A DNA stretch of 64,000 nucleotides from a virus: the IMG/VR virus record IMGVR_UViG_3300042539_000280, positions 62,001 to 126,000 of that record. One strand, 5' to 3'. This document shows, one piece after another, positions 1 through 64,000 of this stretch. A program made the translations under genes and the position numbers. Below the pieces are notes generated by a model. The model had not been told where the DNA came from, ran no database searches, and saw only the letters and a program-made list of their open reading frames with translations. The stretch's first letter is position 1, and every line of letters begins with the position of its first letter.

Positions 1-632
1 GCATTAGCAGTATCATATGACGACTCAATGAATAGAATATCGTTGGAAAGATTAGCACGATCAAATGCTGCCTGGGCTAATGTTAGAGTTGCATTAGCAT
101 TTGTATATGCTGAATTTGCTACGGTATATGCAGCATTGGCAGTATTGAAAGCAGGTGATAAATCTGGTGTCAGTGAAGATGCATAAGCATTGGCAGAATT
201 TGCCATCGCACCGGCATAGTTATTTGCGGCAGTAGTAGAAACATCCGCATATGCATTAGCACCAATACCTGTATTATAAGCAAGGACATTAGCAGAGTTG
301 GCTTTATCAAAAGCAGGTTTTAGATTAGCAGTAATAGTAAAAGAATCGGTAAAAATATCGGCAGATAATTCAATATTATCACCTTTATCAATAGTAAGAT
401 AGTCACCCGAGGTATCAGCAACGAGTAGTGATCCGGCGACGTTTACTACGCCAAAACTATCAGCACCTCCGCCGCCGCCACCTCCGCCAGCAACTTGGAC
501 GATATGTGAGGTTAGATTTTTATAATAAAGTTTACCATCCGCATAGTTGATGGCAAGTTCACCATATTCTAGCGTAGATGGAACTTCATTAGGTGTAGAT
601 GATTTCTTGAGTTTGATTACTGTGTTTGCCAT
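1..632 (-). CDS. Tail-fibre-like structural protein, partial (C-terminus outside window)
   Basis: The gene starts at an ATG read leftward from 632 and stays open to the window edge, so the C-terminus is missing. The N-terminus (VIKLKKSSTPNEVPSTLEYG, then a LAINYADGKLYYKN stretch) is the short segment often found at the start of phage fibre and virion-surface proteins. A run of eight glycines follows near residue 50. From about residue 110 it becomes an A/N/Y-rich repeat (NAYA, NNYAGAMANSANAYA) shared with the fibre genes at 1219-2427 and 2997-5045. The start overlaps the stop of the upstream gene by one base (TAATG), suggesting translational coupling. Role as an adsorption appendage is inferred from composition and neighbours. 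Confidence 0.75.
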   Translation of the reverse strand, partial: MANTVIKLKKSSTPNEVPSTLEYGELAINYADGKLYYKNLTSHIVQVAGGGGGGGGADSFGVVNVAGSLLVADTSGDYLTIDKGDNIELSADIFTDSFTITANLKPAFDKANSANVLAYNTGIGANAYADVSTTAANNYAGAMANSANAYASSLTPDLSPAFNTANAAYTVANSAYTNANATLTLAQAAFDRANLSNDILFIESSYDTAN

Positions 633-1195
633 TAAAAGTCGTCATTCTCGTCTTCCGGCTGATCATTTGCCACAGGAGCATTTTCAACCTCGGTTGTCTT
701 TTTCTTATTTATAACTTTTTTAGGAGGCGGAATTAGTTGTGTGAGTTTGACGATTTCGGCCTCCTTTTCAGAAAGTCGGCCTGTCATAGTGGCATTTTCT
801 AATTTTAGTTTTTCAGTCTCATTTTTCAGATTTTGAAGTTCATTCTTTAGAGTATCATATTCATTGTTCTTAGTCAACAATGCTTGTTTAATTTCATTCA
901 TCTGTGAGGTCAAAGCATCCATATGTGAGACTTTATTTTTTATAGCCTCATATGATGCCTTTATATTATCTGCTTCCTCAACACTTTTCTCAACACTTTT
1001 GGTTAGTCCCGACGCCGTATTCTTACATTCGTCCAACTGCTCCTGGAGGGATGCTATCAAAGCATCCTTCTCAGGAACAATTTCTGTAGCGAGTCTTAGT
1101 TGAGTTCTCAACTGTAATATTGTTGACACTTGATCGTGGATCATACCCATTGCATGATCAACATATGCATTTATATACTTTTGTGGGTCACTCAT
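632..1195 (-). CDS. Coiled-coil protein of the fibre operon
   Basis: 187 residues, not recognised as a named family. Residues about 40-150 are rich in K, E, L, N and Q with heptad-like spacing (SLQEQLDECKN, LKNELQNLKNETEKLKLEN), predicting a long coiled coil. The C-terminus is a proline-lysine stretch followed by an acidic tail (PEDENDDF). It lies between two fibre-like genes and overlaps the next gene at TAATG. It could be a fibre-associated structural protein, chaperone or scaffold for fibre trimerisation; the sequence does not decide. Confidence 0.6.
   Translation of the reverse strand: MSDPQKYINAYVDHAMGMIHDQVSTILQLRTQLRLATEIVPEKDALIASLQEQLDECKNTASGLTKSVEKSVEEADNIKASYEAIKNKVSHMDALTSQMNEIKQALLTKNNEYDTLKNELQNLKNETEKLKLENATMTGRLSEKEAEIVKLTQLIPPPKKVINKKKTTEVENAPVANDQPEDENDDF
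706..713 (-). promoter_or_regulatory. Possible T4-type late promoter (TATAAATA)
   Basis: An exact TATAAATA on the minus strand about 73 nt upstream of the start of the fibre gene ending at 632. This is the T4 late-promoter octamer. It lies inside a coding sequence (lysine/isoleucine codons), so chance occurrence is possible. Confidence 0.3.
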
Positions 1196-1218
1196 ATTCT
1201 AATTCTCCAATATTACTG

Positions 1219-2427
1219 TTAGAAATTACCTCCGTCGAGCATTCCAAACTGTGGAACACCAGAACTATTCACTTGTAAGACATTACCTTCGGTACCAGCG
1301 GCGGTAACCTTTAGATCACCCGATGTATTACCGAATAGGATACCGTTTTCGGTGAATGAAGTCTGACCTGTGCCGCCGTATGGGACTTTGACTACGCCGG
1401 TGCTGATATAAGAACCATTAGCAGCATTTGTATTAGCGGCACCGCCAACAACATCAGCATATGCATTGGCCGATGTTCCTACGGAGTTAGCAAATACTCT
1501 TGTATAAGCATTAGCAGAGTCACCAACTACCTGTGCATATGCATTACCGGATGAACCGACAACTACTGCATAAGCATTGGCCGCTGCTCCAACAAAATCA
1601 GCGTAAGCATTGCCTGACTGTCCTACTGTTACAGCATAAGCATTGGCCGCATTTGCCATGAATCCTGCATAATTATTTGCTGATGATCCAACCGAGTCTG
1701 CATAACCATTTGCAGAGTTGGCCATAACACCGGCATAACTATTTGCAGAAGTTGTAGCTGTCTCAACATCTGTATTGGATGCGATATTTAGATAGGTAGA
1801 ACCGTCATTTGTAAAGGTCCACTTTTCTGATGTTTCATTCCATAGAACAGAAACGTTAGCGGATGAACCACGATTGATTTCCATACCTGCATCTTGTGTA
1901 GGTGCTGTAGCACCATCAAGATCGGAATTTAGAACAAAGATATTATCGCTAACAAGTAGTGACTGGGTATTGACATATGTAGTCGTGCCAGTAACAGTTA
2001 GGTTAGCGGTAATGTTTAGATCACCAGTTAGTGTGCCGCCTGTAAATGGTAGATATGTGCTAGATGCATAAGCATTAGCAGAATTGACCATTTCGCCAGC
2101 ATAATTATTAGCAGCAATTGCCGTATTGGCAAGATCAGATGCTACTGTATTTGCTTTATTATATGCAGCATTAGCCTGTGAGTAGGCATCGTTGGCAACC
2201 AATGATGAATTGGCGGCCGCAAACGCAGCATTAGCAACGTTAAAAATTGTGTTTTGCTGATCTACATAAAACTTACCGCCAATGGCAATAACGCCAGTGC
2301 CGGTTGAATCACCGATAAAGAGTTTATCGGATAAAAATGAATACGCCTGTTCGGCAGCAGATAGTGAACCACCTGATGGTGTAGATGTTGTCGAACTTCT
2401 TTTGATTTGAATTGTTGTATTAGACAT
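1219..2427 (-). CDS. Repetitive tail-fibre-like protein (402 aa)
   Basis: The N-terminus (TTIQIKRSSTTSTPSGGSL..., then LFIGDSTG) matches the style of phage virion-surface proteins whose first about 60 residues attach to the particle. Residues about 120-180 (LPFTGGTLTGDLNI, TTYVNTQSLLVSDNIFVLNSD) resemble a shaft segment also present in the 2997-5045 gene. Residues about 225-350 are about nine short units of ANAYAxxVG type. The C-terminus (VPYGGTGQTSFTENGILFGN) is a common fibre motif that often precedes the receptor-binding tip or a chaperone-like end. Receptor binding is inferred; no enzymatic domain is seen. Confidence 0.75.
   Translation of the reverse strand: MSNTTIQIKRSSTTSTPSGGSLSAAEQAYSFLSDKLFIGDSTGTGVIAIGGKFYVDQQNTIFNVANAAFAAANSSLVANDAYSQANAAYNKANTVASDLANTAIAANNYAGEMVNSANAYASSTYLPFTGGTLTGDLNITANLTVTGTTTYVNTQSLLVSDNIFVLNSDLDGATAPTQDAGMEINRGSSANVSVLWNETSEKWTFTNDGSTYLNIASNTDVETATTSANSYAGVMANSANGYADSVGSSANNYAGFMANAANAYAVTVGQSGNAYADFVGAAANAYAVVVGSSGNAYAQVVGDSANAYTRVFANSVGTSANAYADVVGGAANTNAANGSYISTGVVKVPYGGTGQTSFTENGILFGNTSGDLKVTAAGTEGNVLQVNSSGVPQFGMLDGGNF
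1440..1760 (-). repeat. Tandem about 36-nt coding repeats (ANAYAxxVG units)
   Basis: Imperfect tandem units read as gcatatgcattggc-type DNA and encode alternating ANAYA and VGxSA/AxA residues within the fibre gene. Related units occur in the flanking fibre genes, so recombination between fibre genes is possible. Confidence 0.75.
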
Positions 2428-2430
2428 GAC

Positions 2431-2643
2431 TTAAAATTCTCCTCCGTTTATGATGGGCAATTCTTCAACTACAAATTTACCACTTGCTGCATCATAAACT
2501 ACTGTTTCTTTATCGTCGGCATCAGAGGCATCCACGTCTTTCAACTGCGTAAAATTTTGAACTCCTCCTCCACCCCCTGTTCCATTGAAGGTATTTATCA
2601 AAATTCGATTCTTAGGGGTCGAAGTGACTACTATCTTGGCCAT
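2431..2643 (-). CDS. Small conserved virion-associated protein (70 aa)
   Basis: A short protein with a basic N-terminus (MAKIVVTSTPKNRILIN), a central glycine run and an acidic middle (LKDVDASDADDKETVVYD) followed by GKFVVEELP. Similar short proteins with a glycine run and a LxDVD...VYD pattern recur next to fibre genes in T4-like marine phages, and the VYDxxxGKFV wording also occurs as a shaft start in longer fibres. Function unknown. It sits 3 nt upstream of the 402-aa fibre gene in the same operon. Confidence 0.6.
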   Translation of the reverse strand: MAKIVVTSTPKNRILINTFNGTGGGGGVQNFTQLKDVDASDADDKETVVYDAASGKFVVEELPIINGGEF

Positions 2644-2648
2644 TTGAT

Positions 2649-2990
2649 TTACCTTGTGATAGATGGTGTAACAAACATTACACCTTCAATAAGTCTTGCT
2701 CTGATTCCTGTAAGTGTGTCATTAGTCTTTACATCAAAGAAATAAGTTCCTGCTGGAATATTAGCCGTATTTCCTGCATCTAATTCAACAAAAATTTCAC
2801 CAGTATTGGCCTGAGGAATCGTGCAAACCAAACTTGCTGTAGCATTTATTGAAAGTATAGACTTTCTGATCTGTGCGGTTACAATGTAACCTGCAAGATT
2901 TTGTGCTTCGTTATTATTTTCTTCGTTGAGTTGGATCGTGGTGCTAAAATCAGCACCTTGATCCATGTATAGTTCTATGTATTCTGCCAT
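2649..2990 (-). CDS. Baseplate/fibre-associated beta-domain protein (113 aa)
   Basis: 113 residues beginning MAEYIELYMDQGADFSTTIQL and predicted as all beta strands (alternating hydrophobic residues through TGEIFVELDAGNTANIPAGTYFFDVK). The layout (stretch after QGADF, then QIRKSI, then the glycine-bounded T-YFFDVK strand) resembles Ig-like attachment domains such as the N-terminal domain of upper-baseplate proteins. That is a fold-level guess. It lies in the fibre operon between a 70-aa protein and the 682-aa fibre. Confidence 0.55.
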   Translation of the reverse strand: MAEYIELYMDQGADFSTTIQLNEENNNEAQNLAGYIVTAQIRKSILSINATASLVCTIPQANTGEIFVELDAGNTANIPAGTYFFDVKTNDTLTGIRARLIEGVMFVTPSITR

Positions 2991-2996
2991 TTTACC

Positions 2997-5045
2997 TTAC
3001 TTTACGTCTGGAAGCCATGAACCATAAAGATTGGTACCGTCACTCACAAATGATATAACGTCTCTGGCACCTGGTGTAGAGGTTAGTTCTGGTGACACAC
3101 CAGCAACCCATTTATAAACGCCGGCCGAAGCAAAGTCTAGTGTTCTACCTCCGACACCATCCTGGATCACATGGAGAATATAGGTACCAACTCTTAGATT
3201 AGAAGGAGCACCCATAACACGATTACCGGAAAGTGTAACAGTAGCAATTGAACCTAATGCGGCATTCCAATTGACAGTAGCAGCATCGGTCAATGTCTGT
3301 GATAGCATATTGGCATTGAATGTTACTGTACCTGTAAACGTTGGACTTGAAATAGATGGTGATGCCTTAGGTGCATACGTTGCCGTTGCATAGGCATTAG
3401 CGGAGTTTGCCATGACACCAGCATAGTTGTTTGCTGATGTAGGAGCGGTACTGACAGCATATCCTGTTAGGGTTGTTGTTAGTGATGTAGAGGTAACATA
3501 TGTTGCTGATGTATAGTTATTGGTAGAAACACCTACAGATGATGCGTAGAGATTAGCAGCAACACCTACTGATGATGCATAACCATTAGCACCTGTGGCA
3601 ACGTTATTTGCCTTTAGGAAGGCAGCGGTAGTATTAGCAGCAATACCGTCTGCATATGTATTTGATGTAATATAAGTTGTTATAGCATTTCTGGTATTAT
3701 CGGTAAATGCCCAACCTTGTGCGGTTTCTATCCAAATGATTGAAGCATTACCTTTATTACCACGATTGATTTCAATACCGGCATTTTCTGTTGCTGTAAC
3801 AGTATTCGGAATATCAGCATTTAGAACGATAATATTATCACCAACCATTAGGTTAGCGGTATTGACATATGTAGTTGAACCAGAAACAGTTAGATTACCA
3901 CCAATTACTAGATCGTTGGTAATTGTTCCACCGGATTTAGCCAAGAATGTTGCTGTAGCATAACCATTGGCCGAGTTGGCCATGACACCGGCATAATTAT
4001 TGGCAGCACCAGTGGATGTATTGGTATATGCTCTTGAAACTATTAGATTAGCATCAACAATGGTCTGTGCAAATGCATTACCAGAGTTAGCCATTGAACC
4101 CGCATAATTATTACCAGAGTTGGCCATTGAACCAGCATAATTATTTGCTGCGGTTGCTGTATTTGCTAGGTTATTGGAAGTTGCATTAGCAAGTGCAAAA
4201 GCGGAATTGAGAACAACATATGCGGCCGATAATCTAACATTATCGGTATTTGACTGAATATATGCAGCATTGGTAACGTCAAAAGCATTATTTTGAGCAT
4301 ACCAGTTATCTTGCAAATAAATTACGGTATTGGCAGTATCACCACCAAGTGTCTGTGCAAGACCGTAGGCATCATTTGCCTTATTTCTTGCGGTGTTTGC
4401 CTGAGTATAAGCCGCATTAGCAACCACATATCCGGCATTTTGTGAAACATATGCTGCCGATAGTCTAACGTTATCGGTATTGGATTGCTCAAATGCTGCA
4501 TTAGTAACGGCAAAATTAGAATTGCCTCTTGTAAATGCCGAATTGGTAACAGTGAAATTGGTATTGACCATATCCCATGCGGCATTGACAACCACATAAG
4601 CGGCGTTCAATGAGACATAAGCACCAGATAGTCGAACGTTGTCGGTATTGGACTGTGTAAATACCGAATTTGTTAGAACGTAGTTAGCATTTCCAGATGT
4701 ATATGATGCATTAGTTACGGTATAATTGGCATTTGTTCTTGTATATGCATCATTAGCAATATCGAATCCAACATTGGCAACAATATATGCAGAATTTAGA
4801 GAATCATAAGCACCGGTTAGTCTTACATTGTCGGTATTGGACTGGGTGAAGGCAGCATTGAGAACAACATATGCGGCCGATAATCTAACATTATCGGTAT
4901 TTGATTGTGTATAAACAGCATTAGTTGTATCAAAGACCAAGTTCATCTTCAATTCTTGTTCATTCATATAAAGAATGACTTGGTTAGTCTTTAATCTCCA
5001 TTGATCAAAGGTATCTGTGAGTGCTACATTTGATGAAATGCCCAT
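2997..5045 (-). CDS. Large repetitive tail-fibre protein (682 aa)
   Basis: The gene encodes an N-terminal attachment segment (residues 1-35), then five copies of a QSNTDNVRLSAAY-type unit interspersed with related YTxxNAxY units (to about residue 285), then NNYAGxMANSxN units, then a shaft block (TTYVNTANLMVGDNIIVLN) shared with the 402-aa fibre. The last about 90 residues form a beta-rich tip ending GTNLYGSWLPDVK, a typical phage fibre C-terminal pattern. It lies directly upstream of the smaller fibre-operon genes. Adhesin or receptor-binding role is inferred from architecture; no hydrolase motif is visible. Confidence 0.75.
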   Translation of the reverse strand: MGISSNVALTDTFDQWRLKTNQVILYMNEQELKMNLVFDTTNAVYTQSNTDNVRLSAAYVVLNAAFTQSNTDNVRLTGAYDSLNSAYIVANVGFDIANDAYTRTNANYTVTNASYTSGNANYVLTNSVFTQSNTDNVRLSGAYVSLNAAYVVVNAAWDMVNTNFTVTNSAFTRGNSNFAVTNAAFEQSNTDNVRLSAAYVSQNAGYVVANAAYTQANTARNKANDAYGLAQTLGGDTANTVIYLQDNWYAQNNAFDVTNAAYIQSNTDNVRLSAAYVVLNSAFALANATSNNLANTATAANNYAGSMANSGNNYAGSMANSGNAFAQTIVDANLIVSRAYTNTSTGAANNYAGVMANSANGYATATFLAKSGGTITNDLVIGGNLTVSGSTTYVNTANLMVGDNIIVLNADIPNTVTATENAGIEINRGNKGNASIIWIETAQGWAFTDNTRNAITTYITSNTYADGIAANTTAAFLKANNVATGANGYASSVGVAANLYASSVGVSTNNYTSATYVTSTSLTTTLTGYAVSTAPTSANNYAGVMANSANAYATATYAPKASPSISSPTFTGTVTFNANMLSQTLTDAATVNWNAALGSIATVTLSGNRVMGAPSNLRVGTYILHVIQDGVGGRTLDFASAGVYKWVAGVSPELTSTPGARDVISFVSDGTNLYGSWLPDVK
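4200..4930 (-). repeat. In-frame tandem repeat encoding QSNTDNVRLSAAY units
   Basis: Five strongly similar DNA segments around 4225, 4455, 4625, 4815 and 4875 encode the same 13-residue motif. Copies differ mainly at synonymous positions (taatctaacatt versus tagtctaacgtt), indicating selection on the protein. Confidence 0.75.
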
Positions 5046-5252
5046 TTACTTTACCAGTCCTTTTAGTAGTTCTTTTATCTCTTGCATGTCATTCTTTATA
5101 GAAGATACTTCTTCTCTCAACTCTATAAGTTCTCTGTCTTTTTGCTTACGAGCCTTATATGCTTCTAAAGCGGTATTATCCTTATTTATAAGAAATCCTT
5201 CCGGGCTTCTATAAAGACCACCAACATCGGTTTTGATATCTTTATGTTCCAC
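5046..5252 (-). CDS. Small coiled-coil protein (68 aa)
   Basis: 68 residues. The first half (LYRSPEGFLINKDNTALEAYKARKQK) is followed by a C-terminal amphipathic helix (LREEVSSIKNDMQEIKELLKGL) that should form a coiled coil. Small proteins of this form (NKD...ALxAYKxRK followed by a coiled coil) are widespread in T4-like phages next to structural genes, with no assigned function. The start overlaps the preceding gene by 11 nt and its stop abuts the fibre gene start. Confidence 0.65.
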   Translation of the reverse strand: MEHKDIKTDVGGLYRSPEGFLINKDNTALEAYKARKQKDRELIELREEVSSIKNDMQEIKELLKGLVK

Positions 5253-6024
5253 TTCTACATCCTACCTTTCCGGAAAGAATTTCCATGAGTACCTGCCTCT
5301 CATTGAAATTCAAAACTTCTTCTTCAATGTCTTTACAACCATGAAAGTCCGAGGTAAATCTTATAATTTTTACCCATGAATCGACCTTTTCAGGATCATA
5401 ATTCATCATTCGCATACATTTTCTTCCAACCTTCTCAATAAAGAATGGAGGAATAACAAGACATCCTAGACATACATGATTGTCTGTTATTGTAATACTG
5501 TATTCAAATCCTAAAAGAACAAGTGGTTTTCTTGTAACCTTACAGGTAGCATATATCTTGATCGAATCAAAGATATCAGCATTACCACAAATATTTGCTC
5601 TTTCGAAAATCTCTGCATTGTTTCTTATAATAGCATTATCATAAACAGTAGCATGATCGTGTATTAGAGCATGATCGGTTACAGTGGCATTTCCATATAC
5701 CTGGGCCTGACCACATACTCTTGCATTACCATATACTTGTGCGTTACCGTATACCTGCGCCTGCGTATAAACTTTGGCATTACCATATACATAAGCATTG
5801 CCAAATACTCTGGCATAATCGTTGATGAAAGAATTTTCAGCAACCTTGGCATTACCAAAAACGGACGCATATGGTCCGACATAACAGGTTTCTTCTACTT
5901 GTGCGGTGTCCGCTACCCATCCACCACCTTTTGGGTGGCGATGGGCAGGAACTGGACCGTTACCATCATTGAAATCTACACCTTCGACCTTTTCGAGGTC
6001 ATCCATACTAAAACTAAATTCCAT
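5242..6024 (-). CDS. Left-handed beta-helix (hexapeptide-repeat-like) protein (260 aa)
   Basis: Residues about 30-150 are an uninterrupted array of YGNAxVYGNAxV units with a six-residue period (for example VYGNARVCGQAQ, VYDNAIIRNNAE), the pattern of a left-handed parallel beta-helix. The N-terminus contains VPAHRHPKGGGWVADTAQVE, a lead-in used by many phage and bacterial polymer-forming hexapeptide-repeat proteins of unknown role (YdcK-like). The last about 90 residues are non-repetitive with three cysteines. No acyltransferase catalytic motif stands out. It may be a virion-surface or folding-scaffold protein. Confidence 0.75.
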   Translation of the reverse strand: MEFSFSMDDLEKVEGVDFNDGNGPVPAHRHPKGGGWVADTAQVEETCYVGPYASVFGNAKVAENSFINDYARVFGNAYVYGNAKVYTQAQVYGNAQVYGNARVCGQAQVYGNATVTDHALIHDHATVYDNAIIRNNAEIFERANICGNADIFDSIKIYATCKVTRKPLVLLGFEYSITITDNHVCLGCLVIPPFFIEKVGRKCMRMMNYDPEKVDSWVKIIRFTSDFHGCKDIEEEVLNFNERQVLMEILSGKVGCRSGT

Positions 6025-6033
6025 GATGACTCC

Positions 6034-9000
6034 TTACATTTGAAGGGCAATACATCTTAGGTCACCGACCTTTGGATATATTGCTGAATTATCACTGAGT
6101 AGACCAATCTTTACAGAGAAAGACTTATATCCAGTGAAGGACAATCCGTCGTCGGTGGTATAAGTTACCTCACCGTTTGGACCTCTTAGTGAAGGCTGCT
6201 GACCAATCTGGCCGATTACTGTGTTACCAACAACCACGCCTGTAGAGTTGACAACGTTTGCGGTTTCACCAATTAGGTAACCGGTGTCGGACATTACATA
6301 GATTGTACCTTCGATACGGTCAACAGTGGTTTCCGTTGCGGAGGTTAGACCTACTAGAGTGTCACCAACATTGATTGTTGAAACACCAGAGATAAACATG
6401 GTGCTGCCGATTGTCAATCTATCTGGTGTAGTAGAAGGAATGTTATAGTTGTATTCAATGTAATCGTTACGATCATCCTTAGATGAATACTTACCATCTT
6501 CGATTCCTGGTCTTACCAATTCTACCCAACCCTTGCTTTCGAATGATGTTGAGGTATCTTCGGCATGAGCAAGTCTCAACCAAACCTTTACATCAGTTCC
6601 TGGTGGACGATATGCTGCAAGAATGACCTCCATATCTTCGGCATCCTGGCCTTCGGCAAGTGTTACTGTTCTTGAAATATACTTATTCAATAGAGCACCA
6701 CCGGTAGCCAAAGTCTCATTGGTTGTATTAGAATTGATATGAGTATCAATATAGACAGAATGTGTCTTTGTTAGATCAAGTACCGGTGAAACAGTATTTG
6801 ATCCGGTTCTCATACCAACTTTTACCATATTTGTTCTGTTACCAGAGAAACTATTGATTTCTTTGGTTCTTGAGTATAGCGCCTGCTCGGTTTCAAAGTG
6901 ATAAGTTTCTGATGGTTCAATATCGAAATAAGCACCTTCGATTCCTGTATTGGAATAGGTTTTCATTTGGAAGTTGATATCAGTTCCTTTGAACTTCAAC
7001 ATTGAAGGTTCAAAAGATAGTGCTGAATATCTAAAGTTCTGAGTTGGATCAGCACCTTCAATAACACCTTGAACGCTTGTATCGGTCATGGCAAGGATAA
7101 CGTCATTGGCTATGAATCCACCACCAGAACCGGTTAGGTGAAGCATACTCATTTCTGCACCGTCAACATAGAAGTTCAAGAAACCTCTTGCATTGGTAAT
7201 AGTCGAAACTGTTGCATCAACACCCTTATAAACAAGGTTTGAAGCAAAGAAACAGTGAACAACCTCACCATTGGCAAAGCCTGTATTACCCATGGAGTAA
7301 ACACCACCATTGATGCTTCTAACCTCGGAGTTTCCAGATGCACCAATGAGTAGATCGCCTACTGCAATTGGGCCATTAGGACCGGTGTTAGCACCAGTTA
7401 GTGTTAGTTTATCACCAGAGATAAACAAGTCGCCAGAGTTATTGGCATCAAATGGAATTGTTCTGTTTCTTACGAAAATTCTTTCAACAGGACTATTACC
7501 AAGATATGCAACACCATCGACGTTTTCAACGAAGTCTGCTCTCCAGAAACGAACGGCCATATCAACATCAGGAATAATATCCCAGTTGGTATTGTTGTTT
7601 GTCTGATAGAATGTACCAAAACCACGGCGATCAACAATTGGCTGTCCTGTATTGATATCGTTTTCACCGAGTTTGGATACCCATAGATAAGTATCTGGGT
7701 TAGCATTGATAGGATGGATAACCAATGCATACTGGGTATTGTGCATCAAGAATACAGGTGCCTTGAATACTGCTCTTAGAGGGCTTGTGATGCCATTTGG
7801 TGAAAGAATAATCTGGTCAGGATCATCAAAGTGAACTTCTGAATATGGAACCTGGTTTCTTGTAATCTGCTGACCGGAATCCATTTCACGAATTTCAATC
7901 CAAATACCGTAGTCTCTGGACTTGCGTGACACGAATAGATCAACAGAGGTCAAGAACATACCTTCTTCACCCTTTGGTGCCTTGGCAAGGAATGAATATG
8001 CCGAGCATGAGTGTGAACACTGTGGTGGTGGAGGAGGTGCTGCAAGGAATGATGAATCGGATGAATAGTATGTATTCGATACCTCAACGTCATAATAAGA
8101 GATTGTCTGAGTTGACATGACGGTTCTCTGAACCTGCTGAGACAATCCTTCGGCAGTAAAGATAGCACGACCACCAGTGGTCACCGCATCAGAGAATGTT
8201 GCGCCCTGGACTGCGGATTCATCGATGTTTACTGGACTATCAACAACCACTAGGGCACGTTGGCCTGTTCTGAATTTATTTGCCTCGATATTCACCTGGA
8301 AGTAAACTTTACCCTTATCATCGGTGATTAGAGGTGCACCGTATGCGGCCCATGGTGGTTGTGCTACAGTAGTGGTACTTGTATCTGTGATAGCGGTAAA
8401 CTGTGTAGCAGTAATTGGTCGGCAACTATTGGCCATTGGAACGTTATCGAAATAGGCCCATACACGAGTATAAGGTTTCATGTTGACGGCAGAAACGGTG
8501 ATCATCTGTGGACGAATATAAGGAACAATAGAGGTATTGATAACCTTATAACCGGTTGTCTGAATGTCTGTACCAGTTGCTTGCCAATGCTGTGTACCTG
8601 TTCTATAATTGGTGAATAGGGTTTCAATGCTTACACCCTTACCACCAACTGGGTTATTGTTATTGGCAATCTGCTTGGCCTGGTCATAGTTCTGAACGTT
8701 AGCAGCAACTAGGGTTCTGTTAGTACCTGTTCCCTTATAAACATTATAACCAGTAATCCACTTCTGCCAAGCATTCCATTCGGTGTTGATACCCTTTCTA
8801 GTTACTGGATAAGTTTCTGTACCATAAGTAACAATATTTACTCTTGAACTGCCGAGCAATTCATCTGGTAGTTTTGTTGTATCAACCCAGATATCTGAAT
8901 CAGGGAATAGAGATACAGTACCTAGGAACAACCATGACTGTCTTTCAACGTTTCTATCAGTTGTAACACGAGTCTGCTCATAATGCATAACCTCGGTATA

Positions 9001-12000
9001 CTTCATTGTTAGAACAGAAGAAGTCTTAGATAGATTGGTATTTGACAGATAATCATATGGGAATGAGTCCATGGTATAAACTGGACGCAAACACTTTTCG
9101 TCAGTATCATATGTGATCTGATGGTCGTCATTATAAGTGGCCGATAGACTGTTATCACGGAAGGTATCGGTAAAGATACCATTCTTGAATCGATCAAGAC
9201 CATTTACGTCCTTGATGACCATATCAGCAGCAGACTTTTCAAGAATTGACAATGAGGTGTAATACTCAAGATTGACAATTCTTTGCTGTAGTGTACCAAT
9301 ATCACGCATGGTGTAACGCATGTTTGATAGTTTCTTGGTAGTCACGGCAGCATCAATTTTACCTAGAGATTCGGCATATGCTGGTGATAGAGAAGGATAA
9401 GGTGTAACAGTAATAGAGGCCAGTGGCATTGTGCCTTCTGGTGCTATTGGTGTTACAGGGTTGACGTTCGGTGCCCCTTTGATAACCTGGAATCTCTTAT
9501 CACGATCAACCACAACAAGATCGATACGGCCAAGATAATACCAATAATCATAGAGAATTGGTGATGATGGAACTGGGAATCTAAGACTTGTTAGATAGTT
9601 GAATGTTGATGAAGAACCTGGATTTACGGTTGCGCCGGCCACAGTTGTAGCAGACGGATTAGCGGTAGAAACCTTAACTGGTCTAAAGTCAAGATGGTTT
9701 CTTAGATCATATTCGCCGCCAGTTGTTGGTGACTTATAAACAGGAATGTTTTCTGTTCTGATATTTGTAGATGCGTTGAATAGAGCATCATTATCCTGGA
9801 TTGGATATGAGTCAATTGAGAAATAACCTGCACGGTCTGTAAAGTCTTGTGTAAAGTAATCTAGTTCAACAAGTAGTTTATCACCTGCTTTTAGAGGTGT
9901 TTTTGGTTTGATTGTTGCTAGATCATAAAGAGTATCCTTCTGTCCATTATCGAAAATGAATGAAGAAGTAACGTCTGTGCCATCGGTGTTTGATGTTGGA
10001 TAAGAACCATTCTTTAGTCGAATTGTTCTAATCTTATAAACATCAGAGAAACCTAGAATGTAAGGATTTGTTGCACCAAGGCCAGAGGCGTTAGTATCAA
10101 CATCGATTTTGACATAACGATGTGTATTGAGTTCTTTAGCAATTTCCTTGGCAGACTGTCTCTGCACTCTGGTTGTAACAGTAGCATAAAGAGGACCAGA
10201 GAAAGTCTCCTGTAGGTTTACTGTCAATGAAGTTGGTGTAGCAGCAACAGTTCTAACAGTACCAGCATCAACACCCTTGGTTGTAAGGTCGATAATATCA
10301 CCAGTGTAATAAACCTTGAAAAGATTATTAGCGGCGATTGTTGCTGGAAGAGTTGTATCAACTGTTAGTGCGGTTGGGCCAGAAATGCTGGTTACGAAGA
10401 AAATAGTATCGTTACCAGCAATGGCAATCTTGTCACCAACGTTTAGGCGATCAAAGCGAGTACCAGTTCCTTGTAGTGTTGTGGTACCGGCGCCGCCTGT
10501 GCCGCTACCGCTTAGAGCAATAGTGGCTGTGTTGGCACCTGCAACGGTTTTATTGAACACAACAAGAATATCACGCTTATCAGCAGCAGAAAGGTTCGTT
10601 GTTCCGTATGGATATCTATCAGAACCTAGTGCCGATAGAGTTGTGATAAAGCGACCGTTAGCAGCAACTTGTAGAGAAGAACCTGTAGCGCCTACTGTCT
10701 GGTTGAACTCATAAGTAGTATCAATATTCGAAATATTGTCAACACTTCTGATTGCTCTTGTATAATCTGAACCAGTCTTATAAAGTAGTGGTGCATCTGC
10801 CTTTCCAAGTAGAGCCAATTGTGTATTGTTGGCACTGTTCATGATAGGGTCAGCAGAGATATTAGAATTAGGTGTTGAATTTTTGAAATAGATATTCTTT
10901 ACCTGCGGGAATGTATTTGTTCCCAGCATCTTGATATCAGATAGGTAAATGTTATAAATTGGATCAATACCTGGGCTACCAGAAACATATTCAATTGAAT
11001 TGAAAACAGCGGATCCAATCTTAGCACCTGACTGAGCACCATCACCCCATTTCTTATTGACAATTCTTCTCTGTGCGGTGTTGTAAAGGTCAACCAGGTT
11101 GCCCTTATCAAGTTCCCAACCACCAACGACGTTATTTGCTTGAACGTAGTTGCCCATTGTAGCAGAGGAAATCTGCTGGTTTACGTTGGATGATGTTAGA
11201 CCTTTTTCTGTGGTTAGTTCGTAGGTAGAAAGTGCACCTACCTCATAACCTTTGACATAAGCAAGACCTGGTGAAACACCTACGAATAGTAGTTTGTTAT
11301 CACCATTGGCATAACGACCAAAGTTTGAACCTGTGTCATCATGCTCACGAATCTGAATATCAAGTCCTCTGACCACATAGTCGCCAGAGTTGTCGTATGT
11401 TCTCTTGGCCATTGCATCATTGATAAGATTATACTGTGTCTTTTCATAATTATCAATGATAATACCGTTCTCCATTTTGAATAGAGTAACGAAATCTTTT
11501 GTCGTGGCATCGGAATTTACTGGAAGAACCGTTAGAACAGGATCCAACTTTAGTCGATCTGCACCTGGTGCAGAATAGTTAGAGGCCTCCTGTGCTGGAT
11601 CCAGTAGAGAAGAATCCATAGAAGAATTGATAATATCTTCTGTAATAAACATACCAACTCGTGCGGTTGGATTTGGATTATAACGATCAATAATTACAGA
11701 TTGTGTTGGGAACGCAATAAAGTGGTTCTTAGCAAAGATAACACCTTCTGAAATGGTGAAACGAGAACCAAATCCTGTTGGTGCTGGATCGGTTGGATGA
11801 ACAACCAAGGTATAATTTGTACCGTAAACGTTTGCTGTAAGTGTTTCATTAGAGGAGAATGTCTTGATAGTAACGTTTGCCGATGTGGCCGCTGCGGTAT
11901 ATGAAAGATAAAGTGTTTTAGTGTTGGAAGAGGACTCAACACCGTCTAATACTTGAACAAGTTGTGCCTTGACGCCGCTGGTGCCTACAACCTCAATACG

Positions 12001-12366
12001 ATCATTTGCATCTTTACTTGCTTTAGAAAGAACCGCATCAAAAACATCCATATCAACTGGATTACTGGAGGCATCGGTATCTCTAACTTTGACATAACGA
12101 ATACCACGACCTACTGTGGCGCCGTTGTGTGTTTCGAATGTAAAGTTTCCTGGAAGAACAATACTGCCGTCTTTGAAAATGTTTTTACCAAAGCGATTGA
12201 TCTGCTCCTGTAGGGCAGACTGCATCTGTGTAAGTTCACGGGCCTGAACCGCATATCCTGGCTTGAATAGAATACGATAATACTGATTAGATGGATCGTA
12301 GTCGTCGTAATAAGGAGTTACATTGAAATCTGTAGTCAATGCGGTTGTATTAGCAGTATTTGCCAT
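6034..12366 (-). CDS. Giant virion protein (2110 aa), DUF4815-like
   Basis: The longest gene in the window, placed just downstream of gp8 where T4 has gp9/gp10. Its N-terminus (YYDDYDP, then YRILFKPGYAVQARELTQMQ and INRFGKNIFKDGS) is the signature of a large conserved phage protein family I associate with DUF4815, found in marine T4-like phages. The middle region is rich in beta strands. A proline run followed by CSHSC at about residue 1490 separates it from a C-terminal half with jelly-roll-like composition. Baseplate periphery or fibre-attachment role is inferred from gene order. The ATG is preceded by GGAAAGAATAAAAG, an acceptable ribosome-binding site. Confidence 0.8.
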   Translation of the reverse strand: MANTANTTALTTDFNVTPYYDDYDPSNQYYRILFKPGYAVQARELTQMQSALQEQINRFGKNIFKDGSIVLPGNFTFETHNGATVGRGIRYVKVRDTDASSNPVDMDVFDAVLSKASKDANDRIEVVGTSGVKAQLVQVLDGVESSSNTKTLYLSYTAAATSANVTIKTFSSNETLTANVYGTNYTLVVHPTDPAPTGFGSRFTISEGVIFAKNHFIAFPTQSVIIDRYNPNPTARVGMFITEDIINSSMDSSLLDPAQEASNYSAPGADRLKLDPVLTVLPVNSDATTKDFVTLFKMENGIIIDNYEKTQYNLINDAMAKRTYDNSGDYVVRGLDIQIREHDDTGSNFGRYANGDNKLLFVGVSPGLAYVKGYEVGALSTYELTTEKGLTSSNVNQQISSATMGNYVQANNVVGGWELDKGNLVDLYNTAQRRIVNKKWGDGAQSGAKIGSAVFNSIEYVSGSPGIDPIYNIYLSDIKMLGTNTFPQVKNIYFKNSTPNSNISADPIMNSANNTQLALLGKADAPLLYKTGSDYTRAIRSVDNISNIDTTYEFNQTVGATGSSLQVAANGRFITTLSALGSDRYPYGTTNLSAADKRDILVVFNKTVAGANTATIALSGSGTGGAGTTTLQGTGTRFDRLNVGDKIAIAGNDTIFFVTSISGPTALTVDTTLPATIAANNLFKVYYTGDIIDLTTKGVDAGTVRTVAATPTSLTVNLQETFSGPLYATVTTRVQRQSAKEIAKELNTHRYVKIDVDTNASGLGATNPYILGFSDVYKIRTIRLKNGSYPTSNTDGTDVTSSFIFDNGQKDTLYDLATIKPKTPLKAGDKLLVELDYFTQDFTDRAGYFSIDSYPIQDNDALFNASTNIRTENIPVYKSPTTGGEYDLRNHLDFRPVKVSTANPSATTVAGATVNPGSSSTFNYLTSLRFPVPSSPILYDYWYYLGRIDLVVVDRDKRFQVIKGAPNVNPVTPIAPEGTMPLASITVTPYPSLSPAYAESLGKIDAAVTTKKLSNMRYTMRDIGTLQQRIVNLEYYTSLSILEKSAADMVIKDVNGLDRFKNGIFTDTFRDNSLSATYNDDHQITYDTDEKCLRPVYTMDSFPYDYLSNTNLSKTSSVLTMKYTEVMHYEQTRVTTDRNVERQSWLFLGTVSLFPDSDIWVDTTKLPDELLGSSRVNIVTYGTETYPVTRKGINTEWNAWQKWITGYNVYKGTGTNRTLVAANVQNYDQAKQIANNNNPVGGKGVSIETLFTNYRTGTQHWQATGTDIQTTGYKVINTSIVPYIRPQMITVSAVNMKPYTRVWAYFDNVPMANSCRPITATQFTAITDTSTTTVAQPPWAAYGAPLITDDKGKVYFQVNIEANKFRTGQRALVVVDSPVNIDESAVQGATFSDAVTTGGRAIFTAEGLSQQVQRTVMSTQTISYYDVEVSNTYYSSDSSFLAAPPPPPQCSHSCSAYSFLAKAPKGEEGMFLTSVDLFVSRKSRDYGIWIEIREMDSGQQITRNQVPYSEVHFDDPDQIILSPNGITSPLRAVFKAPVFLMHNTQYALVIHPINANPDTYLWVSKLGENDINTGQPIVDRRGFGTFYQTNNNTNWDIIPDVDMAVRFWRADFVENVDGVAYLGNSPVERIFVRNRTIPFDANNSGDLFISGDKLTLTGANTGPNGPIAVGDLLIGASGNSEVRSINGGVYSMGNTGFANGEVVHCFFASNLVYKGVDATVSTITNARGFLNFYVDGAEMSMLHLTGSGGGFIANDVILAMTDTSVQGVIEGADPTQNFRYSALSFEPSMLKFKGTDINFQMKTYSNTGIEGAYFDIEPSETYHFETEQALYSRTKEINSFSGNRTNMVKVGMRTGSNTVSPVLDLTKTHSVYIDTHINSNTTNETLATGGALLNKYISRTVTLAEGQDAEDMEVILAAYRPPGTDVKVWLRLAHAEDTSTSFESKGWVELVRPGIEDGKYSSKDDRNDYIEYNYNIPSTTPDRLTIGSTMFISGVSTINVGDTLVGLTSATETTVDRIEGTIYVMSDTGYLIGETANVVNSTGVVVGNTVIGQIGQQPSLRGPNGEVTYTTDDGLSFTGYKSFSVKIGLLSDNSAIYPKVGDLRCIALQM

Positions 12367-12382
12367 CTTTTATTCTTTCCTC

Positions 12383-13714
12383 TTAGAAACTTAGAACGAT
12401 TTTGAAGTCTTCCGATTGATCCTCGGCTCTTGCGATTGTAGCAATGTTATCTGTATATAGGAGATTTCCTGTATATCGCTTGGCGTCGGGATATGTGATC
12501 GAACTGACATATCTTGATGTGGTCGAGGTATTACCAATCAACAACTGTGATGTTGGATTACCCTCTGTATTTGTTAGAGTGACAATTGCATTAGTAGAAT
12601 CCCAACCTGCTACTGTTCCTTTGAATGTAGCATTTGCTAAGTTAGTTCCCTGATATACAGTTTCGTCCTCAATATAGGCCGATGTCGATGAACTCTGACT
12701 TAGTGTAATTTTGGTGATCTGAGAAAATGCTGAGTTAGAGATTGTAAATTCATTATAATAATCTCTTGGATCCTGAATTATAGAAATTTGTCTAAAATCA
12801 TTTTCTGTGGTAATAACACCATTTTCTGATCCGTCCAACTTGACATTGATAATAAGGAATGAACCGCCCAATTCAACCAAAGGATTGGAACCATGTCCTT
12901 GTGGTGGACTAATGATTGCTCTTGCTACAGCGCCGGCGCCGTGAGTAGACTTGAAGGTTATATCTGCATATGTATAACCTGAACCTTTGTTATCGATGGT
13001 GACATTTGAAACATTAGCGGAGGTTAGGCTTCGTGTAGCATATGCATTAGCATACTTACCATCTCCTGTAATAATTACAGAAATGTTATTTGATGTATAT
13101 CCTGTTCCACTAGATGTAACCTGAATATGATGAATAGCACCATCAAGGGCGTTATCCTGAACCTGCCACTGTAGAGAGTTGTCGTCAGATAGTAATGTCT
13201 TGACAGGCATATAATCTGCGGTAAGGAATCTTTCTTGTTCTTCACCAGTTAGTGTGAACATATATTTCCAGATATACTTGTCGGCAGTCTGGAAATGTCC
13301 TGATGGGTTGGTTGCGGTTGGTTTGAATGTTGATACTTTACCATAATTATTGGAGAGACATTTATAAACGTTGAACTCGTCTGTCATAACATAAAAAGGA
13401 GTATTTGCACTTTTTAGATCCAATGAATTTGCCATATGATCGTAGGCAATATAAACTGTGTTAGCAGTCCAGTTATGTCTTTTTACGGCATGTCTAACGT
13501 CATTACTGGTAATCTTCTTACCACCAATCATATTCTTCCAAATTTCACCAACGGCAGCAACCGATGTATTGGCCTGAGGTGGATTTGATTCATTAGTCCA
13601 TGGTGCAGGACGACCGAATGTTAGGTAAACATTGGCACCTTGATCACGGGATAATGCTTCTCTAAATTGTTCGGCTACGAAGATTTCAAGATTTTTTGAA
13701 TAAACAGATGACAT
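12383..13714 (-). CDS. 8: Baseplate wedge subunit gp8
   Basis: 443 residues matching T4 gp8 at several landmarks: TFGRPAPW near residue 35 (T4 TFGRSEPW), IWKNMIGGKKI (T4 MWTHMMGTVKV), DKYIWKYMFTL (T4 DGYVWEYLFEI), FRQISIIQDP (T4 FRQISIITNP) and a C-terminal LLYTDN...FKIVLSF (T4 MIYMEN...INILFTF). gp8 joins gp6, gp7, gp10, gp11 and gp53 in the baseplate wedge. It is about 110 residues longer than T4 gp8, with the extra beta-rich material in the middle. It follows gp7 as in T4 and has a TATAAATA late-type site 23 nt before its start. Confidence 0.9.
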   Translation of the reverse strand: MSSVYSKNLEIFVAEQFREALSRDQGANVYLTFGRPAPWTNESNPPQANTSVAAVGEIWKNMIGGKKITSNDVRHAVKRHNWTANTVYIAYDHMANSLDLKSANTPFYVMTDEFNVYKCLSNNYGKVSTFKPTATNPSGHFQTADKYIWKYMFTLTGEEQERFLTADYMPVKTLLSDDNSLQWQVQDNALDGAIHHIQVTSSGTGYTSNNISVIITGDGKYANAYATRSLTSANVSNVTIDNKGSGYTYADITFKSTHGAGAVARAIISPPQGHGSNPLVELGGSFLIINVKLDGSENGVITTENDFRQISIIQDPRDYYNEFTISNSAFSQITKITLSQSSSTSAYIEDETVYQGTNLANATFKGTVAGWDSTNAIVTLTNTEGNPTSQLLIGNTSTTSRYVSSITYPDAKRYTGNLLYTDNIATIARAEDQSEDFKIVLSF

Positions 13715-13736
13715 ATTATCTCTCTTGTTGATCCTT

Positions 13737-13744
13737 TATTTATA
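13737..13744 (-). promoter_or_regulatory. Late promoter candidate for gp8 (TATAAATA)
   Basis: An exact minus-strand TATAAATA overlaps the stop codon of the gp7-like gene and lies 22 nt before the gp8 start, leaving a short leader. It matches the T4 late-promoter consensus read by the phage sigma with gp33, and a gp33 homologue is encoded at 33518-33742. Confidence 0.55.
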
Positions 13745-16673
13745 ACCCAAACCTACCACGATGTTTGTTGAATAGATTGGTCATTTCTGTATTAGAGAAT
13801 GGTCTATTGTAAATTTCAACAATAGAAATTCTACCGTTCATTGTATTTGCGGAGTCGTTTCTAGCACCAATGTATAGGTTATTAGCAGAATCCGAAACGC
13901 CATTAGAAACACCATCGGTAATACCAACAAACTGACCATTGAAATATCCACGGGCGTGTGTGCCGTCATAGGTAAATGCTGCCATATACCAACTATTGGC
14001 ATTGGCGTTACTGGTTAGTTTTAGAATATTATTTGCCGTATATGGTCTGACAATAATATTTACATCATTGTTCTGACTATTTATTTCAAATCCTCTGGTG
14101 AAGGTAGGATTCTGTTTAGATACCACTGTCTTATACTGTGCATTGGCCTTATCAAGATAGAACCACGCAGCAACGGTCATCTTATTATCAACATTCAATG
14201 AGTTAGCATGATTTAGAACAATAGTGTTATTTACACCATTGGCGGCAAGGAACTTGAATCCTGATGCGGAGTAATTGACAATGGTTGTATTGGCATTGGT
14301 TACAGTATTTGTAACGTTACCGTAAACCATGCTAGAATACACGATGACATTGGCAATATTAGCATACTGCTTGGTATTAGCAGCATTATACCAAATGGTA
14401 TTGGCCAATATATTATTGTTTGTATGATCCTTATAATAGTTAGCGGAATCAAATAGAACAATAAGATTTGTTGTATTTACACCAGAAGCAATGAATGTAT
14501 TGGCAATTGAAATATCCAACTTTCCAGTTTCGTCATTATCCTGGAATAGATACTGACCATACATTTTGAGTCCGGCAGGATGAATAAGATCCGTTATTGC
14601 CTGTCTATAACGATCCATAGACTCGCTCATTTTGATAACGTATGAATATTTCTGGTAATAATCTCTGTTCTGTAGGAACATATAAGACGACAACTGGCCA
14701 TCCTGATTTAGATAACGACCTGGATATGAATAAACACCAGTAACAACGTTGGCAAAGGCATTAGCAGTACCGTCACCAAGGCCGGTTAGATCAAGAATTG
14801 GTGCGGTTTCGTAACCATAACCACCAGAAACGATCTTGATTTCTTCAATACCACCAATGATATCGGATCTTGCCACCAATTCTGATCCGTCAGCAATACA
14901 CGAAACGACCATAACATTTGCGTTAGTTCCGCCTGATGTTAGAATATTGACATCAGGTAAAATGTCTTGACGATAACCTGAACCACCTGGTAGATGACCA
15001 TCTAGTGGCAAGAACGATACCTGTAGAATTGTACCAGTGGCATTTACTAGAGATACCTGTGCATTACCACCAACCCCATATGTACCTGGTTTATTGATGA
15101 ATTGGATAATATCACCATTAGCATAACCTGTACCGCCATCATAAATTTCCATTTTACCAAGAATACCAAGTGAACGAACAAAGGTATTAGATAGTGTAGA
15201 AACGGTTGGTAGTTCAATATAGTTTTTACCGGGGTTGATAATAGCAGTAGAAACGATAGGTCCACATGGTCCGTAGAACCAATAATTCATAGACTGTGCT
15301 ACGATTGAATTGGCATTTGGTTTCTTGACAACATCGAATGAAAGGAAATATTGACTGCCGGCCAGACCTGGTGTCAAATTCAATTCATTATAATAACGAT
15401 TGCTTTCTACAATAAGATGGGTTGTATTTGTGTCTATAATATGGACATAATCACCGGTTTCAAAATAAACATTTGAATTACCCATATTATCAGATAGAGT
15501 AACAACGTTCTGTGTACCACCAGCACCAACATTGATTGTTAGATTGGCGGTAACGGTATAAATTGTGTTTAGATTTGAATAAGCAAAACCTTCGTTATCA
15601 TCGACGGTGTTGGCAATCTGTGTATTCGCAACGTCAATAATTTGTGAGGCAACAATATCATAATATGCTGGATGATATGTTTCGTCATCTTGAACGGTAA
15701 ATACGTTAGCAGCAGCACCAGTTCCACCACCACCTGTTAGTAGCAGGTTGGTGTTTGAAACATAACCGGCACCAGATAGTATAACGTCAACAGCCTTGAT
15801 CGAACCCTCAAGTCTCTTATTGACAACCTTGGAGATAATAAGTGTTCCCTTATTACCTTCGAATCCTGCTGGTGGAATAATTGGAACAGATGCACCTTGA
15901 GTATAACCAGAACCTGGAGTTACAACTGTTACTTTGACAATAATACCAGAATAAAGGTTGGCCGAAAGTTCTTTGGTAATACCTTCATCTTCGATAAAAC
16001 AGAATAGTTTTTCACCGTTGATAAAGTCTTGCTCAACACCAGAAACCTTTAGTTCTGTAACAAGTGCGGTTGCATCATAATAAGCATCAACACTTTCTAC
16101 CTTTGCGGTAGAATTGGATGTATTACCTCTAATAGTGGTATTGATAAAACGTGTAAAGGCATCGGTATTAGCAACACCATTGACCGTAATATCTCTAATG
16201 TTTAGAGACTTTTCAACAAACCATTTACCGTCTGATGCTTTGAGAATATTGTCCTGTGGATAGTAAATATCCGCATCTTTATTGAATAGAATACGGGCAA
16301 TATATCTGATCGATTTTTCAGAACCGGTTGTTCTATAGAATTGTTTTGAGTGCTTGGCGATAATATTCATATCGGCCATAGCATCATCAGGAATATAACG
16401 AATAGTATTCTGATATAGTTTTGTCAGAATTTGGTAATATTCGGTATTTTCTTCAAGTTCTGGATGCTCGGCAATATCTTCCGAAATAACATCAACGTCC
16501 ATATATGAAGCAAAGTTCTTAGTAACATAGGCAAGTTCACCTTCCTGTTCTAAGAACTTATAATAACCTTCAATAAACTCAACAAAGATTGGATGATCTC
16601 TATTGACAAACTCTGGTAGTTGTGACGCTACCAGATAGGATGTTTTATTATTGGACGATGCGGAATGTGACAT
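13740..16673 (-). CDS. 7: gp7-like baseplate wedge protein with C-terminal LamG domain (977 aa)
   Basis: It occupies the T4 gene 7 position between gp6 and gp8. Residues about 20-150 (FVEFIEGYYKFLEQEG..., HSKQFYRTTGSEKSIRYIARILFNKDADIYYP) correspond to the T4 gp7 C-terminal segment (FCEAYIQYLSDG..., SYDFYSTKGIEASYKFLFKVLYNEEVEIE). A later AITDLIHPAGLKMYGQYL near residue 730 matches T4 VIRFVHPVGFGFIA. Between them lie repeated small beta domains (SGGYGYETAPIL, GSGYTQGA types). The last about 165 residues (NKMTVAAWFYLD..., GYFNGQFVG, LYIGARNDSAN) form a LamG/concanavalin-like jelly roll, likely carbohydrate-binding. The T4 gp7 N-terminal beta-propeller part is absent. Confidence 0.8.
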   Translation of the reverse strand: MSHSASSNNKTSYLVASQLPEFVNRDHPIFVEFIEGYYKFLEQEGELAYVTKNFASYMDVDVISEDIAEHPELEENTEYYQILTKLYQNTIRYIPDDAMADMNIIAKHSKQFYRTTGSEKSIRYIARILFNKDADIYYPQDNILKASDGKWFVEKSLNIRDITVNGVANTDAFTRFINTTIRGNTSNSTAKVESVDAYYDATALVTELKVSGVEQDFINGEKLFCFIEDEGITKELSANLYSGIIVKVTVVTPGSGYTQGASVPIIPPAGFEGNKGTLIISKVVNKRLEGSIKAVDVILSGAGYVSNTNLLLTGGGGTGAAANVFTVQDDETYHPAYYDIVASQIIDVANTQIANTVDDNEGFAYSNLNTIYTVTANLTINVGAGGTQNVVTLSDNMGNSNVYFETGDYVHIIDTNTTHLIVESNRYYNELNLTPGLAGSQYFLSFDVVKKPNANSIVAQSMNYWFYGPCGPIVSTAIINPGKNYIELPTVSTLSNTFVRSLGILGKMEIYDGGTGYANGDIIQFINKPGTYGVGGNAQVSLVNATGTILQVSFLPLDGHLPGGSGYRQDILPDVNILTSGGTNANVMVVSCIADGSELVARSDIIGGIEEIKIVSGGYGYETAPILDLTGLGDGTANAFANVVTGVYSYPGRYLNQDGQLSSYMFLQNRDYYQKYSYVIKMSESMDRYRQAITDLIHPAGLKMYGQYLFQDNDETGKLDISIANTFIASGVNTTNLIVLFDSANYYKDHTNNNILANTIWYNAANTKQYANIANVIVYSSMVYGNVTNTVTNANTTIVNYSASGFKFLAANGVNNTIVLNHANSLNVDNKMTVAAWFYLDKANAQYKTVVSKQNPTFTRGFEINSQNNDVNIIVRPYTANNILKLTSNANANSWYMAAFTYDGTHARGYFNGQFVGITDGVSNGVSDSANNLYIGARNDSANTMNGRISIVEIYNRPFSNTEMTNLFNKHRGRFGL

Positions 16674-18754
16674 TAGGTTTGTGGTACCATTTTGAGTTGA
16701 ATTGCCTGTGCGTTATTAGTATCGATAGCAAGTAATCTGTTTCTTAGTGGTGGAATAACACTGTTTTCTGGCACCACATTTATGGTCAGAATATTCTTAT
16801 CATAGAATGGGTTTGTCGCAATCTTCATTGGTGTGAAGGTATTGAGTGTAACTTTACCAGTTAGGTAGTTCACAATACCAGCGTTATCATTGATGATAAC
16901 CTTTTCACCATTGGTCTTATAGTAGTATGTTCTAAGAACACCTAGAGTTGATCTTAGTCTAACAGACAATGAACATTCTGAACCAAATTCATCAGTGATT
17001 GAAGCGGTTGCTCGTGTATAATTTACACCTGCTGTCAATACCTGAATTGAACGAATACGGCCATTGACCACAATGGCCTTGGCAGTAGCACCAGTACCAT
17101 CACCGGAGATTGTTACAACAGGTGATGTACCGTAATTTATACCTGGGTTGATAACGTCAACCGAATCCACACCAGTATATGATTCAGGAACTTCTTCATA
17201 ATAAACCTCACGGTCAATTCCTTTTGAGTCCTGGACTGTTACTTGTGGATAAGAATAGAGTTTCTTGGCAAAATCACCTTTTCTCAACTGTGTGTTGAAA
17301 TTGATATAATATCTTGCTGTAATCTCAGGTGCTATTGGTTTTCTATTCTGTAGATAAATGGTCAAATCGGATGCGGTAATAGATGCATCTGATCTTTCGA
17401 TATAAGCCTGCAATTTAGATTGCTTGAATGTGGACTTGAATGTATATAATTCATCAGTTGCATACTGGAAAATAGCATCTTTTACCACATTGAGCAATTC
17501 TGTTTCACTCTTAGTTGTTAGAGTTGGATTATATGTAATATTACCACGAATTAGAATAAAGACATATTCAGGGTCAACAATCTCAGGAATAACGGTGAGA
17601 ACGTTACGGTTTCTGATTAGTGTTTCTTTGATTCTAGCCTTTTCTAGGTCGGTTAGAACATAATAACCTCTGGTTTTCATAGACAAATAAACTTTACCAT
17701 ATACTGGTGGATCGTTTTCTTCACCACCCCAAACGGACACGGCCTCAATATTTGAGTAATCTTTGGTGACCAATGCTTCGTAATCGTTGGTTGTTACGCA
17801 ACGGTTCTGTGAGGTATAAACGTATGGTGCTCTGAAACGGATATCTTCAATTTGTTCTTTGGCAGTACCACCATATGATCCACTAACAGCAACGGCCTTT
17901 ACGTTATTTCTGAATAGACCTGCGACCGGTTCAACAAATGTGAACTTGGTAACATTGTTTGCTAATGTTCCAATTGTATCCAAATAAGTTACTGTGATAA
18001 TATTACCATTGGCAGGTCTCTTACCAATAACATCATCACCGAAATAAATGGTGTAATTTAGCTCCTGATCCTCTTCCAAGAAATATACTTTGGAATTGGC
18101 CTGAAGTTCGGTAACATCAGTTGAAATAAAGTATTCGTTTGTTTCTGTATTAGATGCCGATTCACGCACGGTGACAACCAGCGAGTCGGTATCAACATTT
18201 GCTGATGGAATCTGGTATCTGCGTGAGGTATTATTGGCATTGTCAACGGTATACTGGTGAGTAATAACCTCACCTTGCTTTACATACACGTTAGCAAAGG
18301 CAAATGAACCGTTGACTTTATATGCGGTGTTAGCATTGATTGTTACGAAAGGATAATTGACACCACCAACGTCTGCACCAAGCAAACGAGTATATTTGTC
18401 CATTACAATATATGTAACGTCTTGGTTTTCGGTTGGACCTGGAGTAACAGTAACATTCAACTGGGCCACGGCGCCATGTGCGGAATCAGGAACATAACCA
18501 ATCAATTTAGCATGAGAAAGGATATTCTTACGATCCTGTGCGGTATCCAAAAAGGACTCGTTGGCGATCATATTCATATAGAATGAATTGTAATATGTGT
18601 TATAAGAAAGAATGTCCAATAGAACGGACATACCTGAACCTTCAAAGTCATAGTCCTTGAAGGTGTCTTGGCTCTTGAGGTAGGTCTTTAGATTATTCTT
18701 GATAGAATTGAAATCTAAGTCTGCAACTCTAAATGAATTATTGGAAGTTGCCAT
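16673..18754 (-). CDS. 6: Baseplate wedge subunit gp6
   Basis: 693 residues, close to the T4 gp6 length of 660. The N-terminus (DFNSIKNNLKTYLKSQDTFKDYDFEGSGMSVLLDILSYNTYYNSFYMNMIANESFLDTA...) is the diagnostic gp6/gpJ-type signature. gp6 dimers form the inner ring that holds the wedges together around the hub. The stop codon shares one base with the gp7 start, and the gene follows gp25 with 4 nt between them. Order 25-6-7-8 on one strand is a baseplate wedge operon. Confidence 0.93.
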   Translation of the reverse strand: MATSNNSFRVADLDFNSIKNNLKTYLKSQDTFKDYDFEGSGMSVLLDILSYNTYYNSFYMNMIANESFLDTAQDRKNILSHAKLIGYVPDSAHGAVAQLNVTVTPGPTENQDVTYIVMDKYTRLLGADVGGVNYPFVTINANTAYKVNGSFAFANVYVKQGEVITHQYTVDNANNTSRRYQIPSANVDTDSLVVTVRESASNTETNEYFISTDVTELQANSKVYFLEEDQELNYTIYFGDDVIGKRPANGNIITVTYLDTIGTLANNVTKFTFVEPVAGLFRNNVKAVAVSGSYGGTAKEQIEDIRFRAPYVYTSQNRCVTTNDYEALVTKDYSNIEAVSVWGGEENDPPVYGKVYLSMKTRGYYVLTDLEKARIKETLIRNRNVLTVIPEIVDPEYVFILIRGNITYNPTLTTKSETELLNVVKDAIFQYATDELYTFKSTFKQSKLQAYIERSDASITASDLTIYLQNRKPIAPEITARYYINFNTQLRKGDFAKKLYSYPQVTVQDSKGIDREVYYEEVPESYTGVDSVDVINPGINYGTSPVVTISGDGTGATAKAIVVNGRIRSIQVLTAGVNYTRATASITDEFGSECSLSVRLRSTLGVLRTYYYKTNGEKVIINDNAGIVNYLTGKVTLNTFTPMKIATNPFYDKNILTINVVPENSVIPPLRNRLLAIDTNNAQAIQLKMVPQT

Positions 18755-18758
18755 ATTA

Positions 18759-19160
18759 CTATCTTATCCTTTCCAGGAACAATGTTGCTGTGGTGTTGAT
18801 GTTTCTGTTTAGTATCACATATGTTAGTGTGACGTTATAACCGTTATTGTCAATATCTTCTTTGACGGTTACACTTTGTAATCTTACTCTTGGTTCGTAA
18901 TTATTTATCAATGCTGTAATAGCATCTTGAATATGAATGGAAGTCAATGGAGTCGCATTTTCGAATAGTAATGCGGTGACATCCGAACCTAATTGAGTAT
19001 TGAACTTTCTTTCATAGAAATTGGTAAATACCAGGTTACGAACAGACCTTTTGATGGCCTCGGAACCAACCTTCATATTAACATCACCAGTCGTTCTATT
19101 GACGGTAAAATCAAGGTCAAGGTCAGAATAATCCGGATCTCTGTTGATTATATTGGCCAT
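18759..19160 (-). CDS. 25: Baseplate wedge subunit gp25
   Basis: 133 residues with the gp25/GPW family pattern: DLDLDFTVNRTTGDVNMKVGSEAIKRSVRNLVFTNFYERKF, then IQDAITALINNYEPRVRLQSVTV. gp25 binds gp6 and gp53 and helps initiate sheath polymerisation. The size equals that of T4 gp25 (132). Its start is preceded by AAAGGAC, and an ACTAAATA late-promoter-like sequence lies 22 nt upstream. Confidence 0.93.
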   Translation of the reverse strand: MANIINRDPDYSDLDLDFTVNRTTGDVNMKVGSEAIKRSVRNLVFTNFYERKFNTQLGSDVTALLFENATPLTSIHIQDAITALINNYEPRVRLQSVTVKEDIDNNGYNVTLTYVILNRNINTTATLFLERIR

Positions 19161-19181
19161 TTTAGTCCTTTGCGTTTATAT

Positions 19182-19188
19182 TATTTAG
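19182..19188 (-). promoter_or_regulatory. Possible late promoter variant (CTAAATA)
   Basis: Minus-strand CTAAATA lies 22 nt before the gp25 start, in the short gap after the spike gene. It differs from T4 TATAAATA at the first bases. CTAAATA also precedes the plus-strand gp48 operon, so it may be this phage's late variant. Confidence 0.35.
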
Positions 19189-19189
19189 T

Positions 19190-20461
19190 TTATTTCCACG
19201 AGTTGATTTCCGAAGAGGCATCTGGTTCTTCTTGTGGTTGCTGTGCCTTGGATGCCGAAATAGATGGAATACCAGTAGCAGATTGAATCTGATCAAATAT
19301 AAATGACAATTGCTGAATTTGACCAGTGAAAGGTAGACCTAAACCGCCGGCAAGGTTCAATAGACCACCCAAAGCATCAACATTTACACCAGAACCACCA
19401 CCAACAATGTTTGTGGTACTCTGATTTTGACCAACGTGGGTGCTTCCCGCACCTTCAATTGATGCCTGTCCACCGGCAAGAACTTGTGCATTGCCACCTT
19501 GTGATCTGATTTGAACGTCGCCGCCAGTAGATTTGGTAACAATATTTTGTGTTGCTGCCATATTGATACCACCACTTTGAGCATCAACATTTACACCACC
19601 GGATGTAGCGGTAATACCAACATCTTTTTTGGCCTTTACCTGAATTTTATCTTGCTTGGATTCTACATTGACCGCCTTTGCTGCCTGTGCATGTAGAGCA
19701 CCATCTTTGGCCAGCAATGTTACTTCATTAGTGCCATCGGAGAACTTGGCATCAAACTTGCCTTCTTTGGTCTCCATATGCATATTACCTTTTTCATTCT
19801 TGAAGGTCATATCACCCTGATCGGTAACAGATGCATGAATACCTTTACCACCAGCAAAAAAGGCCTTTTGTGTTCTTGATGCCACCATCATATTACCTTC
19901 TGATACCACAGAATGAGCACCCATCGTATTATATGTGGAAGAACCTTCTACTCTTTTATTGATATTCTTGGCCGTGGTGTCCATATTACCACGAATAGAG
20001 CGGTTCATATTCTTTGCGGTGACATTCATATCACCCAATACGGTGAGGTTATAATCTTTGTGAACGGTGACGTTATGGTTGCCATATACTCTCATTGAGG
20101 CATCACCTTTTACCGTGATATCCTGAGCACCTGAAATGGTTACACGATTTTCACCAAATGTTACCTCATATTTACCGTTATGAGTTGTTAGTAACATACC
20201 ACCATCTGGACGCATTTGAATGCCTGTACCAGAACGGTGCTGTAGCGTTACAGTTTCTTTACCCTCAGAGTCATCCATAATAAATGTATGACCAGAACGT
20301 GTCTTGTGTGACCAGTAATTAGGATATGCACCGGCACCCTCCATGCTTCTGGCATCTTTATCAAAGTTTACCGCACGAGGAGTCGTTTTTCTTTCTTCAT
20401 TAGTATTGAATTGATCACCGCCGGAGTTATTTACCGATACGGATCCAGTTACGTCAGTCAT
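19190..20461 (-). CDS. gp5-like central spike protein, beta-prism only
   Basis: 423 residues. Residues about 45-130 (SHKTRSGHTFIMDDSEGKE..., IQMRPDGGMLLTTHNGKYE) are the entry to a VgrG/gp5-type spike. They are followed by a long array of about 8-residue strands (NVTVHKDYNLTVLGDMNVTAKNMN..., IKVKAKKDVGITATSGG) expected to form an intertwined triple-stranded beta-prism that punctures the outer membrane. The end is disordered. Unlike T4 gp5 there is no lysozyme domain and no OB-fold; the OB-like part seems to be in the adjacent 472-aa gene. It lies between that gene and gp25. Confidence 0.8.
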   Translation of the reverse strand: MTDVTGSVSVNNSGGDQFNTNEERKTTPRAVNFDKDARSMEGAGAYPNYWSHKTRSGHTFIMDDSEGKETVTLQHRSGTGIQMRPDGGMLLTTHNGKYEVTFGENRVTISGAQDITVKGDASMRVYGNHNVTVHKDYNLTVLGDMNVTAKNMNRSIRGNMDTTAKNINKRVEGSSTYNTMGAHSVVSEGNMMVASRTQKAFFAGGKGIHASVTDQGDMTFKNEKGNMHMETKEGKFDAKFSDGTNEVTLLAKDGALHAQAAKAVNVESKQDKIQVKAKKDVGITATSGGVNVDAQSGGINMAATQNIVTKSTGGDVQIRSQGGNAQVLAGGQASIEGAGSTHVGQNQSTTNIVGGGSGVNVDALGGLLNLAGGLGLPFTGQIQQLSFIFDQIQSATGIPSISASKAQQPQEEPDASSEINSWK

Positions 20462-20464
20462 CTA

Positions 20465-21883
20465 TTACTCCTGATAATATACTTTGTTCAAGGGGTCGCC
20501 GCCATCAATGACGGCCTGATTTATTTGTTTTTGTTTCTGTGGTTTCTTATCTTGTGTTAGTTTCTGGTGCATATTCTTTGCTTCTTTTTCTTGCGACATG
20601 GCCAATCTTTTCCACATATCCTGCAAGGTCTGTGCTGATTTACCAAAAAGTGTGCCTAGCATTGACTGAGCGGCGCCGCCAGAACCTGAACCTTGATTGC
20701 CTTGTCCGCCTGCGCCGCTACCTGATCCTGAGGATGCTGGAGCACTCGTGGCACCTGAACCATAAGAAACGTTTGACATAGAATTAGCAAAGGCCATTTG
20801 TGCGTTTGCATTAGCATATGTAACGACAATATTACCGTTTACATCAACCTGCTGTAATGCCACACCCCAGGCATTTTCAATCTGTATTTCAACAACGTCT
20901 AGTGCGTCCTGTCCGTGTAGACTGGAATCCCACTGTAGTCGTGATAATACAGACATAACATCATCGATGGTGGAAACATTAGATAACAATTCAACGGCAT
21001 TTTCTAAGTAAATACCATAATGTACCACATTACCAGTTACGAAACCAACACCATTATCTGTTTCATGGCCTTGAATTAGAATTGTCAGACTCTTGATGGC
21101 CTGTATCATGGCCTCGGCACGTTCTGGTTCCGAAGGATGATTATTTCTAATATTATTCTGAATTTCATCCCAATAACTGATACCATTACCGATACCACCA
21201 CCAGAATTATGTGTATTATTACCGCCACGACCATTCTGCATAAGGCCCTGTAATAGACCTTGTAATGATCCTACAATACCCTGCAACTGATCAAACATCT
21301 GATTTGTCATCATTTGATCATTATGTTGCTTGGCAGTCGGTACCTGTTTTAGTGCTGGTAATCTAAAACCGGCCATATCAAATAAAGCACCGTGACTTGG
21401 TAGACCATCCAATAATGAGAGTGAATGTTTCTCACCCTTTTCTTGGATCTTTCTGATCTTCATGCCATTTTCATCCACCTCTTGAACCTTGGGTGGAACA
21501 TTTACACCAATATCTTGTGTGAATAGTTCTGCAATCTTACCAGTGAGAAGGCTTTGACCACCTCCACCACCGCCTTCGGCGCCCATATTACCTTTTCTAA
21601 TAGAATTGGCCAGGCCAAGAATAATACCACCTGGTTCACCAACATTCTTTAGAACATATACGAGTGTACCTGGATCCATTGTGCCAGGGAATTGTGAACC
21701 GCCTGTCTGAGTCGGATTGAGTGCCATTGGCGAGAATTGCAAATCCTCAAAATTTACTTCATCACCGTGTTCTAGTGGATTTACAATCTTCTGATTACAG
21801 GAATGGTCTGGTGCCGGATCATTGATACCACCACCGGCAATAACGCAAGTCTTTACTTGTGTCGTTAGTTCTCTAGGTGCCAT
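20465..21883 (-). CDS. Baseplate hub protein with gp5-type OB-fold-like N-terminus (472 aa)
   Basis: It sits between gp27-like and spike genes, where T4 has one gp5. Residues about 35-100 (PLEHGDEVNFEDLQFSPMAL..., DPGTLVYVLKNVGEPGGIILGLANSI) read like an OB-fold that seats the spike on gp27. A glycine run follows at about 105, then an unclassified helical region (DQLQGIVGSLQGLLQGLMQNG) and a long glycine/serine-rich linker at about 395-425. The basic C-terminus is KEAKNMHQKLTQDKKPQKQKQ. No lysozyme motif is visible. The OB-fold assignment is inferred from position and pattern. Confidence 0.65.
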   Translation of the reverse strand: MAPRELTTQVKTCVIAGGGINDPAPDHSCNQKIVNPLEHGDEVNFEDLQFSPMALNPTQTGGSQFPGTMDPGTLVYVLKNVGEPGGIILGLANSIRKGNMGAEGGGGGGQSLLTGKIAELFTQDIGVNVPPKVQEVDENGMKIRKIQEKGEKHSLSLLDGLPSHGALFDMAGFRLPALKQVPTAKQHNDQMMTNQMFDQLQGIVGSLQGLLQGLMQNGRGGNNTHNSGGGIGNGISYWDEIQNNIRNNHPSEPERAEAMIQAIKSLTILIQGHETDNGVGFVTGNVVHYGIYLENAVELLSNVSTIDDVMSVLSRLQWDSSLHGQDALDVVEIQIENAWGVALQQVDVNGNIVVTYANANAQMAFANSMSNVSYGSGATSAPASSGSGSGAGGQGNQGSGSGGAAQSMLGTLFGKSAQTLQDMWKRLAMSQEKEAKNMHQKLTQDKKPQKQKQINQAVIDGGDPLNKVYYQE

Positions 21884-21892
21884 AATATCTCC

Positions 21893-23080
21893 TTACAAAT
21901 TCCTAGTAATACAATCGAGAGTGGTGGTACCAAAACCACCAAATTGAACGTTGTGTTTGAGCGAAGCAATCAAATAATTACCTGTACCAAATATTTTACC
22001 TGTGAAACTATTGTCTGTTGATTTATTCAACCAATAAAATGAAATAGAATTACCAACATGCAAATCAGGATTCCATGGAATGGTAAGTCTTAGTGCGACC
22101 TTATCTTTTTCTAATAGACCCATTCTGGCCTGTCTTAGTAATAGATATTGTTCCACACCTAATTCACAAACGTTTTGTTGTTTACCTGATCCTTTATTAG
22201 TAAATGCCTGTTTATGATTAGCAACGCCTTTGATACACCCACCACCAAAACTGCTGCCGTCACCAGCACCAAGAAACTGCATTGCACCTGTAACAGCATT
22301 TACCGTGGCCAGGCCATTCATGCTCTTACCGTTTTCATCAAGACCATTTAGAACATCTGACAAATAATCAAAGTCACAGGGGAATGAGAAATTGATAACC
22401 TTTTTAGGGTCGGCAAGATCCATATTTGTTTCAGAATGTTGAAACTCCCATGTTGGTGGCTGGTGCATTAGTGCTTTGAGTGATCTGAAATAATGAGTAC
22501 CAGTATTTTCAAAGGTCATATAATGCAAGAATGACGGATCTTCACCGTCTAGTGCGGCATTACATTGCTGTTGAATTACCTGAAACGGATGGATCATTTC
22601 AGCAATATAGTTTCTGGTTGGTTGACAGTCATCAATTACAGGATTATTACCAACACCCAAACAGGTATTGAGAGCATAGTCCACAACTTCTGATGGAGTC
22701 TGACAATTGAATGATTTTGAAATAAGAGACTTGGCATCTTCTAATAGAGAAGGATCACAGGCATGGAGTGTTAGTGATTCGGTGGAACCAACGTTGATAT
22801 CCAATTCACGGTTATCAATACGGTAAATTCTTTGCTTGATGAACATTACCTGCTCACCATCTTGTGTTCTCATATTGAGAGTAACGTCTTTATTCTTATA
22901 ATTCATCCAGTTTTTGATCGGATTACTATAGACAAAAGACTGTAATGTGATGGCAGTTTGAAGGCCTGGTGTCAATAGACTTTCACCTAGTATTACTTCT
23001 TTTACAGTAATATCGGTGAATGTCTGACCGTCAATAGTAATATCCGCACGAACTCGGCGGCCATCATAAGTAATTGCCAT
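21893..23080 (-). CDS. 27: Baseplate hub subunit gp27-like
   Basis: 395 residues, the same size as T4 gp27 (391). It shows the pattern of a phage hub tube domain: N-terminal ADITIDGQTFTDITVKEVILGESLLTPGLQTAITLQS, a central FLHYMTFENTGTHYFRSLKAL, and C-terminal LRLTIPWNPDLHVGNSISFYWLNK...GNYLIASLKHNV. gp27 forms a trimeric ring connecting the tail tube to the gp5 spike. The gene is 2 nt from gp53 and 9 nt from the OB-like hub gene. Identification rests on tube-domain style and gene order. Confidence 0.8.
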   Translation of the reverse strand: MAITYDGRRVRADITIDGQTFTDITVKEVILGESLLTPGLQTAITLQSFVYSNPIKNWMNYKNKDVTLNMRTQDGEQVMFIKQRIYRIDNRELDINVGSTESLTLHACDPSLLEDAKSLISKSFNCQTPSEVVDYALNTCLGVGNNPVIDDCQPTRNYIAEMIHPFQVIQQQCNAALDGEDPSFLHYMTFENTGTHYFRSLKALMHQPPTWEFQHSETNMDLADPKKVINFSFPCDFDYLSDVLNGLDENGKSMNGLATVNAVTGAMQFLGAGDGSSFGGGCIKGVANHKQAFTNKGSGKQQNVCELGVEQYLLLRQARMGLLEKDKVALRLTIPWNPDLHVGNSISFYWLNKSTDNSFTGKIFGTGNYLIASLKHNVQFGGFGTTTLDCITRNL

Positions 23081-23081
23081 A

Positions 23082-23915
23082 TTATACTAACCTTCTGACA
23101 AAAGTATTTTCTGTGTTTGTAAGTCTAGCAAACTCATTGATAATCTGGAAATAATATTCTGCCTTGATTACCTTGATAAGTCTCTTGGCATCGTTCTTTC
23201 TCAATTCATAATCATAATTGGTAACCGCCTCACCATAAATTGTTTCTGTTACAGTCTTTCCATCGACATTATAGGTATTTGTTTCATTGGCAAATGCAAC
23301 TGAACCGAATTTGGTGACGTTCACGGCGTCATCATAATTCAAGTCTGCGGAAAGAAAGATCGGCGGATCAACGTCGTTATCGTCGGTAGTGAATACACTG
23401 GAATCGGATGTTCTAAATGTTTCGATGACATATGGAAGCCAGTATGTATAAGGTACATTAGGCATTTCTTCTGTCAATCTCTCGGCGTCGATGATATATC
23501 TATTTTCTGTGGTTACACCGGTAAATTCGTTTGTTCTAATAATTACCTTTTCATAATGATGAATTTCTGAGGAGGCGCTGTCAACCGAACCATATCTGTC
23601 AATAATCATTTTCTGAAAGGCATCATAATTGAGAGGCCAATCAAACTGTGGATCTAGCATTTTATTGGCATACAAAATCATCCAACCGGCACCAATATCA
23701 CCATAAACCTTTTCTGCCAGAATTTCTGGTGTATCAGAATCGTCTAGTTCATATACGGTATATGATGTGATATTATTCAAAATATCCTTGATCATACCCA
23801 GACGAAAGAAGATATCGGTTACGGTCTCATGTGAACCAGCACCGAAACCAGTATTATTGATATCATATTGCATTTTTGGAAAAGCACCGAAATATGGTGT
23901 GTTCTTATAAGTCAT
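23082..23915 (-). CDS. 53: Baseplate wedge subunit gp53
   Basis: 277 residues. The N-terminus (KNTPYFGAFPKMQYDINN) and the NITSYTVYELDDSDTPEILAEKVYGDIGAGWMILYANKMLDPQFDWPL segment are characteristic of gp53, including its LysM-like domain. gp53 binds gp6 and gp25 late in wedge assembly. The T4 protein is 196 residues, so this one is longer, mostly in the C-terminal half. It lies upstream of the hub genes in a single minus-strand operon. Confidence 0.9.
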   Translation of the reverse strand: MTYKNTPYFGAFPKMQYDINNTGFGAGSHETVTDIFFRLGMIKDILNNITSYTVYELDDSDTPEILAEKVYGDIGAGWMILYANKMLDPQFDWPLNYDAFQKMIIDRYGSVDSASSEIHHYEKVIIRTNEFTGVTTENRYIIDAERLTEEMPNVPYTYWLPYVIETFRTSDSSVFTTDDNDVDPPIFLSADLNYDDAVNVTKFGSVAFANETNTYNVDGKTVTETIYGEAVTNYDYELRKNDAKRLIKVIKAEYYFQIINEFARLTNTENTFVRRLV

Positions 23916-23919
23916 TTAC

Positions 23920-24429
23920 TTACCTATTGAATACCCAGTCCTCGACTGGTAGTTGGATTGCCTTATCGTATTCATCAATATAAATTTCAATAAACTGTGA
24001 TCTACAATGGTTGAACAAATATCTTTTTATACATGGTCGTGATAAACTGTTTAGTCTTTTAGAACCCTGTAATAATTGATAACTCAATAACAGTTTGGTA
24101 GTTTCATCGTATTCTTTATTATTTTGAAACTTTACCAACTGGTCTAATAGTGCCTTACGTTGTCTTGCATCAAGATAGTGTAGATTTAGACCTAGAAAAC
24201 CATCCTGATATTGCTCAATGGGAAACACCATTGGAAACTTGTCATACTTGGGCAGATAGGCCTTGCCTTTTGGATCATACTTGAAGAAGTATAGATGACC
24301 AATAAGGGCATCCTCACGACCTCTCTGGTCGTTTCTAATAAGTATTTGTCTGGCCTGAGGTGATGCCGCATTTAGGGCCTTCTCAAATAACCATTTCTGT
24401 AAATCTTTGGACGAATACTTTTCTGCCAT
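23920..24429 (-). CDS. Conserved phage protein between gp4 and gp53 (169 aa)
   Basis: 169 residues with a recognisable but functionally unnamed pattern: YFFKYDPKGKAYLPKYDKFPMVFPIEQYQDGFLGLNLHYLDARQRKALLDQL. Proteins with this YDPK...LPxYDxFP...GFxGLNLHYL core occur widely in T4-like and other large phages beside gp4 or gp53. The second half is basic with RPCIKRYLFNHCRSQFIEI. Its place between head-completion and wedge genes suggests a morphogenesis role; nothing in the sequence proves it. Confidence 0.65.
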   Translation of the reverse strand: MAEKYSSKDLQKWLFEKALNAASPQARQILIRNDQRGREDALIGHLYFFKYDPKGKAYLPKYDKFPMVFPIEQYQDGFLGLNLHYLDARQRKALLDQLVKFQNNKEYDETTKLLLSYQLLQGSKRLNSLSRPCIKRYLFNHCRSQFIEIYIDEYDKAIQLPVEDWVFNR

Positions 24430-24442
24430 ATAGGTATTTATG

Positions 24443-24889
24443 CTATTTCCTAAACAGTTGTTCCTCGGTTATTAGCAGAAATTCCCATCCTCGATCCTTA
24501 CAAAATTCTTCGGCAGCCTTCCATTTCGCCTGATTTATTCCGTAAGTAACGACCTCGGTAATATATCCTTTTGTCTTGCGTTTCTTAGGAACAGGCTCTT
24601 GCGTCTGGGCCTTAGGTTTGACCTCTAAAAGCATCTTGGCGGTCTGGCCGTTGCTCCTAACCGCCTCCACATAAAAGTCCACAAAGTATCGATGGGGTCG
24701 ATTATCGACTGGTGAGATATACGGAATTACTACCTCTTCCGAGCACCATCGTTTGACATTAGGATTGGTATCTGCCCAATCCATAACTCTCTTTTCCCAT
24801 CCTGACCTATATACGATATTCTTAGCATCACCAATATATTTGTCAGGATTTTTGGGCGTGAATATTCCTTGTTTGTAATTGTATGCCAT
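24443..24889 (-). CDS. 4: Head completion protein gp4
   Basis: 148 residues, same length as T4 gp4 (150). Contains NIVYRSGWEKRVMDWADTNPNVKRWCSEEVVIPYISPVDNRPHRYFVDFYVE and LLEVKPKAQ. These give the nuclease-like E...D...ExK arrangement (E near residue 33, D71, E89-V-K91) of the TnsA/PD-(D/E)XK-type fold seen in gp4. gp4 acts with gp50/gp65 to finish the filled head before tail joining. It is the first gene of the leftward operon; the next gene to its right is transcribed divergently. Confidence 0.9.
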   Translation of the reverse strand: MAYNYKQGIFTPKNPDKYIGDAKNIVYRSGWEKRVMDWADTNPNVKRWCSEEVVIPYISPVDNRPHRYFVDFYVEAVRSNGQTAKMLLEVKPKAQTQEPVPKKRKTKGYITEVVTYGINQAKWKAAEEFCKDRGWEFLLITEEQLFRK

Positions 24890-24898
24890 AAATCCTCA

Positions 24899-24905
24899 CT
24901 AAATA
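24899..24905 (+). promoter_or_regulatory. Possible late promoter of the plus-strand tail operon (CTAAATA)
   Basis: CTAAATA followed by TATG lies 28 nt before the gp48 start in the 44-nt divergent gap. It is the only promoter-like feature seen for the plus-strand block, so a late promoter there is expected. The match is short. Confidence 0.4.
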
Positions 24906-24933
24906 TATGTAGTCAAAATATTTGGAGTAATAT

Positions 24934-25689
24934 ATGCCCGGTCCAAGACTAGCATTTCCACAGATAGTCGAGAACGAACAGAATGGCCACTGGATGAATA
25001 TTCAGGCGGTTGGTCGTGGTAATGACAATACACCACAAGCAACTGTCACACTGTTTATTCCAGGTGGTGGAACAAATAGCACCAACTTAGTTTGGGAAAC
25101 AAGACACGACTATCAGGAATCAAAACTATCTAAAATTATTGCTGGTGCCGCTGCAAATATTCCACTTATTGGTACCGCAATTGGTGCCGTTCAAGGTGCT
25201 GCGCCTATGATGGGTGGTGCTATCAATCCTAAGGTTGAGGTTCTATATCGTGACACCAACCTTAGAACATTTCAGTTTAGTTTCGTTATGGTGCCTTCAT
25301 CACCAGATGACAGTCAGGCCCTAAGAGAGATTGTCAAGACCCTTAGAAAGTTCTCCTCTCCAACTCTGGTGGGTGGTAAAAGTGATCCAAGACAGGGTTA
25401 TATTGGTGTAAATGCAGGTGCCGGCAATTATCTTTCCACTGGTGGTCTGTTTCTATCACCATCAGAATTTACCATCGATTTCTATTATAAAGACAAAAAC
25501 GGTCAGACATTACAAAACACAAATCTACCAAGAATTGGTCGCTGCGTTATTGATGCCATCGATATCAACTATACACCACAAGGTGAGTGGAGCACCTACC
25601 ATGACGGTATGCCCACACAAGCAATGCTCACAATGGTCTTTAGAGAAATGAGAGTTATTGATAGCCAGAACATCGAGGACGGATACTAA
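24934..25689 (+). CDS. 48: Baseplate tail-tube cap gp48-like
   Basis: 251 residues, first gene of the plus-strand block. Residues about 100-135 (NPKVEVLYRDTNLRTFQFSFVMVPSSPDDSQALREIVKTLRKFSSP) match T4 gp48 (ENRTKVFTWDLTPRSTEDLMAIINIYQYFNYFS) in layout, and the end (NYTPQGEWSTYHDGMPTQAMLTMVFREMRVI) matches TPNGNFNGLAIAPNLPSTFTLEITMREIITL. gp48 caps the hub and starts tube polymerisation with gp54. The T4 protein is longer (364); the present one lacks the low-complexity N-terminal part. Ribosome-binding site GGAG is 8 nt upstream. Confidence 0.85.
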   Translation: MPGPRLAFPQIVENEQNGHWMNIQAVGRGNDNTPQATVTLFIPGGGTNSTNLVWETRHDYQESKLSKIIAGAAANIPLIGTAIGAVQGAAPMMGGAINPKVEVLYRDTNLRTFQFSFVMVPSSPDDSQALREIVKTLRKFSSPTLVGGKSDPRQGYIGVNAGAGNYLSTGGLFLSPSEFTIDFYYKDKNGQTLQNTNLPRIGRCVIDAIDINYTPQGEWSTYHDGMPTQAMLTMVFREMRVIDSQNIEDGY

Positions 25690-26294
25690 TGCCTAGCGTA
25701 TCACAGACTAATGTACCTCAGGGGTTGAATTTAGACAAATTTAGAACGGCCATGAACCAAGGCGGTCAAATCGCCCGTTCATGTCGTTTTGTTGTCGTTA
25801 TTGAACCACCAACTGGTATCAAAACTAAAATGCCTGATGATCTTCATCTGATGTGTGAGGCAGCAGAATTACCTGGTCGTGGTTTCGACGTTGTGCAGAC
25901 CAGATATTATGGACCTGGTATGGTGTTTCCAAATAACACTCTCTATAATACTGCCAATTTCCAGTTTATTTGCCGTAATAATTCTGCCGAAAGATATTTC
26001 TTTGATGAATGGATGGAGTTTATCAATCCAACCACTACATTCAATTTTTCTTATCCTCAGGATTATTGGGCAAGAGTTCAAATTTATCAGTTGTCAGAGA
26101 TTGGTATAGGTTCACCAAACACTAAAATGGATGCAACCACAAAATTGAGACAAAATTCCACATATAGATGGACACTAAACTATGCCTGGCCTACACTGGT
26201 CAATCCACAGCAAGTTACATGGGCGGATCAGGACGTTCTAAGATTACAGGTCACATTCTCATATAAGTATTGGGACAGACCAGAGGTACAATAA
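25689..26294 (+). CDS. 54: Tail-tube initiator gp54-like (gp19 fold)
   Basis: 201 residues overlapping the gp48 stop by one base. The ordering of strands (FVVVIEPP..., HLMCEAAELPGRGF, TANFQFICRNNSAERYFFDEWMEFI, LRLQVTFSYKYWDR) is the gp19/gp54 tube-protein pattern. In T4, gp54 follows gp48 on the baseplate and templates gp19 polymerisation. A role as the gp19 tube protein itself cannot be excluded, but the T4 major tube protein is shorter (163) and sits by the sheath gene, which is not here. Confidence 0.75.
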   Translation: MPSVSQTNVPQGLNLDKFRTAMNQGGQIARSCRFVVVIEPPTGIKTKMPDDLHLMCEAAELPGRGFDVVQTRYYGPGMVFPNNTLYNTANFQFICRNNSAERYFFDEWMEFINPTTTFNFSYPQDYWARVQIYQLSEIGIGSPNTKMDATTKLRQNSTYRWTLNYAWPTLVNPQQVTWADQDVLRLQVTFSYKYWDRPEVQ

Positions 26295-26309
26295 TAACTG
26301 GAGTATATT

Positions 26310-27035
26310 ATGCCATTACCTAAAATTGATTTACCAACGTATGAACTAACTGTACCAATGTCTGACGATACTATTATTGTTAGACCATTTTCGGTAAAAG
26401 AAGAAAAACTATTATTGATTGCAATGGAGTCGAAAGACCCTAATGAAATTACTAAGACGGTCAAACAGGTAATTACTAATTGTATTATCAAAGGTAATTT
26501 GAATATTGATAAATTACCATTCTTTGTTGTTGATCATATATTCGTGTTTCTTAGAGCAAAGTCTATCGGTGAGTCCATCGAGGTAAATCTCACCTGTAAT
26601 AATACACTGGACAGTGGTGAGATTTGTAATAATGTATTCCCTGCTATGATGGATATCTCCAATTGTGAGATAGCAATATCAGAAGGGGTTAGTGACGATA
26701 TCAAATTGAGTACCGATAAAGGTGTGAAGATGCGATATCCAAACTATGCTACAATGAAAAGAATTGAGGCAGGATCGGATATTGACCAGATATCCAATAC
26801 AATCGTAAACTCGATTGACTATATCTGGGACAAGGACGGTCAATATTCGTGGAAAGATTACTCGAAAGAAGAACTAAAAGAGTTCGTTGAAAGTCTGACG
26901 GAAGAGAATTACAAGAAACTACAGGCCTTCACTGAAAATCTACCAACGTTCTTGGTAAAACTGGAAGCAACCTGTAATAAATGTGGATTCCATCATGAAG
27001 TGAGGTATTCAGATTTCTACGATTTTTTTACATAA
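26310..27035 (+). CDS. 26: Baseplate hub assembly protein gp26
   Basis: 241 residues, the size of T4 gp26 (208) plus a little. Contains the family pattern LPTYELTVPMSDDTIIVRPFSVKEEKLLLIAMES at the N-terminus. It has two CxxC-like clusters: CNNTLDSGEICNNVF at about residue 100 and CNKCGFHHEV near residue 228, likely forming a zinc site. gp26 is needed for hub assembly. It precedes a small gp51-like gene and the hub hydrolase, matching the T4 hub cluster logic. Confidence 0.85.
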   Translation: MPLPKIDLPTYELTVPMSDDTIIVRPFSVKEEKLLLIAMESKDPNEITKTVKQVITNCIIKGNLNIDKLPFFVVDHIFVFLRAKSIGESIEVNLTCNNTLDSGEICNNVFPAMMDISNCEIAISEGVSDDIKLSTDKGVKMRYPNYATMKRIEAGSDIDQISNTIVNSIDYIWDKDGQYSWKDYSKEELKEFVESLTEENYKKLQAFTENLPTFLVKLEATCNKCGFHHEVRYSDFYDFFT

Positions 27036-27037
27036 TA

Positions 27038-27256
27038 ATGGGTCACGACCGACTGGCAAATCATTATAAAACCCAGTTTGGTTTGGTTCAGCATCATAAA
27101 TGGAATTTAGATACACTTGAATCAATGATGCCCTGGGAAAGATATATCTATGTTGACCTGCTACAGGCGTGGTTACAAGAAGAAGAAAAGAAAAGAATAG
27201 ATAAAGAGAACGAACTAAAGGCACAAATGTCGTCTCTAACTAGAAGAAAGATGTAA
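27038..27256 (+). CDS. Small hub assembly protein, gp51-like
   Basis: 72 residues with NHYKTQFGLVQHHKWNLDTLESMMPWERYIYVDLLQAWLQEEEKKR. This WERxxYxxLLxxWLxEE pattern is that of small tail-assembly proteins encoded right after the gp26-type gene in many T4-like and other myophages, where they are called gp51-like or tail-assembly chaperone-like. T4 gp51 is larger, so equivalence is uncertain. It starts 3 nt after gp26 stops and ends one base before the next ATG. Confidence 0.6.
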   Translation: MGHDRLANHYKTQFGLVQHHKWNLDTLESMMPWERYIYVDLLQAWLQEEEKKRIDKENELKAQMSSLTRRKM

Positions 27257-30200
27257 ATGGCCAATAAACCTAATAAAGACGCCTTCAATAGACTAAAGAA
27301 GATGACACCTCGCCAGCGTCAGGAATTGGCACAAACTCCTGATGGCCGTTCTCTATTAGGTTTGCTTACACCTACCCAGTTTGCCGAACTATTCCCAAAG
27401 TATTATGAAAGAGGTTTACCAGACGTTTCTGGTTTCCGTGCTGCTATCTCTAAGAAGTCACAAGAGGCACAGCAAAAGTATTTCGAAGAAATTGATCAAC
27501 GCCTAGGCACAGCAAGACCAGGTAGCAAAGGTGCTGGCGGCGCCGCTGGCGGAGGAGGCGGAGGCGGTGTAGTCAAAGGACCATATTCTGCCTCACATTA
27601 TGTTGCACTATTGAAGCAGGCAGGATTCTCTGATAAAGATGCCGTATTGATGGCGGCAGTTGGTATGCAGGAATCTTCTGGTAATTTGAGAGCAGCAAAC
27701 GATAAGAATCCTGATAGAGAAAGATCATACGGTCTATTTCAGATCAATATCAATGCTCACCCTTTTAGCAGTCCAGAAATGAAATATGCTGGTGTTACCA
27801 GTGTAGAAGATTTGTATGACCCAGCAAAGAACGCCAAGGTCGCATACTATCTATATTATAAGGCCGGCGGCATTCACCATTGGGGTGGTTATACAGACGG
27901 TGGTTATAAGCAATATATGGCCGCCGCACAGGCCGCAGCAGATACACCTGCCGGTATTCCTAGTGTTGGTGCATCTACAGGCGGCGCATTGCCAGCAGGA
28001 TCATATGAATATTCTGGTGGTTATATTGTACCTAAAGATAAAACACTATACGATAAAGGTAATTCAGAACAATGCGCCACTTTAGGTAAGGCGTTCAACC
28101 CTAATGTTGGTCGTGCATCTGGTTGGGCAGGCAAAGTAAGTTTTGATCCTGGTGCTATCAAACCAGGCGTTATGCTTGCCACATTGAAATATAATGAGGG
28201 TCAGAGTAGAGAAGGCGCCGGATACCACACCGTAGTATCACTTGGTAAACCTGATAAAAACGGACAACTATGGGTATTGGAACAGTCCTCAGGTCGTCCA
28301 GCACATATCACACAAAGAAGCATTTATGATTATGCTGGTATCAAAGGTAATAACTTTGGTATCGTAGGCGGTAATGCTCAACAATCTGTAGAGGCATTGC
28401 AAGTTGGCCGCCAAATGGCCGCAGCAAGAGGTATGGATAATGTCGTCAAAGAGATTGATGGACATATCTTTGACCTATCAAATAAACCTGCCAGTGAAAA
28501 GGTTTCATCCGATCCAAAAGAGATTGAGAAGATTTCACCAACAAATGCGGCCGCAACCGCAGAGGTCAAGGCTGCTATTGCTGCGGCACCACCACAACCA
28601 ACATCTAATCAACAATCTGCCGATCTAACCAGCACATTCAATATCAGCAAGGCCGGATTCTTATCAAACATTCATGAAAACCATATGTTTGTTCCGTTCT
28701 CTGATGAAAGTCTATTACAGCAGACAAGAGACGGATTCAAAAAGGCCGGCGTACCATTCACCGAAACTGGTGACAGTATCAAGGTAAAGATTAGTCCAAA
28801 AGACCCTCGTTATCTTGATGCAATTCAGGAAATGAAGGCCAATAGTCTGCAACCAGACAAGTTTATTACCGAACAAAAGAAAGGTGCTTCTCTATCTGAT
28901 AAACTACAGCAAGAGTTTGGCGTAGCATCCGCACAAGCAAGAGAATTGGATCTATCTGATCCTGCCACAAGAGCAGCAATTCTGGAACAGCATCGTAAAG
29001 GTGGTGCTAACGTATTGCCTGAAATGCCACAAGCAACCGCTAAGGTTGATGCGGTCAAGATGCGACAAAAGATTGAACAGTATTACGGTAAACCAATCAA
29101 CGACCGTGAATATGACATGCTACTCCGTGCCACACATGGTGAGTCATCTGCAAAGAAGCATGTACCAGAAGAACATGCAATGATTATGGGTACCATTCTA
29201 AACCGTGCTAAGAGCAATAAGGGTGGTATTGAAGGTGCATTGATGGCACGTTATCAGTTCGAATCGGTTACAGGAAGAACAAAAGGTAAGTTCGCACCTA
29301 ATCCTGCATATAAGGCAGGCCCATCGGAACGCCGTATGCAGTCCATTTATGACGGTGTAATGGGTCATCTTCATAACGTATCGGAAAAGCAGAAGTATTT
29401 TACCTCAGAAGGTATCAAGAATAAGTGGCGTGACAAAATGATCCGCACCATGGATACCCAGGTAATTGCTGGTACCAGATTTGGTACCAAGTTAGGAACA
29501 GGTGCACCACCTGAAACAACGGCAGTGGCACAGGTCCAACCTCCCTCACCTACACCTCAGGTACAGGAATCTACACTAACGGAAAGAATCAAAAGAGAGA
29601 TAGCACCAGTTACCCCTGCGTATGCTGGTGAGGCACCAAAGACTTCTCCTTCAACGGAACCAAAGAGAGAGGTGAAGGCACCTACACCTACACCCACACC
29701 AGAGACTAAGGCATCAACTCCAGAGTTTCCTAAGAATAAGACTACCGAAACTCCAACACCGCCTACACGTCCAACGGCAATAGTGAAACCACCAGAACCT
29801 GTAAAGGCACCTGACGAATCCTCAACAAAGAATTTCTTGAGGTCACAAGGTATTCCTGGTGCGTCTGACGGCGGATCATTCAATGTGCCTAAAGGTAATA
29901 TTAGTTTTTATCCATTGGATAGAAAAGATGACATGGCCGCAGTTGATACAGCAACGCAAAGACCACTATTCACAGCCAAGACTGGAGAACAGATTGGTGT
30001 AGGACAGGGTAGAGTTGATGTGACACCATCACAGAGAGTAAATGGTAATTCTGTAGGTTCGGCAGGTGATGGATTGGATTCTGTTAGACATGCTATGGTA
30101 GCGGCATTTGCTGGATCGGGTCAAGGCGCCGATGTAAATGTGCGTCAACCAATTCAAAGTACCAGACCTTTCGACACAAACTTTGTCGATAATCTAACAA

Positions 30201-30319
30201 AGCAGAATAAACAACCTTGGAATAATCCTGCTTTTGAACGTGCTATGCATAGAACAAGAGGGTTTGAAAGTGGTGATCCTCTAAACAATCACTTTAGTTC
30301 CAATAACACGAACGCATAA
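27257..30319 (+). CDS. Large tail/hub protein with three putative cell-wall hydrolase modules (1020 aa)
   Basis: Residues about 110-225 are a lysozyme-like SLT domain (AVGMQESSG with catalytic Glu139, then SYGLFQININ). Residues about 265-370 resemble the BPSL0067 family of NlpC/CHAP-type amidases (EQCATLGKA with Cys273, AGYHTVVSLG with His324, LWVLEQSSGRPA). Residues about 600-745 resemble SleB-type hydrolases (LLRATHGESS with Glu629, AMIMGTILNRA, YQFESVTG). Between and after these are disordered A/P/T/K-rich linkers (about 750-890). It follows hub genes gp26 and gp51-like. T4 places lysozyme on gp5, but the spike here has none, so this protein probably supplies local peptidoglycan digestion during injection. 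A tape-measure role is possible but it is not helix-rich. Confidence 0.75.
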   Translation: MANKPNKDAFNRLKKMTPRQRQELAQTPDGRSLLGLLTPTQFAELFPKYYERGLPDVSGFRAAISKKSQEAQQKYFEEIDQRLGTARPGSKGAGGAAGGGGGGGVVKGPYSASHYVALLKQAGFSDKDAVLMAAVGMQESSGNLRAANDKNPDRERSYGLFQININAHPFSSPEMKYAGVTSVEDLYDPAKNAKVAYYLYYKAGGIHHWGGYTDGGYKQYMAAAQAAADTPAGIPSVGASTGGALPAGSYEYSGGYIVPKDKTLYDKGNSEQCATLGKAFNPNVGRASGWAGKVSFDPGAIKPGVMLATLKYNEGQSREGAGYHTVVSLGKPDKNGQLWVLEQSSGRPAHITQRSIYDYAGIKGNNFGIVGGNAQQSVEALQVGRQMAAARGMDNVVKEIDGHIFDLSNKPASEKVSSDPKEIEKISPTNAAATAEVKAAIAAAPPQPTSNQQSADLTSTFNISKAGFLSNIHENHMFVPFSDESLLQQTRDGFKKAGVPFTETGDSIKVKISPKDPRYLDAIQEMKANSLQPDKFITEQKKGASLSDKLQQEFGVASAQARELDLSDPATRAAILEQHRKGGANVLPEMPQATAKVDAVKMRQKIEQYYGKPINDREYDMLLRATHGESSAKKHVPEEHAMIMGTILNRAKSNKGGIEGALMARYQFESVTGRTKGKFAPNPAYKAGPSERRMQSIYDGVMGHLHNVSEKQKYFTSEGIKNKWRDKMIRTMDTQVIAGTRFGTKLGTGAPPETTAVAQVQPPSPTPQVQESTLTERIKREIAPVTPAYAGEAPKTSPSTEPKREVKAPTPTPTPETKASTPEFPKNKTTETPTPPTRPTAIVKPPEPVKAPDESSTKNFLRSQGIPGASDGGSFNVPKGNISFYPLDRKDDMAAVDTATQRPLFTAKTGEQIGVGQGRVDVTPSQRVNGNSVGSAGDGLDSVRHAMVAAFAGSGQGADVNVRQPIQSTRPFDTNFVDNLTKQNKQPWNNPAFERAMHRTRGFESGDPLNNHFSSNNTNA

Positions 30320-30343
30320 AAAAGCGGGGCATTTCTGCCCCGC
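30318..30343 (-). terminator. Rho-independent terminator of gp32
   Basis: A perfect 8-bp stem GCGGGGCA/TGCCCCGC with a 4-nt loop spans 30324-30343. Read on the minus strand it follows the gp32 stop by about 25 nt and is followed by a run of T (30323 down to 30318), the classic terminator order. On the plus strand the stem has no T-run, though it could still weakly stop the convergent hydrolase transcript. Confidence 0.85.
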
Positions 30344-30368
30344 CTCTCAATAATTATCTTGTAGAGTC

Positions 30369-31316
30369 TCAGTCCTCAGCCAACTTACGAAACATGGCCA
30401 AATCTTCGTCCTCGTCATCATCAGATGATGATGGTGCTGGCGTAAATACTGGCTTTGAATTTGTAAAAGGGACTTCTTCATCCTCCACAACTGGTGCTGG
30501 CTTACGAGCAACTGGTGCCTCGTCACCAAGACCGTTTACCTCGTCTAGGCGCTTCTTTAGTTCCTCATAGGTCTTGAAGTTCTTACGATCAACAATCTCC
30601 TTTAGAGAATACTCTGACTTCCAGACTGCTTCCATTTCGGAATCATCCTCTGATAGAGGTGCTGGAGCCAGAAACACCGATTCGTCATAATTAGGGAAAC
30701 TTACGTTACGACCACCAATATTGACGTTCTGACGGGTCATCTTCAACTTGAACGGCGCACCCTTCCAAAGATCGGTTGGGTTGATGCGTGGTTCGGACTC
30801 AAGGTCAGGATTCATCATCTTAGTGATCTTATCCATGATCTTCTTACCAAACTTGAATAGAAACACCTTACCCTCGGCGTCCTTATTCTGTGGATCGGAG
30901 ACCACATAGACATTAGCCACATAATGTAGACGACGCTTCTGGTCACGGGCCTGCTTTCGCTCCGGACCGTTATCATCAGTGGTGGAGTTCCAAAGTTTGG
31001 AGTTATACTCGGCAACAGGATCCTTTTCATCGAAAGTCGTTAGAGACTTTTCAATGTACCATTTACCTGTTGACTTGTTCTGGAATCCGTGATCCCAATA
31101 ACGAACCCAAGGAAGGGCATCGTCGCCGTCAACGGCAGGACCAGGTAGGAATCGGATGACTGCTAGTGCATTACCTGACTTATCGGGTGTGGGTTTCCAA
31201 TAGTTGTCAGTTTCATCACGATCAAAGTTCTTACCTCCGGGGTTATTGATCTTCTCTACTTCCTTTAGTAGATTGTCAAATTTACCAGAGTTCTTTTTTA
31301 GATTTGAAAAGTTCAT
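30369..31316 (-). CDS. 32: Single-stranded DNA-binding protein gp32
   Basis: 315 residues (T4: 301). The basic N-terminus (MNFSNLKKNSGKFDNLLKEVEKIN) serves cooperative self-association in T4. The OB-type core contains AVIRFLPGP, WVRYWDHGFQ, WYIEKSLTTF, KIMDKITKMMNPD and PFKLKMTRQN. A linker and acidic tail end DDDEDEDLAMFRKLAED, the protein-interaction tail that recruits gp59 and primase in T4. The cysteines and histidine of the T4 zinc site are absent. It coats lagging-strand DNA in replication, recombination and repair. It has its own strong promoter, a repeat array over its ribosome-binding site and a terminator. Confidence 0.93.
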   Translation of the reverse strand: MNFSNLKKNSGKFDNLLKEVEKINNPGGKNFDRDETDNYWKPTPDKSGNALAVIRFLPGPAVDGDDALPWVRYWDHGFQNKSTGKWYIEKSLTTFDEKDPVAEYNSKLWNSTTDDNGPERKQARDQKRRLHYVANVYVVSDPQNKDAEGKVFLFKFGKKIMDKITKMMNPDLESEPRINPTDLWKGAPFKLKMTRQNVNIGGRNVSFPNYDESVFLAPAPLSEDDSEMEAVWKSEYSLKEIVDRKNFKTYEELKKRLDEVNGLGDEAPVARKPAPVVEDEEVPFTNSKPVFTPAPSSSDDDEDEDLAMFRKLAED

Positions 31317-31354
31317 TGTATGCTCCTTGTATGAACGTTGTATAGTCGTTGTAT
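31316..31354 (-). promoter_or_regulatory. Putative gp32 autogenous translational operator: four ATACAA repeats at 11-nt period
   Basis: On the minus strand ATACAA occurs at 31349-31354, 31338-31343, 31327-31332 and 31316-31321, each exactly 11 nt apart. The last copy runs into the ATG, and the Shine-Dalgarno GGAG lies between the last two. The leader is unstructured and A-rich. T4 gp32 represses its own translation by binding an unstructured repeated leader that overlaps its ribosome-binding site, so this array is the likely equivalent; that is inference. Confidence 0.65.
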
Positions 31355-31379
31355 GTCACATTACCATAACAATATAAAG

Positions 31380-31408
31380 ATTATAACAGGGGCCGAGGCC
31401 CCTGTCAA
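31380..31408 (-). promoter_or_regulatory. Consensus sigma70 promoter of gp32 with palindromic spacer
   Basis: TTGACA (31403-31408), 17-nt spacer, TATAAT (31380-31385) with extended -10 TG at the proper place: a perfect host-type promoter about 64 nt before gp32. The spacer together with half of the -35 forms a 9-bp GC palindrome (31386-31405) that also follows the upstream small gene's stop and could act as its terminator or as an operator. Confidence 0.85.
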
Positions 31409-31414
31409 GTGATA

Positions 31415-31594
31415 TTATAGGCCAAAAGCAACCTTTTCGATTTCTTTTCCACTTGTTCTGTGGACAACCTTATCCTTCACTATCTTAAAAGAAGGATGGT
31501 TGAGATAAAGATAGTTGATAATTTCTGCTGCCTTATCTGGGGTATTGTCCGCAATAATAAGAGCAGTAGCCTTTAGCATTTCTTCTTTAGTCAT
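31415..31594 (-). CDS. Small hypothetical protein upstream of gp32 (59 aa)
   Basis: An ATG with AGGAG 8 nt upstream opens a 59-codon frame: MTKEEMLKATALIIADNTPDKAAEIINYLYLNHPSFKIVKD... ending KVAFGL. Predicted mostly helical, no known motif. The GC palindrome of the gp32 promoter begins 10 nt after its stop. It belongs to the gp59-gp33 operon end and precedes gp32 in transcription direction. Confidence 0.6.
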   Translation of the reverse strand: MTKEEMLKATALIIADNTPDKAAEIINYLYLNHPSFKIVKDKVVHRTSGKEIEKVAFGL

Positions 31595-31640
31595 CGATTT
31601 CTCCTGATAAGAATACTACCTTTTATGGTAGTGTTCCTAT

Positions 31641-31922
31641 TTAGCAACCCACATTATCAACGGACATGCCAGTAACAAAATGTTCGTTCAGGGAATAGGA
31701 TAGACCACCAGTAGGAACACTGGCAACCGGAGGATCAGAAACATATCCACCGGCAGTCACAGGAGTTCCCATTACCGCACTTCCTCTTGGAATAGGACCA
31801 GTAGGCGTAGCACCACCGTAATATACTGGCGGAAAGTTCTGATAGTTCATTTCCTTCTTAGCAGCGGCATAACCATCAGCGAAACCTTCCCGATATGCCT
31901 TCTTCCATTCTTCATTATTCAT
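31641..31922 (-). CDS. Hypothetical protein, proline/glycine-rich C-terminus (93 aa)
   Basis: The start at 31922 is chosen because it overlaps the upstream stop as ATGA and has GGAG just before it; a longer frame from 31967 would overlap the upstream gene by about 50 nt. The N-terminus NNEEWKKAYREGFADGYAAAKKE is an amphipathic helix with the WxxAYREGFxDGxA wording seen in many small phage proteins. The rest is low complexity (PPVYYGGATPTGPIPRGS...), ending in a cysteine. Function unknown. Confidence 0.55.
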   Translation of the reverse strand: MNNEEWKKAYREGFADGYAAAKKEMNYQNFPPVYYGGATPTGPIPRGSAVMGTPVTAGGYVSDPPVASVPTGGLSYSLNEHFVTGMSVDNVGC

Positions 31923-32221
31923 CCATTCCACTCCATATCCGGATCGTTTAGATCCTCCCATTCCCATTTACCAATGGAATCTCTGTTTGTCTGTTCAACG
32001 GCCTGGCATTCAAACTTCCGTTCCTGCCAAGTCTTTTCGTTATGATACTTTCTAGGGTTACCACACATCCAACAAGAGCAATGAAAGGCGTTTACCTTGT
32101 GTAATCTGTGCTTGTTGTTATCGTTATAATAACCATGATTGAATGTCTTGGCAATATCCAACTGGTGTTCGATATGTCTATCTTTTTGTAGGAATCTCTT
32201 TTGTCGTTTCTCTTTGCTCAT
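31919..32221 (-). CDS. Small cysteine-rich protein, putative zinc ribbon (100 aa)
   Basis: 100 residues. The N-terminus is basic, and the centre holds NAFHCSCWMCGNPRKYHNEKTWQERK, a CxCxxCGNPRK motif found in many small phage and bacterial proteins without assigned function. Three cysteines and neighbouring histidines could bind zinc. The N-terminal coding region overlaps the gp59 gene by 44 nt in another frame; no later start codon is available. The C-terminus is acidic. Confidence 0.6.
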   Translation of the reverse strand: MSKEKRQKRFLQKDRHIEHQLDIAKTFNHGYYNDNNKHRLHKVNAFHCSCWMCGNPRKYHNEKTWQERKFECQAVEQTNRDSIGKWEWEDLNDPDMEWNG

Positions 32222-32810
32222 TCACTTTCCCTTTCAGTATGTCTTTCATCTTCACTTTATCATACTTTAGGAACGGTCTATACTTTCTGAGTTTGAGGGA
32301 GATAGGCGACCATAATGGATCGGTCACTCCCAAATGGTCATCGAATTTGGAAAAGTATGGTATAAAATCGGCGGTGATGACCATAGACTCTGGTGATATA
32401 TAGCCACCGAGATAAAGACTAATGATATAAGGATACTCGCCTGTGCTAATAGTAAAAGGCTTTGTAATGCCATTACGGAATAACCGATCCAATTCATTGG
32501 TAAACGTATATGAAATGGACTGCCTTCGGCGCAAGTAGTCGAGGTATGTATCTCTCGAATCCTGGTCCAAAAGTTCTGTAACATAATGTCTATCTTTGAG
32601 AAAGTTGGCAATATAAAAGTCCTTTAGTTCTTCTGTCTTATACTCTCTGGCCAGTTTGTCAAAGAAGGCCTTATCATGTCTTTTCTGGTATGACTCCTTG
32701 TTTGCACGGAGTTTACCATGCATTTGAAAGAAGTCATACCTCTCATTAGTGAAATGGGTCCTAAGTGCTAAGAATAGCAGATAGGCCCCATAACCGGTAA
32801 AGTGGTTCAT
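32178..32810 (-). CDS. 59: Helicase loader gp59
   Basis: 210 residues (T4: 217). The motif SYQKRHDKAFFDKLAREYKTEELKDFYIANFL aligns with T4 AYQKRRDKYFFQKLSEKYKLKELALIFISNLV, and the C-terminal LWSPISLKLRKYRPFLKYDKVKMKDIL aligns with LVWNNYSIKLKAYRKILNIDSQKAKNVF. gp59 binds fork DNA and gp32 and loads the replicative helicase. The start overlaps the upstream nucleotidyltransferase-like gene by ATGA. gp32, gp59 and gp33 form a replication and late-transcription cluster as in T4. Confidence 0.9.
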   Translation of the reverse strand: MNHFTGYGAYLLFLALRTHFTNERYDFFQMHGKLRANKESYQKRHDKAFFDKLAREYKTEELKDFYIANFLKDRHYVTELLDQDSRDTYLDYLRRRQSISYTFTNELDRLFRNGITKPFTISTGEYPYIISLYLGGYISPESMVITADFIPYFSKFDDHLGVTDPLWSPISLKLRKYRPFLKYDKVKMKDILKGKVNEQRETTKEIPTKR

Positions 32811-33508
32811 TTTGTTGGATTGATTTCCGCCGGTGTCGGTGCAATATAGGTATTCAGAATATTATCAGCCATTTCTTCTCTCAACTTCTGATATGCCTGA
32901 ATGAGAAGATTATCATCTTTTTTCTCAATAGGTGTTTCAAGCACCCAACCACTATTCAGAAACTTGTTCTTACGATATATCTGATCTGGGTTATTAAGTT
33001 GCTTATTGTTCCACTTGAGAACCTTATTCTTGATACAGTCAAAGGTCTCACGGTTGATATAGAGTTTATCTTCCTCAGGAACATATGACACACGGCAATG
33101 CTTATAGTCAAAGTGTGCTAATAGTTCCTCACGGGTCTCATACTTGGTGAGAATATACTGTGCGTCTGTTTTAGCATTATTAATAACGTCAAGAATGTTT
33201 GTATTGTGCATATACGACATCATTTCAGATCGACGCCATTCACCCTTTTCGACCATACGGACTTGCGCCATCGCCGAAGCACTATGATATCCCTCGGTCA
33301 AGTGGTTATAAACATCAACATCATTATTCAATACAAAGATATCAATATCTTTGAAAGGTTTGTTTTGCATAACGCTTGTAAAGAAACCACCAGCAATTAC
33401 CACGTTGCGAGTGATTCCATTCCATAGAAGGGAACGGGCGTTGATTTGAGATTTGATTGCTCTCTTGGATTCTTCAATAACACTGACTTCTTCATTATTA
33501 AACATCAT
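32807..33508 (-). CDS. Putative nucleotidyltransferase (pol-beta superfamily)
   Basis: 233 residues. The sequence VVIAGGFFTSVMQNKPFKDIDIFVLN contains the GG(S/F)...DxD signature of minimal nucleotidyltransferases (Gly40-Gly41, Asp54, Asp56). A further FDYKHCRVSYVPEEDKLYI strand could carry the third carboxylate. Similar stand-alone nucleotidyltransferase-like proteins occur in large phages, with unknown substrate. It lies between gp33 and gp59, an insertion relative to the T4 order. Transfer of nucleotides to RNA, protein or small molecules cannot be distinguished from sequence. Confidence 0.65.
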   Translation of the reverse strand: MMFNNEEVSVIEESKRAIKSQINARSLLWNGITRNVVIAGGFFTSVMQNKPFKDIDIFVLNNDVDVYNHLTEGYHSASAMAQVRMVEKGEWRRSEMMSYMHNTNILDVINNAKTDAQYILTKYETREELLAHFDYKHCRVSYVPEEDKLYINRETFDCIKNKVLKWNNKQLNNPDQIYRKNKFLNSGWVLETPIEKKDDNLLIQAYQKLREEMADNILNTYIAPTPAEINPTK

Positions 33509-33517
33509 ATCACCATA

Positions 33518-33742
33518 TTAGAGAGGGAGTTGGGAGGTATTTGTTTTCTTGAGGAAGTGGAGGTCTTCCGCTTCTAACTGGACTTTGGATTTGAGGACAC
33601 CGGACACCAACTTGGCGGCCATTTCTACCTCGAATCCGTTTGCTTCGCAATACATAACGATTGCATCAATATACGGTATGTCTTTCATATAGACCATCTC
33701 CTCAATGGCCATGGAAAAGTTATTGATATCTTCGGCGTTCAT
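33518..33742 (-). CDS. 33: Late transcription coactivator gp33
   Basis: 74 residues (T4 gp33: 112). The segment AIEEMVYMKDIPYIDAIVMYCEANGFEVEMAAKLVSGVLKSKVQLEAEDLHFL parallels T4 IIEKMVEEFGMSYLEATTAFLEENSIPETQFAKFIPSGIIEKIQSEAIDENLL, and the C-terminus KKTNTSQLPL parallels EKTNTLDFLL, where T4 gp33 contacts the sliding clamp. The first about 30 residues of T4 gp33 are missing. It lies near gp59, as in T4. It links RNA polymerase carrying the phage late sigma to the clamp at TATAAATA promoters. Confidence 0.75.
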   Translation of the reverse strand: MNAEDINNFSMAIEEMVYMKDIPYIDAIVMYCEANGFEVEMAAKLVSGVLKSKVQLEAEDLHFLKKTNTSQLPL

Positions 33743-33751
33743 TCTATATCC

Positions 33752-34375
33752 TTACCAATTTAAGATTAGTTCACTTGTTGTATTCTTTCTGAGGACACCT
33801 CTAGGAAAGAAGTCAAACACTAAACAATAAAGAGTTTCATTTGATTCATTGATATCTGCGGAATGATTGATATTGGACGGAAAAAATATTAGTTTATTTG
33901 TTTCGGGAATTACATCATATGCTTTGCAATTGAATAAGTTCCAATTATTGATCAATAATTCAATGGTAGGAGGAGGTTGTTCGGGTCTATGTAAGTTCAA
34001 TTTACTACTACCATTCTTATCTACACTTAGATATAACAAACCTGTAAATATAGATTGAGCATGATAATGTGAACCAGCAAAATCACCGGGTTTCATTTTG
34101 ATTGCCCAAGCCGTTTTTAGATCCATAACAAAATTAGGATCCGTCAAATCTAATCCTAGAACCTCTCGTGCATATATGTCTGCTACCTTTTTTATGTCAT
34201 CAAAAAGGTCCATAAAGAAAGGATCATTGTGTATTTTCTTAGAAACTGAATACTCACAACATCCGTCATTAGTAGACTCGAAAGGAAGATTTCTAACATA
34301 CTCTAGCACATTAGACCCTACATTGTCAAGAGTTGTTTCTAAGATAGGTGTTGAAAATATGCCCGTGACTTGCAT
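33752..34375 (-). CDS. Putative 2OG-Fe(II) oxygenase (TIGR02466-like)
   Basis: 207 residues. Landmarks of the phage/cyanophage 2OG oxygenase-like family are the N-terminal IFSTPILETTL, GSHYHAQSIFTGLLYLSVD (His103-x-His105 motif), and NKLIFFPSNINHSADIN with a distal His. A final LYCLVFDF replaces the usual arginine-bearing strand. Iron ligation by HxH plus distal His is atypical but usual for this subfamily. The substrate is unknown. Five oxygenase-like genes lie between 33752 and 52441, and this is the most divergent. Confidence 0.65.
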   Translation of the reverse strand: MQVTGIFSTPILETTLDNVGSNVLEYVRNLPFESTNDGCCEYSVSKKIHNDPFFMDLFDDIKKVADIYAREVLGLDLTDPNFVMDLKTAWAIKMKPGDFAGSHYHAQSIFTGLLYLSVDKNGSSKLNLHRPEQPPPTIELLINNWNLFNCKAYDVIPETNKLIFFPSNINHSADINESNETLYCLVFDFFPRGVLRKNTTSELILNW

Positions 34376-34381
34376 GGAATA

Positions 34382-34576
34382 TTACACAAACATTCCAAAG
34401 ATGCCAGAGAGGATAGAGATTGTGATAGCAGAGGCGATAGTGATTTCGATTACTCCTGTAGCCCAGTATCCTAGAATAGCACCAAGAAACAAACCTGCAA
34501 AGGCACAGATATAGACATTGGTGGATAGTGCGAAGTTAAACTCACGCATACCAGTGTATTTGTCTTTCTCACTCAT
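34382..34576 (-). CDS. Small membrane protein, two transmembrane helices (64 aa)
   Basis: The N-terminus is polar (MSEKDKYTGMREFNFAL). It is followed by two hydrophobic segments (YICAFAGLFLGAILGYWATG and IEITIASAITISILSGIFGMFV) with glycine spacing, so it should span the inner membrane twice. Ribosome-binding site AAAGGA lies 9 nt upstream. It directly follows the tmRNA in the same direction, so it may be on its primary transcript. Holin-like size and topology, but the lysis genes are elsewhere. Confidence 0.6.
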   Translation of the reverse strand: MSEKDKYTGMREFNFALSTNVYICAFAGLFLGAILGYWATGVIEITIASAITISILSGIFGMFV

Positions 34577-34639
34577 AATATAATCCTTTCATGATAAGCG
34601 GGCCCGTTCTGTTTCGAGGTGGAGCCCATACCCAAAGGG

Positions 34640-34684
34640 TTACGCTGCTAGAGCGAAAGCCTCATATGCATTGTTATCGTTTGC
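34640..34684 (-). other. tmRNA tag reading frame (ANDNNAYEAFALAA)
   Basis: The resume codon GCA at 34682-34684 is followed by 13 codons and TAA at 34640-34642. The tag ends in ALAA, the usual recognition end for ClpXP-type proteases and SspB-type adaptors. It begins with the ANDN common in alphaproteobacterial tags. Upstream CGTAAAT matches the place where E. coli has its UAGUC phase signal. Confidence 0.9.
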
Positions 34685-34750
34685 ATTTACGATTTGCTTT
34701 CGATCTCCTTACGACCTTACTGAATCCTGTCGAACCTGAATCGCCCCCAT

Positions 34751-34835
34751 CATAAACAGAGGACTCTCCATGCCTTCTCGGTGATCAATCCGATATCTCA
34801 CTTCATAGAGCCAGCGTCCTGTTCCTCTGTTTATG
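34751..34835 (-). other. Intervening segment of permuted tmRNA with 13-bp inverted repeat
   Basis: Arms at 34751-34763 and 34823-34835 are perfectly complementary (CATAAACAGAGGA/TCCTCTGTTTATG) and enclose about 59 nt. The arms begin at the encoded CCA end and end beside the coding-piece 5' end. Folding would bring both processing sites together, as expected for precursor maturation by RNase P and 3' processing. Confidence 0.8.
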
Positions 34836-34906
34836 GTGGAGGCGGTGGGAACTGCCCCCACGTCCAAGAAGCCTATATTCCGTCTCTCAACGATCTAAGC
34901 ATGGTA

Positions 34907-34935
34907 TTTATAGCACATTTATGTCAGATTGTCAA
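34907..34935 (-). promoter_or_regulatory. tmRNA promoter (sigma70-like; also contains TATAAATA)
   Basis: TTGACA (34930-34935), 17 nt, TATAAA (34907-34912) with extended -10 TGC directly before it. Initiation about 7 nt downstream would fall at position 34900, the first base of the acceptor piece. The -10 is also part of an exact TATAAATA (34905-34912), so early and late polymerase could both use it. It overlaps the 3' end of the upstream oxygenase gene. Confidence 0.8.
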
Positions 34936-35521
34936 TAGCATTATCATTATAATAACTGAACCACCCGGTATAGATATACTTTTCCTGAGTTGGTGAAGTA
35001 ATACCTCTATGGGTAAATGTCCAATCAGCAGGCCAGATTATGGTCAATCCTTTTTCTGGTCTAATTTTTATTTTTTGGTGATAAAATCCTGTTTCGCCTT
35101 GATCCGTAACATCATTAAGATATGTAATAAAAACCAAATGTCTTGAACTCATAGGACGACTATAACAAGCCCTTTCGGAATGCCATCCGTGATAACCTCC
35201 GCCTGGAGGATAATATTGTAAATTTCCAGTTTCTACTGTTTTCCAAGGGTCGGAACAATTACAATAAGGATATTTTTCAATATACAAATCAATACACTTT
35301 TGTAATTCATCATTATAGATTTTAGATATGGTAGGATCTTCCAATTTGCAATCTATACTGTCTTTCATAGACTTATTAACAATTGCATATTCTCCAGAAA
35401 GACCTTGCCATTTATTGGAGGTATTCTTATGATAATCTATCATAAGGTCGCAAACTTGTTTGCTAATATACCATCCACATATAAAGTTATCAAACTGATT
35501 TATAAAGTGTTCTCGTAACAT
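34919..35521 (-). CDS. Putative 2OG-Fe(II) oxygenase (prolyl-hydroxylase-like)
   Basis: 200 residues. The core contains LQYYPPGGGYHGWHSERACYSRP (His114-x-Glu116 in the iron-binding position), LVFITYLNDVTDQGETGFYHQ, and GLTIIWPADWTFTHRGITSP (His171), with Lys181 where 2OG-binding arginine is usual. HxE instead of HxD is a tolerated variant in some members. The substrate is unknown. Its 3' end contains the tmRNA promoter. Confidence 0.7.
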   Translation of the reverse strand: MLREHFINQFDNFICGWYISKQVCDLMIDYHKNTSNKWQGLSGEYAIVNKSMKDSIDCKLEDPTISKIYNDELQKCIDLYIEKYPYCNCSDPWKTVETGNLQYYPPGGGYHGWHSERACYSRPMSSRHLVFITYLNDVTDQGETGFYHQKIKIRPEKGLTIIWPADWTFTHRGITSPTQEKYIYTGWFSYYNDNAIDNLT

Positions 35522-35523
35522 TA

Positions 35524-35640
35524 TTATTCCGTATGTATTTCATTCTCAAACTCCTCAATCCAAGGACCAGTTACCTTTTCTTCTTTAATTGCACGGATTT
35601 GACGTTCGGTCTCTGGCGAGACATTCGAGGAACTTAGCAT
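35524..35640 (-). CDS. Small ORF overlapping the lipoprotein gene (38 aa)
   Basis: ATG at 35638-35640 opens MLSSSNVSPETERQIRAIKEEKVTGPWIEEFENEIHTE in a second frame. It overlaps the last 56 bases of the lipoprotein gene and ends 2 nt before the next gene start, filling what would otherwise be an odd gap. Upstream of the ATG the same frame encodes a hydrophobic stretch, so a non-ATG start would give a membrane-anchored form. The ribosome-binding site (GGTGA) is weak. Product function unknown. Confidence 0.4.
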   Translation of the reverse strand: MLSSSNVSPETERQIRAIKEEKVTGPWIEEFENEIHTE

Positions 35641-35713
35641 TGTCACCGACACTATTACAACCAGCGATACCAAGACTAAGAAACACCAAGGCGATTAGAT
35701 AAAACTTTTTCAT
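35585..35713 (-). CDS. Tiny lipoprotein (42 aa)
   Basis: MKKFYLIALVFLSLGIAGCN is a textbook lipoprotein signal peptide with lipobox IAGC and Cys19 as the lipidation site. The mature part is only 24 residues with two further cysteines (ECLARDRTSNPCN). The ATG overlaps the upstream stop (ATGA). Small lipoproteins in phages serve as outer spanins or as superinfection-exclusion proteins; no lysis gene is adjacent, so neither can be assigned. Confidence 0.6.
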   Translation of the reverse strand: MKKFYLIALVFLSLGIAGCNSVGDNAKFLECLARDRTSNPCN

Positions 35714-35913
35714 TTGAATACCTCCCAAAACTCTTTCATTGCTAATTCGTAGTCCAATACCAATTCTTTACCTTCTGCCAGTGTATCAACAATCTGTAAT
35801 AGTTTGATACCAGCAGGATCATTTTCAAGATAGGCAAAGCGACCATCTTCGGTAGCAGCACATGCCACATAGTTGTCATCCGATATATAGCAAGTTTTAG
35901 TAGCCTGTTTCAT
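35710..35913 (-). CDS. Hypothetical protein (67 aa)
   Basis: 67 residues: CYISDDNYVACAATEDGRFAYLENDPAGIKLLQIVDTLAEGKELVLDYELAMKEFWEVFK. No recognised motif; a beta strand region is followed by helices. It overlaps the nuclease gene by 17 nt and is coupled by ATGA to the lipoprotein gene. Confidence 0.5.
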   Translation of the reverse strand: MKQATKTCYISDDNYVACAATEDGRFAYLENDPAGIKLLQIVDTLAEGKELVLDYELAMKEFWEVFK

Positions 35914-36571
35914 CCCTGAATTGCCTTATTTTTCGTGCCAACTCTGGTATATAATCTCTGCGGTTCTTGACAAACACCTGAGGTGGTTCATGGTCGACCG
36001 AGATCAAAACCACGATTTGCTTACACTGAATACCTGTCATTTCTTCATACATCAAGGAATAACAGGTACATTGTTCAAAGTAATTTAGAATCCACTCCTC
36101 TTTCTTTGGTTTCAGAGAAGTTTTGAAGTCAATAATAGAAGGGACGCCATCAAACTCGGCAATACAGTCCACTTGGCCAGCGAGACCAACTGTCTCTGAA
36201 TAGAGCATAGTTTCCAGATAGTGAACATTATCAATCCTGTCAATAGTAGGGCGGATATCCAGAAATGCATGTTGCATGTCTGGCATTACATCTTCTTCTG
36301 TGAGGAATCCTGTCTGATTAGAGAGATAAGATTCCATAAGAGAATGGAATTTTGTACCTCTGCGGCTTGCTCGTGCCGAGATTTTGTTCGCTTCTTCTTC
36401 CCCGACTTTTTTGCGCCACTTCTGTATGCTGTCTCCTTTGAAATGAGATAGAAAAGTAGTAACCGACGGGAGTTTAGTACCGTTTGGTGAAACGTAGTAT
36501 CGTTTTCCATTGTGTTCCTGTCTTTCAAGTGTGCATAATGTATCTGTGTTTATATGGGTAAATGTTTTCAC
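35897..36571 (-). CDS. PD-(D/E)XK exonuclease, MGME1/RecB-like
   Basis: 224 residues with RRGTKFHSLMESYL (His76 motif), HYLETMLYSETVGLAGQVDCIAEFDGVPSIIDFKTS (Glu120, Asp135, Asp148-x-Lys150) and EWILNYFEQCTCYSLMYEEMTG. This is the order seen in the MGME1 (mitochondrial genome maintenance exonuclease) and phage RecB/Cas4-like nuclease family. It probably trims single-stranded DNA ends or degrades host DNA. It overlaps the neighbouring oxygenase gene by ATGA. Confidence 0.8.
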   Translation of the reverse strand: MKTFTHINTDTLCTLERQEHNGKRYYVSPNGTKLPSVTTFLSHFKGDSIQKWRKKVGEEEANKISARASRRGTKFHSLMESYLSNQTGFLTEEDVMPDMQHAFLDIRPTIDRIDNVHYLETMLYSETVGLAGQVDCIAEFDGVPSIIDFKTSLKPKKEEWILNYFEQCTCYSLMYEEMTGIQCKQIVVLISVDHEPPQVFVKNRRDYIPELARKIRQFRDETGY

Positions 36572-37071
36572 AATAAACTAAACTTGAACGCAATACTTTC
36601 CCGTTGCGTCTTACAATATACGGTTGGTTCCAATGGACAATGCCATAGATCCGATCTAAAAAGAATTGCAGAATTAGATTCTGGCCAATAAGATTCAATA
36701 TTATCACCATTCTTTATCATAAGATGGCCTCCATATTCGGGTTTCCAATTTTCGTGTATATAATATACCAAAGAGTATTCACAACCAGGTATATCTTGAT
36801 GAAACATGCCGCATTGACCGTGTGCTTGTCCATTAGCATAAACACGAGAAATTTCTATCTTTTTAGCAAGAAACTCCTCTATTTTATACGAAAAGAGGTT
36901 TTTTATTCTAATAGATTTCATTAGGTCTTTGAACCAGAATGTTCTGGTTTCAGGTGTTGATTGACTATATCCTTCCAACGACCAATTATACTTATTACAT
37001 TCCATAATAAGTCCATTTCTTTCATCGTCTGTTAGAAAGTTTTTCCATGCTATAATCTGTTCCATCAGCAA
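36568..37071 (-). CDS. Putative 2OG-Fe(II) oxygenase (167 aa)
   Basis: GQCGMFHQDIPGCEYSLVYYIHENWKPEYGGHLMIK gives His91-x-Asp93, and SNSAILFRSDLWHCPLEPTVYCKTQRESIAFKF gives distal His144 and 2OG-binding Arg157. All key residues of a 2OG-Fe(II) oxygenase are present, so the enzyme is probably active. Substrate unknown; possibilities include a protein side chain or a modified base. It overlaps the upstream 90-aa gene by 7 nt. Confidence 0.8.
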   Translation of the reverse strand: MLMEQIIAWKNFLTDDERNGLIMECNKYNWSLEGYSQSTPETRTFWFKDLMKSIRIKNLFSYKIEEFLAKKIEISRVYANGQAHGQCGMFHQDIPGCEYSLVYYIHENWKPEYGGHLMIKNGDNIESYWPESNSAILFRSDLWHCPLEPTVYCKTQRESIAFKFSLL

Positions 37072-37337
37072 CCCACGTCCTGGTCTTTTTCTTCAATGGC
37101 ATGTTTTGCCCAGTTACCAAAGAAACCACGAGCAAATTTCCATTCGTGTGCCTTGACACGTTTGGTAAAATCCATTGTGGTCATAGCGATTGGATATCGC
37201 ATGACATCTTGAACACCATTACGGATAACAGCATTGATATATTGGTTTAGGATAAGGTTGGATTCTTCCTTAGTGTATTCGCTCTTATTGAGAGCATCCA
37301 CGAGAGCATTGATTTCATCTTCCACAGAACCGGCCAT
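37065..37337 (-). CDS. Hypothetical protein (90 aa)
   Basis: Helical protein: DEINALVDALNKSEYTKEESNLILNQYINAVIRNGVQDVMRYPIAMTTMDFTKRVKAHEWKFARGFFGNWAKHAIEEKDQDVGC. No known domain. It is the first gene of a unit with its own promoter at 37358-37386 and an AGGAG ribosome-binding site. Confidence 0.6.
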   Translation of the reverse strand: MAGSVEDEINALVDALNKSEYTKEESNLILNQYINAVIRNGVQDVMRYPIAMTTMDFTKRVKAHEWKFARGFFGNWAKHAIEEKDQDVGC

Positions 37338-37357
37338 AATATAACTCCTATTCTATT

Positions 37358-37386
37358 ATTATATAGTAAAGGGCCGAGGAAGTCAA
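37358..37386 (-). promoter_or_regulatory. Sigma70-type promoter upstream of the oxygenase/nuclease operon
   Basis: TTGACT (37381-37386), 17 nt, TATAAT (37358-37363) on the minus strand, about 21 nt before the 90-aa gene. The -35 lies in the loop of the hairpin after phoH, so terminator and promoter are interleaved as at gp32. Confidence 0.75.
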
Positions 37387-37396
37387 CCCTCGGCCC
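37371..37396 (-). terminator. Hairpin terminator after phoH
   Basis: A perfect 9-bp stem GGGCCGAGG/CCTCGGCCC with an 8-nt loop begins 7 nt after the phoH stop on the minus strand and is followed by TTTACTATA. The T-run is short, so termination may be partial. It overlaps the next promoter. Confidence 0.6.
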
Positions 37397-37403
37397 GATA
37401 CCT

Positions 37404-38120
37404 TTATAGTCCCATTTCCGTTTTCTGAATAATATATTCCTTGACAACACCAGAACGGACAATATCCTCAATTGCAAATTCAATATGGTCGAATGATGGC
37501 ATACGGCGAGTAATGGCCATCAATTCTTTGATACCAGTCTTGTCATGTGGTTTGTGCAAATCAGTCTGACGATAATCTCCGGAGAATATAATCTTTGAGT
37601 TATTACCAATACGGGTCATAACGGTATCAATTTCGGAGAATGTCATGTTTTCGCACTCGTCAACAATGATGATTGAGTCATTGAAGGTCATACCACGCAA
37701 GAAGGAGGTGGTAGTAAATTCAACGAGGTTCTTTATCTTCAAAATCTTATAACCATCACCACGACCGAATAGGTCGTCACAAATCTCTTGGTAAGGTTGT
37801 TCATAAACTTCCGCTTTTTGTTTCTCTGTTCCGGGCAAGAAACCCATATCACGAGACGGTACGACCGAACGGATGATAACAACCTTTTTATATATGTCGT
37901 TTTCTAAAACCTCCTTTAGAGCAAGATATGTTGACAGAAACGTTTTACCAGTTCCTGCATAACCATGTAGCATGAGATTTTTACCAGCATAATAAGCATC
38001 AAAGACATTCTGTTGATTGACTGTTAGAGGTTGAATGTGTCTGAGTTCAAAATGGTTTTTCTCGGCATGGTTTTCACCATGGTGCTGTTGGTTATTGTTT
38101 CTTCTGGATTTACGAGACAT
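37404..38120 (-). CDS. phoH: PhoH-like P-loop ATPase
   Basis: Walker A GYAGTGKTF (residues 53-61) and Walker B SIIIVDECENM, with VPSRDMGFLPGTEKQKAEVYEQPY and FSGDYRQTDL between and after, identify PhoH. The start at 38120 follows AAAGG and gives 238 residues; a longer frame from 38273 would run through the upstream terminator and is not believed. The N-terminus is basic and N/Q/H-rich. PhoH is common in T4-like marine phages, with a proposed RNA-related ATPase role. Confidence 0.9.
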   Translation of the reverse strand: MSRKSRRNNNQQHHGENHAEKNHFELRHIQPLTVNQQNVFDAYYAGKNLMLHGYAGTGKTFLSTYLALKEVLENDIYKKVVIIRSVVPSRDMGFLPGTEKQKAEVYEQPYQEICDDLFGRGDGYKILKIKNLVEFTTTSFLRGMTFNDSIIIVDECENMTFSEIDTVMTRIGNNSKIIFSGDYRQTDLHKPHDKTGIKELMAITRRMPSFDHIEFAIEDIVRSGVVKEYIIQKTEMGL

Positions 38121-38165
38121 ATATTTACCTTTATCGTTACTGTTATTCACTGTCTCATAACAAAA

Positions 38166-38198
38166 AGAGGTCGATGCCTTTTTACGGGCACGACCTCT
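38166..38198 (-). terminator. Rho-independent terminator upstream of phoH
   Basis: On the minus strand AGAGGTCG and CGACCTCT (38191-38198 and 38166-38173) pair perfectly with an inner GCC/GGC extension, followed by TTTTTG. It lies about 30 nt after the stop of the 87-aa gene and so ends that transcript before phoH. Confidence 0.8.
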
Positions 38199-38229
38199 AA
38201 ACTTTTTAGATGGAGGATTTTCTGACAGA

Positions 38230-38493
38230 TTATATCTCCTTGGGAATGTCCCAGCGTTTACTCGCAACCGCATCGGCTTGTGGTACCGCCGACTTGATAC
38301 GGCCTAGAACATACTTTTGAAAATCTGCTGGAGGTTTGGTGATACCGACGTTTACAGGATCCACCATTGTAAAGTTACGGAGGACCTGTGATAAATGTGG
38401 ATTATTCTTCTCGTATTCATCACGTTCTGCAATGGTCATGGTATTGGTGTGTTCTTCACCTGTCTCTTTATTCATCCATGTATAATTAGGCAT
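38230..38493 (-). CDS. Small conserved phage protein, tandem paralogue 1 (87 aa)
   Basis: MPNYTWMNKETGEEHTNTMTIAERDEYEKNNPHLSQVL begins with the MPxYxxxxKxTGExxxxxMxIxExDEfxxxNPxLxxvL pattern that recurs in T4-like phages; the adjacent gene repeats it. The extra C-terminal half (FTMVDPVNVGITKPPADFQKYVLGRIKSAVPQ) contains a stretch rich in P and K. No enzymatic motif and no zinc-finger cysteines. Function unknown. Confidence 0.7.
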   Translation of the reverse strand: MPNYTWMNKETGEEHTNTMTIAERDEYEKNNPHLSQVLRNFTMVDPVNVGITKPPADFQKYVLGRIKSAVPQADAVASKRWDIPKEI

Positions 38494-38687
38494 TATGCAT
38501 TATCCTTTGGGTCATATGCTTTGTTATTCTTGATCCCACCATTCATATTAGCACCTAGAAAATGTGGTGCTGATAGTAGTTTCTCAAGTTCTGGATGATT
38601 CTCTAAAAATTCATCCAGTTCGGAGATGGACATGAATACATCGAATGTCTCTCCGGTTTGTTTATCACGAAACGAATATGTTGGCAT
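38493..38687 (-). CDS. Small conserved phage protein, tandem paralogue 2 (64 aa)
   Basis: MPTYSFRDKQTGETFDVFMSISELDEFLENHPELEKLL matches its downstream neighbour across the first 40 residues, indicating duplication. Ends GGIKNNKAYDPKDNA. The stop shares one base with the next start. Function unknown. Confidence 0.7.
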   Translation of the reverse strand: MPTYSFRDKQTGETFDVFMSISELDEFLENHPELEKLLSAPHFLGANMNGGIKNNKAYDPKDNA

Positions 38688-38699
38688 TATAAATCCTAT

Positions 38700-39251
38700 T
38701 TAGTTGAATTGTGCTACAAAACAATATCTATATGGATAAGATGATAAAGAAATTGGTGCTGGCTTATGCATTAGACTATTATCAAATACCACTATTCGAT
38801 TAGGTCTAAACTCTACGGCCATTTCGACTTCACCTTTAGAATTACAGAATAATGTTTCTCCGCCCCAATCTTTATCCCATTTATTGTTCACATAATATAA
38901 TAGGGTCTTTCTACTCTTACCATCATACTTCATATCATCAGAATGAAAATGATATTGCGACATATGAGTTGATAGAACAACCCATGAGTTTTTCAATGTG
39001 GTGAAATGTTTTTGGAGAGGTAAGATATTGGTGCTATTGAATAGGCCAAAGTTATCCAAATCTTCATTTGAGAATTGACACCTTAGAAAACTGTCTCTTT
39101 CCATCTGCAAGACGGTGAAAGAGACTGACCCTACTTTATAGTATGAGGTTTCTACGAAACTCTGGAATTTGAAAATCTCATAATCTTCAAAAACGTTATC
39201 ATAGATGAATATATTTTCACCCGTTGATAACGTTCTTATTGTTTCTATCAT
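38700..39251 (-). CDS. Putative 2OG-Fe(II) oxygenase (183 aa)
   Basis: The start at 39251 is favoured because it forms an ATGA overlap with the upstream stop; one 4 codons earlier is possible. Contains SQYHFHSDDMKYD (His103-x-Asp105), LLYYVNNKWDKDWGGETLFCN, and IVVFDNSLMHKPAPI (His162) with PYRYCFVAQF (Arg175), so all catalytic residues are present. The N-terminal part (ENIFIYDNVFEDYEIFKFQSF) is that of phage-encoded oxygenases. Substrate unknown. Confidence 0.8.
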   Translation of the reverse strand: MIETIRTLSTGENIFIYDNVFEDYEIFKFQSFVETSYYKVGSVSFTVLQMERDSFLRCQFSNEDLDNFGLFNSTNILPLQKHFTTLKNSWVVLSTHMSQYHFHSDDMKYDGKSRKTLLYYVNNKWDKDWGGETLFCNSKGEVEMAVEFRPNRIVVFDNSLMHKPAPISLSSYPYRYCFVAQFN

Positions 39252-39814
39252 CCTGTAATCCACTCAGGAGGCTTACGGTTCTTCCACTTGTGAAGATGTG
39301 CCTTGCCATACTTATAATAGTTTCGATAGTTCTCCATCGGAAACTGTGATATGATATATTTAGGATCCATGGCACTTGGAGGTGGAGTCATATAGTCAGT
39401 ATGTATAATTTTTCCTGGAAGAACCTCTAGCATATCAAGCAGGCCAGATGACTCAACTTTATGGATTTTACCATAGCGGTGGGTATATTCGTCACAATGT
39501 TCTTTGAGATACTGCCAGGTCCAGGCATAGTTATGACTATTATCACGGCACCAGATAGCACAAGGATGATTGATATGTGTAGCCTTATACAGCATAGTGT
39601 TACGCATATCATTCACAGATGGAAATTCATATCTGGTATGGTTACGCACCTTACCAGACGCAAGAGTCCGCTCCTCGATGATTGGTGTACCATCGAGGAT
39701 ACGGTGTGCGGTAGATAGCAACTGCGCCGCTTCGAGGATCATCTTGACACAATGCGAGTCAACGGACCACTCGGCACACTTTTGAGGATCAGGGTCAATA
39801 TAAAACAGGTTCAT
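39248..39814 (-). CDS. Conserved phage protein, possible DNA-glycosylase-like (188 aa)
   Basis: MNLFYIDPDPQKCAEWSVDSHCVKMILEAAQLLSTAHRILDG is a widespread phage pattern. It is followed by ASGKVRNHTRYEFPSVN, THINHPCAIWCRDNSHNYAWTWQYLKEHCDEYTHRYGKIHK and PKYIISQFPMENYRNYYKYGKAHLHKWKNRKPPEW. The H-rich, W-rich helical layout resembles the pyrimidine-dimer glycosylase-type helical fold, but the catalytic N-terminal threonine/glutamate of T4 DenV is not clear, so function stays open. The gene overlaps the ligase by ATGA. Confidence 0.7.
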   Translation of the reverse strand: MNLFYIDPDPQKCAEWSVDSHCVKMILEAAQLLSTAHRILDGTPIIEERTLASGKVRNHTRYEFPSVNDMRNTMLYKATHINHPCAIWCRDNSHNYAWTWQYLKEHCDEYTHRYGKIHKVESSGLLDMLEVLPGKIIHTDYMTPPPSAMDPKYIISQFPMENYRNYYKYGKAHLHKWKNRKPPEWITG

Positions 39815-40935
39815 AGGTCTCTATCACCTTTCCAAAATGCCACGACAACAGGGAAACGGAGTTTACCGTCATCAGTCTTATTCTGATACCGTATCGTTAC
39901 GCTTGTATATCCATAATCATTATACAACAGGTCATGCAACGTGTCAAACGAGCCTCGCACTCCCGCAAACTGTGTGGTTCCGTCTTTCAAACGGATTTCA
40001 ATCCGCTTTACAGCATCGGCCCAGTTACCTTTACCTTCTTCCATAGAGACGATTTCAAATTCATCGTCCTCAAATTCCTTATGCTTGATAAGGTTCTTAG
40101 AACGCTTACCTTCATAAGATGAGTCGATAACACGAAGCATTTGACCTTCATATCCACTTTCAAGATATTCGCCGAGCATCATTTCAATGTCATGTTCATC
40201 CTGAATATTGGAGGTCTTTACAGCCTGAACAATCGGATAATAACGATTACCAAAAGAGTTGCCTCGGCTAATATGACTATTGATAAAGGAAAGCCGATCA
40301 ATGAACGGACCATCCATAATCACATCATACACATGATACTGAACCAACTTTGAGGCTTCGATATAGTCTTTTGTTTCAGGCTTAGTCTTACGAACAAGCG
40401 AGATAATCTTTTCGAAGTTGTCTCTTAGTTCATGGTTATACAGTTCACCATCTAACACGGCATCAGGAAATGCCTGAAAGAGCGGATCAAGTGCCTCAAG
40501 AATATGAGGACAAGAAACAATCGGCTTGCCATTGCGTGACTGCATACCATCTTTAGAGATAAGGCAGCGAACACCATCAAGTTTCGGCTGTGAGAAATAC
40601 GGGAACTTGTTATGCTTCTTCGGATCATACTTGTCGGCCAACATGCACTCAAAGAATTTAGCACCAAAGTAAATAGACTCACCAACAGAGGTGTGATATT
40701 TACCCTGGTTCTGTTTCTTTGTATATTCAGCATCAACCTCGGCCTTCACCTGCTCGGCAACAGTCGTCGCATTAGAACGACCAACGTTCTTGGCCTCAGG
40801 ATACTGCCAACCAGAAACTACAATCTTGCCACCTTCGATGCCAGAATGTGTGCGATACTTTTCGTTATCGTATTCCATCCACCAGACACGAGTTTTGCCC
40901 GTGGTGTCGATCTTGTAGAGTTTGTCGGCGTTCAT
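39811..40935 (-). CDS. ATP-dependent DNA ligase with WGR-like N-terminal domain
   Basis: Residues about 1-80 (LYKIDTTGKTRVWWMEYDNEKYRTHSGIEGGK..., KNVGRSNATTVAEQVKAEVDAEYTKKQNQGKY) look like the WGR-type domain found on some phage ligases. Motif I is PKLDGVRC with the adenylated Lys118. Others are SRNG (motif Ia), LDGELYN (III), YEGQMLR (IV) and LIKHKEFEDDEFEIV (V), followed by an OB-fold. 374 residues is short and fits phage enzymes. It seals nicks after RNase H action in lagging-strand synthesis. It lies in the same operon as the genes to its left. Confidence 0.9.
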   Translation of the reverse strand: MNADKLYKIDTTGKTRVWWMEYDNEKYRTHSGIEGGKIVVSGWQYPEAKNVGRSNATTVAEQVKAEVDAEYTKKQNQGKYHTSVGESIYFGAKFFECMLADKYDPKKHNKFPYFSQPKLDGVRCLISKDGMQSRNGKPIVSCPHILEALDPLFQAFPDAVLDGELYNHELRDNFEKIISLVRKTKPETKDYIEASKLVQYHVYDVIMDGPFIDRLSFINSHISRGNSFGNRYYPIVQAVKTSNIQDEHDIEMMLGEYLESGYEGQMLRVIDSSYEGKRSKNLIKHKEFEDDEFEIVSMEEGKGNWADAVKRIEIRLKDGTTQFAGVRGSFDTLHDLLYNDYGYTSVTIRYQNKTDDGKLRFPVVVAFWKGDRDL

Positions 40936-40938
40936 TGC

Positions 40939-41313
40939 TTAACATCCTTCGTCGGATATGATTTCTAAACCAACATCGGGACCGAAGTTGATTTCTCTGC
41001 TAATTTGTTCTTCCCGATGTTTAACACTATCGAAGATAAAACGCAACTTGTTTTCTGTTGGCCAGAAACTTAGATAAGCGTTTTCACGATCAAATAGTTC
41101 CAGATATTCTTTCTCCGTGATAACACGATGGGAAAAGATATCTTCCGCAATATGATTCTGTGATACTTCTTCTAGTTTGTCTTGATAAGTTCCGGCTGTA
41201 ATAGCGTCGGTCACATCATCAAGAGCATAATCATTTGGCTCACTATCAGGTAGTCGCACAACATATGTGTGGCGGAATGTGGAAACAGTTTCGACTAGGA
41301 CAAGTTTGGACAT
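40939..41313 (-). CDS. Hypothetical protein (124 aa)
   Basis: 124 residues: MSKLVLVETVSTFRHTYVVRLPDSEPNDYALDDVTDAITAG... with a later HIAEDIFSHRVITEKEYLELFDRENAYLSFWPTENKLRFIFDSV. Similar proteins with a HTYVVR...A.D.V start and HI.EDI.S...I....Y...FD...YL..W motif recur in phages without assigned function. Acidic. It precedes the ligase by 3 nt. Confidence 0.65.
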   Translation of the reverse strand: MSKLVLVETVSTFRHTYVVRLPDSEPNDYALDDVTDAITAGTYQDKLEEVSQNHIAEDIFSHRVITEKEYLELFDRENAYLSFWPTENKLRFIFDSVKHREEQISREINFGPDVGLEIISDEGC

Positions 41314-41317
41314 TATA

Positions 41318-41524
41318 TCAACTCCGTTCGATTAAGTCAAGTAGATTAGATAGGAAGCGTTCCTCAGAACCACATTGGCCTACGATACCTTCCCAAATTG
41401 GATCAATGCGAGACCGTGCCGCAAAGTCATGTTTGATACGGCGAATTTCAGCCAGTCGTTCATATAGTTTTTCTTTGATTTCGATTAGTGCCACATCGGC
41501 GCTTTTAGTTAGAAACTCTGTCAT
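41318..41524 (-). CDS. Hypothetical protein (68 aa)
   Basis: MTEFLTKSADVALIEIKEKLYERLAEIRRIKHDFAARSRIDPIWEGIVGQCGSEERFLSNLLDLIERS. Predicted all-helical with an amphipathic N-terminal helix. No motif. ATGA-coupled to the preceding 138-aa gene. Confidence 0.55.
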   Translation of the reverse strand: MTEFLTKSADVALIEIKEKLYERLAEIRRIKHDFAARSRIDPIWEGIVGQCGSEERFLSNLLDLIERS

Positions 41525-41937
41525 TCTGCCACCTCTAGTTTATCTTTATTGACTTTCAATGTTACTTTCTTAGCAGCATTGATATCACCAACCAGTTTGG
41601 TATAGTCACGACCACCATCAATAGCAACTGGGCCGCACTCCCGATAATGATGACGATAATGAGAATAATACACATTATCACCAATCTGAATACCCTCGAA
41701 AGGTTCAGTAGCGGTGATGCCATTCGTTATCATAAACTGTTCGCCATTGTGATACAAGGCGAAGTAATTAGAACCCTGCGGGTGTGCTTCTTCTGTATAA
41801 AAGATAGCGGCAGGAAAGTTGGCCCAACCGTGCTTGCCTTTGATACAAGACTCCATAACGAATGTAGCCTTATACATATTCTCCATCTTAGCGATGCCAT
41901 CGGGTTTCAGGAAGGTACATTCATTATGGATTTTCAT
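41521..41937 (-). CDS. Hypothetical protein (138 aa)
   Basis: The start at 41937 is chosen for its AAGGAG ribosome-binding site and because a longer frame to 42174 lies opposite the well-supported upstream gene. MKIHNECTFLKPDGIAKMENMYKATFVMESCIKGKHGWANFPAAIFYTEEAHPQGSNYFALYHNGEQFMITNGI... ends KVTLKVNKDKLEVAE. Beta-rich and cysteine-poor. No family recognised. Confidence 0.6.
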   Translation of the reverse strand: MKIHNECTFLKPDGIAKMENMYKATFVMESCIKGKHGWANFPAAIFYTEEAHPQGSNYFALYHNGEQFMITNGITATEPFEGIQIGDNVYYSHYRHHYRECGPVAIDGGRDYTKLVGDINAAKKVTLKVNKDKLEVAE

Positions 41938-41947
41938 ATCTATCTCC

Positions 41948-42412
41948 TTACCACGATGCACGATAATAGACGGAGCGATTTTCGGCCCACTTAAAGTCCG
42001 GGTCACCCCACTTACCAACAGCAGGTGCCGCATTGCGGACCCATTCAAGTGCCTTAGTAAAGATGGAGATATCCTGGGCCTTCTGTTTCTCATAAGAGAA
42101 ATATTCATCACTCTCGCCAGGAAAGTAAGAGCGACCAAAGAAGAAACCTTCAACACGTTCCTCGAACATGCCATCGGCTTCTAGTGTATCGATAATCTTT
42201 TGTAGGTTTTCCTGAGTAAGCCAGATACTCTGGCAATTATCTTCACCATCTGCAAATTCATTTACAATGAACCCATGCAGATTGGCATGTTTACGCCAAT
42301 AGCCAATATCAAGAGTTTTATTGGTTACGATAAAGCCATCTTCCATGACCGGGTTGGCATCGGTCTCCGAAGAAACGGTCTTTTCGCCATAGAGATACAT
42401 ATCAAGACCCAT
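41948..42412 (-). CDS. Conserved phage protein of the MGLDMYLY family (154 aa)
   Basis: The N-terminus MGLDMYLYGEKT and the motif DIGYWRKHANLHGFIVNEFADGEDNCQSIWL mark a widespread phage protein family whose function is unknown (some members carry a misleading kinase name). Later GFFFGRSYFPGESDEYFSYEKQKAQDISIFTKALEWV. It overlaps the SWIM gene by 11 nt. Confidence 0.75.
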   Translation of the reverse strand: MGLDMYLYGEKTVSSETDANPVMEDGFIVTNKTLDIGYWRKHANLHGFIVNEFADGEDNCQSIWLTQENLQKIIDTLEADGMFEERVEGFFFGRSYFPGESDEYFSYEKQKAQDISIFTKALEWVRNAAPAVGKWGDPDFKWAENRSVYYRASW

Positions 42413-42752
42413 GTTTCACTCCATCTATATGAGAACAACGATTGCGCCATTTGTAGGCGGTGCAGGTACACGAATAACGTTTAAACGGACCTTTTGTCAC
42501 GACATACTTATCATCAACCACTCTAACATTGTCAGGTAGGCCCGAACGGTCGACCCAGGCCGCCACGATATCACGTTTATCAAGTATGCGAACCGGTGCG
42601 TCATATTCACCTGTAGTTAGAGCAAATTCATTTTCGGACAGCCATGAAAAGTGTAAGACATGGCCAATGTAAGTATGTTCTTTAGGTTCATACTTAGCAT
42701 GAAAACCCGGCCGATAGGCCGAGTTTTTATATTTGAGTTTTAAGAGGGCCAT
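42402..42752 (-). CDS. SWIM-type zinc-finger protein (116 aa)
   Basis: The start at 42752 follows AGGAG by 5 nt; a GTG two codons earlier is less likely. The C-terminal motif YSCTCTAYKWRNRCSHIDGVK is CxCx7CxH, the SWIM zinc finger found in nucleic-acid or protein-binding factors. The N-terminal part includes KLKYKNSAYRPGFHAKYEPKEHTYIGHVLHFSWL. Likely interacts with DNA or a host factor; no catalytic domain present. Confidence 0.7.
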   Translation of the reverse strand: MALLKLKYKNSAYRPGFHAKYEPKEHTYIGHVLHFSWLSENEFALTTGEYDAPVRILDKRDIVAAWVDRSGLPDNVRVVDDKYVVTKGPFKRYSCTCTAYKWRNRCSHIDGVKHGS

Positions 42753-42766
42753 AAGCACTCCTGAAA

Positions 42767-43309
42767 TTAGAGCAATTTCGAAAGGTCGAGACCGTCAATG
42801 GAGTCCCAGTCACGGTCAACGTTGAAGGACGTGCCGACTTCGCCGGAAGTACCGAACGTTTCCGTCACATCATCAAACTCCCGAACCTTCTTCTTCGGTG
42901 CAGCCTTACGCTTTGCAGCAACGGCCTTTAGCGTCTCAAGGTTCTTTGCCTTGATTGCTGCCTTATCGACAACCTTAGCAGGCGCCTTGACCTTAGCAAC
43001 TGCCTTCGGTGCAGCAATTTTAGCCTTAGCAGCAGGCTTAGCAATCTTGCTTTTCGGCGTAGCACCACGAAGATCAGCAGCATTTGCCGGCTCGGCGATC
43101 ATTGTATAAGAAACGACCTTGCGGCCATCTTTGTTAGCCTGAATAGTAAAACCATAACGGGTATTCAGGAACGAAACATACTTAGCCGCATAATCACCAG
43201 TGCCGACATGGGCATTGATAACGTCGGGCGTTACAGTAGCGCCGAGCGGGAACACGGCAAGGGCACGGATTTCAGGACGGACACCATTAGAAGCAGCAAC
43301 ACGGGGCAT
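42767..43309 (-). CDS. Histone-H1-like basic-linker protein (180 aa)
   Basis: Residues 1-75 are a compact domain (RPEIRALAVFPLGATVTPDVINAHVGTGDYAAKYVSFLNTRYGFTIQANKDGRKVVSYTM), consistent with a small winged helix. Residues about 80-145 are an A/K/P-rich linker (KIAKPAAKAKIAAPKAVAKVKAPAKVV) like bacterial histone-H1-like proteins, then an acidic C-terminus (FDDVTETFGTSGEVGTSF, SIDGLDLSKLL). Probably binds phage or host DNA. It is the first gene after promoter A with a good ribosome-binding site (AAAGGAG), so it is probably made early. Confidence 0.65.
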   Translation of the reverse strand: MPRVAASNGVRPEIRALAVFPLGATVTPDVINAHVGTGDYAAKYVSFLNTRYGFTIQANKDGRKVVSYTMIAEPANAADLRGATPKSKIAKPAAKAKIAAPKAVAKVKAPAKVVDKAAIKAKNLETLKAVAAKRKAAPKKKVREFDDVTETFGTSGEVGTSFNVDRDWDSIDGLDLSKLL

Positions 43310-43340
43310 ATTTAACTCCTTTTCTCATTTCAATACGGAT

Positions 43341-43368
43341 ATTATAGCACATAGGACGGATTAGTCAA
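43341..43368 (-). promoter_or_regulatory. Promoter A (repeated cassette)
   Basis: TTGACT (43363-43368), 16 nt, TATAAT (43341-43346) preceded by TGC, about 31 nt before the histone-like gene. Its core CCGTCC..TGTGCTATAAT is shared with promoters B, C and D. It sits right after a terminator. Confidence 0.85.
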
Positions 43369-43375
43369 GCGAAAA

Positions 43376-43432
43376 GGTATGTCAACGCCTGCGACATATT
43401 GTCGCACCCTGAATGTAGACGGTTGACATACC
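43376..43432 (-). terminator. Terminator A (nested hairpin, repeated cassette)
   Basis: Outer arms GGTATGTCAAC/GTTGACATACC (43422-43432 and 43376-43386) enclose an inner hairpin GCGACA/TGTCGC (43390-43406). On the minus strand the outer stem is followed by TTTTC. It begins 6 nt after the 74-aa gene stop. Confidence 0.7.
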
Positions 43433-43438
43433 CTGTTG

Positions 43439-43663
43439 TCATTCACCACCCTCTAGTCTGTTTACATACATCATACGGGACGCACCGCCCGCATAATCAA
43501 AATCCAAGGACTCGATTATGCCGTTGACCATGTCACGGTCAACCTTGAGACGGGAACGCTCATTAACATATTCTACCACATCGCCAACATAGTAGGCACC
43601 TGCCTCTATAGCATCACCTACCAATTCAACAATATCGGTATAGGCATCAGACATACGGGACAT
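43439..43663 (-). CDS. Hypothetical protein (74 aa)
   Basis: 74 residues starting MSRMSDAYTDIVELVGDAIEAGAYYVGDVVEYVNERSRLKVDRDMVNGIIESLDFDYAGGASRMMYVNRLEGGE. The amphipathic pattern suggests helices followed by a short basic winged segment (ERSRLKVDRDMVNGII). Alternative start at codon 4. No family recognised. Terminator A follows. Confidence 0.55.
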   Translation of the reverse strand: MSRMSDAYTDIVELVGDAIEAGAYYVGDVVEYVNERSRLKVDRDMVNGIIESLDFDYAGGASRMMYVNRLEGGE

Positions 43664-43664
43664 A

Positions 43665-44381
43665 TTAGAACCTCCAGAAAGAGTTGATCATATTGGTAAC
43701 ATAAACGTCGAGAATTTCCCAAACGTTTTTATTCGACTCAAGGTCCTCTTTCATCTTGCGAACCTTGGCCATCATGCTCATACCATGGGCAGGATAAGCA
43801 ACGACCTTGACAGTCTTATCCCAGCAGGCACGGCAGTCGCCGCATTTACCATCACGCTCATATGCACCACACATAAACGCATCCGTCGGTTCATCGGCAA
43901 ACGAAACAACGGTCGAACCATGTTCCTCTGTAAATTCACCGACAATAGACGGAGACGAATAACGCACCGCAGCATTGGGCAGAGTTTTCATACGGTCAAG
44001 AACCGCACGGATCTTCGGGATAGTATAAGACTTGGTCGGCAGCCAATGCTGCACATGCGGAGTCTTTTGCATCACCAGAAAGATTTTAAAAGCAAGAGCG
44101 GGATGATAAACGTCTCCCGAGTCGAACCAACGGAAAAACTTTTGCTTTGCAAGAGCCAGCACCATATCATCGACCCATTCGGCACGTTTCCAATCTTCAC
44201 GATTTTCTTCACGGACACGTTTTGAGTTTTTGAAACTGTAAGTGCCACCTTTAGCATAGCATCCGGCACAAACGGGCAACGGCTGCTTAGTAAACGGGTC
44301 AATCGATCCAGGGCAGGTCGAACCGGCCTGGAGAGACCACGATTTAGCGGGCATTTTCGACGCCTTGGAGAGATTAATCAT
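43665..44381 (-). CDS. Cysteine-rich phage protein, GP88-like (238 aa)
   Basis: The start at 44381 is chosen: AAGGA lies 7 nt upstream, and promoter B's likely transcription start (about 44408) rules out an earlier ATG at 44426. Motifs are STCPGSIDPFTKQPLPVCAGCYAKGG, WFDSGDVYHPALAFKIFLVMQKTPHVQHWLPTKSY, NAAVRYSSPSI and KCGDCRACW. I recognise this as resembling the phage gene-product-88 family, function unknown. The clustered cysteines (CPG..CAGC and CGDC..C) could bind an iron-sulfur cluster or zinc. Confidence 0.65.
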   Translation of the reverse strand: MINLSKASKMPAKSWSLQAGSTCPGSIDPFTKQPLPVCAGCYAKGGTYSFKNSKRVREENREDWKRAEWVDDMVLALAKQKFFRWFDSGDVYHPALAFKIFLVMQKTPHVQHWLPTKSYTIPKIRAVLDRMKTLPNAAVRYSSPSIVGEFTEEHGSTVVSFADEPTDAFMCGAYERDGKCGDCRACWDKTVKVVAYPAHGMSMMAKVRKMKEDLESNKNVWEILDVYVTNMINSFWRF

Positions 44382-44414
44382 TTTTGTTCCTTTTTCAATT
44401 TTCATCATACGGTA

Positions 44415-44443
44415 ATAATAGCACAAAGGAACGGTAAAGGCAA
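44415..44443 (-). promoter_or_regulatory. Promoter B (repeated cassette)
   Basis: TTGCCT (44438-44443), 17 nt, TATTAT (44415-44420), extended -10 TGC. Shares CCGTTCC..TGTGCTAT with the other cassettes and drives the GP88-like gene. Confidence 0.8.
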
Positions 44444-44462
44444 CAGAAAAGGTATGTAAACA

Positions 44463-44483
44463 GGTGCGACATGATGACGCACC
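44463..44483 (-). terminator. Hairpin B (repeated cassette)
   Basis: GGTGCG/CGCACC arms with an internal CA/TG pair. It lies just after the stop of the 38-aa gene. A segment of about 32 nt including it is identical to hairpin C. The T-run (TTTT) comes 11 nt beyond the stem, so termination may be weak. Confidence 0.55.
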
Positions 44484-44489
44484 CTTAGT

Positions 44490-44606
44490 CTATAGTTTTG
44501 GTAGTCTTTTGCGATTGTAGACAGATTTCTTGTCTACATACACCTTCGGTCTACATACAGGAGTCCGGAGTGCCTTGGCCACCGGATTTATGGTTTTGCG
44601 TTTCAA
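44490..44606 (-). CDS. Tiny basic protein with TTG start (38 aa)
   Basis: A TTG at 44604-44606, 9 nt after a perfect GGAGG, opens KRKTINPVAKALRTPVCRPKVYVDKKSVYNRKRLPKL. The NPVAKALRTP...K.YxRK wording recurs in tiny basic phage proteins. The TTG overlaps the preceding stop (TTGA). Its final codons lie in the DNA element repeated at 46950. Possible nucleic-acid or ribosome binder. Confidence 0.6.
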   Translation of the reverse strand: MKRKTINPVAKALRTPVCRPKVYVDKKSVYNRKRLPKL

Positions 44607-44767
44607 TTTAGATAAACCTCCTCTATTTCAAAGTCATCAGAAGAAATTCCTTCATCGATTTCAAATTCTTCTAACATCATATCAATACAGGCCTGTGCCT
44701 GTTCTATTGTCTTAAAGACTCCACACATATCTGGTTCGAGAGAAAAATAAAGATTATAAACTTTCAT
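44603..44767 (-). CDS. Small acidic protein of the micro-gene operon (54 aa)
   Basis: MKVYNLYFSLEPDMCGVFKTIEQAQACIDMMLEEFEIDE... ending SSDDFEIEEVYLN. It is paralogous to the 59-aa product next door: both have an N-terminal strand, a G(V/I)F/Y-turn, an A-rich helix ending MLxEEFE, and a final strand DFxIxExY. This fold pattern resembles the common small phage DUF7336-type proteins. Function unknown. Confidence 0.7.
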   Translation of the reverse strand: MKVYNLYFSLEPDMCGVFKTIEQAQACIDMMLEEFEIDEGISSDDFEIEEVYLN

Positions 44768-44943
44768 TCTACATAATCCTCCACAATACTAAAGTCCTCA
44801 GGTGAATACATTGCTTCACCTTCAAATTCTTCGGCCAGCATTTCATTGAGATATGCTTCTGCCTTTTCATAGTTTGAATAGATGCCACGAATAACTTTAC
44901 CATCAATCAGGTCATCATACCAAAGAATAAAGATGTTATTCAT
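44764..44943 (-). CDS. Small acidic protein of the micro-gene operon (59 aa)
   Basis: MNNIFILWYDDLIDGKVIRGIYSNYEKAEAYLNEMLAEEFEGEAMYSPEDFSIVEDYVE. Paralogue of the 54-aa neighbour (IRGIYSNYEKAEAYLNEML versus CGVFKTIEQAQACIDMML). ATGA overlap with it, TAATG overlap with the next gene upstream. Likely beta-alpha-beta; no catalytic residues obvious. Confidence 0.7.
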   Translation of the reverse strand: MNNIFILWYDDLIDGKVIRGIYSNYEKAEAYLNEMLAEEFEGEAMYSPEDFSIVEDYVE

Positions 44944-45095
44944 TATCTTGCCTCCACAGTATTACCTTGATAAAAGGCATCATTCTTATAGTGTTCGATA
45001 TAACGTTTTACTGCTACACGAGAGATACCACGAAAGGTAAGAAAGGTGCCCGCACTAAAGTAAACGGTCAGATTGAACGTATTAACATTAGCCAT
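44943..45095 (-). CDS. Small basic protein (50 aa)
   Basis: MANVNTFNLTVYFSAGTFLTFRGISRVAVKRYIEHYKNDAFYQGNTVEAR with an excellent AAGGAG 8 nt upstream. The last codon and stop overlap the next ATG (TAATG). Strand-turn-strand-helix pattern. No known family. Confidence 0.6.
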   Translation of the reverse strand: MANVNTFNLTVYFSAGTFLTFRGISRVAVKRYIEHYKNDAFYQGNTVEAR

Positions 45096-45213
45096 TATAT
45101 TTACTCCTTAGAGAAAGGTAAACACCAAGAACGCCGATTGTATATACGATAACCATCCACTCCGGCACGAAAGCATAAAGCGGATAGCCGTCAAAGCGGA
45201 TGGATATTGTCAT
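45088..45213 (-). CDS. Small membrane protein (41 aa)
   Basis: MTISIRFDGYPLYAFVPEWMVIVYTIGVLGVYLSLRSKYNG contains one hydrophobic segment (WMVIVYTIGVLGVYLSL) bounded by basic residues, so it probably spans the inner membrane once. It overlaps the downstream gene by 8 nt; the ribosome-binding site of that gene lies within it. Function unknown. Confidence 0.55.
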   Translation of the reverse strand: MTISIRFDGYPLYAFVPEWMVIVYTIGVLGVYLSLRSKYNG

Positions 45214-45215
45214 TA

Positions 45216-45398
45216 TTACGGTCCTTGCCATTCAGCGGCCGGAGCATCTAACTCACGAGCCTCGATACGATAAAACGGTACATCAACAGAACGATCCCAG
45301 TCCTCAAATGCAGCACGAGCCGCATCCTCAGAACCATACACACCAATCAACCAGTCAGAGTCCGAGAACGGCTCGGCTACCAAAGCATATACTCGCAT
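45216..45398 (-). CDS. Small DUF7336-like protein (60 aa)
   Basis: MRVYALVAEPFSDSDWLIGVYGSEDAARAAFEDWDRSVDVPFYRIEARELDAPAAEWQGP. The strand-GVY-turn-helix (SEDAARAAFEDW)-strand (FYRIEARELD) order is the same as in the other operon members. AGGA 8 nt upstream. GC-richer codons than its neighbours hint at a separate origin. Confidence 0.65.
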   Translation of the reverse strand: MRVYALVAEPFSDSDWLIGVYGSEDAARAAFEDWDRSVDVPFYRIEARELDAPAAEWQGP

Positions 45399-45503
45399 TT
45401 AGTTCGTCCTATCAATAACAATCCACAGCAAAGTGCCGATAAAGGAAAACGTAGCAACCATACCGAGTGCCACATATTGCATGATTTTATTTTCGTCCAT
45501 CAT
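45399..45503 (-). CDS. Small membrane protein (34 aa)
   Basis: MMDENKIMQYVALGMVATFSFIGTLLWIVIDRTN, one transmembrane helix with a short acidic N-terminus and basic end. The ATG forms ATGA with the preceding stop; GGAG 8 nt upstream. Function unknown. Confidence 0.55.
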   Translation of the reverse strand: MMDENKIMQYVALGMVATFSFIGTLLWIVIDRTN

Positions 45504-45652
45504 CTAACAATCTCCTTCTCCATAATGTATAACCAGTTACCATCATCGGTTTGTTTACCAAACCGCATGATTGAATATCCGATATTAGATAATTCGACCA
45601 GTCGTTTGGCGACGAAACGAAAAGAACCAGACAGGATTATTTGGTGTGTCAT
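45500..45652 (-). CDS. Small basic protein (50 aa)
   Basis: The start at 45652 (GGAGG 10 nt upstream, ATGA overlap with the preceding gene) is preferred over 45706. MTHQIILSGSFRFVAKRLVELSNIGYSIMRFGKQTDDGNWLYIMEKEIVR: strand-helix-strand-strand, similar in order to the other operon members but basic. No known family. Confidence 0.6.
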   Translation of the reverse strand: MTHQIILSGSFRFVAKRLVELSNIGYSIMRFGKQTDDGNWLYIMEKEIVR

Positions 45653-45804
45653 ATGAAAATATCCTCCAATTCGTCCATGTCGTTTATAGTACCAGGAACA
45701 ATCCAATATGAGATATCAGCATCAAGTAACAGATTGCCAAGGTACTGTGTGAAACAATACTCACGAGTGCCACGTTCATCGTAGATAGAATAAAACACCG
45801 TCAT
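45649..45804 (-). CDS. Small protein with SYWIVPGT motif (51 aa)
   Basis: MTVFYSIYDERGTREYCFTQYLGNLLLDADISYWIVPGTINDMDELEDIFI. The ISYWIVPGTIN segment is shared with the 52-aa product at 46340-46498 (ESYWIVPGTLN), a clear duplication. Strong GGAG. Function unknown. Confidence 0.65.
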   Translation of the reverse strand: MTVFYSIYDERGTREYCFTQYLGNLLLDADISYWIVPGTINDMDELEDIFI

Positions 45805-45814
45805 ATTAGTTCTC

Positions 45815-46033
45815 CTATTCAGCCATCACGGCCTTGAGCAAATCTTCATTCATAACAGTAGCAGCAATAAGGCGCAAGGTCTTTAACTTGCGGGTTGCTA
45901 TTGTTACAAGTTCGGGATCACTCAGGCAATCCCGCTTCATTCCCATTTCAGATAATGTGACGGCGAGTTCTTCCATGGGCAATTCCATGTTCTCACGATA
46001 TTCTTGAGTATCAAGATTGACAATCGTAGTCAT
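45815..46033 (-). CDS. Small protein (72 aa)
   Basis: The start at 46033 has GGAG 7 nt upstream; the longer frame to 46087 would begin with a leucine run that belongs to the overlapping membrane-peptide gene's DNA. MTTIVNLDTQEYRENMELPMEELAVTLSEMGMKRDCLSDPELVTIATRKLKTLRLIAATVMNEDLLKAVMAE is helical. No known motif. Confidence 0.6.
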   Translation of the reverse strand: MTTIVNLDTQEYRENMELPMEELAVTLSEMGMKRDCLSDPELVTIATRKLKTLRLIAATVMNEDLLKAVMAE

Positions 46034-46034
46034 A

Positions 46035-46118
46035 TCAATTCTCCATGCTAGTAAGAGCAATAAGAGCAAACGCAACCGGCGGAACAAACACTACCATAAA
46101 GAGAACGATATCAGTCAT
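46035..46118 (-). CDS. Membrane micropeptide (27 aa)
   Basis: MTDIVLFMVVFVPPVAFALIALTSMEN: one hydrophobic helix with a central PP. GGGAG 6 nt upstream, and the stop lies 1 nt before the next gene's ATG. Too short for a confident claim, but placement between two well-spaced genes with its own ribosome-binding site supports it. Confidence 0.5.
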   Translation of the reverse strand: MTDIVLFMVVFVPPVAFALIALTSMEN

Positions 46119-46121
46119 TAA

Positions 46122-46337
46122 TTACTCCCAAGGTTTGGCTTCACCAAGATAACAACGTGCCTGTCTAGTACCTTCAGGATTAACTAGATTAAGAAACGTG
46201 TTACCCCATTCACCGATACGGGTTGACTCGGTGATATGAATAATAGTCCAAATTTGACGGCCGGTGCCAATTTTAATCTTGTCACCGATTACAGGATCCC
46301 ATCGTTTTTCATCTTTAAAGCGATTTGACCTTTTCAT
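46122..46337 (-). CDS. Small SH3-like basic protein (71 aa)
   Basis: MKRSNRFKDEKRWDPVIGDKIKIGTGRQIWTIIHITESTRIGEWGNTFLNLVNPEGTRQARCYLGEAKPWE. The short beta strands around GDKIKIGTGRQIWTIIHI and TFLNLVN suggest a small barrel such as SH3 or KOW-like, possibly RNA-binding. GGAGG precedes the ATG. Confidence 0.6.
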   Translation of the reverse strand: MKRSNRFKDEKRWDPVIGDKIKIGTGRQIWTIIHITESTRIGEWGNTFLNLVNPEGTRQARCYLGEAKPWE

Positions 46338-46339
46338 TA

Positions 46340-46498
46340 TTAATCCTCCAGATTAAGAGTGCCGGGAACGATCCAATAGGACTCGGACGGATATTTGCCG
46401 CTATTGTGATTAGCACAATAGTAAGCAACCATCCAATCGTTATCAAAACCATCGGGTTCGAATACCGAAAGAGCATAGATATGACGCATAAAATACAT
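46340..46498 (-). CDS. Small protein with SYWIVPGT motif (52 aa)
   Basis: MYFMRHIYALSVFEPDGFDNDWMVAYYCANHNSGKYPSESYWIVPGTLNLED. It shares the SYWIVPGT motif with the gene at 45649-45804 and the strand pattern of the family. TAATG overlap with the upstream gene. Function unknown. Confidence 0.65.
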   Translation of the reverse strand: MYFMRHIYALSVFEPDGFDNDWMVAYYCANHNSGKYPSESYWIVPGTLNLED

Positions 46499-46677
46499 TA
46501 TATTTCCTCTCCACATTGGCCGAATTGATATATTTCGTCCAGTTCAACCTTACGGATATAAACGTCACTGTCTTTCAGAGACAATACATAATCACGAGCC
46601 TTCACATAACTGGAGAATATGCCCATTAATTGCTCGCCCTCATAAGCGATTGACCATATTACAGCGAAAACTTCCAT
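46498..46677 (-). CDS. Small DUF7336-like protein (59 aa)
   Basis: MEVFAVIWSIAYEGEQLMGIFSSYVKARDYVLSLKDSDVYIRKVELDEIYQFGQCGEEI. MGIFSSYVKARDYV then DVYIRKVELDE matches the strand-GxF-turn-helix-strand order of the operon family. Function unknown. Confidence 0.65.
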   Translation of the reverse strand: MEVFAVIWSIAYEGEQLMGIFSSYVKARDYVLSLKDSDVYIRKVELDEIYQFGQCGEEI

Positions 46678-46681
46678 GATA

Positions 46682-46846
46682 TTAACCTTTCGTTAGTTTA
46701 ACCTTAGAAACAGTATAACCCTTCTTCGGGCGTTTCACAGGTTTGGCCACTTTAATTGTACCGCCATTCTCAAAATAGTTAGTGAGGGCGTTAAGAGTGC
46801 CAAGGTCCAGGTTAAAGGACTTTTTAACGAAACGGGCGTTAGACAT
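46682..46846 (-). CDS. Small basic protein, first gene of the micro-gene operon (54 aa)
   Basis: MSNARFVKKSFNLDLGTLNALTNYFENGGTIKVAKPVKRPKKGYTVSKVKLTKG. An AAAGGA ribosome-binding site 9 nt upstream. About 35 nt downstream of promoter C, so it is the first product of the operon. N-terminal helix then a basic tail; possible nucleic-acid binding. Confidence 0.6.
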   Translation of the reverse strand: MSNARFVKKSFNLDLGTLNALTNYFENGGTIKVAKPVKRPKKGYTVSKVKLTKG

Positions 46847-46878
46847 GATATTTTCCTTTCAATCTCGATTGTTGACGT

Positions 46879-46907
46879 ATCCTAGCACAACGGAACGGCA
46901 TTGTCAA
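46879..46907 (-). promoter_or_regulatory. Promoter C, driving the 15-gene operon
   Basis: TTGACA (46902-46907), 17 nt, TAGGAT (46879-46884) with TGC before it. Core CCGTTCC..TGTGCTA shared with A, B and D. The -10 is the weakest of the four. Confidence 0.7.
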
Positions 46908-46926
46908 TGTAAACTGGCACGGAACT

Positions 46927-46947
46927 GGTGCGACATGATGACGCACC
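46927..46947 (-). terminator. Hairpin C (repeated cassette)
   Basis: Same GGTGCG/CGCACC hairpin as B with identical flanks (CTATAGACTAAG on the minus strand). No T-run follows, so it may be a degenerate terminator or a different signal. It follows the GIY-YIG gene. Confidence 0.45.
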
Positions 46948-46979
46948 CTTAGTCTATAGAGTCGGTAGAGTGTTGTCAT

Positions 46980-47300
46980 TCACCGAACGTCTGTATTGAG
47001 GGCGGGAGAGAGGTCACGGATCAATTCCCGCTCACGGAGGTGAGCCTCGGCCTTGCCTCGAACCACCTCATAATAGCAGACCTCGAACGCCTCCGGACCG
47101 TATTTCCGTATCGCCTTGCATAAGGCCCAGTCCCTGCCTTCGGTAAGGGCTCGGCGGACATGCTTTTGCCAGCGACGGATAACAGACTTGGACACGGCTG
47201 ATTTGTCTACATACGTCACACCGATATACTCTAAACCATTGACGGATAAAGAATATATGACATGCTTACGGTCGGAACGTGATTTGCGCTTTTTGATCAT
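46980..47300 (-). CDS. GIY-YIG-type nuclease-like protein (106 aa)
   Basis: KHVIYSLSVNGLEYIGVTYVDKSA contains the IYS..YIG pair of strands. KHVRRALTEGRDWALCKAIRKYGPEAFEVCYYEV and ERELIRDLSPALN complete the small GIY-YIG domain with a late Glu. It may be a stand-alone homing-type or structure-specific nuclease. The ATG lies 6 nt after the -10 of promoter D, giving no room for a ribosome-binding site (leaderless). Confidence 0.75.
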   Translation of the reverse strand: MIKKRKSRSDRKHVIYSLSVNGLEYIGVTYVDKSAVSKSVIRRWQKHVRRALTEGRDWALCKAIRKYGPEAFEVCYYEVVRGKAEAHLRERELIRDLSPALNTDVR

Positions 47301-47305
47301 GCTGC

Positions 47306-47333
47306 ATTATAGCACAAGGAACGGAATAGGCAA
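47306..47333 (-). promoter_or_regulatory. Promoter D (repeated cassette), leaderless start
   Basis: TTGCCT (47328-47333), 16 nt, TATAAT (47306-47311), extended -10 TGC. The GIY-YIG ATG begins at 47300, at the expected transcription start, so its mRNA should be leaderless. Confidence 0.8.
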
Positions 47334-47340
47334 TAAAAAA

Positions 47341-47396
47341 GGTATGTAAACGACTGCGACAGGATGTCGCACCCTGACCTTGGCCGTTTACATACC
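47341..47396 (-). terminator. Terminator D (nested hairpin, repeated cassette)
   Basis: Outer arms GGTATGTAAAC/GTTTACATACC (47386-47396 and 47341-47351) enclose inner TGCGACA/TGTCGCA. On the minus strand the outer stem is followed by TTTTTT. It is the best-formed of the four elements, about 38 nt after the 65-aa gene stop. Confidence 0.8.
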
Positions 47397-47433
47397 TATA
47401 AATCTACCGGAATAGTAGAGTGTTTACAATAGA

Positions 47434-47631
47434 TTAATGCTCGTAAAAATCGTCCACTTCGTCAAAATCCTCGGTGTGTTCCATCCACGCCTTCTTGAGG
47501 TTCTTGAGAGGACGCTTTTTAGAAACCTCAGATTGAGGTCTTTCTAGGCGTTTGCCGCCATACTTGCGATCCTCTTCCTGGAGTTCGGCGTAGATAGAGT
47601 CGATAGGATTATGCGATTTCATCTTAGTCAT
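47434..47631 (-). CDS. Hypothetical protein (65 aa)
   Basis: The start at 47631 lies 1 nt from the SprT stop. MTKMKSHNPIDSIYAELQEEDRKYGGKRLERPQSEVSKKRPLKNLKKAWMEHTEDFDEVDDFYEH has a basic middle and acidic C-terminus; probably disordered. Terminator D follows. Function unknown. Confidence 0.55.
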   Translation of the reverse strand: MTKMKSHNPIDSIYAELQEEDRKYGGKRLERPQSEVSKKRPLKNLKKAWMEHTEDFDEVDDFYEH

Positions 47632-47632
47632 G

Positions 47633-48046
47633 TCATGCAGCCTTGTAAAGTTTAAGTCCTTTAAGTTTGAAATTGTCCCGCCAGGCATCAAACGATGGTC
47701 CGTGTCCGACAGGTTCATCATAAATGTATTGGAAATGGTGTATCATTTCATGGGCCAATACCTCAACAAACATTTTCTCATTTTCAAAACTTTTGCACAT
47801 GCTTATCTTGGAGGGTTTACCACGTTTCTTACAGTTGTAATAGTATAGTGCATAAACGTCTCCATACTTCTTATGTTTAGATATAAAGATTTTCTTTACA
47901 GGTTCAAGTAGACCACCAAATATTTGTTCATTTAGAATGTGGAACCATTCCCAACAAGCATCAACGGTGGGTTTATATTTCACGTTATCATATTGTAGCG
48001 ACTTGAGTTTTCTCCTATTTTGGTAGTAGTCCGTCAAATGCTTCAT
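47633..48046 (-). CDS. SprT-like metalloprotease (137 aa)
   Basis: EVLAHEMIHHFQY carries the zinc-protease HExxH motif (His99, Glu100, His103), and EPVGHGPSFDAW supplies a third His (115) and the SprT-type GHGxxF end. The N-terminal part (ACWEWFHILNEQIFGGLLEP) matches the family. SprT/Spartan-type proteases degrade proteins crosslinked to DNA. It lies near replication genes and overlaps the upstream gene by 32 nt. Confidence 0.85.
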   Translation of the reverse strand: MKHLTDYYQNRRKLKSLQYDNVKYKPTVDACWEWFHILNEQIFGGLLEPVKKIFISKHKKYGDVYALYYYNCKKRGKPSKISMCKSFENEKMFVEVLAHEMIHHFQYIYDEPVGHGPSFDAWRDNFKLKGLKLYKAA

Positions 48047-48446
48047 TCACAAGTGCCTCGGTTAGATATGGTGTTTTTAGATCCTTCTTTAGCATGTTAG
48101 CAAACACTTCGGCCTCTTTTGGTTCAAGTGACTCCAAAATCTGGATAAGGAGTTCTTCTTTACGTTTATCAGTCAATGCCGGAGGCGTTCTAGGATTACC
48201 TTCTTGAAAGAGATATGCCCGCTGCAATGCAGAGGTCATATGATCATATGACATACCTGGTGGTACATGCTCCTTCTTATACTCAGGAACCTTTACATTG
48301 AATTTTACATTAGGATGAAAGACCGCCTGTAGGACATTTCTCAATGCCCAGTTATCATTCTTCCGTAGAACTCCAATACGGTCCTGTTTTGTCTTGGCGG
48401 TTCTAAATTCATCAAGAACCTCATAAATGTTTCTAATAGCCATCAA
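48015..48446 (-). CDS. Conserved T4-like phage protein (143 aa)
   Basis: IYEVLDEFRTAKTKQDRIGVLRKNDNWALRNVLQAVFHPNVKFNVKVPEYKKEHVPPGMSYDHM... with a C-terminal AEVFANMLKKDLKTPYLTEALVNEAFDGLLP. I recognise it as a conserved T4-like phage family (DUF6433-like) encoded beside RNase H. Function unknown. Confidence 0.7.
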   Translation of the reverse strand: MMAIRNIYEVLDEFRTAKTKQDRIGVLRKNDNWALRNVLQAVFHPNVKFNVKVPEYKKEHVPPGMSYDHMTSALQRAYLFQEGNPRTPPALTDKRKEELLIQILESLEPKEAEVFANMLKKDLKTPYLTEALVNEAFDGLLPK

Positions 48447-49303
48447 AAGTCTCCGATGGACTCAATCATTGCTTTGAGTCCTTTCTGTATAAAATAGTCA
48501 AACATTACCTGTTTAGTGGCAGGTTTGGCATCTTCAAATGCCGTGACAATGCTGGTCTGAACCTCGTTTGGTATATAGTCAAAATCGACTAGAGTTTGGT
48601 TACGCTTGAAACCACGAAGCATAGTATCGGTGGTGCAGAATGCCTCGACATCCTGTCCGATCCACTCCTGTAATTTCTTGCTGCTAATGACCTTCTGGCG
48701 TTCACCAGCGGCGAAGCAATTGTCGGGCGACAGAAAGTTAGGAATCCCATCACCACGATCACCTTTGATAATATGCTCACGCACGAAGGTCTTGGGATCG
48801 TCAATCTTGATGAACCGCTTTAGAATAGGCGAATACTGTGTAACATTAGGATACTTCTGCAACTGGCCAAAGTCCTTGTCAGATGACAGAATAAGGACTT
48901 CACCATGAGGCGCCAGACGGGCAGCAAGGACGGCAATAACATCGTCCGCTTCCGCACCATGAACGTCAATAACCTTGTAAGGGAAAAATTCTTTGAGTTC
49001 GTCTCTAATCTTGTTTAGGACATCAAAGATCATACCCCAATCATAACCAGAGGACTCACGGTCATGCTTACGCTGGGACTTATAGAAAGGGAAATAGTCC
49101 TTGCGCCAGTAATGTCGATTGTCACAACAAAGCACCACATTAGGATACTTTGACTTGAATTGACGCACATTGGCACGAATAGTATTGATACACATATGAC
49201 GGATTAAGTCCTCATTCAATTCATTGGACTTAGCCACATGCTTTAGGTGTTGCATTAGATTGGAGATTAGTACCTGATTTAGGTCAATCAACATATATGA
49301 CAT
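48443..49303 (-). CDS. rnh: RNase H / 5'-3' exonuclease (T4 Rnh-like)
   Basis: The start at 49303 follows AAGGA. MLIDLNQVLISNL, VVLCCDNRHYWRKDYFP, GAEADDVIAVLAARL, ILSSDKDFGQLQ and IIKGDRGDGIPNFLS are the FEN1/T4 RNase H motifs with their metal-binding aspartates. It removes RNA primers from lagging-strand fragments, working with gp32 and ligase. 286 residues, close to T4's 305. Confidence 0.9.
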   Translation of the reverse strand: MSYMLIDLNQVLISNLMQHLKHVAKSNELNEDLIRHMCINTIRANVRQFKSKYPNVVLCCDNRHYWRKDYFPFYKSQRKHDRESSGYDWGMIFDVLNKIRDELKEFFPYKVIDVHGAEADDVIAVLAARLAPHGEVLILSSDKDFGQLQKYPNVTQYSPILKRFIKIDDPKTFVREHIIKGDRGDGIPNFLSPDNCFAAGERQKVISSKKLQEWIGQDVEAFCTTDTMLRGFKRNQTLVDFDYIPNEVQTSIVTAFEDAKPATKQVMFDYFIQKGLKAMIESIGDF

Positions 49304-49337
49304 TTTATATTCCTTGTTTGATACACTTATGGTATCA

Positions 49338-49730
49338 TCATTCTTCTTCGCTGTCAACCTTTTCCTTGGCGATTTCTTCAATCATTTTGGCAATCTGATC
49401 CGCAATCTGTTCCTGGGTAAGGCCTTCAATATTTCCTTCCAATAGTTTCACATTGTCGTCAATAAACATATGGAGGTGATGATCAAGACCCAATGAACGA
49501 TAAATGGTGGCACGGAGAGAATCCACGACGAGGACAAAATCTTTGGCAAAGGCCTTATTTTCCACCTCAATGTCATAGTTATCCAGTTCTGTGAGAAGAA
49601 ACCCGGCCAGTTCATCAACAACAGAGTCAGCAAACTTTTTGTCCGCTTTCTTGGCCCTCGCCTGATGGATTTCCTCCGGTAGTTCTCGGACTACCTTGCT
49701 TTTGGGAAACTCGATTACTTTGTCAGTCAT
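49338..49730 (-). CDS. Conserved phage protein (130 aa)
   Basis: MTDKVIEFPKSKVVRELPEEIHQARAKKADKKFADSVVDELAGFLLTELDNYDIEVENKAFAKDFVLVVDSLRATIYRSLGLDHHLHMFIDDNVKLL... ends in an acidic tail. Helical. Proteins with the VIxFPK start and ATIYRSxGLxHHL core are conserved in T4-like marine phages; function unknown. Confidence 0.65.
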   Translation of the reverse strand: MTDKVIEFPKSKVVRELPEEIHQARAKKADKKFADSVVDELAGFLLTELDNYDIEVENKAFAKDFVLVVDSLRATIYRSLGLDHHLHMFIDDNVKLLEGNIEGLTQEQIADQIAKMIEEIAKEKVDSEEE

Positions 49731-49849
49731 TTCTTATCCTTGTTCTTTAGATCGTAGAATGTGGCAGCAACTACTATGATCCATGTCATAATACCTACTA
49801 CCATGCCAAGATATATGCATGTCCATCCAAATGCTTCTGTAGGTGTCAT
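49727..49849 (-). CDS. Small membrane protein (40 aa)
   Basis: MTPTEAFGWTCIYLGMVVGIMTWIIVVAATFYDLKNKDKK: one long hydrophobic segment with a lysine-rich tail, so N-out/C-in topology is likely. ATGA overlaps at both ends show tight coupling with its neighbours. Function unknown. Confidence 0.6.
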   Translation of the reverse strand: MTPTEAFGWTCIYLGMVVGIMTWIIVVAATFYDLKNKDKK

Positions 49850-50979
49850 TTCAGCACTCTCAAAAGGATTGTATCGACGTTGATACGACCGGTTGCCTTA
49901 CTCTCTTTTGTAGTTAGGCATTTCATAATGTTACGCAAGTCTACCTTACCAGCCTTCAAGACCTGTTGGACTTGTTCTTCGGGTTTACGGAGTTTCTTTG
50001 TAATCGAAACTGCCTCGTCAAATCCGATAATCGTAGACCCTCTGACCGAAAGGCCATCACGATCCACGGCATGGTACACAGTAAGATTGCGAGTTTTAGT
50101 ATTGAATACCCAAAGTTGCGAAGCACCGATTATTCCTTTCGGGTCGATAGAGGTTAGAGTATCGGCAGAGGCACAGTAGTTCATCTTTGCCACCAATACA
50201 TGAGGCGGCTTGACTTTCTTCTTACGAGGTTTGCGGATTGCCTTGCCGGCTTCCTCAACCTCGTCCATGTGGTCTACAATCTTCTTGATGAATAGACCTA
50301 GAATTTTAAGAACCGGCTTACGCCATCCACGATACGCTTCCACAAGGTCGGGGTCTTTACCAGCCTGGGCCTCGGTGATTTCTTCGTATTGAGGACGGAA
50401 GTGTTCTGCAATCCTCGACGCAATTTGCGGTTTAATTCCCTTCTCAATGGACCACTTCTTAACATCGAATTGAATAACTCCTTCTTGGAAGAAAACGTCT
50501 GTCTGTTCTTCAAGTTCACCGATTAGTTCGGACGCTTTCGCATTGATGCGATCTTGGATAGAAACAACTTTTTGAACCGGCTGTTCCGCTTCATCTTCGG
50601 TCGTTTCCACAACATTCGCCGTGAGTTCTCTAATCTTTGTTTCAACCTTTTTCCATACATCATCGGGTAGGTTGGAACCGGTAGCCAGTAATCGGCAGTT
50701 CCATCCGACGTTATGGAGGTCGATGGCCTTGACCGAAGCCAGTTTTCTAGTAATGTCTTTATCATACTTGATAGACTTTAGGTAGGATATTGTGAAGTTC
50801 TTGGCATCTTCACTGGAATAAAAGTAGTTAAACCAGCTATAAGCAAGTGCCATTTCTGACTGTGTGGAGTCCTCGGTCACAGTGGGTTCCGGACCGAGGT
50901 ACTTTTCGTCTGCAAACTTTGGTCGTCTGACCACTGCCGACTTTCTCACTTTTTTCTCCTTATCCGAAGATTTTTCCAT
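49846..50979 (-). CDS. Conserved phage protein (377 aa)
   Basis: Start at 50979 preferred (AAGGA before it); a start at 51012 is possible. ALAYSWFNYFYSSEDAKNFTISYLKSIKYDKDITRKLASVKAIDLHNVGWNCRLLATG, a long helical middle (DPDLVEAYRGWRKPVLKILGLFIKKIVDHMD), a basic KPRKKKVKPPHVLVAKMNYC, and a C-terminal beta-rich SQLWVFNTKTRNLTVYHAVDRDGLSVRGSTIIGFDE. This is a large conserved family in T4-like cyanophage-type genomes; function unknown. Confidence 0.65.
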   Translation of the reverse strand: MEKSSDKEKKVRKSAVVRRPKFADEKYLGPEPTVTEDSTQSEMALAYSWFNYFYSSEDAKNFTISYLKSIKYDKDITRKLASVKAIDLHNVGWNCRLLATGSNLPDDVWKKVETKIRELTANVVETTEDEAEQPVQKVVSIQDRINAKASELIGELEEQTDVFFQEGVIQFDVKKWSIEKGIKPQIASRIAEHFRPQYEEITEAQAGKDPDLVEAYRGWRKPVLKILGLFIKKIVDHMDEVEEAGKAIRKPRKKKVKPPHVLVAKMNYCASADTLTSIDPKGIIGASQLWVFNTKTRNLTVYHAVDRDGLSVRGSTIIGFDEAVSITKKLRKPEEQVQQVLKAGKVDLRNIMKCLTTKESKATGRINVDTILLRVLK

Positions 50980-51253
50980 AATCCTTAAACTCGTTGATGA
51001 CACAAATACCATCCTCTAGGTAATGGTATTCCTGTTCCATTTCTTCGGCATGATCTAATGCCTCATTCAGGGTATGATAGACCTCTGCATCCTGGAAGAT
51101 ATCACGCATTGCTTCCAGATTGCCTTCCCATTTGAAAGTTTCTTCATTGAACTTTCCATAAATGGAGTCGATGGCCTGGGCATATGCTACACGATATTCA
51201 GGACCCTTTTCACTCTCCGTTAGGAGAACATAGATGCCATTATCAGCAGACAT
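50960..51253 (-). CDS. Conserved phage protein of the MSADNGIY family (97 aa)
   Basis: MSADNGIYVLLTESEKGPEYRVAYAQAIDSIYG is the start of a widespread phage protein family. It continues FQDAEVYHTLNEALDHAEEMEQEYHYLEDGICVINEF. Acidic, alpha/beta. Function unknown. Confidence 0.75.
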   Translation of the reverse strand: MSADNGIYVLLTESEKGPEYRVAYAQAIDSIYGKFNEETFKWEGNLEAMRDIFQDAEVYHTLNEALDHAEEMEQEYHYLEDGICVINEFKDYGKIFG

Positions 51254-51351
51254 TACTTACCCTTCTTTCCCTTGAGACGGCGTGCCTTACGCTTGGTCGA
51301 TCCAATCTTGCGACGACCCTTGCGTGGTCGGTTCTTATGTGGGTGCGGCAT
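51253..51351 (-). CDS. Very basic micropeptide (32 aa)
   Basis: MPHPHKNRPRKGRRKIGSTKRKARRLKGKKGK: about half K and R. GGAG 6 nt upstream and a TAATG overlap with the next gene. Similar in composition to ribosomal-protein tails; probably binds nucleic acid. Confidence 0.6.
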   Translation of the reverse strand: MPHPHKNRPRKGRRKIGSTKRKARRLKGKKGK

Positions 51352-51354
51352 ATT

Positions 51355-51633
51355 CTACTCCTTCAAAAGTTGTTTCACTGAATCATATCGGAATGAACGC
51401 CATCCACCAGCATCGATATCCCATACCGCTTGGACGTTATCATTCAACTGCCGAGCATTTTGAGGAACTTGTCCGTCATACTCGGAAAGCATAGCAGGTT
51501 CCACCTGCGGAACATATAGATCGGAAAGAGTGGCCCGCATAGTGCGTTCCGTACCGTCGGCTTTCTCAAAGACTACGGTAACAACCCCATTCTTTAGATC
51601 CTCACGCAAAGCATATTTATCAATCATGGTCAT
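51355..51633 (-). CDS. WYL_2/Sm-like SH3-barrel protein (92 aa)
   Basis: LKNGVVTVVFEKADGTERTMRATLSDLYVP is the signature of the phage DUF2693/WYL_2 family (Sm-like SH3 beta-barrel). The C-terminus VWDIDAGGWRSFRYDSVKQL is conserved in the family. Likely nucleic-acid or ligand binding. ATGA overlap with glutaredoxin. Confidence 0.75.
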   Translation of the reverse strand: MTMIDKYALREDLKNGVVTVVFEKADGTERTMRATLSDLYVPQVEPAMLSEYDGQVPQNARQLNDNVQAVWDIDAGGWRSFRYDSVKQLLKE

Positions 51634-51857
51634 TTTCCTTCGTTGAGCAATTTTTCAAGTTCATTATAACCGCCGATGAACACTTTGTCAACTGTTATTA
51701 TAGGAAAAGTTCTGGCGTCTGGGAACATTTCCAAGATGGTGTCACGGTCAAAGTCCTTACCTAACTTATGGACAACGTGTTCTTTTGCCTTGAGTTTTAG
51801 TAGTGTAATTGCCTTGTCGCAAAAGACACATTGGTCTTTAGAATATACTGTAATCAT
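51630..51857 (-). CDS. Glutaredoxin/thioredoxin-like protein
   Basis: MITVYSKDQCVFCDKAITLL has the CxxC active site (Cys10, Cys13). RTFPIITVDKVFIGGYNELEKLL has the cis-proline and GGYxEL end of glutaredoxins. 75 residues. It can reduce the ribonucleotide reductase NrdJ encoded about 3 kb downstream in the same direction, like T4 NrdC. Confidence 0.85.
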   Translation of the reverse strand: MITVYSKDQCVFCDKAITLLKLKAKEHVVHKLGKDFDRDTILEMFPDARTFPIITVDKVFIGGYNELEKLLNEGK

Positions 51858-52441
51858 CTAAACGGTGCTCCTGTAATCCAACCGACTAAACTATGTCGGG
51901 TTCCTTTTGTTGTGGGTGTAACGCTATGAAGAATGTATGAGGGAAAGGCAATCACTGTGCCCTGTTTTCGTGATGCTTTGGTGGGTTCTCCACCTAAAAA
52001 GAATTGTAGTTCTCCGCCTTCATATTCACTTTCATCAGTCAACTGTATAACGATGGTTAGTTTTCTGACCAGGCCTTTTAGTAACTTGTCGGTATGTTCA
52101 CTATAATGTCCTGATGGAGCATTGTATTCTGTAAACTGTAGACCTTCTTGGAAACCCCAAATATCAAAATTGAAACACTTATTGTTGATAGGTATCACAT
52201 ATGCAGTTATCTTATCAAATAACCAATCAAATTCTTTATTGTCATAGTCAATGAAACAAATCTTGCTATCCCGGATATTCTGATTATATACCGAATCCTT
52301 TTGTTGCTGGATTTCAGCCGTTTCAAGGTATAACTTTTTAGACTGTTCTATGATCCTTTGACATTCTTCGGGACTAAAAACATTATGTGAAAAGACATAA
52401 TTTTCCACGCTATCATTCTTACAATAATCAGGTAACATCAC
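51854..52441 (-). CDS. 2OG-Fe(II) oxygenase (PiuC/prolyl-4-hydroxylase-like)
   Basis: 195 residues with all catalytic residues: GHYSEHTDKLLKGLVRKLTIVIQLTDESEYEGGELQFF (His116-x-Asp118), GTVIAFPSYILHSVTPTTKGTRHSLVGWITG (His172, Arg182). N-terminal VFSPEECQRIIEQ is typical. Substrate unknown. ATGA overlap with the glutaredoxin gene and with the GIY-YIG-like gene. Confidence 0.85.
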   Translation of the reverse strand: MMLPDYCKNDSVENYVFSHNVFSPEECQRIIEQSKKLYLETAEIQQQKDSVYNQNIRDSKICFIDYDNKEFDWLFDKITAYVIPINNKCFNFDIWGFQEGLQFTEYNAPSGHYSEHTDKLLKGLVRKLTIVIQLTDESEYEGGELQFFLGGEPTKASRKQGTVIAFPSYILHSVTPTTKGTRHSLVGWITGAPFR

Positions 52442-52836
52442 TTTCCTTTCACATGAGACTTTCTAACTCTAACCATAATCCATTCGTTATAGTATTGTTC
52501 GGAGATTAGTGCGTCCCTGTCAAACTGTTCTTTAGCTTCATAATACGACGCTTCGCCTTTGCTCTTACATAGACGGATGATTTCTCGTGAAAATTTTTCC
52601 TTACCGAAGATTTCAACATGCTGGAGAAGTTCTTTATTGCTGCCATAGTAATCTAACCAATCTGAATCCACCTGTTTCTTGACACGTTTCCCCTTCTTCT
52701 TGGCGGTGCGAGTGAATTTGAATAGTTTTTTCCCAACGTATTTACGTCCTGTCGGAAGGCAGGTGATAACGTAAACGAAGGCCTGATAACCTTCGGGGAT
52801 TTCGGTGAGGGGTTCGTTGTTATAGGTCCATGTCAT
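52438..52836 (-). CDS. GIY-YIG-like endonuclease (132 aa)
   Basis: AFVYVITCLPTGRKYVGKKLF provides the two GIY-YIG strands (VYVI..KYVGK). SDWLDYYGSNKELLQHVEIFGKEKFSREII and YEAKEQFDRDALISEQYYNEW follow as in phage GIY-YIG proteins (Seg-like) with a conserved Glu/Asp. It may be a free-standing mobile or host-DNA-degrading nuclease. Confidence 0.7.
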   Translation of the reverse strand: MTWTYNNEPLTEIPEGYQAFVYVITCLPTGRKYVGKKLFKFTRTAKKKGKRVKKQVDSDWLDYYGSNKELLQHVEIFGKEKFSREIIRLCKSKGEASYYEAKEQFDRDALISEQYYNEWIMVRVRKSHVKGK

Positions 52837-52849
52837 AGACCTATATAGG

Positions 52850-53065
52850 TCATTCCTCGTATTCTATTTCAGGTGGATACTTTTCGTTCCAAACTTCATC
52901 AAATGCTGAGTCTATGTCGAGACATTCTTCCAGGTTCTTGGCATCAAAGTCCTCAAATACTTCTAGTAGAACCTCATATACTTCTTTCCTATCATCATAT
53001 GAAACATCACCTTCTGATAGTCTTTCCAATATCTGTCCTAGAACCTGTGTACCTTGGGCTTTCAT
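52850..53065 (-). CDS. Hypothetical acidic protein (71 aa)
   Basis: MKAQGTQVLGQILERLSEGDVSYDDRKEVYEVLLEVFEDFDAKNLEECLDIDSAFDEVWNEKYPPEIEYEE. Helical and strongly acidic C-terminus. No family recognised. ATGA overlap with the upstream 116-aa gene. Confidence 0.55.
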   Translation of the reverse strand: MKAQGTQVLGQILERLSEGDVSYDDRKEVYEVLLEVFEDFDAKNLEECLDIDSAFDEVWNEKYPPEIEYEE

Positions 53066-53412
53066 TCTTGCTTACCTTTCTTGTTGTAAAAGTAAGACAT
53101 ATAGGCTTGGAACGAATCAACCATCATTTTGTATCCGATATTGGACGCCATCATAAAATTTCTGTACCACTCATATGAGGTACTCCTGGCCAGTATGTCT
53201 GGGTTTTCTTGTTTCTTTCGTTTGTGTTTCTTTTGTAATAATGTCTTGTCATCAATCATAGTCTCTAAGAATTGTATTCTCTTTTCATTCGCTTCTTGAC
53301 AAGAAAGCAAGTAAGGATCAGGACCCATCACCTTTCTTGCTTTTCTCATCTTCTTTGCTATGTGTCTTGCGACATGTAGTTGATCAAGTAAAATTTCATC
53401 CAGTTCATTCAT
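53062..53412 (-). CDS. Hypothetical basic protein (116 aa)
   Basis: MNELDEILLDQLHVARHIAKKMRKARKVMGPDPYLLSCQEANEKRIQFLETMIDDKTLLQKKHKRKKQENPDILARSTSYEWYRNFMMASNIGYKMMVDSFQAYMSYFYNKKGKQE. Helical with a lysine-rich middle. No known motif. Confidence 0.5.
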   Translation of the reverse strand: MNELDEILLDQLHVARHIAKKMRKARKVMGPDPYLLSCQEANEKRIQFLETMIDDKTLLQKKHKRKKQENPDILARSTSYEWYRNFMMASNIGYKMMVDSFQAYMSYFYNKKGKQE

Positions 53413-53774
53413 AAAATTTCCATAGTGAACAATGCACGAGTATAAGTCTCTGGATCATAAGGAATCTTCTGTCTAGCAAAGACAACAAACCCCATGTCAC
53501 CAGGCTTCATAACCTCACGCATAGACTTACCAGTTGTCCATACATCATCGACCACAAGACGAATTGGATTCTTTGGATTGCAATACTTTTGCAAAGCATT
53601 AGCTAGTTTGGTACCACCTCTTGGAATGCCATAGACGGAACCAAACTCCGTCTTTTCGCTAATCATCTTAGCAAGACAATCCCAATCTTCGTCAGTGAGT
53701 GCGTCACATTCAATCTTCCATTCTAGTTCATTACCAGCATGGGAGATAAAGTTACCGAGTTGAAATAGGTTCAT
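53409..53774 (-). CDS. Phosphoribosyltransferase-like protein (121 aa)
   Basis: FGSVYGIPRGGTKLANALQKY and RLVVDDVWTTGKSMREVM form the type I PRTase core, the second being the PRPP-binding DDVxTTGxS loop. The protein is short and lacks a clear hood, so it may be a minimal PRTase. It might act in nucleotide salvage beside NrdJ and ThyX. Function otherwise unknown. Confidence 0.7.
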   Translation of the reverse strand: MNLFQLGNFISHAGNELEWKIECDALTDEDWDCLAKMISEKTEFGSVYGIPRGGTKLANALQKYCNPKNPIRLVVDDVWTTGKSMREVMKPGDMGFVVFARQKIPYDPETYTRALFTMEIL

Positions 53775-53992
53775 TGTGCTTCTTCCAGTTTCTTCTTCGC
53801 ATCAAGAAATTCAATGACATTCTCATACTTGAGTTTTTCAGCATCCTCTTTAGGAAGAAGATCATATATGGGTGATTCCACAATCTGCTTTACAAGTTCT
53901 TCTCTTGACATATTGATAATGTCACCGAAGAAACGGTTAGCAACGTCTTTGCTAACATAGTTGAGGTCCATTCCTTTCCAAGTCTTTATCAT
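53771..53992 (-). CDS. Hypothetical protein (73 aa)
   Basis: MIKTWKGMDLNYVSKDVANRFFGDIINMSREELVKQIVESPIYDLLPKEDAEKLKYENVIEFLDAKKKLEEAQ, helical. No family. ATGA overlap at both ends with the PRTase-like and transpeptidase genes. Confidence 0.55.
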   Translation of the reverse strand: MIKTWKGMDLNYVSKDVANRFFGDIINMSREELVKQIVESPIYDLLPKEDAEKLKYENVIEFLDAKKKLEEAQ

Positions 53993-54387
53993 GGTACAAT
54001 CCTAATAGTTGTGTTGGGGTCATGCTTTACAATCTGGTATAGAGTCGCAGCATTAGCAGGATGCAACCGAACACAGCCGTGAGAGGCAGGCCGACCCAGG
54101 TTCCCAATATGTGGAGTAGCATGAATAGCATAACCACCGCTAAAGAAAATAGAATGAGGCATAGGGGCATTGTCGTATTTCTTTGAATAGTGCATTAGTT
54201 GAAGGGAATAAGGATGGAATGTACCAGTGGGAGTATAATATCCTTTACGGGCGGTTGAGACTCGCCACTGGTACGAGCCATAGTCACTATCAACCTGCAT
54301 CATCTGGTGCGACTTGCTAATAGTGATATTGGTTTCTGCGGCAGCGGGTGTAGCGAATAGCATTGCTGCAATAAGTAGTTTCTTCAT
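53989..54387 (-). CDS. Secreted L,D-transpeptidase (YkuD family, 132 aa)
   Basis: Start at 54387 gives a Sec signal peptide MKKLLIAAMLFATPAAAETN, cleaved after AAA. The catalytic YkuD motif is SHGCVRL (His103, Cys105, Arg107), with upstream HSIFFSGGYAIHATP. YkuD enzymes form 3-3 crosslinks in peptidoglycan or attach lipoprotein to it. It is only the catalytic domain with no LysM. ATGA overlap with the upstream secreted HNH gene. Possible roles: strengthening the infected cell wall before lysis or blocking superinfection. Confidence 0.85.
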   Translation of the reverse strand: MKKLLIAAMLFATPAAAETNITISKSHQMMQVDSDYGSYQWRVSTARKGYYTPTGTFHPYSLQLMHYSKKYDNAPMPHSIFFSGGYAIHATPHIGNLGRPASHGCVRLHPANAATLYQIVKHDPNTTIRIVP

Positions 54388-54863
54388 TTCACTTTCTCCA
54401 TATATGTAGCACATGACGCTGGTAGTTTATTATCATACTTACAATATGCGGCGATCCAATCTGTAGCGATTGCTTTCTGTGCTTCCTCTAATGAGATTTT
54501 ACCGTCACATACCATTCTATTCAGGTGATGTTCTAATCCGTCTTTGACTCTGGCATTCCATGTTTCAGTATAGAACGATTGAGGCCATAGATTCCGCATA
54601 GAGTTTGATCCACCAAGTTCTAAACTGATTAGATGATCAACCTCATATTGTCCGGGAACTCTTGTTATACCATATAACTCATAGATATGATCCTTTTTTG
54701 ATTGCGAAACATGCCTAACTGTCTTAGTATAACCTACTGTGCAAACTTTGTCAAGACCCACTGGTAAGGTATCACCAGGAGTCATAGCAGGATTAGGAAG
54801 GATGGGATCTGCTCCCCATGCCAGTGAAGGCACGAGGAGCATTGCTAGGATTAGATTTCGCAT
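54384..54863 (-). CDS. Secreted HNH-type endonuclease (159 aa)
   Basis: Signal peptide MRNLILAMLLVPSLAWGADP. The nuclease core is YEVDHLISLELGGSNSMRNLWPQ (Asp76-His77 and N/W/P region), the HNH fold found in secreted nucleases, with two further Cys pairs likely disulfide-bonded in the periplasm. It may digest DNA entering from superinfecting phages or from lysed neighbours. Start overlaps the end of nrdJ by 13 nt. Confidence 0.8.
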   Translation of the reverse strand: MRNLILAMLLVPSLAWGADPILPNPAMTPGDTLPVGLDKVCTVGYTKTVRHVSQSKKDHIYELYGITRVPGQYEVDHLISLELGGSNSMRNLWPQSFYTETWNARVKDGLEHHLNRMVCDGKISLEEAQKAIATDWIAAYCKYDNKLPASCATYMEKVK

Positions 54864-56746
54864 CCGCCGGCCGTGCAGGCAAGAGTTTGGACACCTTCAA
54901 CATTGTCATCCATTTCAACCAATGTATCCCAATCAAGTGATTTAGGAATTGAAGGTAGCATTGCTTCATACAAGTCTTGTGTGATTTCTTCATAAGGTGC
55001 TTGACGATACGAACCACCGTCATGTGGAAGGAATGATACACCAGACATTTCATCAAAGTGATCATATACCCATGCACCAACTTTCATCCATTCATCTTCT
55101 TTGACGTTGATTGTAACGGATGGCTTATGCTCACACCATGCTTCCTGATAGATAGCCCATAGTTCAAGATGCTTGATTGCGTCGATATCGTCTCTTACAA
55201 CTGCACCCTTTGGTGCTTTCATTGGGAAAGAGAACACCGTTGTGGAGTCAGGCTTCATAACGTCTGGCTCCCATGGCACACCCTTGTCCTTCATGAATTG
55301 GGTGAGAGGATCTTTATTATCAGCACGGACACGGCGGATATAATAATTGGCATGGCGAGGATGAATGCCAGAAGCGGAGTCACAGAGTTGTGAGACTGTT
55401 CCTGATGGTTTGACACAGGTGATGGCTGCTGCTGGGTTGATGCCGAGTGTGTTGGCGAGGTTAGCATTGGTGTTGATCGCATGATCACGGAGTTCATTTA
55501 GTCTCTCCTTTATATTCTTATCATCTGGATTGTTGAATAGTTTGGAGTCATAGATGCCTGTGAGAGAAACACCAAGTAGTCTTTCTTCTTCGGCGTTCTT
55601 AACCCAAATCTTTCTTAGATACGGGAAATCAGTGAGAGTAGACTGGAAAGTACCGAGAATAGTAGCAACCTCAATCTTTTCCTTAATCTGTTCAATGGTG
55701 TCTGTGGCTCTGATAACCACTTCGGTAAGGTTACAAAATCCGTATGGTCTAAGGATAATTTCACTACACGGATTGGTGCCGAATAACTGATCAGCATTTC
55801 TTCTTCCGTTTCTTTTGGCGATTTTCTGACATGCTTCACGACTGAATAAACCTCTCTCTCCTGATTTCGACTCATATAGTGATACCCATTCGGACATGAA
55901 TGAACCAATTTCTGGTTTCTCGTTATATACGGCCGAGTTGTTTGATAATGCTCTCTGAGGGTTGGCCTCCCACCATGCACCTGCCTTGGCGTGGCGCATA
56001 CGGTCATCTGATAGATTAGATAGACTGATCATAGCAGAACGGCGAACACCACCGACCACCACAACCTCACCGATCTTACACATAATGTCATGACATTCAA
56101 GTGAGGTAAGACGGCGACCATGTGCGTTACGAAACATCTTTACAACAAACTTAAACAGTTCCGAAAGTGGGCCTGGTCCAGATGAACGGCCACCAAATGT
56201 CTTTAGAGGAGCACCTGCTGGTCGAACCTTGGTCAGGTCCCACTTTGGAACTTCGCCCGTATAGAGAAGTGCAATAAGCATACGGAGAGCCTTTGCCCAT
56301 CCTTCCTTACTGTCTCTAACGACGATTACGGTTTCAGAGTCAAATAGTTTCTCTGGAATTTCTGGTAGTTGATTGATAAACTGGCGTTCAACGGAGAATC
56401 CTACACCTGTGCCACATAAGAGGATAAACATGGCTTCATCAAAGGCCTTGGGATCATCAATAGGTAGAAACGAACAGTTATAACCACAAGTGTGGTCACG
56501 CATAAGTGCCTTGCCAGATGTCATCAGGGCTCGCATAGAAGGCATGACCTTCATGTCATGAATGTGATCGAATATGCGTTTACGAAGGTCTGGTGTTATA
56601 TCGTAACTATGATTTGTATGTAAGTGCATATACATAAAGTCAAGGTAACGATTGATTGTTTCTTCCCAGTTCTCACGGCGATTTTGTTCTGGTAGATAGC
56701 GTGAGTATCTGCTCTTGTAAATAAACTCTTGATATAAACTGTCCAT
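54851..56746 (-). CDS. nrdJ: Class II (adenosylcobalamin-dependent) ribonucleotide reductase NrdJ
   Basis: 631 residues. NPCSEI carries the radical Cys327 with Cys338 (GFCNL) 11 residues later, as Cys408/Cys419 in the Lactobacillus enzyme. HTCGYNCSF gives the other redox cysteine (Cys91), and the C-terminus ACTAGGCEI gives the Cys624/Cys629 relay. LLCGTGVGFSVE and AGAPLKTFGGRSSGPGPL are family motifs. It makes dNTPs without a separate radical-bearing subunit but needs host or imported B12. Likely partners: glutaredoxin at 51630 and ThyX. Confidence 0.93.
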   Translation of the reverse strand: MDSLYQEFIYKSRYSRYLPEQNRRENWEETINRYLDFMYMHLHTNHSYDITPDLRKRIFDHIHDMKVMPSMRALMTSGKALMRDHTCGYNCSFLPIDDPKAFDEAMFILLCGTGVGFSVERQFINQLPEIPEKLFDSETVIVVRDSKEGWAKALRMLIALLYTGEVPKWDLTKVRPAGAPLKTFGGRSSGPGPLSELFKFVVKMFRNAHGRRLTSLECHDIMCKIGEVVVVGGVRRSAMISLSNLSDDRMRHAKAGAWWEANPQRALSNNSAVYNEKPEIGSFMSEWVSLYESKSGERGLFSREACQKIAKRNGRRNADQLFGTNPCSEIILRPYGFCNLTEVVIRATDTIEQIKEKIEVATILGTFQSTLTDFPYLRKIWVKNAEEERLLGVSLTGIYDSKLFNNPDDKNIKERLNELRDHAINTNANLANTLGINPAAAITCVKPSGTVSQLCDSASGIHPRHANYYIRRVRADNKDPLTQFMKDKGVPWEPDVMKPDSTTVFSFPMKAPKGAVVRDDIDAIKHLELWAIYQEAWCEHKPSVTINVKEDEWMKVGAWVYDHFDEMSGVSFLPHDGGSYRQAPYEEITQDLYEAMLPSIPKSLDWDTLVEMDDNVEGVQTLACTAGGCEI

Positions 56747-56759
56747 TCTTACTTCCTCT

Positions 56760-56924
56760 TTAAAAATCTTCTATGATTTCAAACTCAACGTCTTTGTATT
56801 TGTTCTTAAAGTATTCTGTATATCTAACGACGGCCACCCTTGATAGTTTGTTTCGTCTGATTTGTTTGTTTTCACCTTGTTCATCAACATATTTGATAAG
56901 CATATGGTAGGTGTTTATTTTCAT
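56760..56924 (-). CDS. Hypothetical basic protein (54 aa)
   Basis: Start at 56924 forms ATGA with the thyX stop. MKINTYHMLIKYVDEQGENKQIRRNKLSRVAVVRYTEYFKNKYKDVEFEIIEDF: two strands, a basic helix (RRNKLSRVAVVRYTEYFKNKYK) and a C-terminal acidic strand. No known family. Confidence 0.5.
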   Translation of the reverse strand: MKINTYHMLIKYVDEQGENKQIRRNKLSRVAVVRYTEYFKNKYKDVEFEIIEDF

Positions 56925-57679
56925 GACCAGAACTTCCAATGCCATGACTTATGAAAAGCCTTATCAATCGCTTCTTGAGCATCAAATTCAGGTTCTGGGA
57001 ACCAATACTCACGCAATGACGGGAAGTGTTTTAGTATCTCTTCCTGTGCAGCAAGAGCAACCTGACGGTGTTCTTTCTGTGTGCCTTCTTCGGATCTAAC
57101 GTCAATGTAATGAATCCAAGAACGAAGCGTCCCTGACATATATAGACGGGTTGTGGTTAGACCTTCTGGAAGAATTGCTCTGGCTTGTTCTTTGGCAATG
57201 CCCCATTTGATAGCATCCTCATAAAAGATTTTAGCAACCTTTGTAACACTATCTTGATTGTTTTTCCATCGCCATTCCAAATCTTCATCATCAGTCTCAA
57301 TACTATTCTGACGGTTCTTAGCATCCTGTAGTCTTGCCTCTCTCGTTACAAACTGCATGTCCTTAGTTGGGTCAGCATAACGCTGGCTAAACTCCTGAAA
57401 AGAGAATGAACGATGGCGAATGATCTGGTGAGAGATATCACGAGTTGTATTGATTTCCATTGTGATAGAAACCATCTCAAAAGGGCTCCAGTGGCGATGT
57501 TCAATCAGATACTTGAGGAGTTTAGGTGCGGTTAGATTGTTATTCTGATTGCCTGGATTCGATACTCTGGCGGTATATGCGATAAATTCTTCTGGAGTCT
57601 TATAGATAATGTTTTCTGCCATATCTATATGATCCATAATAAGCGGCTGTGTTACTGCAATAATCTTAGCATCGTTCAT
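56921..57679 (-). CDS. thyX: Flavin-dependent thymidylate synthase ThyX
   Basis: The ThyX motif RHRSFSFQEFSQR (residues 88-100) and HWSPFEMVSITMEI are diagnostic. C-terminal EQARAILPEGLTTTRLYMSGTLRSWIHYIDVR fits. It converts dUMP to dTMP using methylene-tetrahydrofolate, FAD and NADPH. 252 residues. Works with NrdJ for dNTP supply. Overlaps neighbours by ATGA. Confidence 0.95.
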   Translation of the reverse strand: MNDAKIIAVTQPLIMDHIDMAENIIYKTPEEFIAYTARVSNPGNQNNNLTAPKLLKYLIEHRHWSPFEMVSITMEINTTRDISHQIIRHRSFSFQEFSQRYADPTKDMQFVTREARLQDAKNRQNSIETDDEDLEWRWKNNQDSVTKVAKIFYEDAIKWGIAKEQARAILPEGLTTTRLYMSGTLRSWIHYIDVRSEEGTQKEHRQVALAAQEEILKHFPSLREYWFPEPEFDAQEAIDKAFHKSWHWKFWS

Positions 57680-57882
57680 TGTGCTTCCTCAATCATTTTG
57701 ATAACTTCTTTTACACTTTCTTCCACATGCCATGTATTACCTGCACCAAAAATTATTGTTCTTAGTGAACCACCATCCGTTGGTCTCTCATAAACAGAAA
57801 CGATATGATCTCTATTGATATAAATTGGCATGTCTAAAGTTTCATGTGAGGATATATTAGTAAATCTCAACATCTTTGTCAT
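57676..57882 (-). CDS. Hypothetical protein (68 aa)
   Basis: MTKMLRFTNISSHETLDMPIYINRDHIVSVYERPTDGGSLRTIIFGAGNTWHVEESVKEVIKMIEEAQ. Compact alpha/beta with INRDHIVSVYE and GNTWHVEESVKEVIKMI, a pattern seen in small bacterial FlbD/FlaD-type and other beta-alpha proteins. Function unknown. ATGA overlap with primase. Confidence 0.6.
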   Translation of the reverse strand: MTKMLRFTNISSHETLDMPIYINRDHIVSVYERPTDGGSLRTIIFGAGNTWHVEESVKEVIKMIEEAQ

Positions 57883-58907
57883 AATTTACTCCACTGGTTC
57901 ATTCTCATAGTCGCTAATAATCCTTTGTATGTATTATTATCTATAATGTGTTGGATGGCAGCAGGTGAGGTACCCGCCAGGACCATTTCGTTGATATCTT
58001 TTTCTTTTATGGTATCAGGCCAAATGCAGACCTTGTATCCCATTTCGATTGTTTTCCGCATATTAGAAACAATCTGTTTGTTCCTAGGTTCATTATCATA
58101 TACAAAAACGTAGTTCTTGTCAAGACCTAAGATGCGAGGAGCACCGTATAATGCTGCATCCATAGTAGCCACGCAATTAGTAAGGAAAAGAGAATCGATG
58201 GGTCCCTCAACCACATACACAGTTTGCAATGCATCCAATCTATCCCAGCCAAAAATCTTAGGGTTAGTTTCATCGCCTTTGATTGTGATATATTTGATCT
58301 TCGCATGTCTGTCAAGTGATCGCCCCTGGATGCCTAGAAGGTTACCGTCCTTGTCTTTGAACGGTATGATTATGCGTGGTTCCTTATATAGTGTTTTCTC
58401 ATAGTGTGGGTAAAGGTTCTTGACAAACTCCGCAAAGTCTGCCGCAAACCACATATCTATAAGAGATACCTTACGATCCTCAAGATACTTTCTTGCATAG
58501 AACTCTGGTGGTAACGCCTTGATACGACCCGCACCAGCAGCAAACAAAGCATCAGAACTTGGTACATGAAATAAAGGTTTGAATACCGGTTTGGTTACAA
58601 AGTCCTGAACGTTTACACTATTTCTGGTATTGGATTGCACAAAGGCCTCCAATACATAGTCACGGTATAGCATTGGATCTTCATCTTTTAGGAACTTTTG
58701 GAACGTGGTAGACGAATGACAGTTGTGGCACATAAAGAAGAAGTTTTCTTTCTTCTTATAGATATAACCACGGGCCTTTGTCTTATCCTTGGAGGAATCT
58801 CCACAAACAGGACATCTAAAGTTCCATAAAAACTCTCCCCGCTGCTTGAACTGTTTTAGTCTAGGAGCGAGGAGAGAGATATACTTCTTATCGATATAAA
58901 CGGACAT
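57879..58907 (-). CDS. 61: DNA primase gp61-like
   Basis: 342 residues, the length of T4 gp61 (342). N-terminal zinc ribbon RCPVCGDS ... MCHNCHS (Cys32/35/60/63). TOPRIM core VVEGPIDSLF (Glu), VFVYDNEPRNKQIV. It synthesises RNA primers on the lagging strand with the gp41-type helicase loaded by gp59. It has its own promoter at 58934-58962. Confidence 0.9.
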   Translation of the reverse strand: MSVYIDKKYISLLAPRLKQFKQRGEFLWNFRCPVCGDSSKDKTKARGYIYKKKENFFFMCHNCHSSTTFQKFLKDEDPMLYRDYVLEAFVQSNTRNSVNVQDFVTKPVFKPLFHVPSSDALFAAGAGRIKALPPEFYARKYLEDRKVSLIDMWFAADFAEFVKNLYPHYEKTLYKEPRIIIPFKDKDGNLLGIQGRSLDRHAKIKYITIKGDETNPKIFGWDRLDALQTVYVVEGPIDSLFLTNCVATMDAALYGAPRILGLDKNYVFVYDNEPRNKQIVSNMRKTIEMGYKVCIWPDTIKEKDINEMVLAGTSPAAIQHIIDNNTYKGLLATMRMNQWSKL

Positions 58908-58933
58908 ATTCCACCTGACACATAATAAACAAC

Positions 58934-58962
58934 ACTATATCATTCACCTGACACTATGTCAA
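58934..58962 (-). promoter_or_regulatory. Promoter of primase-nrdJ unit
   Basis: TTGACA (58957-58962), 17 nt, TATAGT (58934-58939) with TGA before it (extended -10), about 27 nt before the gp61 start. It starts 3 nt after the stop of the holin-like gene. Confidence 0.8.
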
Positions 58963-58965
58963 GTG

Positions 58966-59301
58966 TTATTTGTTCTTGAGTAGTGGTTTCATCTGTTGGA
59001 TAACTTCCTTGAGACTGTCAATTTCTTTTCTTAGATCCTGACGGTCGGTATCAACCACAGGAATACGAGTCTCAAGTTTGTTCTTGATGGTATCCATAGT
59101 TTCTTCTATATGGTCTACCTTCTGTTCAAGGTAAATGACCCTCTGCTGGATTTCCATATCCTTTACTTTGAACTCACCAATGGTCATGAAGTAAGCAGCC
59201 ACCAGACCGCCTACCGCCAGAATAGCAGTAATGACAGGTGGTAGTCTCGTTACGGCTTCACCAACTCCATGTTCAAAGTCGTTGGTGTTATTATCGGACA
59301 T
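58966..59301 (-). CDS. Membrane-anchored coiled-coil lysis protein (holin/spanin-like, 111 aa)
   Basis: Start at 59301 preferred; 59313 has its ribosome-binding site too close. A polar N-terminus (NNTNDFEHGVGEAVTRLPP) is followed by one transmembrane helix (VITAILAVGGLVAAYFMTIG) and a 70-residue coiled coil (QQRVIYLEQKVDHIEETMDTIKNKL). It lies directly downstream of the endolysin gene, so a holin, antiholin or inner-spanin function is plausible; its one membrane helix favours the last two or a pinholin-like role. Confidence 0.6.
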   Translation of the reverse strand: MSDNNTNDFEHGVGEAVTRLPPVITAILAVGGLVAAYFMTIGEFKVKDMEIQQRVIYLEQKVDHIEETMDTIKNKLETRIPVVDTDRQDLRKEIDSLKEVIQQMKPLLKNK

Positions 59302-59327
59302 TGATAGTTCCATTCCTTTCTACCCCT

Positions 59328-59927
59328 TTAAGCAAAGTCTTTGGGGATAAACTGTGGACCTACTTGATCGAGGTCTACAGAAGCAACGCTGACCGCTTTG
59401 ATTGCTCTCTTTGCGTTCTCCAGCATTGCTATTCTCGAATTGAGACCATTGTAACCACCATTGATACGCTTGGTGATACCCCTAATATTATCCTTGTCGG
59501 CAAGCGCATTTAGTCCATTGTCTGTCCAATATTGCACGGCAATCTTTACACCAACCTCTGGGGTCTCTGCCAGTTCTGGTTTCTTTACTAGATCGATACC
59601 TAGTTTCTTGCCATACTTTTCATAGTTGTAACGGCCTGTAATCTGAATAGGACCACGGCCTCTAAATCTTTTACCATCACCTGCTTTTACATTACCAAGG
59701 TCACGGCGTCCTTCATATGCTGCACCAGAAGCATATTCTCGCATTGTTCTGAAATGATCGCTTTCGTGTGCTAATTGTGCGAGAAAGTGAGCAATTCTTA
59801 GTTTCGTTGTAATACCTGCCTTTTCCATTTCTTTAGGCAAGAACTTTGCTAGGCCTTCTGTAACCTCTTTGTTGACTGGAGCACCAGCAACTTTTCTTAG
59901 CAATTCTGGTGTTATGATTATGCTCAT
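59328..59927 (-). CDS. Endolysin, glycoside hydrolase family 19 type
   Basis: 199 residues. AHFLAQLAHESDHFRTMREYASGAAYEGRRDLGN contains the catalytic Glu of the chitinase-like lysozyme fold; GDGKRFRGRGPIQITGRYNYEKYG and PEVGVKIAVQYWTDNGLNALAD complete GH19. No signal peptide, so release needs a holin. It cleaves peptidoglycan glycan strands for host lysis. Confidence 0.9.
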   Translation of the reverse strand: MSIIITPELLRKVAGAPVNKEVTEGLAKFLPKEMEKAGITTKLRIAHFLAQLAHESDHFRTMREYASGAAYEGRRDLGNVKAGDGKRFRGRGPIQITGRYNYEKYGKKLGIDLVKKPELAETPEVGVKIAVQYWTDNGLNALADKDNIRGITKRINGGYNGLNSRIAMLENAKRAIKAVSVASVDLDQVGPQFIPKDFA

Positions 59928-59929
59928 TA

Positions 59930-60337
59930 TTATCTCCTTTTGCCATATCTGGCATATGTCATTTCGCCTGTGTTCTTATTCTTTAGTATGATTGGGCGAC
60001 CTGGATTCTTGTTAGCATATTCTCTAATCTCTGCTAGACAATCATCCTCTTCCAGATACTTGCGCCATGTCTTGTGCTTACGCTTTTCCATCTTGGCAGT
60101 ATGGAAAACAGATGGTGAAACCTCGAATACCATAGCACCAGCAAATGTATCTTCCGCTAGAACAGGTGCCTTACGACGGAAGTAACCCATAATAACAGAG
60201 GTCGGTGGAGTTTTTTGTCTTTTCTGTATCTTTCTTTGGGTCTTTACAGATACACCAGACTCTCCATGACTGCCAACTCCAATGCCAGCAATACCACCTC
60301 CGCCTGCACTATTTGTCGGAGCATCTTCGTCAATCAT
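59930..60337 (-). CDS. Conserved T4-like phage protein (135 aa)
   Basis: VFEVSPSVFHTAKMEKRKHKTWRKYLEEDDCLAEIREYANKNPGRPIILKNKNTGEMTYARYGKRR is a conserved module of T4-like marine phages (HWxxYLxEx...IREYA...PxIxxxxxTGxMxYxRYGK). The N-terminus is glycine-rich (GGGGIAGIGVGSHG). Function unknown; it sits beside the structural gene cluster. Confidence 0.65.
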   Translation of the reverse strand: MIDEDAPTNSAGGGGIAGIGVGSHGESGVSVKTQRKIQKRQKTPPTSVIMGYFRRKAPVLAEDTFAGAMVFEVSPSVFHTAKMEKRKHKTWRKYLEEDDCLAEIREYANKNPGRPIILKNKNTGEMTYARYGKRR

Positions 60338-60729
60338 TGTAGGTTCCTTAGTCTATTGGCGATATCCAAATCAACCAGTATTTCTTCTTGTCTTATACTG
60401 TATTTATCAAACGAGACAGTCAATCTCTTAGGCATATAGTTCAAAAATATAAGAATTGTTTTGAGGAGGGGATAATCTTCTGGATCAACTTTGAAAAATA
60501 ACATATTCACGGTTGCTTCTACACCAAAGACATTGGAGAGGATGATGACATGATTGAGCACCAACCTCTCCTTGAAGTCTCCAGTTTGTCTATACTTACG
60601 CAATAACCTTTTCACATACTTTATACGCTTCAAGTCTTCCTCAAACTCTGACTGTATAATGTGCGGTTTGTCATAGGCCTTGGCGGCGTATATCAAAAAG
60701 TTATCATCATTTAGATCACTAAACATCAC
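60334..60729 (-). CDS. Conserved T4-like phage protein (131 aa)
   Basis: DDNFLIYAAKAYDKPHIIQSEFEEDLKRIKYVKRLLRKYRQTGDFKERLVLNHVIILSNVFGVEATVNMLFFKV is a well-conserved pattern in T4-like marine phages, helical, between internal and hypothetical genes. The C-terminus RLTVSFDKYSIRQEEILVDLDIANRLRNL. Probably regulates or supports head assembly; no direct evidence. Confidence 0.65.
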   Translation of the reverse strand: MMFSDLNDDNFLIYAAKAYDKPHIIQSEFEEDLKRIKYVKRLLRKYRQTGDFKERLVLNHVIILSNVFGVEATVNMLFFKVDPEDYPLLKTILIFLNYMPKRLTVSFDKYSIRQEEILVDLDIANRLRNLQ

Positions 60730-60736
60730 ACAAGTA

Positions 60737-62452
60737 TTAGACTTTCACATACTTTGAGGGATCAAACTTATCTTTGGAAATACGACGAACTTTACGTTCT
60801 GGATCGTTTTTACCTGTTACTTGAATGGTCTTAGAAGGACCTTCAACACCAAGACCGGCCTTCACCTGGGTAGAAACCTTACGTTTCATGATACGAAAAG
60901 CAGATGCCTTCTTGACAGAACCCATGGCTTCGTCCATTTGTTCTTTCTTCTTGGCCTTCCATGCGGTTGCAAAAGCAATAGACTTTTCCTTGGCGGTTAG
61001 ACCGTCCTTGGAATAACCCTTCTTGATGTGTTTGACCATACGTTCAAACTTGGCACCTGGAGGTGCTTTTTCTTCTAGTCTATTCATAGCCATTTGTATA
61101 CCAGCGGCTCTTTTGTTAGCAGTCTTTCTTTCTTTTGGAGAAAGATCAGAAAGATATGGATCCTTTGCCTTACCAACTAATGTATCTAGTTGCTTACCAG
61201 CCTTCTTTTCATATCTTGCTACAGTTGATCGCTTTAGTTCATCAATCTGTTCATCTTCCATAAGACCCTTTGTATGAAAGTGTCTTTTCATAGCACGACG
61301 GATTTCACCTTTATGAACATCTCCACCCATATGCTTGGAGATAGCAGCGTCACGTTCACGAGTTGACTGACCGCCTACCTGTCCTGGCGCAGTCTTAAAT
61401 GCTTTGATAATATCATCATAGCGTTTTTCTTTACTCTGCTTGATTTCATCAATCTGTTCTTTCTTTTCAAAAGATCCATGCTTTGAATACTCATTGCTGT
61501 CCTTGCCATAACCATGACGACGAGCCATAGACTTTAGTTGTTCCTCTGATTTACCAGCGAACTTCTTAGCCTTTTCTTCTGGTGTCATGTTGGCAATACG
61601 CTGCTTATGCTTGATAACAGAAGCAGGCATACGACCTTCTTCAACAGTTTCTTCCATATAAGGATGCTTAGGAGCAGAGGCACCAACCTTTGCTTTACCT
61701 GTCATCTTCTTATGTGCTAGAGAGATACCCTTTTCACGGGTCTTTTCTCTACGGCCGGCGGCCTTGGCATCGTCAGAAGTGGCCGCAGGATATTGACCTG
61801 GGTTCTTCTTGAAATGCTTGATATCACCTAGTTCCTGTTCAGCACCTTTACGATAACGAACAAGTTTACCTAATGATACCTCGTTTAGACCCTTTTCGGA
61901 ATCCGCTACTGCTTCTTTGTTACCCTTCTTCTTTTCATCAGAGGTAACATCGTGCATTGGTTCCTTTTCAGCACTACGTTGGCTCATGGTTGCCTTGTCA
62001 TCGGCACATTCTTTCATGGTGATTTCGGCCATGTCTAGCATCTTGTCTAGTTCGGCCTTATCAACAACCTTAGCCATGCATGAGAACATACCAAGCATAC
62101 CTCTATAATCAAAGAATAGGTAATACTTTTCTGGTACTTCACGAATGAACTCACCGGAGTCATTCATGCCCATCTTCTCACCAAACTGTACCATTTCATA
62201 TACCTCAATACCCTTATGACCTTCAAGGAAGGTTTTCTTGGGTAGAATGATACTGAAATATGCCAACGCCTTTGACACCTTACGGAGAGTAATGTAAGGG
62301 GTCACATGAGAGCGTGAACAAATGCCGGAGAGAATGGCATTGATCTGATCACGAACTGCCTCGTTACGAAGATCAAAATTGCCATCCTGAACCATTGCGG
62401 TTGGAAGAACTTCCTCACTTATAAATTTTTGGAATGATTTCATGTTCATCAC
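60737..62452 (-). CDS. Large lysine-rich structural/internal protein (571 aa)
   Basis: A folded N-terminal domain of about 150 residues (SFQKFISEEVLP..., KYYLFFDYRGMLGMFSCMAKVVDKAELDKML) is followed by a long K/E/R/A-rich region with three related units beginning EQIDEIKQS, EQIDELKRS and EQMDEAMGS. Two carry arginine/lysine tracts. Such proteins occur in T4-like marine phages near head genes; a DNA-associated internal head protein or scaffold is plausible but unproven. Extremely charged sequence with no enzymatic motif. Confidence 0.6.
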   Translation of the reverse strand: MMNMKSFQKFISEEVLPTAMVQDGNFDLRNEAVRDQINAILSGICSRSHVTPYITLRKVSKALAYFSIILPKKTFLEGHKGIEVYEMVQFGEKMGMNDSGEFIREVPEKYYLFFDYRGMLGMFSCMAKVVDKAELDKMLDMAEITMKECADDKATMSQRSAEKEPMHDVTSDEKKKGNKEAVADSEKGLNEVSLGKLVRYRKGAEQELGDIKHFKKNPGQYPAATSDDAKAAGRREKTREKGISLAHKKMTGKAKVGASAPKHPYMEETVEEGRMPASVIKHKQRIANMTPEEKAKKFAGKSEEQLKSMARRHGYGKDSNEYSKHGSFEKKEQIDEIKQSKEKRYDDIIKAFKTAPGQVGGQSTRERDAAISKHMGGDVHKGEIRRAMKRHFHTKGLMEDEQIDELKRSTVARYEKKAGKQLDTLVGKAKDPYLSDLSPKERKTANKRAAGIQMAMNRLEEKAPPGAKFERMVKHIKKGYSKDGLTAKEKSIAFATAWKAKKKEQMDEAMGSVKKASAFRIMKRKVSTQVKAGLGVEGPSKTIQVTGKNDPERKVRRISKDKFDPSKYVKV

Positions 62453-62458
62453 TCCTTA

Positions 62459-63079
62459 TTATACAACGTAAAGAATTGTTGCTGAACCGGATGTTACGCT
62501 GTTTGCACCAGTTGCGGTTACTAGGGCACGGAATACGTTGCCGTTTGCGGTCTGGTTGTTTGCAGTAAATGTTGGTGATGTATTGTTGAAATACTGACCA
62601 CCTGTGTTTGCAACATTGGCCCATGAAGAACCATTGTATTTCTGCCAGTAATACTTGATAGAAGCACCTGATGGTGTTGATGTAGCAGCAACGGTGAAGG
62701 TTAGGTTACCAATTGTCGATTTTGTATTACTTGTTGGCTGTGTGGTAACTGTTAGACGATAATCTGGGAACTGTGTATCGTCTGTACCGTCAGTGGCGAT
62801 TGAACCTGTAGCAACAAGAACTTCGTAGGTAATACGACCAGCACGGAGACCGGTGCCTTCCTTACGAAGAACCCAACCAGAGTGTGGAATGTCTTTGTTG
62901 ACCTGTGCTTCATTTGTATCAACGGCGAACTGGCCAACGATTTCATTTGTGATGAAAGCATTAGCAGTTACGTTCTTATAAAGAGCAGACTGGTTAGCAG
63001 AGGTTGATGCTCTGTTATACTGGATTACGGCTGCAATGTCTGAATTGGCAGCATTGTCTTTATTACCCCATAGTGGCAT
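62459..63079 (-). CDS. Virion structural protein with Ig-like C-terminal domain (206 aa)
   Basis: MPLWGNKDNAANSDIAAVIQYN..., FAVDTNEAQVNKDIPHSGWVLRKEGTGLRAGRITYEVLVATGSI is conserved in T4-like marine phage structural proteins. Residues about 110-206 (VTTQPTSNTKSTIGNLTFTVAATSTPSGASIKYYWQKYNGSSW...) are an Ig/fibronectin-like bacterial-style domain that commonly decorates capsids or tails. Decoration or adhesion is inferred. Confidence 0.75.
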   Translation of the reverse strand: MPLWGNKDNAANSDIAAVIQYNRASTSANQSALYKNVTANAFITNEIVGQFAVDTNEAQVNKDIPHSGWVLRKEGTGLRAGRITYEVLVATGSIATDGTDDTQFPDYRLTVTTQPTSNTKSTIGNLTFTVAATSTPSGASIKYYWQKYNGSSWANVANTGGQYFNNTSPTFTANNQTANGNVFRALVTATGANSVTSGSATILYVV

Positions 63080-63092
63080 TGTTCTTTTCCTT

Positions 63093-63266
63093 TTAGTTGT
63101 AAGTTTGACCTACTACGCCTGGGACCTCGGGATTCTGAACTACAGGATCCGCAGGTTGACCAGTCTGGGTCTTTCCTGGGTTTATTAGTTTTTTATCGGC
63201 GGCCTTTTGCAAGGCCACCTTTGTATCTTCCTTGGCAATCTTCTTGCTGTCGGGTTTCTTTTTCAT
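63093..63266 (-). CDS. Small lysine-rich protein (57 aa)
   Basis: MKKKPDSKKIAKEDTKVALQKAADKKLINPGKTQTGQPADPVVQNPEVPGVVGQTYN. Basic N-terminus, proline-rich C-terminus. TAATG overlap with the next gene. Function unknown. Confidence 0.5.
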   Translation of the reverse strand: MKKKPDSKKIAKEDTKVALQKAADKKLINPGKTQTGQPADPVVQNPEVPGVVGQTYN

Positions 63267-64000
63267 TATACGATCCTATATTTATTATCACCCACTGAAA
63301 CATAACTTTCAGCAACCATCTTCTTTTCTTCTTGCTGAGTACCACCAAACTTACCTCTGTTGGCCCATGCCTTGCCGGCAGGACTATCAGCAGAATAAGA
63401 TGGTTCAGGTGCCGCAGTAACAGAAGCCTTCACCTCTGGTGCCGGAGCAGGTGCGGTTTCAGGTGGTTTATTCTGTGAAATAAACCCACCAGTGTCACTT
63501 GTGGCATTTTTAGGTTTAGCTGCTGATCCTGCAATATCCGGAACACCTGTTGGCACTCTTGTAGTGGTAGTAGGTGTTCTTTCTGGATTAAGTCTAACAC
63601 TACTAAATGTGTCAGGTTTTTCCGCTGCCTTCATGCCAGTATCTTGTTGTTTGATAGGTGTTGGTGAAAGAGATCCAGAAGAAGTGCCAGCTGTAGTGAG
63701 GCCGGCGACTCTTGTTAGACCTTGTCTACCAGGACCATATGATGCTCGATCAGTCGAAACATTTTTTGGTGCTGTGTCTGCCTTAGTTGCAGAAGAAGCA
63801 GTAGCAGGTGTTGATGACTTACCAACACTTGTCACCTTTTGCTGTGACATAGGCACAAACTTTTCTTCTGGTGCCTTTGCAGTTCCTTTGCCTCGAATGT
63901 TTGACTGATATGTACCAGTTTCACCAGTTTTTGGATTTGTCCATTTGAATTGGCCAGTTGACTTAGCACCCATTGATCCTGCTTCCTTACGGGCCTGTGA
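63266..64000 (-). CDS. Partial low-complexity protein (start outside window)
   Basis: The frame is open to the right edge (residues SQARKEAGS precede the first internal Met), so the true start is probably beyond 64000, though an ATG at 63973 follows AGGATCA. The product is P/T/S/A/K-rich and disordered (SSTPATASSATKADTAPK, PETAPAPAPEVKASVT) with a basic N-terminal GQFKWTNPKTGETGTYQ and a C-terminal KKMVAESYVSVGDNKYRIV. Probably a virion or scaffold-associated protein; not recognised. Confidence 0.5.
   Translation of the reverse strand, partial: SQARKEAGSMGAKSTGQFKWTNPKTGETGTYQSNIRGKGTAKAPEEKFVPMSQQKVTSVGKSSTPATASSATKADTAPKNVSTDRASYGPGRQGLTRVAGLTTAGTSSGSLSPTPIKQQDTGMKAAEKPDTFSSVRLNPERTPTTTTRVPTGVPDIAGSAAKPKNATSDTGGFISQNKPPETAPAPAPEVKASVTAAPEPSYSADSPAGKAWANRGKFGGTQQEEKKMVAESYVSVGDNKYRIV

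Follow-up and report, generated by a model that had tools for sequence, protein, structure and literature searches.

Phage-encoded tmRNAs have been catalogued and hardly tested. A survey of 18,146 phage genomes found them in 402, with 53 two-piece structures, 50 of which came from aquatic phages (PMC9004378). The SsrA of Melnitz (Methylophilales phage EXVC044M, MZ577097; PMC9004378), a T4-like Kyanoviridae phage, is a permuted two-piece RNA of the alpha type, and with such published cases the kind itself is known. The alphaproteobacterial two-piece tmRNA (RF01849; Caulobacter ssrA) has a permuted gene, a T loop of the GGCxGUx type, a G3-U70 acceptor stem, a tag often starting with AND(N), and a conserved ACC..AACAGAA region 3' of the tag. 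A permuted alpha-type tmRNA is also found in the Sinorhizobium jumbo phage Phosso (PV764938, our L003) at 1401–2090, where no feature is annotated under the match. Processing is described for Escherichia coli, where the 5' end of tmRNA is made by RNase P and the 3' end by RNase III or E, followed by trimming (PMC3968760).

We analyzed a window of 64,000 nucleotides, bases 62001–126000 of the 164,392-base virus record IMGVR_UViG_3300042539_000280, and found a circularly permuted two-piece tmRNA gene on its minus strand (34900–34597). The gene has the part order of Melnitz and the alphaproteobacterial features listed above. The helix formed by the spacer ends in Melnitz, UAAACACUU/AAGUGUUUA, is similar to that of the window, and the Melnitz tag also ends in ALAA. 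Unlike the window gene, Melnitz has the tag ANDNYVPVDYALAA, a spacer of 142 nt, and a normal-length segment of 62 nt before the tag, and its tmRNA is followed by a glutamine riboswitch, which Rfam did not find in the window. No phage in the collection matched over a longer nucleotide stretch than Phosso did in its tag–PK2 region (83% identity), but Phosso retains PK1 and has a spacer of about 410 nt and the tag ANDNVSTKVALAA. Alphaproteobacterial copies differ in having PK1 (CGG...CCGUUAUCGG) and 62–66 nt to the resume codon against 44 nt in the window; the four bacterial copies that we aligned had short spacers.

Layout, promoter and genomic context

In an Rfam cmscan of the window, the alpha_tmRNA model (RF01849) matched at 34939–34597 with 98.4 bits (E = 1.2e-25) and the tmRNA_permuted model (RF04321) at 34895–34640 with 94.4 bits (E = 5.3e-17), both at full model length and above the Rfam thresholds of 50 and 47 bits, respectively. 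ARAGORN called a permuted tmRNA with the tag ANDNNAYEAFALAA. The score of about 98 bits is far lower than the 187–304 bits of bacterial alpha tmRNAs; here as below, counts and E-values are relative to the collections searched, and viral contigs may be fragments. A sequence-only reading of the locus had proposed a phage-encoded permuted two-piece tmRNA and had named Rfam models and tmRNA-specific tools as checks. Both kinds of check, together with the covariation described below, agree with that proposal. The individual elements that it listed (encoded CCA, 7-bp acceptor pairing, 13-bp inverted repeat, tag frame, and promoter) are all present; their position on the minus strand went unmentioned in the reading.

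The order of parts is acceptor piece, spacer, and coding piece. The acceptor piece (34900–34834), delimited by cmscan, alignment, and pair counts, contains the distal H2 strand, the T arm GUGGG-GGCAGUU-CCCAC (34861–34845), the 3' strand of the acceptor stem, A73, and the encoded CCA. The T arm follows the cmscan alignment, and one of its pairs changes from U-A to G-C in the relative L007. An 85-nt spacer (34833–34749) separates this piece from the coding piece (34748 to ~34597, the 3' end being approximate), which opens with the 5' strand of the acceptor stem and continues with the D-loop analogue, H2 strands, the tag, and a PK2-like fold; PK1 is absent. The acceptor stem has seven pairs, formed between GGGGGCG (34748–34742) and CGCCUCC (34844–34838), and includes G3-U70; cmscan and pair counts place its 5' strand. 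The tag reading frame GCA...UAA, called by ARAGORN, lies at 34684–34640, opening with an alanine resume codon and closing with nonpolar residues, and the PK2-like region 3' of it, with the stem GGGCUC/GGGCCC, at 34627–34600.

Upstream of the gene we read by eye a promoter at 34935–34907, TTGACA (34935–34930) and TATAAA (34912–34907) separated by 17 nt, which predicts a start near 34900. Our promoter scanner omitted it, as its rule demands a T at the last position of the –10 element; conservation backs the reading by eye, since a promoter of the TTGAC[AT]-N17-TATAAA type is kept in nearly all relatives (it is absent in L028). The downstream promoter element, at the –10 region, reads TATAAATA. 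This sequence agrees with the T4 late-promoter consensus as well and is unenriched in the window (4 occurrences against 4.6 expected). The T4-late-promoter-like NATAAATA precedes 3 of 61 genes at a distance of no more than 80 nt (gene starts 24429, 13714, 60337 (-)), where 0.4 would be expected; we take this as no more than suggestive. Directly downstream of the tmRNA, the ORF list gives a 64-aa reading frame with hydrophobic stretches (34576–34382, minus strand); it adjoins the tmRNA in several sister phages as well and probably shares its transcript. Genes for 2OG-Fe(II) oxygenases of different PHROG families flank the region at 33752–34375 and 34919–35521.

The record is a T4-like virus of bacteria. 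The baseplate protein gp6 of the window is 30–39% identical to those of the T4-like marine phages P-SSM4, HTVC008M, Mosig, and Melnitz, and neighboring genes encode, besides the oxygenases, PhoH, a single-strand binding protein, an exonuclease, a ligase, and a thymidylate synthase. The whole record gave a single alpha_tmRNA match and no second tmRNA. No SmpB gene was found in it, so SmpB of the host would be needed for the roles that the sequence-only reading suggested, ribosome rescue once host mRNA is degraded or a tag specificity of the phage's own. The sequence-only reading took the tmRNA type to indicate the host group. This fails, since Melnitz infects a gammaproteobacterium and yet has an alpha-type tmRNA, and the exact tag pattern of the window is absent from the 84,980 bacterial and archaeal genomes searched. 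We dropped an assignment of the host through the tmRNA and claim no host, as the nearest matches disagree: those of the ANDNNA tag type are mostly in Rhizobiaceae, those of the T arm are in alphaproteobacterial genomes of 1.2–1.3 Mb with the tag ANESYALAA, and within the phage collection the tag–PK2 region is nearest to Phosso. The same reading held phage-borne tmRNAs to be rare; the published survey counts bear this out broadly, yet they are a described feature.

Covariation, the spacer helix and PK1

Searching with the tag pattern returned 25 viral contigs, to which a coding-piece pattern contributed one further contig (L162). These relatives collapse to 13 distinct complete sequences, the window's included, on which the alignment and pair counts are based. 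For the named structure of 34 pairs, 97.3% of the cells in the alignment were paired compared with 87.5% in shuffled data, and 14 pairs had changed on both sides compared with 5.0 in the shuffles. The covariation score was 0.280 against 0.087 in shuffled data, with none of the 500 shuffles reaching as high, and sliding the partners by one to three columns left only 38–54% paired. The acceptor stem exists in three versions, GGGGGCG/CGCCUCC, GGGCCGG/CCGGUCC, and GGGGGUG/CACCUCC, and G3-U70 is kept in 13 of 13 sequences. In H2, positions 7–10 are always paired with 140–143, one of these pairs covarying (A-U, G-U, G-C), and the proximal part is 95% paired. At the place of the PK2-like stem GGGCUC/GGGCCC, three relatives (L016, L021, and L162) have GCCACCA/UGGUGGC instead. 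The tag shows silent changes at six codons (D3, N5, A6, A9, F10, and A14) and a single replacement, F to I in L162. Covariation and near-silent variation of the tag together provide good evidence that the RNA is under selection and that its tag would be translated. We discarded a candidate hairpin in the acceptor piece (alignment columns 22–34), which suits the relative L004 and does not fit the window. The 98-nt spacer of L162 contains two T-arm-like stretches (GGTTCGATTCC), perhaps the remains of tRNA genes.

The ends of the window spacer pair as UAAACAGAGGA/UCCUCUGUUUA (34833–34823 with 34763–34753), and the helix runs into the acceptor stem. The spacer ends pair in all types, for example as UAGAUACACAG/CUGUGUAUCU and UAAGCACU/AGUGCUUA; this end helix covaries, and the interior is unconserved and mostly unrelated between types. 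The spacer closes with an invariant UGAU, which lies opposite A73-CCA with a single C.A mismatch; spacer helix and acceptor stem would thereby make up one near-continuous duplex of about 22 pairs. The 13-bp inverted repeat that the sequence-only reading saw joining the two pieces, CAUAAACAGAGGA/UCCUCUGUUUAUG, belongs here and extends past the single C.A mismatch into the acceptor stem. Minimum-energy folding of the window RNA also contains the duplex (z = –2.6). The covarying helix predicted for the precursor, which closes the spacer and pairs part of the CCA tail, is new here and offers a concrete cleavage model for permuted precursors. The duplex may be the processing substrate, possibly of RNase III, and the ends may then be completed by RNase P and exonucleases.

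The phage RNA is compact upstream of the tag. The stretch between the TCGAC motif and the resume codon measures 44 nt in all 22 copies of the window group, whereas the distance elsewhere is 62–66 nt in bacteria (one spurious match of 27 nt aside), 62 in Melnitz, 66 in Phosso, and 62–88 in other phages; in the window phage the end of H2 is 17 nt from the resume codon. A PK1 pattern was found in none of the 22 window-type copies compared with 122 of 125 bacterial segments, a set that is biased in that most were fetched by the ANDNNA tag pattern and come from Rhizobiaceae, the rest being a class-wide sample. PK1 is usual in the alpha type and lies outside the tmRNA_permuted model, and because that model omits it we treated it as non-defining. 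The E. coli tmRNA still tags when a hairpin or a single strand stands in for PK1 (PMC4236655, PMC3968760); according to one review, tagging needs PK1 unless a hairpin substitutes for it. Given the tolerance in E. coli, tmRNA function without PK1 is plausible. The lack of PK1 in the window group is new here, and a compact tmRNA of this kind is a natural test of how much of the tmRNA trans-translation needs.

HNH-like reading frames in the spacers of relatives

Two sister types of the window gene, L007/L010/L014/L017/L019 and L012/L015/L027 (L027 lies on a 174-kb contig), have spacers of 482 or 492 nt that are filled by an ORF of 144–156 aa beginning MKHKHHIIPKHMGG. The ORF lies at ~8330–7850 on the minus strand in L010 and at ~5057–5488 in L027, and matches to the tmRNA_permuted model span the filled spacers (62.2 bits in L010 and 62.5 bits in L027). 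Its stop codon falls within the invariant UGAU that precedes the coding piece, and pairing between the first and last bases of the spacer is retained. Against the Pfam HNH model the ORF scored 20.6 bits (E = 5e-4), just under the cut-off of 21.4, and it contains the motif HHIIPKHMGG. The insertion site is conserved, being occupied in the L010 and L027 types and empty in the window and ten other types; inspection of the window spacer by eye showed no endonuclease remnant.

A protein search with the spacer ORF found 187 relatives in viral contigs, of which 80 were retained and some 60 loci scanned with Rfam for tmRNA. Four further tmRNA types hold an HNH-like ORF inside the spacer, giving six sequence types in all. 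They are L168 (acceptor stem CCGGUAC/GUGCCGG, tag ANDSNYNYALAA), L172–L174 (tag ANESVYQLAA), L186 (CUGCUCC/GGGGCAG, tag ANTNAKPETLALAA), and L192 (tag ANTNASPFGSALAA); for L172 and L186 the tmRNA was identified by eye, Rfam making no call at its threshold. In L186 and L192 (~3400–3500), the ORF runs past the start of the coding piece and overlaps, with its C-terminal codons, the 5' end region of the tRNA-like domain. Recurrence of the architecture in several independent metagenomes argues against an assembly artefact. HNH-like ORFs were also found within about 100 bases of the tmRNA, e.g., in L176–L180, L187, and L193, and at a few hundred bases in L215. In L196, a relative of the HNH-like protein (3001–3243) lies amid an array of about twenty tRNA genes.

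Comparison of the L007 type with the window showed uneven divergence along the gene: 21 of 21 nt are identical in the promoter-proximal part and 111 of 125 in the 3' part, but only 26 of 43 and 16 of 35 in the two halves of the tRNA-like domain. The spacer and both halves seem to have been exchanged as one cassette, and homing with co-conversion would produce such an exchange. We tentatively propose, as a possibility a little short of even, that the spacer of phage permuted tmRNAs serves for homing. HNH endonucleases of one family would insert precisely where the CCA tail ends and the coding piece has yet to begin, with their ends fitted into the processing helix, and maturation of the tmRNA would free the endonuclease message. 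Since homing would carry both flanking tRNA-like halves, acceptor stems or the whole domain would change together while promoter, tag, and 3' fold stay, and the window gene would represent an empty allele as well as a natural PK1-less tmRNA.

Function of the window tmRNA and comparison with known endonuclease insertions

We consider it probable that the phage encodes, in the window element, a working tmRNA of the permuted two-piece kind known from alphaproteobacteria, serving as a rescue RNA with host SmpB. Its expression, processing, charging, and tagging, and the benefit to the phage, we infer as follows. One transcript would begin near 34900, and the spacer ends would form a helix of ~11–13 bp stacked on the acceptor stem. 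Cleavage at the helix and trimming would give a CCA-ended acceptor piece and a coding piece, joined by the acceptor stem and H2, and alanine would be charged through G3-U70. With SmpB, EF-Tu, AlaRS, and proteases of the host, the phage RNA would then act as an ordinary two-piece tmRNA and add rescue capacity during infection: it would enter ribosomes stalled on broken messages, of which many are expected in a T4-like infection, and the addition of ANDNNAYEAFALAA would mark the product for proteolysis and free the ribosome for phage translation. Where PK1 has been lost, the end of H2 followed by a short single-stranded segment would stand instead, a simplification that should be tolerated, to judge from the E. 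coli experiments.

Ordinary rescue is the most likely of the readings that we weighed, and four others rank below it. The phage version could alter the fate of tagged proteins, through proteolysis or nutrient recycling, rather than rescue capacity. Within the group the tag stays constant, the bacterial collection lacks it, and a recycling role has been proposed for Melnitz (PMC9004378); we nevertheless find a change of target unlikely, as the tag still ends in ALAA like bacterial tags and the contrast with a host tag is only putative. Conservation of the tag argues against a decoy function, in which the RNA would bind SmpB and stalled ribosomes and mainly compete with the host tmRNA, dampening host quality control. 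Such a role is reported for the tag-less tmRNA of phage DS6A, inhibition of the endogenous tmRNA in E. coli by a phage tmRNA without a coding sequence being cited in PMC11915505, and the loss of PK1 would fit. A decoy needs no tag, however, and the 13 sequences keep tag, resume codon, and stop with changes that are almost only synonymous, which makes this explanation quite improbable.

The locus could also be kept mainly as a nesting site for a homing endonuclease, the tmRNA giving the phage little. HNH-like ORFs fill the spacers of sister phages and those of four further types of phage tmRNA, and endonuclease relatives lie directly beside phage tmRNAs in many more contigs. The window copy is without such an ORF, yet its fold and tag are under purifying selection, and we regard this as slightly less probable still. 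Finally, the absence of PK1 and the lower Rfam score could be signs of a recently captured host gene that is now decaying. Compensatory changes in the acceptor stem, a covarying spacer helix, and silent changes of the tag over 13 types are the opposite of decay, and we disfavor this reading as very improbable.

The nearest parallel to the spacer ORFs known to us comes from a 2025 survey of tmRNAs, which describes LAGLIDADG endonuclease genes in group I introns of tmRNA genes, as well as permuted spacers with a tRNA and a repeat (PMC11915505). A literature search judged by titles and abstracts turned up nothing relevant on HNH proteins or homing in tmRNA, and within the published text available we found no report of an HNH-like ORF in the spacer of a phage permuted tmRNA, which to that extent is new. 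In both systems a putatively mobile endonuclease lies inside a tmRNA gene. The LAGLIDADG genes sit in introns of the T loop, whereas the HNH-like ORFs of the phage relatives occupy the permuted spacer, where Rfam matched no intron. The spacer ORFs may thus represent a second way for mobile endonucleases to occupy tmRNA genes, beside the T-loop introns, and would offer a mechanism for swapping tRNA-like domains among phage tmRNAs.
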